From NCBI GenBank assembly GCA_022821965.1, contig JAJECN010000004.1, forward strand, positions 1 through 36,236: DNA of 36,236 nucleotides. The letters run 5' to 3'. The position numbers and the translations under genes were made by a program. Below, one piece after another: positions 1 to 36,236 of the stretch; position 1 is the stretch's first letter; each line of letters starts with the position of its first letter. Under the pieces are notes generated by a model. That model saw nothing but the letters and a program-made list of their open reading frames with translations, did not search any database and had not been told where the DNA came from. Source of the stretch: Candidatus Poribacteria bacterium (GTDB lineage Bacteria > Poribacteria > WGA-4E > WGA-3G).

Positions 1-2
1 GT

Positions 3-101
3 ATCAGTCATTTTATCACACAGGTGTATCACCAAAAACGCCCGCATTCGGCGTTAGGGTATCTGACACCTCTCGAATTTCAGCGAAAAAACTTGTCTTA
101 A
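3..101 (+). mobile_element. IS3-family transposase (OrfB), C-terminal end only
   Basis: The reading frame is open from the window edge to a TAA at 99-101. It translates to 32 residues that include KRPHSALGYLTPLEF, the C-terminal signature of IS3-family OrfB (rve/DDE integrase) transposases. Only the tail is visible, so the catalytic DDE residues lie outside the window. The next coding frame starts 29 bases later and lacks a proper N-terminus, so the right end of the element probably lies between 102 and 130. I could not identify the terminal inverted repeat because the other end is not in view. Confidence 0.85.
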
Positions 102-129
102 CTTTGCTAAATTGTGGTCTGAATAAACG

Positions 130-1137
130 TTGGCACTTCAATCACTTCGTATTGAACCAATTGCGGAGTTGAGTTGCGCTGGACAGTTAGCACGTCTGTA
201 TTTTAGTTTTAGTCAATCCCAATTGACACTACCAAACACGTTGGTTGTCAAATTACATGCGCCAGACGAACCGCTGCGAGCGAAAACACGTCCATTTACG
301 CCAGATAAACGCGAAATTCTGTTTTATCAGCACCTTGCTGATGAGATACCTCTTCGCATTCCGCATTGTTATTATAGTGCCATGAATGTCGCCGATGGAA
401 AGTATGTTCGGATTCTTGAAGATCTTGCCCCGGCTAAAGTCGGAGATCAAATCAGAGGTAGTACAGCGGAAGAAACAGCCCCTGCCCTTCGTGCAATTGC
501 CGGTTTTCACGCTCACTGTTGGCAAAACGAAAAACTTGAGGGGTTTGACTGGTTATCTGGTTCACCAACGGATTCTGATTCTATTGCCCGCTGGGTTCTC
601 GATCAATACCAAAACGCATTTCCTATTTTTGTTAGCAAAGCAGGAGTTCTGCTAACTGATGCTGCTAAGGCTTTTGGAGAACAATTACCTGACAAATTAA
701 CAGATAAGCCCCAATTTGGAAAACCACCGAGAACTCTGGTTCACGGTGATTTTCGCTTGGAGAACGTGTTTTTTGGTGCTTCTCTTGGAGAGTCAGGTTT
801 CGCCGTAATTGATTGGCAGGATATATCACACGGAGAGGGAGTTTGGGATGTCGCATGGTTTATTGGTGGATGCTTGCAGGTTACATCAAACCGGCAGGTG
901 GAGGAATGGCAACTTCTAAAAATCTATCATGAAACGTTGGAAGCAAATGGTGTAAGCGGATATACTTTTGATGCCTGCTGGAAGGATTATCGCCGCGCCA
1001 TCTTACGTTACTTTGTCCAAGCGGTACTTATGGTAGCTTCGTTAAATCCACAAAACGACAGGGAATCCAGACTTGCTCGAGCAGTAGCCGAGCGATTTAT
1101 TGCAGCAATTACAGACTTGCGTTTAATCGATGGCTGA
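130..1137 (+). CDS. APH-like phosphotransferase, probably 5'-truncated
   Basis: This is a kinase-fold phosphotransferase of the aminoglycoside phosphotransferase/ecdysteroid-kinase-like type. The Brenner motif HGDFRLEN carries the catalytic Asp (about D207), and VIDWQD carries the metal-binding Asp (about D228). The substrate cannot be told from sequence; members act on small molecules. An in-frame TAA at 124 precedes the first usable codon, a TTG at 130 with no convincing ribosome binding site. Relatives, as I recall them, carry a further 20-30 residues before the SLRIEPI strand, so I infer that the start was removed by the IS3 element ending just upstream. It may be a non-expressed remnant or may be translated from the TTG. 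The rest of the frame is intact, and it is not obviously co-transcribed with the downstream GNAT gene 67 bases away. Confidence 0.75.
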   Translation: MALQSLRIEPIAELSCAGQLARLYFSFSQSQLTLPNTLVVKLHAPDEPLRAKTRPFTPDKREILFYQHLADEIPLRIPHCYYSAMNVADGKYVRILEDLAPAKVGDQIRGSTAEETAPALRAIAGFHAHCWQNEKLEGFDWLSGSPTDSDSIARWVLDQYQNAFPIFVSKAGVLLTDAAKAFGEQLPDKLTDKPQFGKPPRTLVHGDFRLENVFFGASLGESGFAVIDWQDISHGEGVWDVAWFIGGCLQVTSNRQVEEWQLLKIYHETLEANGVSGYTFDACWKDYRRAILRYFVQAVLMVASLNPQNDRESRLARAVAERFIAAITDLRLIDG

Positions 1138-1204
1138 AGAGACAATCACCTTCTGAAATCAAACTTTCACCTAACCCATTTTTAGAAATAAAAAGGTTAT
1201 ATTA

Positions 1205-1771
1205 ATGACACTCACTGTCGAAATCCCAACGGAACTTAGCGATGGAACAATCACCATTCGCACCCACAAACCCAGTGACGTTCATCCATATTTTGAGGCT
1301 GTGCGAGAGTCGGTTGCAGAAGTATCACGTCACTTACCGTGGTGTCATCAAGATTATTCAATTGAGGAAGCACGGGCATGGATTGAAAAGATGATTCCGA
1401 GATTCTGGGAACAACGAAGTGAATACCACTTTGTCATTACCGATGCAATAACCAGTAGCATTTTAGGTGGGTGTGGTTTAGATGAGATCAACTGGGTTAA
1501 CCACACGGCGAACCTTGGGTATTGGGTGAGAACATCTCGAACAAGACAAGGCATTGCAACGGCTGCTTCAAGGCTTCTTGCTCGCTTTGGATTTGAGCAG
1601 CTTCGACTCAAACGTATTGATGTAGTGACTTCAATTGAAAATGTTCCGAGTGCACGAGTCATTGAAAAGCTCAACCCTTCTGAGAAAAAACGAGTAAAGG
1701 ATAATTCTCCTCTCAATGACGGTACGCCGGATACTATAGTGTTCTCACTATTCTCACAAGACATACTGTGA
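1205..1771 (+). CDS. GNAT family N-acetyltransferase (RimJ/RimL-like)
   Basis: This is a 188-residue acetyl-CoA-dependent N-acetyltransferase, the usual length for the RimJ/RimL branch. The N-terminal strand pattern (ITIRTHKPSDVHPYFEAVRES), the acetyl-CoA pyrophosphate loop near residues 115-121 (RTRQGIAT) and the ENVPSARVIEKL helix are all present. Members acetylate ribosomal protein N-termini or small molecules; the target here is unknown. After EKL the usual Gly-Ala/Phe is replaced by NPSEKKRVKD, so this loop is atypical, although frame and length are kept. ATG 1205 follows an A-rich AAAAGG stretch. It stands alone between the phosphotransferase and the propeller gene. Confidence 0.85.
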   Translation: MTLTVEIPTELSDGTITIRTHKPSDVHPYFEAVRESVAEVSRHLPWCHQDYSIEEARAWIEKMIPRFWEQRSEYHFVITDAITSSILGGCGLDEINWVNHTANLGYWVRTSRTRQGIATAASRLLARFGFEQLRLKRIDVVTSIENVPSARVIEKLNPSEKKRVKDNSPLNDGTPDTIVFSLFSQDIL

Positions 1772-1964
1772 ATTGCAGGTTCTTCTGAGCTTGTACTTCT
1801 TCCGTAATTCTTGAAGATTTTACTTCCATTAGGGTAAAATATACACATAAAGCTTTAGTCTACTATACTGAACAAGAGGCGGTTAAAGAAGCTGCAAAGC
1901 TTGACCCAGACTTCCACTACGGACCAAAGTTATTCCGATGCTACATAACAAAGGAGGAAACATA

Positions 1965-2969
1965 ATGTTTATTGCCACTTACAACGCTATCTATGCCGTT
2001 GCAGATGATGGAAATGGTGAACCCACCGTAGTCTATGAAGGCACAGACCATCAAATGGCTCCCCACGGCGCAATGGTTTCACTGTCAAGCGGCAAAGCCG
2101 TGGTATCTGCCTTGTCGGATGGAACGCTACTGGTTTTATCAGAAGATGAGGAGCAACGAATTCCAACAGGTATAGAGGATCCAATCGCTTCGTTGCTCGT
2201 TGTTCGTGAGGACCCGTTGACTCTGCTCATCGGAACGGATGAGGGTGCTTATGTCTATCGCCTCGTTGGAGAAGAAGGCCCCGCCGAACGGGTCGTCGCG
2301 TTTGACGAATTAGAATGTCGGAAAGAGTGGTACACACCGTGGGGCGGTCCCCCAGCCGTACGGACGCTTGCCAAAACCCAAGACGGCTTTTGTTACGCAG
2401 ATATCCATGTCGGAAGTATCATGCGTTCCCCCGATGAAGGAATTTCGTGGGAACCCGTCACGCCGGAACTTCATAAAGATGTCCATCAGGTCGCTACATG
2501 CCCTGCCGACGATAATCGAGTTTATGCGAACACGCAAAACGGTGTTTATGTCAGTGCCGATCGTGGACACTCCTGGGAGAATCGGATTGAAGGGTTGCCG
2601 CGTCGCTACGGCACCACTATTGCTGTACATCCAACAGACCCAGACCTACTGATCGCCACAGTTCAAAATGGACCGAGAGGCGGTGGTGCTTGGCTCTGTC
2701 GTTCGGAAAACGGTGGCGCAACGTGGACTGAACTCAACGATCAGCTCACAGAATCCACCGATCGGATTAGCACGGGCTGTATTGCTTTCACATCCGATGG
2801 AACAGCGTGGGCAGTTATCGGAAAGACACTTTACATCGGACAGAATCAAGCCACAGATTGGAGCCCGTTCTGGACAGCACCCGAACACGATGGTCAGTAC
2901 CAGCCACCGTCCGACGAGTACTCTCTGTCCCATCTCCTTGAGTATCCTATCCAAATCCTTGCTGCTTAG
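1965..2969 (+). CDS. BNR/Asp-box beta-propeller protein (sialidase-like fold)
   Basis: This is a 334-residue protein with three Asp-box motifs, S-x-D/N-x-G-x-x-W, at about residues 155 (SPDEGISW), 197 (SADRGHSW) and 247 (SENGGATW). They are regularly spaced, as in six- or seven-bladed sialidase/Vps10-type propellers. There is no signal peptide, and I see no sialidase arginine triad that I can place with confidence, so a hydrolase activity should not be assumed. I chose ATG 1965 over the in-frame ATG 1938 because AAGGAGG at 1951-1957 sits 7 bases before it. The downstream VOC gene begins 37 bases after its stop, so the two may be co-transcribed. Confidence 0.8.
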   Translation: MFIATYNAIYAVADDGNGEPTVVYEGTDHQMAPHGAMVSLSSGKAVVSALSDGTLLVLSEDEEQRIPTGIEDPIASLLVVREDPLTLLIGTDEGAYVYRLVGEEGPAERVVAFDELECRKEWYTPWGGPPAVRTLAKTQDGFCYADIHVGSIMRSPDEGISWEPVTPELHKDVHQVATCPADDNRVYANTQNGVYVSADRGHSWENRIEGLPRRYGTTIAVHPTDPDLLIATVQNGPRGGGAWLCRSENGGATWTELNDQLTESTDRISTGCIAFTSDGTAWAVIGKTLYIGQNQATDWSPFWTAPEHDGQYQPPSDEYSLSHLLEYPIQILAA

Positions 2970-3006
2970 CACAACATTTCGGTTGATGTTGAGGAGATGG
3001 TAACTT

Positions 3007-3372
3007 ATGAATGTATTAGGTATCGACTTTACTTTCTTTGCGGTGAGCGATATGCAGAAATCGCTCACCTTTTATCGTGACGTGCTTGGGATGCCACTGG
3101 CATGTTTGGTGCATGAAGGCACATGGGCAGAATTTGAAATAAATCCCGGCACACTGGTATTAGGACAGGGTTACGATTTCACACATCCTGGTGGGGGAAC
3201 GGTCGCGCTTGCTGTCGAGAACGCGAAGGCTGCCTTAGAAGAATTAGAACAAGCAGGAATTCACGCCCATTCCCCTTTAGGTGAATCCGCTGTATGTTTT
3301 TGGGCGATTATTGAAGACCCTGATGGCAATCGTGTGATCCTCCATCAGCGAAAGGATGGAACAGTCGGTTGA
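3007..3372 (+). CDS. VOC-superfamily (glyoxalase/dioxygenase-like) protein
   Basis: This is a 121-residue single vicinal-oxygen-chelate module pair. The first beta-alpha-beta-beta-beta unit begins FFAVSDMQKSLTFYRDVLGM, and the second ends IIEDPDGNRVILHQ, both textbook VOC motifs. Members are metal-dependent enzymes (glyoxalase I, fosfomycin resistance, ring-cleavage dioxygenases) or binding proteins, and the substrate here is not evident. GAGGAG followed by ATG 3007 gives a good start. It lies between a propeller protein and an unknown protein, both of which may be in the same transcript. Confidence 0.85.
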   Translation: MNVLGIDFTFFAVSDMQKSLTFYRDVLGMPLACLVHEGTWAEFEINPGTLVLGQGYDFTHPGGGTVALAVENAKAALEELEQAGIHAHSPLGESAVCFWAIIEDPDGNRVILHQRKDGTVG

Positions 3373-3406
3373 GATGTCTCGGTCAGGAACAATATAGGAG
3401 AATCCG

Positions 3407-4138
3407 TTGATACAATACGCAAAGGAATTTCTGATACTGCAAGTTAGATTCGCTCAGAAAATCGCTGAAGTCTCCGATCAGGCTTTGGAAAACGTGTTAA
3501 TGGACCACACGATGTTGCGGAACCTGTTCAACTTGCGAGTCTCCCATGATATTCCGAATCCACTCTGGGATGAATTTATCAAAGGATTTTGCGCGTCTGA
3601 TAATCTCGAAGATTGGACATATAATTTCTATCTTCAACGCATGGCCGCGGAGCCAGATGCTTCTGATGAGCGGCGATTTTTTGGGTGTTTCTCCTATGTC
3701 TACCCATGGCGCGGCACGAAAAAACTTCGGCTTCACTTTGAAAATCGTGAGACCTCTGACCACGGGACATTGAGTAAGGAAAGAATGACACTCCGAAAGT
3801 CGGAGTTGTCGGCGATGTTTCGCTATATCCAAGCAAATCATCCTGATGTAGAAACAGTGCGCGGTGGTTCATGGCTCTATAATATCCCAGCCTACTTGAG
3901 ACTTTTCCCGCCGGACTACGTCAAAACAGCGAAACCGGTCGGTTATGAAACCACATTCTGGGCGTTGTGGGGACAATTTGTTGCCCGCCACGGATCCGTT
4001 CGACAACCCGCCGCTGCACAATTCTTGGCGTGTCTCAAAACGCAGAAAACGGTTGAGGGTTGTCTTCAATGTTTTCCCTACCAAGTGCTGCGGCCCGAAT
4101 GTTCTATTGAGATCTTCTACGATTTTTATAACTTTTAA
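3407..4138 (+). CDS. conserved-looking protein of unknown function
   Basis: I do not recognise this 243-residue protein. It starts at TTG 3407, supported by TAGGAG at 3395-3400 with a 6-base spacer; there is no better ATG. It has no signal peptide or membrane segment. It is rich in aromatic residues (for example NLEDWTYNFYLQRM, YVYPWRGTKKLRLHF, GGSWLYNIPAYLRLFPP) and ends in an aromatic IFYDFYNF. The composition suggests a soluble globular protein. The start is 35 bases behind the VOC gene in the same direction. Confidence 0.65.
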   Translation: MIQYAKEFLILQVRFAQKIAEVSDQALENVLMDHTMLRNLFNLRVSHDIPNPLWDEFIKGFCASDNLEDWTYNFYLQRMAAEPDASDERRFFGCFSYVYPWRGTKKLRLHFENRETSDHGTLSKERMTLRKSELSAMFRYIQANHPDVETVRGGSWLYNIPAYLRLFPPDYVKTAKPVGYETTFWALWGQFVARHGSVRQPAAAQFLACLKTQKTVEGCLQCFPYQVLRPECSIEIFYDFYNF

Positions 4139-4212
4139 ACAGCGATTTTTCCGCAGTCTATACAAGCGTTTGATTTCCTAATCTAATCTTTTATTTTCTA
4201 AAGGAATCTACC

Positions 4213-4737
4213 ATGAACATCAAAAGCAAACACATCACAAAACTCATATTTATAGTGACGATTACGGCATTTGTTATTGGACTTTCCTCTTGCGAGCGTG
4301 TTCACCAAATAATAGAACCGCAGATCCTTGAAGCAGATGTTTCCGCGCCAATGGAAGAACGCGACCATGTTTGGGTCGTCGATCAGAACGGCGTTGAGGT
4401 ACCTGTCCCGGGAACATGGGTGCTTGTGTCGCACACGCACTTAAACTCAACCTCTACGATCGGTGAAAGTTTCACCTTACCGCCAGATGATCCACATAGC
4501 ATTCAAATATCGGATGGTACATACACAGATGGAGAAGGCGTCCTCTGGACAAAGATACGAGTAACGACCTCCAGTGGTGATCAATGGCAGTTCCTTGAAC
4601 GCGTGGATACAAGTGTCTCTCCGCATCGGCTCTATGTTGTTGTCACGGTTGATGATAATGGGTTGCCGACACTTGCGTACGGGGAATATCCTTTCGATTT
4701 GCCGAACCATAATGTGCAAATCTGGGAAAAACAGTAA
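4213..4737 (+). CDS. small lipoprotein of unknown function
   Basis: This is a 174-residue protein with a type II signal peptide: basic MNIKSKHITK, a hydrophobic core and the lipobox LSSC with the lipidated Cys at residue 27. The mature part is beta-strand-like and charged, with no domain that I recognise. AAAGGA precedes ATG 4213 by about 7 bases. It is probably anchored to the outer membrane or periplasmic face. A MITE-like repeat begins 46 bases after its stop. Confidence 0.75.
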   Translation: MNIKSKHITKLIFIVTITAFVIGLSSCERVHQIIEPQILEADVSAPMEERDHVWVVDQNGVEVPVPGTWVLVSHTHLNSTSTIGESFTLPPDDPHSIQISDGTYTDGEGVLWTKIRVTTSSGDQWQFLERVDTSVSPHRLYVVVTVDDNGLPTLAYGEYPFDLPNHNVQIWEKQ

Positions 4738-4783
4738 AATCGAAACTGGTGAGGGTCCAAACCCCACCAACGCAGATAACTAC

Positions 4784-4958
4784 TATAGTAAAACCGAAAA
4801 ATATGTAGATAGTTGATCAGCGAACGGGAAACATCGGATTTAGTCTGGGGTTAGACTAAATCCATTCCTTGTATTACATTGCAAAAACCCCACGGCCGCA
4901 GGCGAGGATTGTATCCCCGCCTCCCCGCAATGTCCAAGTAATTATAGGCTTTACTATA
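4784..4958. repeat. MITE-like element, copy 1
   Basis: This 175-base non-coding unit is bounded by a 12-base terminal inverted repeat: TATAGTAAAACC at 4784-4795 and its near-complement GGCTTTACTATA at 4947-4958 (11 of 12 pair). The interior holds a GC-rich hairpin, GGCGAGG...CCCCGCC, near 4903-4923. A related unit with similar ends and a similar internal hairpin lies at 29374-29493. The flanking TA/TAA bases could be a target duplication, but this cannot be decided from one copy. Confidence 0.65.
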
Positions 4959-4983
4959 AACTCAGATTATGAGGAGAATAAAA

Positions 4984-5457
4984 TTGGTTGAAAGGATTGA
5001 GGAACAAGACGGATACATGTTTCTCCACTTTGGCGATCCGCCCAAAGACGTAGGAAAAATCGAGTTTGTCAATTGCGTCGCGCATCAACAAAACCAGATA
5101 CTCTTCTGCAAATGGCGCAATAGTAACTTCTGGGTAATACCCGGAGGGCGTGTTGACCCAGGGGAAACATCAGAAGGAACTGCCCATCGTGAACTCTTGG
5201 AAGAGACGGGTGCAACATTGAAAAACCTCGAAGTTCTGTGCTACATACACTGCTTCATGTACGACCTCGAATATTGGGGGATGGCTTACTTAGGGAAAAT
5301 CAAAGAATTAGGGAGTCCGTTGGATCTCAACGAAGTTAGTGAAGCGAAGTTATTCTCGGAATTCCCAGAAAACCTATCCAACCCGGGACCGTTTGGAAAC
5401 CAAAGCAGAGCATTATATCAAGCTGCAATGCGTAAACTATCTGAGGCATCAGATTAA
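4984..5457 (+). CDS. NUDIX hydrolase
   Basis: This is a NUDIX-fold pyrophosphohydrolase of about 157 residues. The full box G-x5-E-x7-REUXEEXGU is present (GRVDPGETSEGTAHRELLEETG), so metal binding should be intact. The family cleaves nucleoside diphosphate-linked compounds; the substrate is not predictable. I favour TTG 4984 as the start because GAGGAG at 4971-4976 is 7 bases upstream. The in-frame ATG at 4969 has no ribosome binding site and would overlap that motif. It begins just after a MITE-like repeat and is followed by the first Fur-box region. Confidence 0.88.
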   Translation: MVERIEEQDGYMFLHFGDPPKDVGKIEFVNCVAHQQNQILFCKWRNSNFWVIPGGRVDPGETSEGTAHRELLEETGATLKNLEVLCYIHCFMYDLEYWGMAYLGKIKELGSPLDLNEVSEAKLFSEFPENLSNPGPFGNQSRALYQAAMRKLSEASD

Positions 5458-5573
5458 ATTGCAACGCACAACGGAAAATCTGGTGAAAACGCCGGAAACG
5501 CTTAAAAAAAGGCGTAATTGAACCTCCAATATCTTATTTTTTTAGATTTTACTAAAAAATTTTGATATTTTTC

Positions 5574-5602
5574 TTGACATTCACAAAAATTGCGTGTATA
5601 CT
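5574..5602 (+). promoter_or_regulatory. sigma70-type promoter upstream of methyltransferase
   Basis: TTGACA at 5574-5579 and TATACT at 5597-5602 are separated by exactly 17 bases. The spacer and flanks resemble the tandem promoters at 13659 and 13731, which suggests a duplicated promoter module. Both Fur boxes lie downstream (75 and 185 bases after the -10), which is further than usual for direct occlusion. Confidence 0.75.
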
Positions 5603-5676
5603 TAATGCAATTCGTGCAGTTATCTGCAATTTATCGCGAGTTTTCCGGCACTCGCGAACAACGCAGGCACGAATAT

Positions 5677-5695
5677 GATAATGAGTCTCATTTTC
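5677..5695. promoter_or_regulatory. Fur-box-like operator
   Basis: The sequence is GATAATGAGTCTCATTTTC. Its arms match the classical Fur box (GATAATGA...TCATTATC) and the centre is GTC instead of TAA. It is the first of two identical copies in front of the methyltransferase gene. Confidence 0.8.
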
Positions 5696-5786
5696 ATTTA
5701 TTGAAATAGGCAATTTCCTTCAAGCGTACGCTCCAGCGCAAGGTTGAAATTCCTAAAAAAGATGGGTTGTTAATACAAGCCAAATT

Positions 5787-5805
5787 GATAATGAGTCTCA
5801 TTTTC
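5787..5805. promoter_or_regulatory. Fur-box-like operator
   Basis: GATAATGAGTCTCATTTTC is identical to the copy at 5677, 110 bases further on and 51 bases before the methyltransferase start. An unseen promoter close to this box is likely. Confidence 0.8.
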
Positions 5806-5856
5806 AAAATAATCTTAATGATAACTCGTTGAAGTATTAAGGACACAAAAGGGGAA

Positions 5857-6702
5857 ATGAATATTAATAACCAAAAAGAGATTCTCGGTGAGGAACTTGA
5901 TACAACTAAAATGCCCGGACACTGGCTTTTGGCGAGACTCGGGAAGCGTGTCCTGCGACCCGGTGGACGAGAACTTACCCGACAGATGTTGAACGGGCTG
6001 TGTATTAAATCTTCAGATGAAGTCGTAGAGTTCGCCCCAGGTTTAGGGTTTACGGCACAACTTACACTGAACCAGAAACCCGCCTCTTATACCGCTGTCG
6101 AACGCGACGAAGCTGCCGCCAACGCAGTGCGTCGATACTTAACCGGAAGCAATCAGACGTGCTTAATCGGACGGGCAGAAGATACAGGACTGACAGACGC
6201 GACAGCAACAGTTGTCTACGGTGAAGCCATGTTGACAATGCAGACACCCGGTAAAAAGCAGCAGATTGTGCAAGAGGCATTTCGGTTGATGAAACCTACA
6301 GGGCGTTATGGGATTCATGAACTCTGTCTTGTCCCGGACGATCTCGATGAAGACACCAAACAAGAAATCCAGAAAGCGCTAACGGATGCTATACATGTCG
6401 GTGCAAGGCCGCTCACTGTTACTGAATGGCGGACACTTTTAGAAACTGAAGGGTTCATCGTCCACACACAAGCAACCGCCCCAATGCATCTGCTGGAACC
6501 TAAACGCTTGATTCAGGATGAAGGGTTTTGGGGCGCACTCCGTTTCGTGGGGAATGTTTTACGGGACAGCGAAGCCCAGCACCGAGTGAAGAAAATGCGG
6601 CAGGTCTTTCAAACTTATGAGGAAAATCTCGCTGCCATCATGTTAGTAGGTATAAAGCGGAATTCCGAGGAGAAAGGATTTGACAGAATGCCTTCACATT
6701 AA
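5857..6702 (+). CDS. class I SAM-dependent methyltransferase
   Basis: This is a 281-residue cytoplasmic methyltransferase. The SAM-binding motif I (VVEFAPGLGFTAQL) is near residues 57-70, followed by the acidic-loop strand ASYTAVERDE. The N-terminal MPGHWLLARLGKRVLRPGG is a stretch I associate with a particular methyltransferase subgroup, but I know of no assigned substrate. Two Fur boxes precede it and the nitroreductase follows 60 bases later, so an iron-starvation role is inferred. ATG 5857 has a very close GGGGAA; an in-frame ATG at residue 19, at the start of MPGHW, is an alternative start. The protein could act on a porphyrin, a lipid or a small metabolite. Confidence 0.8.
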   Translation: MNINNQKEILGEELDTTKMPGHWLLARLGKRVLRPGGRELTRQMLNGLCIKSSDEVVEFAPGLGFTAQLTLNQKPASYTAVERDEAAANAVRRYLTGSNQTCLIGRAEDTGLTDATATVVYGEAMLTMQTPGKKQQIVQEAFRLMKPTGRYGIHELCLVPDDLDEDTKQEIQKALTDAIHVGARPLTVTEWRTLLETEGFIVHTQATAPMHLLEPKRLIQDEGFWGALRFVGNVLRDSEAQHRVKKMRQVFQTYEENLAAIMLVGIKRNSEEKGFDRMPSH

Positions 6703-6762
6703 AAGTTTTGTGGCAATCATCCTATCCTACTTCATTTTTCAACCATTATTAAGGAGAAAACA

Positions 6763-7383
6763 ATGGCACAGACGAACACCAGCAACAACGGAAAAATGTC
6801 TGTTATGGAAGCGATTCAATCGCGCCGGACAATTTTTAAGTTTAAGCCGGACCCAGTGCCGAAGACCGTCCTTGAGGATATTCTTTATGCGGGCATCTGG
6901 GCACCAAACCATCATCTTACTGAACCGTGGCGGTTTACCGTCATTGGTGAAGAAGCGAAGTTGAAACTCGCCGAACGATATGGCGAAATCCAAGTTGAGA
7001 AAGTGACATCCAATCCGGAGGCGGCTAAGGCAGCGACAGAAGAAACGCTCGCTGAAATCAGAGAACGCGGATTCCAGAAGTTCATGTCGAAGCCGACAAT
7101 CGTTGCGGTCTCCTGCATTAAAGAGGGAAGTGAGCAACGTCAACTCGAAGATTATGCTTCCGTCTGTTGTTCAATGCTCAACATTCAACTCGCTGGATGG
7201 GAGCAAGGCATCGGTATGCAGTGGAGTACTGGTGGAATTACGCTGGAACAAGGAACTTACGATCTATTCGGTATCAATTCAGAAGCTGAGTACATCATAG
7301 GTTTCTACTATATGGGCTATCCAGACGAAATCCCAACACCGAAGCGGAAACCTTTGCATGATGTCCTCCGATGGGTAGACTGA
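6763..7383 (+). CDS. nitroreductase-family flavoprotein
   Basis: This is a 206-residue FMN-dependent NAD(P)H oxidoreductase of the nitroreductase fold. The family start MEAIQSRRTIFKFKPDPVP with the FMN-phosphate-binding Arg pair, the APNHHLTEPWRF segment and the late GFYYMGYP strand are all present, and length is typical. Members reduce nitro compounds, quinones or flavins; iron-regulated members may reduce ferric chelates or support flavin chemistry. AAGGAG lies before ATG 6763. It is likely co-transcribed with the methyltransferase, 60 bases upstream, under the two Fur boxes. The physiological substrate is unknown. Confidence 0.85.
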   Translation: MAQTNTSNNGKMSVMEAIQSRRTIFKFKPDPVPKTVLEDILYAGIWAPNHHLTEPWRFTVIGEEAKLKLAERYGEIQVEKVTSNPEAAKAATEETLAEIRERGFQKFMSKPTIVAVSCIKEGSEQRQLEDYASVCCSMLNIQLAGWEQGIGMQWSTGGITLEQGTYDLFGINSEAEYIIGFYYMGYPDEIPTPKRKPLHDVLRWVD

Positions 7384-7413
7384 ACCAATCACTTAGAAAG
7401 ATAGCGAACTTTT

Positions 7414-7452
7414 ATCGGGGTTTATTAGCAGTAAAAATTAATAAACCCCGAT
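7414..7452. repeat. perfect 13-bp hairpin after the nitroreductase gene
   Basis: ATCGGGGTTTATT (7414-7426) and AATAAACCCCGAT (7440-7452) form a perfect 13-bp stem with a 13-base loop, 30 bases after the nitroreductase stop. No T-run follows, so it is not a canonical intrinsic terminator. It may stabilise the transcript 3' end. Confidence 0.7.
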
Positions 7453-7458
7453 GCGCAG

Positions 7459-7544
7459 CCCCGTAAGGGCGATATTGCTTCGCAGTGAGAATAGAAACGG
7501 TGTCTCCCGCGCAGCTTGGTTTCCCCGTAGGGGCGACATTGCTT
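7459..7544. repeat. two-copy direct repeat
   Basis: A 22-base motif beginning CCCCGTAAGGGCGATATTGC (7459-7480) recurs at 7523-7544 with two differences (CCCCGTAGGGGCGACATTGC). Each has a short CCCC/GGGG dyad and is near a GCGCAG. It looks like a dispersed intergenic repeat family and has no coding content. Confidence 0.6.
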
Positions 7545-7549
7545 ATATT

Positions 7550-7568
7550 GATAATGAGTCTCATTTTC
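7550..7568. promoter_or_regulatory. Fur-box-like operator
   Basis: GATAATGAGTCTCATTTTC lies 45 bases before the DUF5916 protein start and is identical to the boxes at 5677 and 5787. It makes the beta-barrel protein a candidate member of the iron regulon. Confidence 0.8.
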
Positions 7569-7613
7569 AATAAATAAGAACGTCCGAATTTTCTAATAAA
7601 AAGGAGTTCTACT

Positions 7614-10133
7614 ATGTATCCGGCGAATCTGAAAAAAGAGAGGAAGTTATCTGTAAAAAGTGACGTAAATTTTCAAAACTTCTGGGTGCTTCTTGCGATT
7701 GTTTTAATCCTTCAAACACCGATTAACGTGTTCGCTGAAGACGAAGACGCAGCAGCACACCGAACCGCAACCGCTGTCCGAATTACTGGCGCATCACCAC
7801 AAGTAGATGGCGTTTTGGACGACGAGATATGGAAAAAGGCACCACTCCACGAAGGCTTTCGCCAACGCGAACCGGACGAAGCGAAACCCGCAACCGAACG
7901 CATCACCTTCCAAATCGCTTACGATGACGAGGCACTCTATTTCGCAGTGATGTGCTATGACAGTGAACCCGACAAAATCGTTTCCCGACTGGTCAGGCGA
8001 GACACCGATATTGAATCAGACAGAGTCACCATCAGTCTCGCACCGCATCAGAACCGGGTGCGTGGGTTTTGGTTTACTGTCTATTCTTCTGGGTCTGTCA
8101 CAGACGGTACCGTTACGGATGAATATAACCCTCCGTTTGACGACACATGGGACGGTGTGTGGGACGTGAAACCTCAGATTCACAACAATGGTTGGGCAGC
8201 CGAGTATAAAATCCCGTTTTATATCTTGCGGTTTTCCCCAAAAGATGAATACACGTGGGGATTACAGGTTGAGCGGTACATCAGTCGAAAAAAAGAGATG
8301 GACCACTGGCGATTGGTCAAACTCGATGCGCCGAGCTGGGTGTCTCGCTTCGGGGACCTCACCGGTATCAAAAATATCAATCCACCCCGTCATCTTGAGA
8401 TCGTGCCTTACGTCATGGGACGCACACGGTTCGACGATGACACCGACCTGTGGGGCAATATCGGCACCGATGTGCGACTTGGGATTACCTCTGGAATTAC
8501 ACTTGACGCAACAGTTAACCCCGATTTCGGACAGGTAGAAGCCGATCCAGCAACGCTAAATCTTTCCGCTTATGAGGAATACTTTTCGGAACGCCGTCCC
8601 TTCTTTGTTAAAGATTCAACTGCCTTTGACCACGCGGATTATCTCTTCTTTTACTCGCGGCGGATTGGGAGAAGACCAGGGCACTTTCAGGTACCCCACG
8701 ATGCTACCGAACTGAGTCGTCCGGAAGCAACAACGATTCTCGGTGCCGCTAAGATTGTCGGCAGAACGGAAGGCGGGACATCTTTCGGCATCATGGAAGC
8801 CATTACTGCGCCAGAGCACGTACAGATTGAACAGACGGTCAATGGAAAGAAGGTCCAAAACGATCACCTCATTGAACCCTTAACGAATTACTTTGTCGGT
8901 CGACTGAAGCAAAGTGTTCTAAAAGGGAACTCGACCATTGGGCTAATAACAACCGCTGTGAATCGATGGGATTCTAACACGGCGTATGTCGGGGGTCTCG
9001 ATTGGGATTTGAGATTTGCCAATGATATGTACCAGATAACCGGTACCCTTGCCGGAAGTCAGGCAGGCAAACCGGATGCACGCAAGTCTGGATATATTGC
9101 ACTCCTTGAGCTTGATAAAAAAGGTGGATGGTTGAGAGGTGAAACATACTTGGAAGCGGTATCCCCTGACCTCGATATAAACGACCTCGGTATCAATTGG
9201 CGAACGAATACTCTGGACTGGGCTTATTATCTCTCGGCGAACAAGGAGAAACCATTTAGCATCTTCAGACGCGTTTCTCTTTACGCCTCCGGCGATAGAA
9301 TCTGGACCTACGAGGGTGACAGTCTCAGTGTTTGGCATAGTATGGCGGTAGAGGCGCAATTCAAGAATTATTGGGAGTGGACGGTCGGCGTTGGGCGCAA
9401 CTTTGAATCGTTTAGCGATCGCGACGTTCAACGCGGCGGAACCCTGATTAAGAGACCTGCAGTCTGGTGGATGTTTACAGCACTCTCAACGGATAGTCGC
9501 AGAAGGGTTCAACTCCAATTGAACCCGCGTTGGTGGAGAACTTCTATCTATTATTGGGAGCCGAATAGACAGAGTTATGGCTCCAACGTGGATCTCCACA
9601 TCCGCATTCGCCTCGCACCCAATATTGAATTTACCATAGGTCCGAATTATACCTACGGCGTGCGGGATGCACAATGGGTGGATCTCGTGGAAGATAACGT
9701 CAACGGACAGATCAAAAAACACTATGTCTATGGAGAGTTAGAAAGTCAAACGCTTGACCTTACCACGCGCGCCGACATCAGTTTTACACCGACACTGAGT
9801 CTACAGCTCTTCCTGCAACCCTTCTTGACGGTCGGCGAATATACAAACTTCAAGGAGCTCATGGCACCGAAGACCTATCAGTTCAAACCGTATCCCTTGG
9901 AAGGAAATCGCGACTTCCACTGGCGCTCTTTGCGAGGCAACGCTGTCCTTCGCTGGGAGTTCCAGCCTGGAAGCACACTGTTTTTGGTTTGGACACAATC
10001 ACGGGAAACTGACGTGACATCCATCACGGGAACTGACTTTGAGTTTCGTCCATTGCAGAGTTTAGGAAGCAGTTTCACCCATGAAGGGGAGAACATCTTT
10101 CTGGTGAAATGCCGATATTGGTTCGGCATGTAA
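7614..10133 (+). CDS. DUF5916 outer-membrane protein with CBM9-like N-terminal domain
   Basis: This is an 839-residue exported protein. After about 20 polar residues comes a hydrophobic stretch (FWVLLAIVLILQTPINVFA) that serves as signal peptide. A family 9 carbohydrate-binding-like domain follows at roughly 60-250 (DGVLDDEIWKKAPL, FQIAYDDEALYFAVMCYD, GWAAEYKIPF). The DUF5916 region follows, with its signature EYFSERRPFFVKDS near 320, and then alternating strands to the end that look like an outer-membrane barrel. The chain closes with RYWFGM, an aromatic-rich barrel end. AAGGAG precedes ATG 7614. The family's role is unsettled; the Fur box 45 bases upstream suggests induction by iron shortage. 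It appears monocistronic. Confidence 0.85.
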   Translation: MYPANLKKERKLSVKSDVNFQNFWVLLAIVLILQTPINVFAEDEDAAAHRTATAVRITGASPQVDGVLDDEIWKKAPLHEGFRQREPDEAKPATERITFQIAYDDEALYFAVMCYDSEPDKIVSRLVRRDTDIESDRVTISLAPHQNRVRGFWFTVYSSGSVTDGTVTDEYNPPFDDTWDGVWDVKPQIHNNGWAAEYKIPFYILRFSPKDEYTWGLQVERYISRKKEMDHWRLVKLDAPSWVSRFGDLTGIKNINPPRHLEIVPYVMGRTRFDDDTDLWGNIGTDVRLGITSGITLDATVNPDFGQVEADPATLNLSAYEEYFSERRPFFVKDSTAFDHADYLFFYSRRIGRRPGHFQVPHDATELSRPEATTILGAAKIVGRTEGGTSFGIMEAITAPEHVQIEQTVNGKKVQNDHLIEPLTNYFVGRLKQSVLKGNSTIGLITTAVNRWDSNTAYVGGLDWDLRFANDMYQITGTLAGSQAGKPDARKSGYIALLELDKKGGWLRGETYLEAVSPDLDINDLGINWRTNTLDWAYYLSANKEKPFSIFRRVSLYASGDRIWTYEGDSLSVWHSMAVEAQFKNYWEWTVGVGRNFESFSDRDVQRGGTLIKRPAVWWMFTALSTDSRRRVQLQLNPRWWRTSIYYWEPNRQSYGSNVDLHIRIRLAPNIEFTIGPNYTYGVRDAQWVDLVEDNVNGQIKKHYVYGELESQTLDLTTRADISFTPTLSLQLFLQPFLTVGEYTNFKELMAPKTYQFKPYPLEGNRDFHWRSLRGNAVLRWEFQPGSTLFLVWTQSRETDVTSITGTDFEFRPLQSLGSSFTHEGENIFLVKCRYWFGM

Positions 10134-10144
10134 TCATCCAACTT

Positions 10145-10262
10145 ATACCATTTCTGATTGAAATTGTAGCATAAACTTTTAGTTTGTGTTCCCTTGTAGC
10201 ATAGACTGTTAGTCTGTGCACTCAGGTGAGGCTAATGCGATATAAACTTTTAGAAATGGTAT
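10145..10262. repeat. MITE-like element with internal tandem units
   Basis: Perfect 11-base terminal inverted repeats ATACCATTTCT (10145-10155) and AGAAATGGTAT (10252-10262) enclose 118 bases. Inside are two tandem units starting TGTAGCATAAACTTTTAGTT and TGTAGCATAGACTGTTAGTC, each a small palindrome, and a third partial unit at the right end. The palindrome ACAAACTTTTAGTTTG recurs near 13548, and ATACCATTTCTGA recurs once at 30413. It lies between the DUF5916 gene and the GC-rich siderophore-interacting protein. Confidence 0.65.
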
Positions 10263-10300
10263 TAGAGAAAATTTAACGACTGAAAAACGGAGGTAGACCC

Positions 10301-11093
10301 ATGTATGGAGAAGTACAAAGCACCCAACGCCTGACCCCGTCAATGGTGCGCGTCGTGTTAGGCGGCGGCGACTTGGACGGATTCATTTCCACCCCCTATT
10401 CGGATCAGTACATCCACGCCCAGTTCTTTCCGGGCGGGGAACCCTACACAGCCCCATTTGATCTGGCTGACTTTGAAGCACTCGACAGCGACCAGCGACC
10501 CCGGGGGCGCCATTACACGGTGCGCCTGGGACCAAGACCGGCGGGAACTCACCATCGACTTCGTCGCCCACGGCGACCACGGCTACGCAGGCCCCTGGGC
10601 GCAACGCGCCCAGCCGGGTGACTGCCTCCAATTCAGGGGACCGAGCGGCGCATACGCGCCTGACCCCGATGCAGCGTGGCACCTCATGGCAGGTGACGAG
10701 AGCGCGTTGCCTGCCATTGGCGCATCACTGGACGCACTCACCCCAGGAGCTCGCGCGGTGGTGTTGGTGGTAGTTGACGGTCCTGATCACGAACTGGTAC
10801 TCACTACGCCTGGCGATGCCAACATCACCTATTTGCATCGACGCAGCACCGAGAACCCTGTGACGCTGCTACCCGATGCCGTTGCTGGCATGGACTTTGC
10901 GCCAGGACCGGTGGATGTGTTCGTCCACGGGGAGGCAGGCGAGGTACGAGCGGTGCGCAAGCACCTATTGTCCGAACGCGGGATCGACAGAAAAAAGGCA
11001 TCAATCTCTCCGTATTGGCGACGCACAATGACCGACGAGGAATGGCGGACCATTAAATCCGCCTGGCTGGCAGACCAAGCGAACGACATCTGA
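10301..11093 (+). pseudogene. siderophore-interacting protein (SIP/FAD-binding reductase), frameshifted
   Basis: Two overlapping frames make one SIP-family flavin reductase of about 263 residues, a protein that reduces ferric siderophores in the cytoplasm. Frame 1 (from 10301) gives MYGEVQSTQRLTPSMVRVVL and RPRGRHYTVR, the FAD-binding barrel. Frame 2 (to 11093) gives AWDQDRRELTIDFVAHG, then LMAGDESALPAI (NAD(P)-binding start) and the SIP C-terminus. The switch is at about 10522-10526, in GTGCGCCTGG; a lost GC pair from GCGCGC would restore the family consensus. The segment is strikingly GC-rich: I counted 41/60 and 47/60 G+C at 10501-10560 and 10561-10620, against 29/60 at 10021-10080. It has no Fur box. 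This suggests a transferred and now decaying gene, although a sequencing error would look the same. Confidence 0.85.
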
Positions 11094-11222
11094 GGATTGA
11101 TCATTCGGCGGGTGTCTGCCATTGAGCACGTGGAGCGCGTACTGAGTCTTCTCGGACTTGAAAGAAACTTGTGACATTCCAATAGGTTGAGGAACGAACC
11201 CAACAGCAATAGAGGTGTTTCA

Positions 11223-12386
11223 ATGAAAATAAAAATTTATGATGCTACGAATGACGCGGACCGAAACCCGCGACCGGCTTTAAGTGTCACGTGGATCATG
11301 CTTCGAACCGAAGACGATAAACAGTTGAGCGGGCTCGGGCTTCGTGAATACCAAATGCGATTCGGGTTTGCACAACTCAAGATGGGAGGCATTGAAGGGG
11401 TCAATACAACGGAGGGGCATCGCAACAAAGGATACTCTCGACGCGTCATGGAAGCCACCATGGCGTTCATGAACGAGAATGGATACGATGTCTCTATGCT
11501 CTTCGGTATTCCAAACTTCTATCATAAATTTGGCTATGCAACAGCGATACCTGAAACTTATGTGGAATTTGATACCAAAGATGTGCCAACGGCTGCCCCC
11601 ACATATCAAGTCCGAAAGTTTCAGACAGAGGACGCACCGAAAATCGTCGATCTCTATTCAGCAAATAACGCTGAACGGACAGGGACACCCTTGAGAACAG
11701 GAATCGGTTGGAAAGAATTCACGCGGAGGGGTGGAATCCTTCCCGATCCTTATGTCGTCCTCAACGAAACCGATGAAGTGATCGGCTATTTCGTCTGCGA
11801 TGGGGATAATGCTAAAAAAGACATGATTGCGCGAAACTGTACCCTTGTTGATATCGGGTTTCAGGACAGAACGATTTTTGAGACAATTGCCCACTTTCTC
11901 GCCCACGGTGTGGAGTACATCAGCGCGGATCGGATTAGGTGTGCGATACCCGCAGACCACCCATTCGCTATCTTCTGTCGACGCTATGGCTGCTGGACGA
12001 ATACCTATACCCCGAAGGATCACATGGGCATGATGCGGATTATAAACCAGTCGAGCACTCTAAAAAAGATTACGGGTGAGTTGGAAAGACGCCTACAACG
12101 CGAGACTGAACTCTCCCAATGGAGTGGGAAAATTCTCATCTCGACAGATATTGGACAGGATTGCTTGGAAATTGATCAAGGCAGCGTCGCACATACCAAC
12201 AATTGTGAGAACGGCTTCCATCTTGAGATACCGCAGGACAAACTCATCCAACTAATGATGGGACGGCGAGGCATCAAAGATCTTGCCATTGAACCCGATG
12301 TTTGGGTAAACGTGGGAATTATTCCGGTACTGGACACCCTCTTCCCACTCAGTTATCCGCACGTTTGGTGGTCCGATCGATTTTAG
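11223..12386 (+). CDS. Eis-like GNAT N-acetyltransferase with SCP2-like C-terminus
   Basis: This is a 387-residue protein of the Eis/YP_ type: tandem GNAT domains followed by a sterol-carrier-like domain. The first GNAT has the acetyl-CoA loop GVNTTEGHRNKGYSRRVM near residues 60-78. The region LFGIPNFYHKFGYATAIPETYVE is typical of these proteins. The C-terminal 90 or so residues (CLEIDQGSVAH, FHLEIPQDKLIQLMMG) match the SCP2-like pattern. Family members acetylate amines such as aminoglycosides or lysines; the substrate here is unknown. I chose ATG 11223 over an upstream in-frame ATG at 11187 because GAGGTG lies just before it. Composition returns to the local norm immediately after the GC-rich SIP remnant. 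Confidence 0.82.
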   Translation: MKIKIYDATNDADRNPRPALSVTWIMLRTEDDKQLSGLGLREYQMRFGFAQLKMGGIEGVNTTEGHRNKGYSRRVMEATMAFMNENGYDVSMLFGIPNFYHKFGYATAIPETYVEFDTKDVPTAAPTYQVRKFQTEDAPKIVDLYSANNAERTGTPLRTGIGWKEFTRRGGILPDPYVVLNETDEVIGYFVCDGDNAKKDMIARNCTLVDIGFQDRTIFETIAHFLAHGVEYISADRIRCAIPADHPFAIFCRRYGCWTNTYTPKDHMGMMRIINQSSTLKKITGELERRLQRETELSQWSGKILISTDIGQDCLEIDQGSVAHTNNCENGFHLEIPQDKLIQLMMGRRGIKDLAIEPDVWVNVGIIPVLDTLFPLSYPHVWWSDRF

Positions 12387-12423
12387 TGGATGTGTGAACT
12401 ATCTATTCATTAAGGAGAAATTT

Positions 12424-13455
12424 ATGAGAAACAGATTTTCCATTTCATTAATTTGGGTTGCCATATTTGCGTTGACAACAAACACCTTTGCCCAAGATTT
12501 CACACAATCGGATTTACCGGAAGGTGCCAAAGCGCGCCTTGACAAAGGTATAATAAGCGAAATCGCGTATTCTCCCGATGGCAAGTACCTCGCGGTAGCG
12601 AGTGGTACTGAAATTTGGCTTTACGACGCGCAGACAGGTCAAGAACTTAACCTACTCACAGGGCATACCGATGCGGTCATTAGCATAGCATTTAGTCCGG
12701 ATAGCAACACTCTTACCAGTGGTGGTTCGGACGGTACTGTCCATCTGTGGGATACTGCAACTAACAGCAAGATACGAACGCTCACAGCGCATACCGGAGC
12801 CATTACCGTTGCGTTTAGTCCCGATGGCAAAACCCTCGCAAGTGGTAATAGAGACGGGGTCATCCGTCTCTGGGACATTGCGACTGACAGCGAGATACGA
12901 ACCCTTAAAGGACATGTAGGTTGGGTCAGTAGCATAGCGTTTAGTCCAGATAGTAAGACCCTCACCAGTGGTGGTTCGGACCGCACTGTTCGTTTGTGGG
13001 ACGTTGCAACAAGCAATGAAATACAAACCCTTACGGCGCATACGGATGCGGTCGTTAGCATAGCGTTTAGTCCAGATAGTAAGACCCTTGCAAGTGGTAG
13101 TAGGGACAACACACTCCGTCTGTGGGACATTGCAACCGGCAACGAAATACACACCCTCACAGCACATACGGGGCCGGTTATTGGCATAGCGTTTAGTCCC
13201 GATGGCAACACCCTCGCAAGTATCGCGTTGGATAGCACGATGTTATTGTGGGAGCTACACCCTGCTGCACCTGCGAAACCTGCTGAAGATGTCAACAAGG
13301 ATGGTGTTGTTAACATCCTTGACCTAACTTTGGTTGCATCCAACTTCGGTAAAAGCGGGGAAAACGATGCGGATGTCAACGCGGATGGCCTCGTGAATAT
13401 ACTGGATTTGACGTTGGTTGCTGCAGCATTTGGAAATATTGCCGCTGCCCCCTAA
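12424..13455 (+). CDS. secreted WD40 propeller with C-terminal dockerin-like repeats
   Basis: This is a 343-residue protein with a signal peptide (MRNRFSISLIWVAIFALTTNTFA). Six WD40 units follow; five are near-identical at DNA level, with a period of about 126 bases. They share AFSPD(G/S)xTLxSG, often GSRDxTxRLWDxAT. The third unit is one residue shorter. The tail carries two dockerin-type calcium loops, DVNKDGVVNILDLTLVASNF and DVNADGLVNILDLTLVAAAF. Such tails may dock or stabilise proteins outside the cytoplasm; no cohesin is visible here. AAGGAG precedes ATG 12424, which I chose over ATG 12394. The closeness of the repeats points to recent unit duplication or gene conversion. Confidence 0.88.
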   Translation: MRNRFSISLIWVAIFALTTNTFAQDFTQSDLPEGAKARLDKGIISEIAYSPDGKYLAVASGTEIWLYDAQTGQELNLLTGHTDAVISIAFSPDSNTLTSGGSDGTVHLWDTATNSKIRTLTAHTGAITVAFSPDGKTLASGNRDGVIRLWDIATDSEIRTLKGHVGWVSSIAFSPDSKTLTSGGSDRTVRLWDVATSNEIQTLTAHTDAVVSIAFSPDSKTLASGSRDNTLRLWDIATGNEIHTLTAHTGPVIGIAFSPDGNTLASIALDSTMLLWELHPAAPAKPAEDVNKDGVVNILDLTLVASNFGKSGENDADVNADGLVNILDLTLVAAAFGNIAAAP

Positions 13456-13658
13456 ATATGGAGGCAGTCTTTAACGTGAGCTAGGTTTGAGCATTGTGTG
13501 TGTGTCAAAGGTTACGTTGGACAGCGTGAAGCCCTCAATTGTAGTACAAACTTTTAGTTTGGGTCGTGTGCAAATTCACAGTTCACGTTACAGTACAGGT
13601 AGAAATCTTTTACTGAACTCACGTTACTTAGAAACTTCGATATTTTTTGCAGATTTTT

Positions 13659-13687
13659 TTGACATTCACGAAAATAGTGGGTATAAT
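13659..13687 (+). promoter_or_regulatory. sigma70-type promoter P1 of the porin-imelysin operon
   Basis: TTGACA (13659-13664), a 17-base spacer and TATAAT (13682-13687) match the consensus at every position. It is one of three related promoter modules in the window, with 13731 and 5574. Confidence 0.8.
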
Positions 13688-13730
13688 TAATACAATTCTT
13701 GCGGTCTCCATAGAATTGATTGTCATTTTT

Positions 13731-13759
13731 TTGACATTCGCGAGAATTGTGGGTATAAT
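13731..13759 (+). promoter_or_regulatory. sigma70-type promoter P2 of the porin-imelysin operon
   Basis: TTGACA (13731-13736), a 17-base spacer and TATAAT (13754-13759) are again perfect. The Fur box at 13765-13783 begins 5 bases after the -10, covering the expected start site, which is the classic position for repression. Confidence 0.85.
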
Positions 13760-13764
13760 TAACA

Positions 13765-13783
13765 GATAATGAGATTCGTTATC
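13765..13783. promoter_or_regulatory. Fur-box-like operator over the P2 start site
   Basis: GATAATGAGATTCGTTATC has both 8-base arms nearly intact. It overlaps the likely transcription start of P2 at 13731-13759. Confidence 0.85.
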
Positions 13784-13845
13784 AATTTTCAGAGATGCGA
13801 TCTCTAACATAAAATCAAAAAATTAGACTAAACATCACCAAATAT

Positions 13846-13864
13846 GATAATGAGTCTCAGTATC
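13846..13864. promoter_or_regulatory. Fur-box-like operator upstream of the porin start
   Basis: GATAATGAGTCTCAGTATC ends 18 bases before the chosen porin start at 13883. It includes an in-frame ATG that is better read as operator than as a start codon. Confidence 0.8.
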
Positions 13865-13882
13865 ATATCACAAAATATATTT

Positions 13883-15130
13883 ATGAAGAAACAATTGGTT
13901 TTCCCCTTAGTTTGGGGAATGTGTATTTTACTAAGTACCGGTGCTATTGCGGAATCAAATCCATTCTCGGTTTCTGGATATGGCGTGATTAACTACTCCC
14001 ACTTCGATTGGGAGCTCGACCCGGGTAGGCGTGCTGCCATTGATGTGGAACGTTTCGTCATCGCCCCAAAATATCGTATCAACGATACCATCCGACTCGA
14101 ATCAGAACTGGAATTTGAACACGGCGGTACCGGCAGCACGATGGAATTTGACAAATTTGAAGAGTTCGGGGAATTTGAAACAGAGATTGAAAAAGGCGGC
14201 GAAGTGATCGTCGAAAAACTTGCCGTCGTCTTCTCCTTCCAGCCATCCCTAAACTTCCGCGTTGGACATATCATCGTCCCGGTAGGTCTCGTAGCGAAAC
14301 GGCATCGACCGCAACACTACTTCACCACAACCCGCCCCGAAGCGGAAACACACCTCATTCCGACGATCTGGCACGAAACCGGTATTGAACTTTTCGGTTC
14401 ACTCGGTTCACTGAACTATCAAGCGCAGATTGTCAACGGATTAGATTCAACCGGCTTTAGTTCCCGGCACTGGATAGTTCGTGGACACCAACTGCGATTT
14501 GAAACTGTAAATGCTGAAGCACCGGCGTTCGTTGGACGACTCGATTACGCGTTTAATGAAAATGCGACTGTCGGTATCTCTGGCTACTATGGAGACACCG
14601 CGGCGAACCGACCAAAACCCGATGTGGATTTCGATGCACACGTTGGTATTATCAGCCTTCACGGATTTTATGAGGTAAATGCTGTAAAGATCCGTGGGTT
14701 ATTCCTTTGGGGGGCACTCGAAAATGCGGATCGGCTGTCTAAAGTCAATCGGACGCTCTCCAATAATCTCAATGTAAAGCGAACACCAATAGGGAGTTCA
14801 GCCCTGGGTTGGTACATTGAGGCAGGTTACGATATTCTATCATTTTTTAGACAACCAAATAACAAAGCGGAACATCAAGACTTGAAGGATACGCCCCCGG
14901 GCATGGTCTTAGATGTCTTCGCGCGTTACGATTATTACGATACGATGGCGAGCGTTGAAGGGATTATCTTTGACAACCCGCGGTGGGAAAGACGGACATG
15001 GACTTTCGGTATCAACTACCACGTCCATCCACAGTTGGTTTTTAAGAGCCATTATTCACTGCGACGATTGGCAACAACGGATAAAAATAAGGAAAATACC
15101 TTCGCGCTCGGCTTGGGTTTTCAATATTAG
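13883..15130 (+). CDS. porin-like outer-membrane beta-barrel protein
   Basis: This is a 415-residue exported barrel. The signal peptide MKKQLVFPLVWGMCILLSTGAIA ends in a good cleavage site. Amphipathic strands with girdle aromatics follow, and the chain ends FALGLGFQY with a terminal aromatic residue, the usual signal for the BAM machinery. Segments such as LNFRVGHIIVPVGLVAKRHRP resemble phosphate-selective porin (OprO/OprP)-like families. I rejected the in-frame ATG at 13844 because it lies in the Fur-box site and would put a tail before the signal peptide. The imelysin start follows after 9 bases, so the two form an operon under tandem promoters and two Fur boxes. It may pass an iron chelate across the outer membrane. 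Confidence 0.82.
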   Translation: MKKQLVFPLVWGMCILLSTGAIAESNPFSVSGYGVINYSHFDWELDPGRRAAIDVERFVIAPKYRINDTIRLESELEFEHGGTGSTMEFDKFEEFGEFETEIEKGGEVIVEKLAVVFSFQPSLNFRVGHIIVPVGLVAKRHRPQHYFTTTRPEAETHLIPTIWHETGIELFGSLGSLNYQAQIVNGLDSTGFSSRHWIVRGHQLRFETVNAEAPAFVGRLDYAFNENATVGISGYYGDTAANRPKPDVDFDAHVGIISLHGFYEVNAVKIRGLFLWGALENADRLSKVNRTLSNNLNVKRTPIGSSALGWYIEAGYDILSFFRQPNNKAEHQDLKDTPPGMVLDVFARYDYYDTMASVEGIIFDNPRWERRTWTFGINYHVHPQLVFKSHYSLRRLATTDKNKENTFALGLGFQY

Positions 15131-15139
15131 GAGGTTTCT

Positions 15140-16270
15140 ATGAAACTCTATAAAGTTTGGACGCTTTTTGACGCAGCTTGCAAGTCAAAATTTGCTATAG
15201 GACTGTGTTGTTTACTACTCGCATCCACTTTTGTTGTCGGGTGTGGGAGTGACGATGAAACAGATGAGCATGACGACCACGACCACGGTGAAGTTTTTGA
15301 TGCAAGTACAATGCTCAACAATTTCGCTAATACCGTTGTATTAGCAACATACACTGATTTGGATAACAAAGCAGGTGAACTCTTGTCCGCCGTCAAGGCA
15401 TTGGCAGCGGATACCTCACAAGGAAATCTGGAAAAAGCGCAACAGGCGTGGAAAGCAACGCGAACACCGTGGGAACAGAGCGAATCGTTCCTGTTCGGTC
15501 CCGTCGATACGCAAGGGCTTGATCCAGCGTTAGATAGTTGGCCCGTTGATCACGTTAACCTACAATCTGTTCTCGATAGCGGTGATGATTTAACTGTTGA
15601 CTTCGTCAGCGGTTTAGAAGATACGCAGAAAGGATTTCACACAATTGAATTTCTGCTGTTCCGCGATGGAAATCAACGCAAGGCATCAGATATAACCGAT
15701 CGGGAACTGGAGTACCTCGTTTCAACGACTGAGAATCTCAAAACGAGTACTTCTCAACTACGGTTGGCGTGGGCACCTGAAGGCGAAAACTTCAGCAGCG
15801 CAGTTGCACAAGCTGGCACAGGTAGTGTTATCTATCCGTCGCAGAGCTCCGCCGTTCAAGAAATGGTCAACGGTATGATTGTCATCGCTGATGAAGTCGC
15901 GAACGGCAAAATATCTGACCCTTACAACGAATCCGATACAACCCTTGTTGAATCGCAGTTCAGTTTCAACTCCATCTCAGATTTCCAAGACAATATCCGT
16001 GGAATTCAGAACGTCTATATGGGGAAATTTATGACGGATGGACAGGGGCTCAACGAATTCGTGAACAGCCACGACCCTGATTTAGATGCTCGTTTCCAGC
16101 AAGAGGTGCAGGCAGCGATTGACGCTATCGGCGCAATTCCAGATCCGTTCCGCGATTCGATTACAGCGAACCGTGGTGCTGTCCAAGCCGCGATTGATGC
16201 CGTTAGTAAGGTACAACAAACCCTCGAACAAGATATACTCACACTGGTTCAGTCGAGTGAGTTTAATTAA
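15140..16270 (+). CDS. imelysin-family lipoprotein (peptidase M75-like iron protein)
   Basis: This is a 376-residue lipoprotein of the imelysin/IrpA family. The lipobox VVGC puts the lipidated Cys at residue 35. A metal-binding-looking stretch DEHDDHDHGE follows at 43-52. The family motif GxHxxE is present as GFHTIE (G165, H167, E170), and the paired helical halves run to the end. Imelysins are linked to iron uptake at the cell surface or periplasm; peptidase activity is doubtful. The ribosome binding site AGGAGG overlaps the porin stop, so translation of the two is coupled. The gene ends in a hairpin repeat shared with the HmuY gene at 29068. Confidence 0.9.
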   Translation: MKLYKVWTLFDAACKSKFAIGLCCLLLASTFVVGCGSDDETDEHDDHDHGEVFDASTMLNNFANTVVLATYTDLDNKAGELLSAVKALAADTSQGNLEKAQQAWKATRTPWEQSESFLFGPVDTQGLDPALDSWPVDHVNLQSVLDSGDDLTVDFVSGLEDTQKGFHTIEFLLFRDGNQRKASDITDRELEYLVSTTENLKTSTSQLRLAWAPEGENFSSAVAQAGTGSVIYPSQSSAVQEMVNGMIVIADEVANGKISDPYNESDTTLVESQFSFNSISDFQDNIRGIQNVYMGKFMTDGQGLNEFVNSHDPDLDARFQQEVQAAIDAIGAIPDPFRDSITANRGAVQAAIDAVSKVQQTLEQDILTLVQSSEFN

Positions 16271-16299
16271 AGTAGTAGGCACGCTCCGCCGTGCCGTAA
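16269..16299. repeat. 31-base hairpin repeat at the imelysin stop, copy 1
   Basis: The unit begins in the imelysin stop codon and contains GGCACG (16278-16283), a CTCCGC loop and CGTGCC (16290-16295). The same 31 bases, with one difference, occur at 29068-29098 behind a HmuY gene. It is a dispersed repeat that could protect mRNA ends. Confidence 0.7.
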
Positions 16300-16349
16300 A
16301 CACTTAATTCCGAAATATGTAAACGCGAAAGGGCTATTTCGTTTTTGCA

Positions 16350-16382
16350 GGGAACAGCACAGGCACCGTGCTGTTCCCTTAT
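16350..16382 (+). terminator. probable intrinsic terminator after imelysin
   Basis: GGGAACAGCAC (16350-16360) and GTGCTGTTCCC (16368-16378) form a perfect 11-bp stem with a 7-base loop, followed by TTATTATA. The T-rich tail is short, so termination may be partial, letting some transcripts reach the di-heme gene. Confidence 0.65.
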
Positions 16383-16423
16383 TATACATTATATAGCCTT
16401 GTTGTGATGTCAATAACGAAGAA

Positions 16424-17824
16424 ATGAAATATTTTCACAGTTTACTGTCTCTAACCTGCTTAGTGTCAATTCTACTGAGTGCATGTGATTCCGAATCGCC
16501 TGTGACAGTAGAATCAACACCGGTATTTGCCACAAGCGAATTTTCCGGTGGTGAGACGACTGTTTTCGATGCGTCAAGCCACGCATTCTCAATCCCCGCT
16601 CCCAATCTCTCCCCTGCAGCATTTGAAAAGCACCTCGAAGGTGACGTTGAATTTGAAGCCGTTTTCGTGACTGCCCCTGCGGTGGTAAATCCAGGATTGG
16701 GTCCCATCTACAACAATGTCTCGTGTATCAACTGCCATTCTCGTGATGGTCGTGGGCGACCTCCAGATTCTGACGAAGGACTCGTGTCACTGCTCTTCAG
16801 ACTCAGTCTGCCGAAAACAGAAGATTCAATAGATGGAAAGCCACCGATTCCGGTGCCTGGCTTTGGGACACAACTTAACAATCGTGCGATTGTGGACGCA
16901 GACCCAGAAGGCAAAGTTAAGATTGACTATACCGAGCAGACATTGACCACAGCAGATGGAACGCGTGTGCATCTGCGTTATCCGAACTATACTGTTACAG
17001 AAACCTATCAGCCGCTACCAGAAGATGTCGAAGTATCGCCACGGGTCGCACCCGCCGTCTTTGGACTCGGTTTGCTGGAAGCGATTCCTGAAGATGTCAT
17101 TCTTGCCTACGCAGACGAAGCCGATGCTGATGGAGACGGTATATCGGGGAAACCGAATTACGTCTGGGATGTTGTTGCGCAGCGTTACACCTTGGGACGT
17201 TTCGGGTGGAAAGCGAATCAACCGACACTTCTTCAGCAGGTGGCAGCAGCATATAATGACGATATGGGCATAACGACCTCACTGTTCCGAACAGAAAACT
17301 CTGCAGGCCAATCGCAACTCACTGAACACAGTGCGATGCCGGAGGTTAGCGACGAGATTTTGGACGTCGTGACGTTCTATGTTCAGACATTAGCAGTCCC
17401 AGCGCGACGCAATATAGACGATCCACAAGTTAAACAAGGTGAGCAACTTTTCGCCGAAGCGCAGTGTGCGAGTTGTCACATTCCAACGTTAAGAACGGGT
17501 GTTTTAGCCGGTGTTCCGTCAGTCAGCAATCAGACAATTCACCCTTACACGGATCTGTTGCTACACGACATGGGACCGGAATTAGCGGATAATCGTCCGG
17601 ATTTTCACGCCAACGGTCGCGAATGGCGGACGCCACCCTTGTGGGGTATCGGTTTAGTGAAAAGGGTGAACGGTCATACCAACTTCCTCCATGATGGCAG
17701 AGCACGCGACTTGATGGAAGCGATTCTCTGGCACGGCGGGGAGGCGGAAGCATCGCGGCAAGCCGTTGAGCAGATGTCAAAAGCAGAACGTGATGCACTC
17801 ATTGTGTTTTTAGAGTCTTTGTAA
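16424..17824 (+). CDS. di-heme cytochrome lipoprotein, DUF1111 (di-heme oxidoreductase family)
   Basis: This is a 466-residue lipoprotein (lipobox LSAC, Cys21) with two c-type heme sites: CINCH at 101-105 and CASCH at 348-352. The layout, with an N-terminal heme, a long middle and HNGREWRTPPLWGIGLV-type conserved segment before the end, is that of DUF1111, often annotated thiol oxidoreductase without proof. Family members sit beside imelysins in many genomes, as I recall. A redox step on an iron complex at the cell surface is a reasonable inference. The start ATG 16424 has only a weak GAAG. It follows a probable partial terminator and ends 45 bases before the next Fur box. Confidence 0.88.
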   Translation: MKYFHSLLSLTCLVSILLSACDSESPVTVESTPVFATSEFSGGETTVFDASSHAFSIPAPNLSPAAFEKHLEGDVEFEAVFVTAPAVVNPGLGPIYNNVSCINCHSRDGRGRPPDSDEGLVSLLFRLSLPKTEDSIDGKPPIPVPGFGTQLNNRAIVDADPEGKVKIDYTEQTLTTADGTRVHLRYPNYTVTETYQPLPEDVEVSPRVAPAVFGLGLLEAIPEDVILAYADEADADGDGISGKPNYVWDVVAQRYTLGRFGWKANQPTLLQQVAAAYNDDMGITTSLFRTENSAGQSQLTEHSAMPEVSDEILDVVTFYVQTLAVPARRNIDDPQVKQGEQLFAEAQCASCHIPTLRTGVLAGVPSVSNQTIHPYTDLLLHDMGPELADNRPDFHANGREWRTPPLWGIGLVKRVNGHTNFLHDGRARDLMEAILWHGGEAEASRQAVEQMSKAERDALIVFLESL

Positions 17825-17868
17825 AAAGGGCATTTTCGCACCAACATCCGTTGGTGCTAACACAAAAC

Positions 17869-17887
17869 GAGAATGAGTCTCAATTTC
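17869..17887. promoter_or_regulatory. Fur-box-like operator
   Basis: GAGAATGAGTCTCAATTTC differs from the consensus at two positions. It is 32 bases before the small lipoprotein and should control it and the TonB receptor. No clear -35/-10 pair is visible here. Confidence 0.72.
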
Positions 17888-17919
17888 AACATAACAGTAT
17901 CAGATTAAGGATCTAAAAG

Positions 17920-18171
17920 ATGAACCTAACCTCTATCATACTCAGGAGTTTGCTGTTAGTATTCGTCATAGCAACCAGTTTCGCTTTGCTCGGTTGTGAA
18001 AGCGATCCCATACTCGCCCCACAATCCGAAGTTGCTGAAGAGGGCGGCAGTTACGGCAACACAAATTTACCAGTGAGTGGAACCGGGAACACGGAAAACA
18101 CGGTTAAAGATGAACAGAAAAATAAAATCAGTAACAATCGCGTCCCAATTACGAATCCAAAACTCTTTTGA
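17920..18171 (+). CDS. small lipoprotein of unknown function
   Basis: This is an 83-residue protein. The signal peptide is followed by the lipobox LLGC (Cys26) and a short, polar, Asn/Gly/Glu-rich mature part of fewer than 60 residues without a recognisable domain. AAGGA precedes ATG 17920. It sits behind a Fur box and 20 bases before the TonB receptor, so it is probably co-expressed with it. It may be an accessory partner of the receptor, but this rests on position only. Confidence 0.7.
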   Translation: MNLTSIILRSLLLVFVIATSFALLGCESDPILAPQSEVAEEGGSYGNTNLPVSGTGNTENTVKDEQKNKISNNRVPITNPKLF

Positions 18172-18191
18172 AAGCATAGGAAACAGAATCG

Positions 18192-20708
18192 ATGCATTTA
18201 CCTTTCGGAACAACCAGCGGGTTTCCAAAAACCTTTACGAAGACAGCAGTTATTGCAACCATTCTCATTCTTCTATTGAGCATGCCACACTATTGCCTGG
18301 GTTCAACTGAAATTAGTGGTAGAACAATTGATAAGGAAACAGGGCAACCAATTTGGGGCGCAATTGTTAGAATTGAATCGGATGGACAGCTCTTAGCAGA
18401 AACAACGACAGACAAAGATGGCAGTTTCCGCCTCACTCAGGATATTCAAGGCGAAAAACAGATTCAGGTCAGTGCAACCGGTTATAATCGACACACGGAG
18501 ACGCTCGCGATTAAACCCGATTCAACACACAAGTTGGAAATTTCATTGTCCAGCCAAACTTTCCAACTTGCCCCGATAGAAATCATTGGCGAATCGTCGC
18601 GTAAGCACAGAAAACTTCCCGGAACAATGAGCATGTTGGAACCAGAAACCGTTGACCTCATTAAACCCGTTGGAACACAGGAATTACTTGAACTCATACC
18701 GGGTATTAACGGTTACGCTGATGATGGCTTCGGCAACTCTCGCTTGAGCATCGGCATCCGAGGTCTAAACCCTCGCCGAAGTGCTCGCGTCCTTATATTG
18801 GAAGATGGTGTCCCGATACAACCCGCCCTTTACATCTACCCGAATGCTTACTACAATCCACCGGCAGACCGAATCGATGCAGTCGAGGTGATTAAAAGCA
18901 GTGCAGCACTCCGATACGGACCACAGACAATGGGGGGTGTTATCAACTACACGACACGAAAACCGGATGGAACAAAGGGTTTCTCGAATCAGTTAACGGC
19001 AGGTAACAACGGGTACTACAGCGCATTTTCGGAGTGGAAGGGTATCGGCAATCCAGAAAAAGTCGTGTCGGATGTTCAACTTCTCTATAAACACGGAAAC
19101 GGCTTCAGAGAAAATAATACATTTGATCAGGCAAATGGGACAGTAAAAACACTTTTCCAATTGAGCGAGGAAAAGACACTCTATCTCAAACTCAACGGTA
19201 ATTTTGAAAACTTAAACGCCACATATACGGGCTTGACAGAATACTCCTTCCAAACAGACCCGAATTTTAATCCGAAAGAGGACGACAATTTCAAGATCCT
19301 GCGGACATCACTCGATCTCATCTATACCAACAAAATTTCGACAAATCTCGTCAGTAATACGACGCTGTATACAAGCGTGTTCGATCGGCGGTGGTGGCGT
19401 GAGGACGATATTTTCGTGCGTCCCACGGCTCTTGAAACTGGAAACTTGGTAGCGGTGCCATATTTCCAAACGGGTGATCTCGTCAGAACCGGCAATCGGA
19501 AAAGCAATTTCGGTATCCTCCGCACCTTCTACGTCGGTGGCGTTGAGCAGAACTATACCCTCAACCACGGCATTGCTGGAAATTTAGGTCGCGCTGAAAT
19601 CGGAGGTAGAGTACACTGGGAACGCTTTATCGACGACAAGAAAACTGGGAACGCGCCGGATGCTCGTGACGGTATCTACTACATTGGCACTCCCGGTTCT
19701 GAAACAGACCCAGTGAAAATTGTAGGGCAGAGTCATCATTATGAGACGATCGCCTTGGCACTTTACGCCAAAGAGCAGATAAATTTTGAAAGGTTGACTG
19801 TTATACCGGGCTTACGTTTTGAGGTGCTTAAGCAGGATCGCGTCGATAGGTTACACGGCTCGGTGCTCGCGGACAAGGTCTCGTCGGTGCTGTTGCCAGG
19901 AATCGGTGCGAACTACGAGTTCGGGCAATTCAACCTTTTCGGTGGCATTCATCGAGGGTACACAGCACCCTCCAGTGGCGCGCTGAAAATTACGAACTTC
20001 GGTCAGGACATCGATACGGGTGGGCTGGATCTTAAACCTGAGAAAAGTTGGAATATGGAAGTAGGATTCCGCTCATGGGTACCAGGGGTCGTCGTAGAAA
20101 CCGCTGGATTTTTGATTAAGGTCGAAGATTTAGTCGCGGCTGGACGCGGCACGGCTTTCAAGAACTTAGGTAAGGTTGACCTGTCAGGATTAGAAACCGC
20201 ATTGACATTGGGCATATCAGAATTTGTGTCAATACTGCCCGACTTCAATTTCTCGTATACATACCTTCAGACAAAGATCGTTGACGGTATCGTGAAGTCC
20301 GCCACTATTGCTGGTAACGTGGATGTCGAACTAAACGGCAACGAATTGCCCTACGCCCCACGCCACACCTTTACAGTCGGATTGTCAAAACGGATCGGAG
20401 ATGTCATCCGCATGCGCGCAGATATGCGGTTTGTGGACGAAGTCTTTACCGACTTTGAAAATCTACAACAGACGCTCAACCGTGGAGATACCGGACCTAT
20501 TCCGAGCTACGCAATTTTCAATGCAAGTATAGATTATAGACTAACCAAACAGTGGCAGATATTTTTCACTGCCAAAAACATTTTCGATAACGTATACATC
20601 GGGTCGCGGCTGCATTCAAACGCGGGCCAACCCGAAGCCAACCTGAGCTCGGGCATCCTGATTGGACCGAGGCGACAGATACTTTTTGGTATCAAGCAAG
20701 GTTTATAG
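18192..20708 (+). CDS. TonB-dependent receptor, FecA-like, with carboxypeptidase-regulatory-like N-domain
   Basis: This is an 838-residue outer-membrane receptor. A signal peptide (TAVIATILILLLSMPHYCLGS) is followed by a CarboxypepD_reg-like domain at about 38-115 (ISGRTIDKETGQPIWGAIV). The plug domain follows (LLELIPGINGYADD, IGIRGLNPRRSARVLILEDG, IDAVEVIKSSAALRYGPQTM). The 22-strand barrel runs to FGIKQGL. The plug style is that of FecA-type ferric-chelate receptors; the ligand is not determined by sequence. The regulatory-like domain before the plug is common in Bacteroidetes-style receptors. It is behind a small Fur-controlled lipoprotein and in front of the DUF4856 lipoprotein. The start at 18192 has a weak AGGA. 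Confidence 0.9.
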   Translation: MHLPFGTTSGFPKTFTKTAVIATILILLLSMPHYCLGSTEISGRTIDKETGQPIWGAIVRIESDGQLLAETTTDKDGSFRLTQDIQGEKQIQVSATGYNRHTETLAIKPDSTHKLEISLSSQTFQLAPIEIIGESSRKHRKLPGTMSMLEPETVDLIKPVGTQELLELIPGINGYADDGFGNSRLSIGIRGLNPRRSARVLILEDGVPIQPALYIYPNAYYNPPADRIDAVEVIKSSAALRYGPQTMGGVINYTTRKPDGTKGFSNQLTAGNNGYYSAFSEWKGIGNPEKVVSDVQLLYKHGNGFRENNTFDQANGTVKTLFQLSEEKTLYLKLNGNFENLNATYTGLTEYSFQTDPNFNPKEDDNFKILRTSLDLIYTNKISTNLVSNTTLYTSVFDRRWWREDDIFVRPTALETGNLVAVPYFQTGDLVRTGNRKSNFGILRTFYVGGVEQNYTLNHGIAGNLGRAEIGGRVHWERFIDDKKTGNAPDARDGIYYIGTPGSETDPVKIVGQSHHYETIALALYAKEQINFERLTVIPGLRFEVLKQDRVDRLHGSVLADKVSSVLLPGIGANYEFGQFNLFGGIHRGYTAPSSGALKITNFGQDIDTGGLDLKPEKSWNMEVGFRSWVPGVVVETAGFLIKVEDLVAAGRGTAFKNLGKVDLSGLETALTLGISEFVSILPDFNFSYTYLQTKIVDGIVKSATIAGNVDVELNGNELPYAPRHTFTVGLSKRIGDVIRMRADMRFVDEVFTDFENLQQTLNRGDTGPIPSYAIFNASIDYRLTKQWQIFFTAKNIFDNVYIGSRLHSNAGQPEANLSSGILIGPRRQILFGIKQGL

Positions 20709-20716
20709 TTTGGGCG

Positions 20717-20734
20717 TATACTGAAGAGAGTATA
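20717..20734 (+). terminator. short hairpin after the TonB receptor, possible weak terminator
   Basis: TATACT and AGTATA form a 6-bp stem around GAAGAG, 9 bases past the stop, followed by TTATAAG. The stem is short and AT-rich, so this is a weak call. Confidence 0.3.
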
Positions 20735-20806
20735 TTATAAGATACCTATCATTCTTGAAACCTCATCTTCATCAAGGCGCGCCCAGCAACAACGAACAAT
20801 TCCAAA

Positions 20807-20825
20807 GATAATGAGATTCATTATC
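20807..20825. promoter_or_regulatory. Fur-box-like operator
   Basis: GATAATGAGATTCATTATC has perfect complementary 8-base arms and is the closest to the classical Fur box in this window. It lies 25 bases before the DUF4856 start. Confidence 0.88.
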
Positions 20826-20849
20826 AATTTTAACGCTAAAGGAGAAAAC

Positions 20850-22169
20850 ATGATTTCCCTGACAAAAAAATTACAATGGTTAGCTGTGTTGCTAACCATT
20901 GCGAGTCTATTTCTCGCTGCTTGCGGCAGCGACGAAGAGGACGATGCTGAGGAATTAGAAGAAGGTACTGCCACAATCGCAGTTCCACAAGCGTACGTCT
21001 TTGACAGTCGCTTTATGGAAGGCGAAAGCAGTGTGTCTTACTCAGGGCAGGTTGTACGTAATCTGCTGTTGCAAGACCTGAAATCAACCACTGACAGTGT
21101 CGGAAAAGATGGCGCACGTCCTATTGCCGTGTCGGATCTGCTCAAATTTTATGAATATGACGATGCGCTTAACCTAAAGACGTTGACAACTACAGGCGCA
21201 CTCTCTGCAAGCGAAAGCCACTATTCAGCACTTTCGACAGGAAAAAATCTGGTCGGCAAAATTTCAGATGAACTGGTCATCGGTTACAACCAAACCGCGG
21301 ACGATTTGGTACGCGAATGGTTCAAGGGTATTGCGGAAAACTCGCAAGACTCTGATAAACTCGGCACCCCGATGGCTTATACCACTGATGACGGTGTTGA
21401 CATGTCGCAGATGATTAATAAGGTACTCATCGGCGCGGTTCCTTACTACCAAGCGACTGGCGTTTATCTCGGCGGGCTGCTTGAACGCGACAATAGTGAG
21501 GCACGAGATGGGACTGACCCGTATACCTCAATGGAACACGCATGGGACGAAGCCTTCGGTTACTTCGGTGCCGCTCGCGACTATTCCCGATACACCGATG
21601 AACAGCTCGCCGGAAAGGTCGATGATTTCACGTTCGATTCTAACGGTGATGGAAGCATCGACTTCAAATCGGAATATAACTTCGGGCTTTCCAGAAACGC
21701 TGGTAAGCGGGATAAAGGCGGATCAGGTGTTGATTTTACACAAGAGATTTTCAACGCCTTCCTCGCTGGTAGAACAGCAATAACGAACCAAGGCACGGTC
21801 GCGGAAATCAGTGCACACCGCCAAGCCGCCGCAAACGGCATGGAGAAGGTTATCGCAGCAACTGTGGTACACTACATCAACGACACACTCAGTGATATGT
21901 CGAAGTTAGGCACAGCAGATGAAAACATTGCCAACTTAAACAAACATTGGGCAGAGATGAAGGGATACACCGTCGCGTTGCAGTACAATCCTTTTCGGTT
22001 GATTACTGATGGACAACTTGCGGAATTGCATGGTATTATGGGAAAAGCACCGATATATGAGAAACCAGGTAGCAACGCCTATAATACACAAGTCGCCAAC
22101 TACAAGCGAGCCAAGGACGTCATGCAAGCGGCTTATGGATTCTCTAACACCAATATGGACAACTGGTAG
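20850..22169 (+). CDS. DUF4856 lipoprotein
   Basis: This is a 439-residue lipoprotein with lipobox LAAC after the signal helix, then an acidic stretch (EEDDAEELEE) and a helical body. The DUF4856 hallmark EHAWDEAFGYFGAARDYSRY lies in the middle. The family resembles imelysins in length and helical character and, as I recall, accompanies imelysin and DUF1111 genes in other genomes. Its biochemical role is unknown. AAAGGAG lies before ATG 20850; the upstream in-frame ATG at 20811 falls inside the Fur box and is rejected. It is likely a monocistronic unit controlled by the near-perfect operator. Confidence 0.87.
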   Translation: MISLTKKLQWLAVLLTIASLFLAACGSDEEDDAEELEEGTATIAVPQAYVFDSRFMEGESSVSYSGQVVRNLLLQDLKSTTDSVGKDGARPIAVSDLLKFYEYDDALNLKTLTTTGALSASESHYSALSTGKNLVGKISDELVIGYNQTADDLVREWFKGIAENSQDSDKLGTPMAYTTDDGVDMSQMINKVLIGAVPYYQATGVYLGGLLERDNSEARDGTDPYTSMEHAWDEAFGYFGAARDYSRYTDEQLAGKVDDFTFDSNGDGSIDFKSEYNFGLSRNAGKRDKGGSGVDFTQEIFNAFLAGRTAITNQGTVAEISAHRQAAANGMEKVIAATVVHYINDTLSDMSKLGTADENIANLNKHWAEMKGYTVALQYNPFRLITDGQLAELHGIMGKAPIYEKPGSNAYNTQVANYKRAKDVMQAAYGFSNTNMDNW

Positions 22170-22262
22170 GACCGGTAGGCATCAATGTAGGTGGGGCTTG
22201 AATCTGCAAGATGCCTTTCCACCGGTAGTCCACTCATAAAGGGTTTCTACCGGAAAACAATC

Positions 22263-22283
22263 GGCGCGCTGATAAAGCGCGCC
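22263..22283. repeat. GC hairpin before the glycosyltransferase-like gene
   Basis: GGCGCGC and GCGCGCC form a 7-bp stem with TGATAAA loop, 19 bases before ATG 22303. No T-run follows. ACCGGTAG also recurs nearby (22171-22178 and near 22223), which suggests another intergenic repeat remnant. Confidence 0.45.
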
Positions 22284-22302
22284 TATCAAATCGCCCAAAT
22301 AA

Positions 22303-23745
22303 ATGACGACGGAATTCAGAGTCTGGAGTCTTGTATTCATCAGCTGCATAGGTTCTCGACTGCTGAGCACTATCTATTACATTGAAGATTTAGACAGTCT
22401 CCGCTTCGCGCTGAGTATGGTAGACTACGATGTTGCCAAGTTGCAACCCCATTTCCCAGCGTATCCTGTTTTCTGTTATATCGCCAAACTCCTTTATGCA
22501 GTCATTCACCGTTACGCGTTCGCATTTTCACTCATTGGTGGTCTCTCAACCTTTTTCACAATCTACTTTACACTAAAACTTACAAAGATCCAAAACACCA
22601 CACTGTTGGGGAAAATTGCCATCTTTGTGGTATTTATGAATCCTCTACTCTGGCTGATGAGCAATCGCTATATGCCGGATGCAATGGGCGTTGCGTGCCT
22701 GTTAGCAAGCCTTTACTTTACAACAGGATCAATGAAAGATAAGGGGGATTTCCGCAATATTGTCGGGTTCCTCCTCGCTGGTATTCTGATTGGAATTCGA
22801 CTCTCATATTTTCCACTATTGGTGCCTGCATTGTTAATTCGGTTAAAGCACCCTGGACGACTCAAATGCATCATAGCAGGAGCTATCGGGATTCTCATTT
22901 GGCTCATTCCACTGCTCTGGATAACAGGCTGGAACGCGTTGATAACCGCCGCACAGACACAAAGCCACGGACATTTTTCTGATTTCGGTGGCACTGTTTC
23001 CACGAACTCCGAATTGTGGCTCCGTCTGACGAAACTTTTTGAGAGCGTGTGGGCAGACGGTTTTGGGCTTTATTGGAGCGGTCGTCATCTTATAACTGTC
23101 TGTACGACAATTATAATCGCGGTTCTTGTGGTTTCCAACTGGCGCACACTAAAGAAATGGACAACAGAAAAACTTTTCGGAGATGATTCCCTATTTCTGA
23201 ACCCTATCTTTATGGGTTGTGCTGTCTATCTTGTATGGATATTCTTAGGGCAGAACGTCATCTATAAAAGCCGACACGTTTTACCGCTGCTACCTTTTTT
23301 CGCAGTGGGCATTGCGTTCGCCTGTAACAGAATCGTAGGAACGCCGCTCAATAACAGACTGAGTCAATCACTTGCTTGGGGTGCTGTTATCACCTTTTTC
23401 TTCTGCTACAGTTATGTCTCGCTAAATATGGTCGTCCAACACACAAAACCGACAGCGATTGCCCAGATACACGAATACCTCCGTGACAAACAACACGAAC
23501 AGGGCGATAAACCGTATATTGTATCCGTGCCGTTGATTAAGTACTACTTGGCTTCCCAAGCGGTGGAAGCGACCTATATACCAATCAAAAGCGAAGCCGA
23601 TCTCGCCCAACTCGATGAATTGGAAACCGGATTGATTGTCATCGGAAGTCCGCTGCCAAATCGGAAGCCCAAAGTAGAAAAGACCTTCTATCATAACCCG
23701 TACGTGAACCGGATGTGGCCCGAATTGCCCTTATATGAGTACTGA
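22303..23745 (+). CDS. polytopic membrane protein, glycosyltransferase-like (GT-C/PMT style)
   Basis: This is a 480-residue protein with about ten hydrophobic segments. An acidic pair follows the first helix (YYIEDLDSLRFALSM), as in GT-C enzymes that use a polyprenyl-phosphate sugar donor. A soluble C-terminal segment follows the last helix (IAQIHEYLRDK). I cannot name the acceptor or sugar. The start at ATG 22303 has no clear ribosome binding site; a later start within the first 20 residues is possible. The FAD oxidoreductase gene begins 23 bases after its stop, suggesting a two-gene operon for a surface glycan or lipid. There is no Fur box, although it lies between the iron loci. Confidence 0.68.
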   Translation: MTTEFRVWSLVFISCIGSRLLSTIYYIEDLDSLRFALSMVDYDVAKLQPHFPAYPVFCYIAKLLYAVIHRYAFAFSLIGGLSTFFTIYFTLKLTKIQNTTLLGKIAIFVVFMNPLLWLMSNRYMPDAMGVACLLASLYFTTGSMKDKGDFRNIVGFLLAGILIGIRLSYFPLLVPALLIRLKHPGRLKCIIAGAIGILIWLIPLLWITGWNALITAAQTQSHGHFSDFGGTVSTNSELWLRLTKLFESVWADGFGLYWSGRHLITVCTTIIIAVLVVSNWRTLKKWTTEKLFGDDSLFLNPIFMGCAVYLVWIFLGQNVIYKSRHVLPLLPFFAVGIAFACNRIVGTPLNNRLSQSLAWGAVITFFFCYSYVSLNMVVQHTKPTAIAQIHEYLRDKQHEQGDKPYIVSVPLIKYYLASQAVEATYIPIKSEADLAQLDELETGLIVIGSPLPNRKPKVEKTFYHNPYVNRMWPELPLYEY

Positions 23746-23768
23746 GGATTGTTGAGGCACAAAACACG

Positions 23769-25130
23769 ATGAAAACCACGGATCTGCATATCCTTGGCGG
23801 TGGTCCCGCTGGACTGACAACCGGATACTACGCCAAGAAACACAGTCTCAATTTCACCATTTTTGAAGCAGGCGAACACGCTGGTGGAAATTGCCGCACA
23901 CTCAAAATTAAGGGCGCGGACTGTAGACCTTGTGTTTCGCAAAGCGGTGATTTCCGATTCGACACTGGTGCGCACCGTTTCCACGACAAAGATCCACAGG
24001 TCACTGAAGAGGTAAAAAATCTCCTCGGCAACGATTTGTTACAAGTAGAAGCACCGAGTGAGATCTTTTTTGAAGGGAAATTTTACCGGTTTCCGCTTTT
24101 GCTGAGCGACTTGGTCGAAAAACTGGAGACGAAAACCTTATTGAAAATCGCGTGGGAAAACCTATATAGTAGCCCGAAAAAACAGGTAGAGAATTTCGAG
24201 GAGTTTGCTATCAATCAGTACGGAAAAACGTTGGCAGAACGATTTCTACTAAACTATTCCGAAAAATTGTGGGGACAGCCACCATGCAATCTTTCTACTG
24301 CCATTACAGGGAACCGACTCAAAGGACTGGATCTACGGAGTTTTCTCCGTTCAACTGTGTTAGGGACCCCTCAAAACCCCAAACACTTAGATGGATCGTT
24401 TTTTTATCCGAGACACGGTATCGGCATGATTAGCGACAAAGTGTGCGAATTCATCGGTGACAAACACATTAAACTGAAGCACCGAGTCAACCGCTTAATT
24501 CATAAGAACGAAAAAATTGAGCGAATCGTCCTAAACGACGACGTTGAAATTCCAGTTGCTACTGTGATTAATACACTACCCCTAACCCTTTCAGTCCGGA
24601 TGTTAGAACCAGCAGCACCTCCAGAACTTTGTGCCGTTGCGGACAAAATTAAATACCGGCACCTTGTGCTTTGCGTCTTCTGCTTGAACCGTGATACTTT
24701 TTCGTCGAATGCCTCGCTCTATTTTCCGAGTGAAGAATTCCCATTTACGCGCCTATATGAACCCAAAAACCGAAGTGCTGAGATGGCACCCAAAGGACAA
24801 ACAGCCGTCGTGCTGGAGCTGCCTTGTTACAGCGACGATGCCGTGTGGAATATGTCAGAAGCAGCACTGCAAACCGAAGTATGGGAAGCGTTACAGTGCG
24901 TTAAACCACTGCTGCCAGAAGAAGTTATCCACTACGAAACCTACAAGCTGCCATTCGCATATCCCGTGCTTGAAGTAGACTTTGAAGAAAACGTGACCCG
25001 CCTCGTTACCTACTTCAAGAGGTTTGAAAATCTACATCTAACCGGTAGAAGTTCACTGTTTCGCTATTTGCACTTGCATGACCTATTTAAAGCTGGAAGA
25101 GAAGTCGTCGAACAAATCGCAAACGTTTAG
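23769..25130 (+). CDS. FAD-dependent oxidoreductase (UDP-galactopyranose mutase/protoporphyrinogen oxidase-like)
   Basis: This is a 453-residue flavoprotein. The dinucleotide-binding loop ILGGGPAGLTTGYYAKK is at residues 8-24, followed by the Glu of FEAGEHAGGNCRT, and FRFDTGAHRFHDKD matches the second FAD/substrate segment. The family includes UDP-galactopyranose mutases and amine-oxidase-like flavoproteins such as HemY. Operon position next to a GT-C-like membrane protein favours glycan chemistry over heme synthesis. An unusual 12-residue stretch containing CRPC (about residues 56-59) separates KIKG from FRFDTG and looks like an insertion. It is followed by a short GGCT-GTAG-AGCC hairpin (25131-25142) and TCTTATTT, a possible terminator. 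Confidence 0.8.
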   Translation: MKTTDLHILGGGPAGLTTGYYAKKHSLNFTIFEAGEHAGGNCRTLKIKGADCRPCVSQSGDFRFDTGAHRFHDKDPQVTEEVKNLLGNDLLQVEAPSEIFFEGKFYRFPLLLSDLVEKLETKTLLKIAWENLYSSPKKQVENFEEFAINQYGKTLAERFLLNYSEKLWGQPPCNLSTAITGNRLKGLDLRSFLRSTVLGTPQNPKHLDGSFFYPRHGIGMISDKVCEFIGDKHIKLKHRVNRLIHKNEKIERIVLNDDVEIPVATVINTLPLTLSVRMLEPAAPPELCAVADKIKYRHLVLCVFCLNRDTFSSNASLYFPSEEFPFTRLYEPKNRSAEMAPKGQTAVVLELPCYSDDAVWNMSEAALQTEVWEALQCVKPLLPEEVIHYETYKLPFAYPVLEVDFEENVTRLVTYFKRFENLHLTGRSSLFRYLHLHDLFKAGREVVEQIANV

Positions 25131-25266
25131 GGCTGTAGAGCCTCTTATTTGACAAAAAAAATAAAATTCGCCATTTTTCTTAACCATAAAACTGAAATTC
25201 TGTATAATACAACGCACATTTTAACATGTTACAATCAAATTGTGGGCGAAACCGATGAAAAAAAAT

Positions 25267-25296
25267 TTGACACCGGTTTGTGAAGTGTAGTATAAT
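25267..25296 (+). promoter_or_regulatory. probable sigma70 promoter for the heme locus
   Basis: TTGACA (25267-25272) and TATAAT (25291-25296) have an 18-base spacer. Both hexamers match consensus. The Fur box at 25344 is 48 bases after the -10, giving a long leader. Confidence 0.7.
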
Positions 25297-25343
25297 ATAT
25301 ACGTGTTGATATAAAAAAGTTTGGATACCTCTTTCAATAAATT

Positions 25344-25362
25344 GATAATGAGTCTCATTCTC
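25344..25362. promoter_or_regulatory. Fur-box-like operator
   Basis: GATAATGAGTCTCATTCTC is one base off the commonest form. It sits downstream of the 25267 promoter in the leader of the heme monooxygenase transcript. Confidence 0.78.
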
Positions 25363-25483
25363 GTTTTTGAAGGTAGCATTCAAACATATCCATTTCCTCC
25401 AAGGGTGGAGATTCAAAAGGAGATGCTTACCAAAAGGCACTAAAATCATATCCGCCGAAGTATAGCATATTCCTCCACATGGT

Positions 25484-25508
25484 CGGCGGGGAACAGGATA
25501 CCCCGCCG
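25484..25508. repeat. GC hairpin in the heme-locus leader
   Basis: CGGCGGGG (25484-25491) and CCCCGCCG (25501-25508) form a perfect 8-bp stem with a 9-base loop, 12 bases before the second Fur box. It resembles hairpins near 4903 and 29433, so it may be a repeat-family core; no T-run follows. Confidence 0.55.
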
Positions 25509-25520
25509 CACCATAAATAT

Positions 25521-25539
25521 GATAATGAGTTTCATTCTC
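25521..25539. promoter_or_regulatory. Fur-box-like operator next to the monooxygenase start
   Basis: GATAATGAGTTTCATTCTC is 17 bases before ATG 25556, just ahead of AAGGAG. It likely governs the heme locus together with the box at 25344. Confidence 0.8.
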
Positions 25540-25555
25540 AATAAGGAGAAAGTAC

Positions 25556-25912
25556 ATGATAACCGTTGCGAACCGAATCTATGTCGCCCCTGAATATCAG
25601 GACGAATTTGAGAAGCGGTTCCGAAATCGGGCGCGTCTTGTTGACGGAATGCCAGGGTTTATTTCCAACCAGGTCCTGCGTCCCGTCAATGAAGGGGATC
25701 CGTATATCGTTTTTACACTCTGGGAATCACGAAAGGATTTTGAAAACTGGGTAGAATCCGAGGAATTCCGTAAAGGGCACGCTCAATCCGGCACGTTGCC
25801 GAAAGAGGCATTCACGCAATCCAACAAACTTGAACTTCACGAGGTGTTCCTCGATTCCGCTCGAGCAGACCTGAAAGAGGAACCACCAGGGGGTCCTTTT
25901 AAAGTTCACTAA
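25556..25912 (+). CDS. IsdG/HmoA-type heme-degrading monooxygenase (ABM domain)
   Basis: This is a 118-residue antibiotic-biosynthesis-monooxygenase-fold protein of the IsdG/HmoA class, which opens the heme ring and frees iron in the cytoplasm. The triad that positions heme in IsdG appears to be kept: N6, W65 and H75, with the Trp-His spacing of 10 as in IsdG. The core IVFTLWESRKDFENWVESEEF is typical. AAGGAG precedes ATG 25556 and a Fur box lies immediately upstream. The C-terminal extra residues (DLKEEPPGGPFKVH) are a short tail. Its place at the head of a heme-uptake locus strongly supports heme degradation over antibiotic synthesis. Confidence 0.88.
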   Translation: MITVANRIYVAPEYQDEFEKRFRNRARLVDGMPGFISNQVLRPVNEGDPYIVFTLWESRKDFENWVESEEFRKGHAQSGTLPKEAFTQSNKLELHEVFLDSARADLKEEPPGGPFKVH

Positions 25913-26132
25913 AAAAAAATAAGAGCAGAAAAAGCGACGCAAGAAACAGGACATGCTCCCAACTGCCAATTGTTAGCTACTGTCCATGTTTCTGGGGGAA
26001 TTATACATACGTCGATGACAAATCGACAGCGTTTTGCGTACTACGGGTGCTTTGCGCGTGCCCGATGCCTTCTCTGCCTTAATTAGAATACGCTATCAGC
26101 CCCGCGATTGTCAAGAGAATTTGGAGATGAAC

Positions 26133-26405
26133 ATGCCAAGTCCGACAAATACAGCGTCATTTGAAAAAACGGTGAGAAAAATGGAGAAACAGCGCCGACG
26201 GTCGCCATACTCCTTTCTACCGCTTTCATGGAGCAGAGGTGCGTTTCTAAAATGGCTCCGACGAACACACGCATGGCTTGGACTATGGGGAGCGACTTTG
26301 GACATACTGCTTTGGACGCGTTTACACGGACCACGGTTGCTTGCGGCGGGGCTTATCTTCGGGGCCTTAACCCTTGCTATTATCTTTGTTTGGCGAACCT
26401 TCTAA
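26133..26405 (+). CDS. small membrane protein, possibly a reduced PepSY-TM-like protein
   Basis: This is a 90-residue protein with a basic N-terminus (EKTVRKMEKQRRRSP), the segment FLKWLRRTHAWLGLWGA and a C-terminal hydrophobic helix (LLAAGLIFGALTLAIIFVW). RRTHAWLGLWG resembles the first helix of PepSY-associated membrane proteins found near TonB receptors, but the periplasmic PepSY domain is absent. GGAG at 26123-26126 with a 6-base spacer supports ATG 26133 over in-frame ATGs at 26034 and 26127. It ends 19 bases before the receptor start, so it is probably in the same transcript. The function is unknown and the family tie is tentative. Confidence 0.6.
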   Translation: MPSPTNTASFEKTVRKMEKQRRRSPYSFLPLSWSRGAFLKWLRRTHAWLGLWGATLDILLWTRLHGPRLLAAGLIFGALTLAIIFVWRTF

Positions 26406-26424
26406 CGGACGCAAGAGGAAAATT

Positions 26425-28398
26425 ATGCTTTCAAACAAAACACACTGCGCAAAATGGTGCTTACATATAATGCTAAACCTTGTTTTAGGACTGCTTGCAT
26501 TCGCACTATTGAGTTCAGCAGAGAACAGCGGCAATACCGCCGAAACCGATGGTGCCACGGAATTAGAACCGGTCGTGGTGACGGCAACAAGGACACCACA
26601 ACGCTTGGAAGACACCCCTGTCATTACAAACCTCATCACACGCGACGAGATCGAAGCAACGGGAGCAGAGAACGTTGGAGAGGTATTAGAACATACAGCA
26701 GGCATTATTATCCATCGTGATGGACACGGCGACGGTGTTCAACTCCAAGGACTTGACTCTGAATACGTGCTAATTCTCGTGGATGGTGAACCACAAGTTG
26801 GACGTATCGCAGGTAAACTCGACATGGCACGGTTTGCTGTCGAAAACGTTGAGCGGATAGAAATCGTGAAAGGCGCAACTGCTTCTCTTTTCGGGAGTGA
26901 TGCACTCGGTGGTGTTATCAACATCATCACCCGCAAAGCGACTTCGCCCTTTTCCGTCCAACTCTCCCAAAGTTTTGAGCAAAACAACGCACTCGACAGC
27001 CGAGGCACGCTTGAATGGCAACGTAATAAACTTAACGCTCTTTTAACACTCAGTAGGAATCAGCGCGATCCGATCGATTTGGATCCGTCCGATCTCACAA
27101 CCACAATCGACGGTTATGCCAATGTGACGGGCTCTGCACGGACAGCGTATCAACTCACACCAGCGACGAACCTTGTGTTTTCTGGACAGTATTTCATGCA
27201 GAATCAAGAAGGTATCAGCGATAGCGGTTCCGTCGTTTTTGATAGGTTTGGCGATATTGAAAACTTCAGTGGAAGTTTGGGAATAGAACATGAATTCGGA
27301 AATGGTAGACAGAGAACACCTGAAACTTTGCTAACTGCCAAACTCTATGCAACCCGATATGACGATGAATCAAAAGTTATTGAGCGCGAAACTGCGGCAG
27401 TCAGTTCCCAAAATATCACCATCCAAGACTTGGTCAAAGGTGAAGTGCAGTTTAACATGACGGTCTGGGAAAAACACCAGCTCACGCTCGGTGGAGATGT
27501 CGTTCTTGAAAATCTTCAATCCCAGCGGATTACCGGTGGAGAGCGCGATATCTTTACCAATTCTCTCTTTGCACAGAACCAATTCCGTCCCATCTCCGCG
27601 CTTGCGGTTGTCATTGGTGGACGTTTAGACAACCACTCTGAATTCGGCACACACTTCAGCCCAAAGTTAAGTGCTATGTATCGGGTGACTGACGATTTCC
27701 GCTTCCGTTTTTCTTATGGGCAAGGGTTCCGCGCACCAGACTTTAAAAATCTCTATCTCGATTTTACCAATGTGACAGCCGGCTACCAAGTGTTAGGCAA
27801 TCCGAGCCTTCAACCCGAATCCTCACATAACTGGAATCTCGGAGTGGAATATGAGATATTCAACAGTTTGCTCGGTAGGATCCACGTGTATCGCAACGAC
27901 TTGCAAAATCTGATTGAAGCGGAACGCATCGGGAAAAGCGCAGCGGGTGGAAGTAAGTTTGAATATCAAAACATCAGCAGCGCATACACAGAAGGGACTG
28001 ATATTGAAGTCGTTATCGGTTCAATAGGCGGGTTCACCTCAACCGTTGGATACGCTTATCTCCGCGGTGCAGATAAGGAGAGCGGATTGCCTTTACTGAA
28101 CCGTTCCACACACAACGGCACACTCAAACTGGCGTACCTGCATTCAAATAGTGGTGTTCAGGTTGACTTACGTGGACGATATGCCAGCCAGTGGGGCCTC
28201 TATGATGATGGCGACAAGGTATTGGAACCTGAAGAACTCGCACCAAGTTATTGGGTCTGGAACATTCGTGCTTCAAAGACACTTTTCAAAATATTCAAAG
28301 CCTCAATTGGATGTAACAATATTTTTGACTTCAAAATTCCTACTTTTTATACCTTCACGGGCCGCTCATTTTATGGCGGTCTCTCTTTAACCTATTAA
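26425..28398 (+). CDS. hmuR: TonB-dependent heme receptor-like protein (HmuR type)
   Basis: This is a 657-residue outer-membrane receptor. A signal helix and EPVVVTATRTPQRLEDTPV lead into the plug (VLEHTAGIIIHRDGHGDGVQLQGLDSEYVLILVDG, VERIEIVKGATASLFGSDALGGVINIIT). The barrel carries FRAP and NPSL about 30 residues apart, the FRAP/NPxL motif pair of heme receptors. The histidine that many heme receptors have between those motifs is missing here. The neighbouring HmuY genes suggest heme is handed over by a partner, as in the HmuR/HmuY pair of Porphyromonas. I chose ATG 26425 because AAGAGGA lies upstream and a signal peptide then follows. It ends 13 bases before hmuY. Confidence 0.85.
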   Translation: MLSNKTHCAKWCLHIMLNLVLGLLAFALLSSAENSGNTAETDGATELEPVVVTATRTPQRLEDTPVITNLITRDEIEATGAENVGEVLEHTAGIIIHRDGHGDGVQLQGLDSEYVLILVDGEPQVGRIAGKLDMARFAVENVERIEIVKGATASLFGSDALGGVINIITRKATSPFSVQLSQSFEQNNALDSRGTLEWQRNKLNALLTLSRNQRDPIDLDPSDLTTTIDGYANVTGSARTAYQLTPATNLVFSGQYFMQNQEGISDSGSVVFDRFGDIENFSGSLGIEHEFGNGRQRTPETLLTAKLYATRYDDESKVIERETAAVSSQNITIQDLVKGEVQFNMTVWEKHQLTLGGDVVLENLQSQRITGGERDIFTNSLFAQNQFRPISALAVVIGGRLDNHSEFGTHFSPKLSAMYRVTDDFRFRFSYGQGFRAPDFKNLYLDFTNVTAGYQVLGNPSLQPESSHNWNLGVEYEIFNSLLGRIHVYRNDLQNLIEAERIGKSAAGGSKFEYQNISSAYTEGTDIEVVIGSIGGFTSTVGYAYLRGADKESGLPLLNRSTHNGTLKLAYLHSNSGVQVDLRGRYASQWGLYDDGDKVLEPEELAPSYWVWNIRASKTLFKIFKASIGCNNIFDFKIPTFYTFTGRSFYGGLSLTY

Positions 28399-28411
28399 TA
28401 CCAGAAAGGAT

Positions 28412-29074
28412 ATGAAAGACATGACACGGCTCATGATTTACATAACTTCACTGTTAGTTTTCACCGTCAGCACCGCTGTCCTTACAGCGTCTGCTGAACT
28501 TCATCAACATACACTCACGATTGATGCGACCGATCGTGAGAATTGGGCGTATATCAGCCTCACCAAAGGTGAAACGGTTGATATAGCCGATCCGGCATCC
28601 TCAATGGCGTGGGACCTCGGTTTTAAGCGGACCGCGGTCATCGTCAATGGGGGTGCCAGCGGTCCCGGAAAAACCGGGGCATTGGTTTTGAAGGACATCT
28701 CTTTTGAAGACATCCTCGAAGCCCCAGAAGACGACTACGTTTCAGACACTGAGCAAATTGCGACCTTTGCGCGAGGCGACGGTTGGTACACCTACACTGG
28801 ACCGCCGAATCATTGGGTCTTGCCGAACCCGAAAGTCTACGTTTTGCGGATCGCCGCTGACACAAAGGCACAGCCTGCAAGCCCGTATAACTACGCGAAA
28901 GTCCGCTTTATCGGTTATTACGAGAACAACGAAACCAAAGAGGGTTCGGGATACATCAGCATAGAATATGCTTTGCAAGACGATGGCACCCGTGCCTTTG
29001 TTGAATCTGTTCCCACAAGCGTTGATGCAAAGGGAAAGTTAACAACGATGTGGGCGGCACTCAAATTAAAGTAA
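28412..29074 (+). CDS. hmuY: HmuY-family heme-binding protein, secreted form
   Basis: This is a 220-residue HmuY-fold protein. A signal peptide ends in a type I site (TAVLTASA|E), and there is no lipobox Cys, so it should be a soluble periplasmic or secreted hemophore. The HmuY core is plain: IDATDRENWAYISL, AWDLGFKRTAVIVNGGASGPG, GDGWYTYTGPPNHWVLPNPKVYVLR, YAKVRFIGYY and the final strand GYISIEYALQ. One His (about 135) lies in the loop where HmuY heme ligands occur; other ligands cannot be set by eye. AAAGGA before ATG 28412 has a short spacer; ATG 28421 is the alternative. It lies directly behind the receptor in the Fur-controlled locus. Confidence 0.88.
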   Translation: MKDMTRLMIYITSLLVFTVSTAVLTASAELHQHTLTIDATDRENWAYISLTKGETVDIADPASSMAWDLGFKRTAVIVNGGASGPGKTGALVLKDISFEDILEAPEDDYVSDTEQIATFARGDGWYTYTGPPNHWVLPNPKVYVLRIAADTKAQPASPYNYAKVRFIGYYENNETKEGSGYISIEYALQDDGTRAFVESVPTSVDAKGKLTTMWAALKLK

Positions 29075-29098
29075 TAGGCACGCTCCGCCGTGCCGTAA
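29068..29098. repeat. 31-base hairpin repeat at the hmuY stop, copy 2
   Basis: The repeat overlaps the HmuY stop codon and carries GGCACG (29077-29082), a CTCCGC loop and CGTGCC (29089-29094). It matches 16269-16299 with one difference. Confidence 0.7.
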
Positions 29099-29109
29099 GG
29101 AGATTAGAA

Positions 29110-29340
29110 ATGGGATACAAAGCAGAATTTTTATCGCAAGCCGAGGTATGTGCTATCTATCAATGTCTTGATGGGCATATCCATTTCAAATATCGCACCT
29201 TAGACATCGCTATGGATACCTGCGATTTTCAGCAGGTCGCCGAAGTTTTTATCAAAGCCCTCCATGTTTTACAGAAGGCTGAAAAACCAACAACTGAAGA
29301 GATCGATTTGGAAAACATGGATGCACATGTGAAAGTTTAG
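29110..29340 (+). CDS. 76-residue protein between two hmuY genes, unknown function
   Basis: This is a short acidic protein, MGYKAEFLSQAEVCAIYQCL and onward, with Cys at 14, 20 and 38 and a GHIHFKY segment. No signal peptide is present, so it should be cytoplasmic. AAGGAG at about 29097-29102 supports ATG 29110 over ATG 29050, which would overlap the hmuY tail. The Cys/His pattern followed by a helix recalls small proteins seen in Bacteroidetes-type heme loci (DUF6686-like), but I cannot confirm this. The location between secreted and lipid-anchored HmuY genes suggests a heme- or iron-related cytoplasmic role. Confidence 0.65.
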   Translation: MGYKAEFLSQAEVCAIYQCLDGHIHFKYRTLDIAMDTCDFQQVAEVFIKALHVLQKAEKPTTEEIDLENMDAHVKV

Positions 29341-29373
29341 CCAGAATTGTAGGGAAACCATTGAGACTTCATA

Positions 29374-29493
29374 TTATAGTAGAATCCGAAAATATGTTTA
29401 CAGTCCGTCAGGGAACAAACCCCCACTGCCGCTGGCGAGGTTTGTAACCTCGCCCTTGTGTTGGTGTATAAGTAATCACGGAATCTACTATAA
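29374..29493. repeat. MITE-like element, copy 2
   Basis: TTATAGTAGAATCCG (29374-29388) and CGGAATCTACTATAA (29479-29493) pair at 14 of 15 positions. The 120-base interior contains a hairpin GGCGAGG...CCTCGCC near 29433-29453. It shares end sequence and hairpin style with 4784-4958. It sits between the 76-residue gene and the second HmuY gene. Confidence 0.7.
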
Positions 29494-29535
29494 TAACCCA
29501 ATTTCCCTACATTTTTTTAACCCTGAAGAAAGACA

Positions 29536-29552
29536 GGCACAGCATCTGTGCC
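29536..29552. repeat. short hairpin before lipoprotein hmuY
   Basis: GGCACAG (29536-29542) and CTGTGCC (29546-29552) form a 7-bp stem with CAT loop, 22 bases before the start of the second HmuY gene. It could affect translation or mark a processing site. Confidence 0.4.
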
Positions 29553-29574
29553 GTTTCCCGATAGGAGAATTATC

Positions 29575-30294
29575 ATGGAAACAGTCAGAAAATTTATGAA
29601 CCGCCAGCTTTTAACGCGCAGCTTGCAAACGCATACTGCAAAAACCTGCCTTGTGTTTCTACTCGGCATCCTCGTTCTTTCCAGTTTCGGATGCGGCCCC
29701 GTTGACGAGGACGATCTCGATCAGTTGCTTCAACCGGAGGAAACCGAAGATTCAACGCCGACATTAGTCACAGAGACTGATGCACAAACACCCGTTGAGG
29801 AACCCGCATTAGAATCGGTAACCTTCACAATCGACGCAACAAACAGAGAAGCGTGGGCATATTTCTCTTTTGCGTCCGGGGACACCGTTGACGTTGCGGA
29901 CGCCGAAAACTCGGAGGCGTGGGACATCGGATTCCAGCGGACGCAAGTCAAACTCAACGGTGGTGTCAGCGGACCAGGGATGGGTAGTGTCGTTATGCTC
30001 ACTGAAACAACATTTGAGGCGGTAACTGTAGCACCCGCGGACGGATACCTCTCTGATACAGACGACACGCTTGCAATCGTTCCGCAAAGTGAAAAAGGCT
30101 GGTATATCTACACTGGACCACCACTACACCAAGTTCTTCCTTTGGAGGGCAGAGTGTTTGTCGTGAAAGCCGCTGACGGTACATTCGCCAAGATTCGTTT
30201 TATCGGGTATTACAAAGATAACGAAAATAAGAAGGACAGCGGTTTCATTACATTTGAATACGTCCACCAACCGGACGGCAGTCGTAACTTCTAA
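29575..30294 (+). CDS. HmuY-family heme-binding lipoprotein
   Basis: This is a 239-residue second HmuY. In contrast to the first copy it has a lipobox, SFGC (Cys40), so it should be anchored to the outer membrane. An acidic, Thr/Pro-rich linker follows (residues about 43-80). The core is the same: IDATNREAWAYFSFASGDTV, AWDIGFQRTQVKLNGGVSGPG, GWYIYTGPPLHQVLPLEGRVFVV, KIRFIGYYKDN. A His (LHQ) lies in the loop matching the NHW loop of the first copy. TAGGAG at 29562-29567 supports ATG 29575 over ATG 29548. It probably sits on the surface to receive heme and pass it to the receptor. Confidence 0.88.
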   Translation: METVRKFMNRQLLTRSLQTHTAKTCLVFLLGILVLSSFGCGPVDEDDLDQLLQPEETEDSTPTLVTETDAQTPVEEPALESVTFTIDATNREAWAYFSFASGDTVDVADAENSEAWDIGFQRTQVKLNGGVSGPGMGSVVMLTETTFEAVTVAPADGYLSDTDDTLAIVPQSEKGWYIYTGPPLHQVLPLEGRVFVVKAADGTFAKIRFIGYYKDNENKKDSGFITFEYVHQPDGSRNF

Positions 30295-30342
30295 AGTCAG
30301 TACAACAAAGAACTCTACACTGAACAACTGAACAACGAGTTC

Positions 30343-30414
30343 ATGAGGCATTGGGTATGGAACATTACGTATGAATCTCCTTAACTCAAACGCGTTCCAT
30401 GCCCAGCGACTCAT
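30343..30414. repeat. long imperfect hairpin between hmuY2 and hmuT
   Basis: The 21-base arms 30343-30363 and 30394-30414 pair at 17 of 21 positions around a 30-base loop, ending 39 bases before hmuT. The sequence next to the right arm, ATACCATTTCTGA (30413-30425), matches the end of the MITE at 10145. It might set the HmuY:HmuTUV expression ratio. Confidence 0.55.
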
Positions 30415-30453
30415 ACCATTTCTGAATAAATACTTCTCATTAAGGAGGACATA

Positions 30454-31407
30454 ATGCAAATCTTACGTTCAGACCTGTGTAAGGCGTGGCTATTAAGCGT
30501 TTCGATTTTCATTCTATTTGGTGCCCTACTCTGCCTTGCCGTCGCAGCGTCAATTGAGGTCATAGATGCAGAGGGCAAAAACGTAGCCATCACATCATCA
30601 GAGCGTATTGTGAGTCTCAACGGCAGTACTACCGAAATCCTATTCGCACTAGGTGTCGGCGACAATGTGGTCGGTTGCGATGCCTCATCGACGTATCCGA
30701 AAGGCGTAAAGGAGAAACTTCCAAGCGTCGGGTATCAGTATGGACTCAATGCCGAGGGAATCCTCTCCCTGAATCCAACACTCGTGATTGGACGTGACGA
30801 TGTGAGACCACCGCAAGTTGTGCCACAACTGCGCATGGCGGGCGTAACCGTTTTATTGCTTAAGGAACCCCGCAGTTTTGAGACAGCCAAACAACGGCTG
30901 CTAACTATCGGTAAAGCAGTCGGACGCGAGAAAAAAGCGCAGGAACTGACAAAGAGTTTGGAGGCAGATATCAAGGCGTTAGAAACCAAACTCGCTTCTC
31001 AAAAAGAGCAGCCGAAACAGAAGGCACTGTTCCTCTATTTGCGAGGCACACAAACGACTTTGGTGTTAGGGACAGATACCGCACCCGGAGCAATGTTTGA
31101 TATTGTCGGTGCCGAAAATGCAGCAGGAAACATCAAAGGAAATAAACCGATGACAGCAGAAGCGGTAATCGCTGCGCAACCGGATGTCTATGTGCTGTTT
31201 ACCACAGGTCTGAAATCTATTGGTGGGGTTGATGGATTGCTCAAACTGCCCGGCTTAGCACACACGCCTGCTGGACAAAACAGACGCGTCGTGACGCTCG
31301 ATGGACAATACTTGTCCGGATTCGGTCCTCGCTGTGGACGCGCTGCGCTTGACCTATTCCGAGGCATCTACGAAACAGAGGGATATTTCGCTGCAACAGA
31401 CGAATGA
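30454..31407 (+). CDS. hmuT: periplasmic heme-binding protein of ABC transporter
   Basis: This is a 317-residue periplasmic substrate-binding protein of the helical-backbone metal-receptor class. The signal peptide (LLSVSIFILFGALLCLAVAAS) is clear. SSERIVSLNGSTTEILFALGVGDNVVGCD and the GYQYGLNAEGILSLNPTLVIG segment match HmuT/ShuT-type heme binders, in which a Tyr near this position binds heme. The second lobe (MTAEAVIAAQPDVYVLF) is complete. AAGGAGG precedes ATG 30454. Its stop overlaps the permease start by ATGA, so translation is coupled. Confidence 0.87.
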   Translation: MQILRSDLCKAWLLSVSIFILFGALLCLAVAASIEVIDAEGKNVAITSSERIVSLNGSTTEILFALGVGDNVVGCDASSTYPKGVKEKLPSVGYQYGLNAEGILSLNPTLVIGRDDVRPPQVVPQLRMAGVTVLLLKEPRSFETAKQRLLTIGKAVGREKKAQELTKSLEADIKALETKLASQKEQPKQKALFLYLRGTQTTLVLGTDTAPGAMFDIVGAENAAGNIKGNKPMTAEAVIAAQPDVYVLFTTGLKSIGGVDGLLKLPGLAHTPAGQNRRVVTLDGQYLSGFGPRCGRAALDLFRGIYETEGYFAATDE

Positions 31408-32429
31408 CCCTTTTCGTATCAGTTTTAAGAAAGATGCAAAAGCGAACCAAGATCCTGTTAACCCTCATCGGTCTACTCCCAATATCTATATGTGTTGCGG
31501 CAGGTATAGGTGCATATCAGATTCTACCATGGCGTATCCCTGAAATCCTATTTTTCCGAGAAGATGGTTTTGCAGTCCTTGTCCACGTGCGTTTTCCACG
31601 CGTTATTCTATCCGCTGCTGTTGGTGCAATGTTAGCCATTTCCGGTGCGACGCTGCAAGGCATCTTTCGCAATCCGCTTGCAGACCCAGGGTTAATCGGT
31701 GTCACAGCAGGTGCAGGGTTAGGTGCGACACTCTGGATTGTCCTAATCGGTGGCGGTGCGTTAGGCGTATGGGGACTTCCTATCGCTGCCTTCGGATGTG
31801 GAATACTCGTAACCATCGGTGTATGGAAAATCGCGGAGGAACAAGGAAGAGTCCGTACATTGACGCTACTGCTGGCTGGTATTGCACTCAACAGTTTCGC
31901 TGGAGCCGGGATCGGATTAATGACCTTCCTTGCTGACGATGAGCAGCTGCGAAGTTTGACTTTTTGGTTGCTCGGCGGCTTCGGTGGCGCGACGTGGCAC
32001 GTTGTTTTCGTAACGCTGCCGATCGCAGCGATAGGGTTACTTGTCCTGTCACGGCAAGCAGCCGCGCTGAACGCGATGAGTCTGGGAGAGTCCGAAGCCT
32101 ATCACCTCGGCGTTTCAACAGAAACTTTGAAAAGATGGGCAGTTTTCGGTGTCGCGCTTACGGTAGGCGCAGCGGTTTCAGCAGCAGGTGGTATTGGTTT
32201 CGTCGGACTCGTTGTCCCACATCTCCTGCGCCTCTTAGGGGGCGCAGACCATCGGTATGTCCTCCCCGGTTCAGCAGTCGGCGGTGCTATACTACTTGTC
32301 TCGGCAGATCTATTTTCACGGACGGTTGTTGCCCCCGCTGAATTGCCCGTTGGCATCGTCACCGCCTTGATTGGCGGTCCATTCTTTCTATGGCTACTGC
32401 TCAAATTCAAACGTGAGGTTTTTTTATAG
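31404..32429 (+). CDS. hmuU: heme ABC transporter permease (FecCD/BtuC family)
   Basis: This is a 341-residue inner-membrane permease with about ten helices. It has the family segments VRFPRVILSAAVGAMLAISGATLQGIFRNPLADPGLIGVTAGAG and GGIGFVGLVVPHLLRLLGGADHRYVLP, the latter the cytoplasmic loop that contacts the ATPase. It starts at 31404, where ATGA overlaps the hmuT stop; ATG 31434 is a weaker alternative. It pairs with the ATPase 28 bases downstream. Confidence 0.9.
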   Translation: MTLFVSVLRKMQKRTKILLTLIGLLPISICVAAGIGAYQILPWRIPEILFFREDGFAVLVHVRFPRVILSAAVGAMLAISGATLQGIFRNPLADPGLIGVTAGAGLGATLWIVLIGGGALGVWGLPIAAFGCGILVTIGVWKIAEEQGRVRTLTLLLAGIALNSFAGAGIGLMTFLADDEQLRSLTFWLLGGFGGATWHVVFVTLPIAAIGLLVLSRQAAALNAMSLGESEAYHLGVSTETLKRWAVFGVALTVGAAVSAAGGIGFVGLVVPHLLRLLGGADHRYVLPGSAVGGAILLVSADLFSRTVVAPAELPVGIVTALIGGPFFLWLLLKFKREVFL

Positions 32430-32457
32430 GAAATCACTGCTACAGAGGGCTGAAAAA

Positions 32458-33228
32458 ATGATTGAATTGGAAGAGGTCGGTTACCGAATTGGCAAGAATT
32501 GGTTAGTGCGGGACATCAACGTCACAATTGAGAAAGGAACGTTATGGGGAATTGTTGGTCCCAACGGTGCGGGGAAATCTACACTTTTGCGATTAATTTC
32601 CGGGGAACTGTTGCCAACGACCGGCGAAATTCGTCTCCTCGACAAACCCATTCACAAATACGAACCAAAAGAATTGGCACGCCTTCGCGCCTATCTTCAG
32701 CAAAAACGGGACCTAAACTTCCCGTTTACCACCTTGGAAATTGTCCTGTTTGGACGACACCCGTACCTCAACGGTACAAAAGAGACTACCACCGACCTTT
32801 TAATCGCCAAGGAAGCACTGCGGCAGGTTGAAGCCGACATGTTCGCGGAACGACTCTATCCGACCCTGTCCGGCGGCGAGGCGAGCCGTGTTGACATCGC
32901 ACGGATCCTCACACAAGCCCCGGACCTGTTTCTGTTAGACGAACCAACAAACCACCTGGATCCGAGACACCAAGTGCAGATACTTAACCTATGCAAAACG
33001 GTCTGTGACGGAGGTAAAACCGTTATCACAGCGATCCACGACTTGAACCTCGCGTCAATGTATGCCGACCAACTCTTACTGTTGAAAGAGGGAATCCCTA
33101 TCGCGTGTGGTCCGCCTGAAGTCGTGCTAACCTTGGATCAGCTATCGGAAACTTACGGTATCCCGTTTGAGGTGTTGTCTCACCCGGATGGATATCCATG
33201 GGTGATGCCGAGTTTGAATACTTCTTAG
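32458..33228 (+). CDS. hmuV: heme ABC transporter ATP-binding protein
   Basis: This is a 256-residue ABC ATPase. Walker A is GPNGAGKST (34-42), the signature is LSGGEASRVDIARIL, Walker B is LFLLDEPTNHLD and the switch His lies in AIHDLNLAS. This spacing and the GEASRVDIARIL signature fit HmuV/FecE-type importers. An AGAGGG ribosome binding site supports ATG 32458; the longer frame from 32371 would overlap hmuU. It powers transport by HmuT/HmuU. Confidence 0.92.
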   Translation: MIELEEVGYRIGKNWLVRDINVTIEKGTLWGIVGPNGAGKSTLLRLISGELLPTTGEIRLLDKPIHKYEPKELARLRAYLQQKRDLNFPFTTLEIVLFGRHPYLNGTKETTTDLLIAKEALRQVEADMFAERLYPTLSGGEASRVDIARILTQAPDLFLLDEPTNHLDPRHQVQILNLCKTVCDGGKTVITAIHDLNLASMYADQLLLLKEGIPIACGPPEVVLTLDQLSETYGIPFEVLSHPDGYPWVMPSLNTS

Positions 33229-33256
33229 AAGCTGCATCCATACTTTTGAAAAAAAC

Positions 33257-33285
33257 TTGAAATTCGTTCTAACATCAGATATACT
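33257..33285 (+). promoter_or_regulatory. sigma70-type promoter of the ferritin-like gene
   Basis: TTGAAA (33257-33262) and TATACT (33280-33285) have a 17-base spacer, 56 bases before the gene. There is no Fur box here, consistent with storage being expressed apart from uptake. Confidence 0.65.
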
Positions 33286-33341
33286 GATAGATGCAATCAT
33301 AAGAACTGAAATTCCAACACTTTAATCACAGGAGACACATC

Positions 33342-33803
33342 ATGAATCAAGTAACAAACGAGGCAATCATCAAAGAACTCACTCGCGCCTATTGGTTAGA
33401 GTTAGAGGCAACCATTAATTATCTCGCCATCTCTGTTGATTTGGACGGCATCCGTGCCGAAGAGATTAAGAAATCGTTGGCAACGGATATTCAAACAGAA
33501 ATTTCACACGCGCAGGAACTTGCCGCCCGTATTAAGGAAATTGACGGACGAGTGCCTGGCTCATTTGCCTTTAAACCTGAACAAGCCTCGCTTCAACCAC
33601 CAGAAGATTCAACGGACCTTGTGTCAACGATCCATGGGGTTATTGAAGCAGAAAACATGGCGATTGAACAATACAATAAGATTATTCGCTTGTGCGACGG
33701 GATAGACTACGTCACCCAAGACCTCTGCATCAAACTCCTTGCCGATGAGGAGAAACACCGTCGGGAGTTCAGAGGATTTCTCATGGAATACGAGCAGGAT
33801 TAA
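33342..33803 (+). CDS. ferritin-like di-iron protein
   Basis: This is a 153-residue four-helix protein. Likely iron ligands are E22, E53 and H56 (EISH), E102 or E104, and E136/H139 (EEKH), which is the E...ExxH...E...ExxH pattern of ferritin-like proteins. It is close in length to bacterioferritins but lacks an obvious heme-binding Met, so iron storage or oxidation is favoured. The Dps and rubrerythrin classes are alternatives. AGGAG precedes ATG 33342, and the gene has its own promoter. It sits next to heme import, where iron freed from heme would need storage. Confidence 0.82.
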   Translation: MNQVTNEAIIKELTRAYWLELEATINYLAISVDLDGIRAEEIKKSLATDIQTEISHAQELAARIKEIDGRVPGSFAFKPEQASLQPPEDSTDLVSTIHGVIEAENMAIEQYNKIIRLCDGIDYVTQDLCIKLLADEEKHRREFRGFLMEYEQD

Positions 33804-33826
33804 TTTTCTTAGAATAGACTGAAAAT

Positions 33827-33862
33827 AACAAACAACGGGCAATAATGCCCGTTGTTTGTTTT
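33827..33862. terminator. bidirectional intrinsic terminator
   Basis: The arms 33827-33841 and 33846-33860 form a perfect 15-bp stem with a 4-base ATAA loop. The + side ends in a TT-rich tail and the other side is flanked by A-rich sequence, so it can end both the ferritin gene and the opposing lipoprotein gene. Confidence 0.8.
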
Positions 33863-33876
33863 AAAATCTTCCACAC

Positions 33877-34458
33877 TCAGGGTTGACTACCTATTTTTCT
33901 GAGAACTGTCTTTTCCTGATTCTCTTCCTCTGTAAGAACAAGTGTGTCTCCCTGTATAACCCAACTAAATTTATGGATATGTCCAAAGATGTCACTTTTG
34001 AACTCTCGCGCGAAATCTTCCTCCGTTGTACCAACTAACTCCCAGAAATATTGAGGCTTAACGCTCACATTGACATCCTGCGGAACCAACGACAACGCTG
34101 ATGCAGAGACAAAATAGGTACCTTTTTCAGAAAAATTCATCTTCGCCTGAGACAAAGAGACCTGTTCAATTAAGTTGCTTAAATCTCCAACGAACTCACC
34201 GCCAATTTCCAGTCCCCACGAACCGTCTTGATCAAAAACAAGGCTGTTTTGTGTGAGGGTAACCTTCACACCGGTATCACCAAAGAAGGCATCAATCCTG
34301 TCTTGGACAGGTTGCTCCCCAAATGATACATATTCCCACGTACCCACCAAATCTTCCATTTGCTGCTGCGTTTCATCTTCAGTGCGACCACAACCGACTG
34401 TTAGTAACAGAGTTGGGATAAAAAGCAAGAATAGTAGAAGAAGATTTTTCACAATCAT
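33877..34458 (-). CDS. lipoprotein with lipocalin-like-start mature domain, unknown function
   Basis: This is a 193-residue lipoprotein on the minus strand. The lipobox TVGC sets Cys23. The mature part starts with LVGTWEYVSF, the strand seen at the N-terminus of lipocalin-like and DUF4488-type domains, and continues with beta strands to KTVLRKI. A GGGGGA ribosome binding site precedes the start at 34458. It converges with the ferritin gene on the shared terminator. Confidence 0.7.
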   Translation of the reverse strand: MIVKNLLLLFLLFIPTLLLTVGCGRTEDETQQQMEDLVGTWEYVSFGEQPVQDRIDAFFGDTGVKVTLTQNSLVFDQDGSWGLEIGGEFVGDLSNLIEQVSLSQAKMNFSEKGTYFVSASALSLVPQDVNVSVKPQYFWELVGTTEEDFAREFKSDIFGHIHKFSWVIQGDTLVLTEEENQEKTVLRKIGSQP

Positions 34459-34780
34459 TTCCCCCTAACAACAAATGAGCACGTTATATCCAGTTCGGAA
34501 CCAATGGATTCAAAAATCTTGGATACCTGTTTAGGTTTGTATTGTTAGATGTGCTTTAGGGGAAAAACTTCGTTATTTCAGAGAACACTGCTTATATATT
34601 CTGTGTGAGCAGAACGGAATGAGGAAAACACATAGTTAAAAGGATGCGCTTGTACAGCACACAGGACTCACGCAGCCTCTCTTGCTGGCGAGGTTTGAAA
34701 CCAGGGTTCCCACCCGTTACTAGAACTGTTCTCTTACTGATTAATTCTATCTTCAACTACGAATTTACAAATGTAGATGT
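34459..34780. other. 322-base intergenic region without visible gene
   Basis: I see only the upstream region of the minus-strand lipoprotein and, near 34688-34710, a decayed version of the GGCGAGG hairpin repeat (CTGGCGAGGTTTGAAACCAG). Confidence 0.5.
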
Positions 34781-36106
34781 TTATCTCTGATTTCCTTTAC
34801 TATGTTTCTCTAGTACTTCCCATAGTAGAGATGGGTTATCGCAGACATCAAAGGCCCACCTGCCATACTTACGAGCATGATTCACAGCATCAACCCACCG
34901 CTTCGCTGCTTCATACTTCACAGGATCTTTCCTCCGTTTCTCTCCTTTTATCTCAAGAATCAAGTTAAGATCATTTGTCAATCGCACGATAAAATCTGGA
35001 TAATAGTCGCGATCCTCACTCTCAAAGTGATACCGAATAATAAACCCTAACCTATCGTTGCGAACATAACTTTTAACAAGATTAGAACGTTCAAAATAGT
35101 ACGAAGCACTACCTTCCCACCCTGAATCTACTGCCACAAAATTAAGATGACTTTTCTGCGTTACATAGCAATCTTTAGTGGTGAGAAAATCAACATCCTT
35201 AGAACTCCCCACAGGATTGCTTGGGTCAATAATCGGTAGTAAGGGGGCTTCGCCAGCATCTTTATCCGGCTGGAGGGAATTCACGAATATATCTACCACT
35301 TGCCCCCTGCATCTCGGGTTCCACAATACTCTCGGATCTCCATCCCTATTTAAAAATTCAATTTTCGTGCGCGTATAGTTCTCCACCAGCCAAAAAATCT
35401 GTGGAAATAACCGACTACGAGACATGTCTCCCGGCAGCTTTTCCAAAATTTCTGAAACAATGCGAAACAAGGTAGTTTGGAGGGGATGAGCATCATAATA
35501 CGCCGCAAGGGTATGCTCAATCGGTACACCAATGTGAACATGTCTACCTTCGTCTAAAGTAATCGCACCGACAGTAACACCTTCAACCGCCTCAATCTTA
35601 ATTTGCTCCATGCTTTTAACGTCGGTTGTCATGGCATCATGGGTCAACTCAAAACTATAACTTTCAACATTGGGAAATCTTATTTCATGGTCACGCTGCC
35701 TCTCATGTAAGGCATGAACACGAACGGTAGGTTTAGGAGGACCTGGTACCTGCCCTTGCTGCTTTCCTTTGAACGGTATCATCGAAAAGGGAATGCCATA
35801 TATGTCTACGTACTCCGCCGGAAATAGACCAGTTTCTTTGTCGATGTCATAACTTATACGGCGAAGCCCACGCCCAACTATCTGCTCGCATAGCAGCGGG
35901 CTCCGAAACGCACGCAAACCGAGAATTTGTGTCACATTGTTGGCATCCCAGCCCTCGTTCAGCATGGAAACAGCAACAATGCACCGAATCTGTTCACCCG
36001 ACTCGCCCTTTGTACCGATGGTACTGACAACCTCCCGGAGGGCATCAGCATTACTATCCTCTGCTGCAAGGAGTTGACTATCAATCCGAATCGTTCTAGT
36101 GTTATG
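34781..36106 (-). pseudogene. C-terminal part of a helicase-restriction endonuclease (BPTD_3080/type III Res-like), truncated
   Basis: The minus-strand frame runs 441 codons before its stop and is open upstream only to about 36106, where IS630-type sequence takes over. It has the SF2 helicase end (SMLNEGWDANNVTQILGLRAF, EQIVGRGLRR motif VI). A PD-(D/E)xK-type nuclease follows: YYPDFIVRL, then LILEIKGEK. Length and order match the C-terminal half of BPTD_3080-family restriction endonucleases of about 1000 residues. The first visible ATG (35965) lies inside the helicase motif and is not a true start. Without the N-terminal ATPase lobe it should be inactive. There is no modification gene in view. 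Confidence 0.82.
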
Positions 36107-36236
36107 TCAAGTTTAGTTTGACGGCTAAAGTAAAATCTGTTATCGTTAGGATCAGCAGAATAAATCTGATAACTTGGAGTCTGTAATGTCATCGAAACAC
36201 TACCAAGTCCTACTGGATGCGTCTCAACGAGATTAT
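36105..36236 (+). mobile_element. IS630-family-like element, left end
   Basis: TGTCAAGTTTAGTTTGAC begins right after a TA (36103-36104), the insertion target of IS630 elements, and marks where the restriction gene's homology stops. A transposase frame starts 81 bases in. The other end is outside the window. Confidence 0.75.
36186..36236 (+). CDS. IS630-type transposase, first 17 codons
   Basis: ATG 36186 after GGAG (36176-36179) reads MSSKHYQVLLDASQRDY to the window edge. The start resembles those of IS630 transposases, which begin with a short strand and a helix containing R-x-Y/x-L. Too little is visible for DDE residues; the call rests on this start and the TA-flanked end. Confidence 0.65.
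   Translation, partial: MSSKHYQVLLDASQRDY

Follow-up and report, generated by a model that had tools for sequence, protein, structure and literature searches.

Two HmuY paralogs with different export signals in a poribacterial heme-uptake locus, and a short C-terminal tail on a phylum-wide class of signal-bearing proteins

The window analyzed here is a 36,236-nucleotide stretch of Candidatus Poribacteria DNA (GenBank assembly GCA_022821965.1, contig JAJECN010000004.1, positions 1 to 36,236 of the forward strand) from a genome of 5.69 Mb in 62 contigs. Its segment from 25556 to 33803 reads as a single heme-uptake operon, which encodes, in order, an HmuQ-like enzyme, a small membrane protein, a TonB receptor, HmuY1, a small protein, HmuY2, HmuT, HmuU, HmuV, and a ferritin-like protein. 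The same gene order recurs in the named loci of relatives, with gaps and some broken genes. The features are as follows.

25343..25362, + strand: Fur-like palindrome, one of the two sites used to write the search pattern
25520..25539, + strand: Fur-like palindrome directly before HmuQ, the other site used to write the pattern
25556..25912, + strand: HmuQ/IsdG-like heme-degrading monooxygenase (PF03992, 6.7e-23; NF053649, 1.8e-16, below cut-off)
26127..26405, + strand: shortened membrane protein, no Pfam match
26425..28398, + strand: TonB-dependent receptor, heme/hemoglobin-receptor-like (best NCBIfam match TIGR01785, 2.7e-55, below cut-off)
27727..27810, + strand: receptor box FRAP...NPSL without His, FRAPDFKNLYLDFTNVTAGYQVLGNPSL
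28412..29074, + strand: HmuY1, HmuY-fold protein (PF14064, 62.8 bits) with a type I signal and a C-terminal tail and without Cys
28412..28495, + strand: HmuY1 signal peptide, hydrophobic, ending ...LTASA/ELHQ, with cleavage after ASA placed by eye
28811..28813, + strand: HmuY1 His134 in GPPNHWVLP, counterpart of HmuY2 His185
29021..29071, + strand: HmuY1 C-terminal tail VDAKGKLTTMWAALKLK (pattern match C55:29036-29065)
29110..29340, + strand: small conserved protein between the hmuY genes, CAIYQCLDGHIHxKYR, no Pfam match
29575..30294, + strand: HmuY2, predicted HmuY-fold lipoprotein (PF14064, 88.0 bits)
29680..29694, + strand: HmuY2 lipobox SSFGC (Cys40)
30127..30129, + strand: HmuY2 His185, counterpart of HmuY1 His134
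30454..31407, + strand: heme ABC transporter substrate-binding protein, HmuT-like (PF01497, 1.7e-37)
31404..32429, + strand: ABC permease, HmuU-like (PF01032, 2.2e-88)
32371..33228, + strand: ABC ATPase, HmuV-like (NF010068, 262.8 bits, over the cut-off of 261)
33342..33803, + strand: ferritin/Dps-like protein (PF00210, 8e-19)

The Fur-like palindromes were recognized by their likeness to what we take to be the Fur consensus. The search pattern has 17 matches in the window (both strands) against 0.06 expected, a ratio to be read in the knowledge that the pattern was built from the window's own sites at 25343 and 25520. Further Fur-like palindromes lie at 5676, 5786, 7549, 13764, 13845, 17869, and 20806, and the window looks like an iron-regulated island. 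The small membrane protein, presumably of the PepSY type, has counterparts in eight named loci that are stop-to-stop frames of 244 to 319 aa; both of its ends align with these, and the middle is gone. Homologs of the small protein at 29110 to 29340 sit at the corresponding position in 19 of the 20 named loci, L042 starting too late to cover it. Downstream of this gene is a MITE-like inverted repeat (29372 to 29495; arms of 31 nt, 77% complementary), in which the core of one arm matches only two loci, both from the genome of origin, among 137 loci.

The best PDB match of the TonB-dependent receptor is the colicin I receptor. The first-pass annotation had noted that this protein lacks the histidine between its FRAP and NPSL motifs, and the box indeed contains none. 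Over 26 rows (7 of them repeats, leaving 19 distinct loci, the window among them), the histidine between FRAP and NPxL was absent from 18 of the 19 loci, which argues that the His-less box is a feature of the lineage; the sole exception, L047, carries one (QVHGNPGL). At a further locus (L045:2983-4935), an in-frame stop divides the receptor gene into two frames.

Both HmuY1 (220 aa from the ATG at 28412) and HmuY2 (239 aa from the ATG at 29575) exceed the Pfam HmuY cut-off of 27, at the scores given above. The AlphaFold model of HmuY1 (pLDDT 78.9) has 8b6a and 3h8t as its top Foldseek matches, and the model of HmuY2 (pLDDT 80.9) has 3h8t. At an E value of 0.001 or less there were 11 matches for HmuY1 and 12 for HmuY2 (best E values, 2e-11 and 9.7e-12), every one of them HmuY, a named homolog, or a putative Bacteroides lipoprotein (4gbs). 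The poribacterial pair has its Pfam family and fold in common with Porphyromonas gingivalis HmuY and its relatives (Tfo, BfrB, BfrC, and PinO), and in both settings a TonB receptor and HmuTUV-like genes adjoin. The Poribacteria differ in belonging to another phylum and in having a second paralog with a type I signal and a tail. The family was present in 20 of the 60 genomes of our set (own genome counted), and each of the 20 named relatives of HmuY2 comes from a Candidatus Poribacteria MAG; identical sequences were merged, and the named loci and the further genomes overlap.

As first annotated, the two paralogs carry different export signals, a type I signal without cysteine on HmuY1 and a lipobox with Cys40 on HmuY2. 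This distinction held up well. There is no cysteine anywhere in the 220 aa of HmuY1, while HmuY2 has two (Cys25 and Cys40), the second of which is the last residue of SSFGC. Under a strict lipobox rule, a lipobox was found in 0 of 16 HmuY1 rows versus 26 of 31 HmuY2 rows, and the five HmuY2 rows that fail the rule show, by eye, a hydrophobic stretch followed by G/S-C. Since the two types of signal do not overlap in these 47 distinct complete paralog rows, the split is beyond chance. In a tree of the HmuY domain without the tail, HmuY1 forms one side of a single branch (99/99), which is consistent with one origin of the altered export signal; the tree is rooted at its midpoint and comes with a long-branch warning. 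Both the counts and the tree exclude two HmuY1 rows, of 121 and 90 aa, that are short or broken. In a cell with two membranes, a type I signal on its own brings a protein no further than the periplasm.

In P. gingivalis HmuY, the heme ligands are His134 and His166 (PMC6200708). When HmuY2 was aligned to that protein, the segment expected to hold His134 was missing (38 chain residues lie between the aligned blocks in P. gingivalis HmuY, versus 10 in HmuY2) and a glycine stood at the place of His166. Bis-histidine ligation of the P. gingivalis type was thus not found in HmuY2; the comparison is a sequence alignment of HmuY2 only, in which the chain position taken as His166 is itself deduced. The only histidine invariant in both paralogs (37 of 37 aligned rows, the cut-short HmuY2 of L046 being left out) is that of the GPPxH motif. 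This residue is the best candidate heme ligand; two distant rows, L003 and L004, lack it. Other modes of binding are known in the family; some HmuY proteins use a methionine ligand or bind heme without ligation of the iron (PMC12106395).

The first-pass annotation went on to suggest a relay, in which HmuY1 would act as a released hemophore, free of the cell, with heme moving from it to HmuY2 anchored at the surface and then to the receptor. Its premises stand, namely, the distinct and conserved export signals, the His-less receptor box, and the position of both hmuY genes beside the receptor in a conserved gene order. Moreover, P. gingivalis HmuY is both lipid anchored and shed (PMC6200708). 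Several losses speak against an obligatory relay. In the 19 loci that cover its place (of 21, counting the window; the stretches of L040 and L042 begin beyond it), HmuY1 is complete in 15, broken in three (L036, L037, and L038), and absent from one (L047), and all four of the latter still have a receptor frame and an HmuY2 frame. This argument is weakened by other decay, since no more than 78 aa of hmuU is seen in L036 and in L038 hmuT lies in two frames, so that the loss of HmuY1 may in part reflect decay of the whole locus. The reverse case is seen in L046, where HmuY1 is kept and HmuY2 is cut short. Free release would also require an outer membrane step beyond the type I signal, and the P. 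gingivalis-type ligands are not conserved in the alignment of HmuY2. A relay of this kind is possible, but it is putative only, and we regard it as rather doubtful.

HmuY1 also has a C-terminal tail, which the first-pass annotation did not mention, as it did not mention the small conserved gene and the inverted repeat between the hmuY genes. An ending of about 17 residues with the consensus V[DE]P..KL[AT]TTW[GA].[LI]K was found in 15 of 16 HmuY1 rows (the 16th, from L044, is a near match) versus 0 of 31 HmuY2 rows. In the model of HmuY1, it falls in the low-confidence end (pLDDT below 50, mature residues 173 to 192), outside the folded domain. Other proteins encoded at neighboring loci share this type of ending. 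We searched with a DNA pattern for the core K-L-x-T-x-W-[GA]-x-[ILMV]-K, with the reversed pattern as a control, and obtained 94 matches in the genome of origin versus 0 for the control. All 94 sit 1 to 10 residues ahead of a stop codon. Positions that the pattern leaves free are also conserved, with valine at -5 in 88 of 94 and proline at -3 in 64 of 94 (background, 7.0% and 4.0%). Chance or a codon artifact was considered as the source of the tail and rejected, given the empty control in this genome and the mixed codons among the 94 matches. Our own hydrophobicity rule (not SignalP) assigns a signal-peptide-like segment to 90 of the 93 tailed frames that are complete, and the other three start without one; among the 90, a lipobox was found in 1 by the strict rule and in 6 by a loose one. 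The hosts include 51 LamG proteins, 16 3-keto-disaccharide hydrolases, three Kelch proteins, the one HmuY, and other folds. One tail, at L100:3111-3239, belongs to a 43-aa frame that has no signal; a type IX domain match precedes it by some 180 bases on the same contig.

Across the phylum, the pattern was found in 72 of 72 genomes, with 1 to 128 matches each, and the reversed control gave 10 matches over all 78 genomes of the phylum-range search; outside the phylum, it was found in 0 of 77 genomes (75 genera), with one match for the control. A profile built from 43 tails (that of the window plus 42 taken from the 84 in which the motif is followed by no more than 4 residues) gave 149 matches among the best 150 of 269 candidates in the genome of origin; 34, 53, 21, 77, and 70 matches in five other genomes of the phylum; and no matches in six genomes outside it. 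These are raw counts, and position and signal were instead read for the pattern sites. Tail sites were also read in five additional genomes of the phylum, in 40 stretches that were picked by hand from the pattern matches and not at random; 45 of 45 sites lay 0 to 5 residues from the stop, and 36 of 36 complete tailed frames had a signal-like segment. One genome (G050) was considered as a natural loss of the tail, with a single match to the exact pattern, and rejected on its 34 profile matches. Among the 94 tailed proteins, the tail matched no known family in Pfam (best 25 of 36 families) or NCBIfam (19 families). Literature searches, largely confined to openly accessible papers, gave no title or opening of an abstract that describes the tail or a poribacterial type IX system, and a text search for the motif strings, of the same scope, returned no match. 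Thus, as read from sequence, HmuY1 is a member of a large signal-bearing class with a short phylum-wide tail, for which our searches found no description. Given that it shares this tail with many signal-bearing proteins of the phylum, the final place of HmuY1 may depend on a second step of export.

Alternatively, HmuY1 may stay in the periplasm as a carrier or buffer of heme, with the tail serving not as an export signal but as a docking peptide for a periplasmic or outer membrane partner. The periplasm is indeed where a type I signal leads by default, and a short tail modeled with low confidence is what one would expect of a loose end. However, the tailed proteins mostly have LamG-like folds and others common among sugar-binding or sugar-cleaving proteins, presumably to be expected outside the cell, and we consider this reading unlikely. 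Still further down, we find it very improbable that the tail is a lineage-specific module without a sorting function, spread by duplication together with its host proteins: many of the tailed proteins are evidently related, inasmuch as 51 of 94 share the LamG fold, but the same ending occurs on unrelated folds, is always last (94 and 45 sites read) and of mixed codons, is kept across the phylum, and in HmuY accompanies the absence of the lipobox.

If the tail is a sorting signal, the question arises as to which machine reads it. In 2014, Kamke et al. (PMC3909097) described type IX sorting domains in Poribacteria and found none of the Por structural genes. In our searches, SprA-like proteins matched in 40 of 40 genomes of the phylum, none over the curated cut-off, and in 0 of 14 controls. 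Among the matches listed, the SprA-like ORFs are 1946 to 2312 aa long, with that of G014 in pieces on two contigs; the one in the genome of origin (L131:5887-12636, 2250 aa) scored 146.6 bits (5.3e-43) versus a cut-off of 200. PorU-like proteins matched in 21 of 21 genomes (best 3.9e-95), again none over the cut-off, with 2 of 14 controls matching below it, and many further matches span only the C-terminal part of the profile. The PorV family was over the cut-off in 21 of 21 genomes (17 matches in the genome of origin) and matched in 1 of 14 controls, below the cut-off. Taken together, these three sets of matches point to a possible type IX-like system in the phylum. The type IX domain itself (TIGR04183) had 58 matches in the genome of origin, the same search matching 2 of 14 controls.

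The tail resembles this type IX domain (type A) in being a C-terminal element on exported proteins, and type IX-like parts are found in the same genomes. However, TIGR04183 is a 72-position profile and the tail has about 17 residues, and none of the 94 tailed proteins matches TIGR04183 at E values up to 0.1. Conversely, a genome outside the phylum with at least 150 type IX domain matches (G131) contains no tail, so type IX systems do not need one. Both observations argue that the tail is a separate signal. In the genome of origin, a tailed LamG gene (L131:4838-5623) lies just upstream of the SprA-like gene; a tailed gene beside sprA was also seen in each of three further genomes from the genus and in 0 of 11 stretches outside the genus (two of them short), which makes for a weak link between tail and machine. 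A secretin was considered as the exit and set aside, the one secretin of this genome being indistinct here from a pilus secretin. The best candidate for reading the tail is the SprA/PorV/PorU-like system, whose one tie to it is co-presence. PorP-like barrels of Bacteroidota apparently serve to hold another class of type IX substrates (PMC9143113), and by analogy the PorV-family set could read the tail.

The account toward which we lean is that HmuY2 is an anchored lipoprotein and that HmuY1 reaches the surface or the medium by a second, tail-dependent step, with heme gathered there and passed on. The locus would then be a probably iron-regulated heme-uptake operon in which the HmuY gene was duplicated, from an ancestor that we infer was most likely a lipoprotein. 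HmuY2 would have remained an outer membrane lipoprotein, and HmuY1 carries a type I signal in place of the lipobox, plus the short C-terminal tail. The latter probably acts in sorting, for a second step by which HmuY1 crosses the outer membrane or is attached to it. There, the protein may collect heme and deliver it to the TonB receptor, either directly or by way of HmuY2. From there, heme would go to HmuTUV and presumably be opened by the HmuQ-like enzyme. More broadly, Poribacteria may use an undescribed sorting pathway, in which the ca. 17-residue tail sends a large Sec-exported class of proteins, HmuY1 included, over or onto the outer membrane, perhaps via a type IX-like machine whose expanded PorV-family barrels read different tails; on this wider proposal we are evenly divided. 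Against the favored account weigh the lack of tails in the type IX domain-rich genome G131, the lack of TIGR04183 matches among the tailed proteins, the scores of SprA and PorU below their cut-offs, the PorU-like matches in 2 of 14 controls, the bias toward a single fold (51 of 94 LamG), the losses of HmuY1, and the unaligned ligands.

Short C-terminal sorting signals are familiar from LPXTG, PEP-CTERM, and MYXO-CTERM proteins. Like these, the tail is a brief conserved element that closes many exported proteins of a single lineage, which are otherwise unrelated; unlike these, it has no hydrophobic membrane segment after the motif, and a stop codon follows within 0 to 10 residues. A soluble carrier that supplies a receptor in the membrane is likewise the principle of the HasA/HasR and IsdX hemophore relays, whose folds we take to be unrelated to that of HmuY; transfer in the present system is putative.

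Because its two sister domains differ in both export signal and tail, the HmuY pair offers a natural test of the tail. Type IX-like components in the phylum would, moreover, update the 2014 statement on missing Por structural genes (PMC3909097). According to the same source, Poribacteria rank with the most dominant members of the microbial communities of sponges. Should the tail prove to be an address label, its carriers would amount to a list of proteins (lectin-like, sugar-cleaving, and heme-handling) that may face the sponge.
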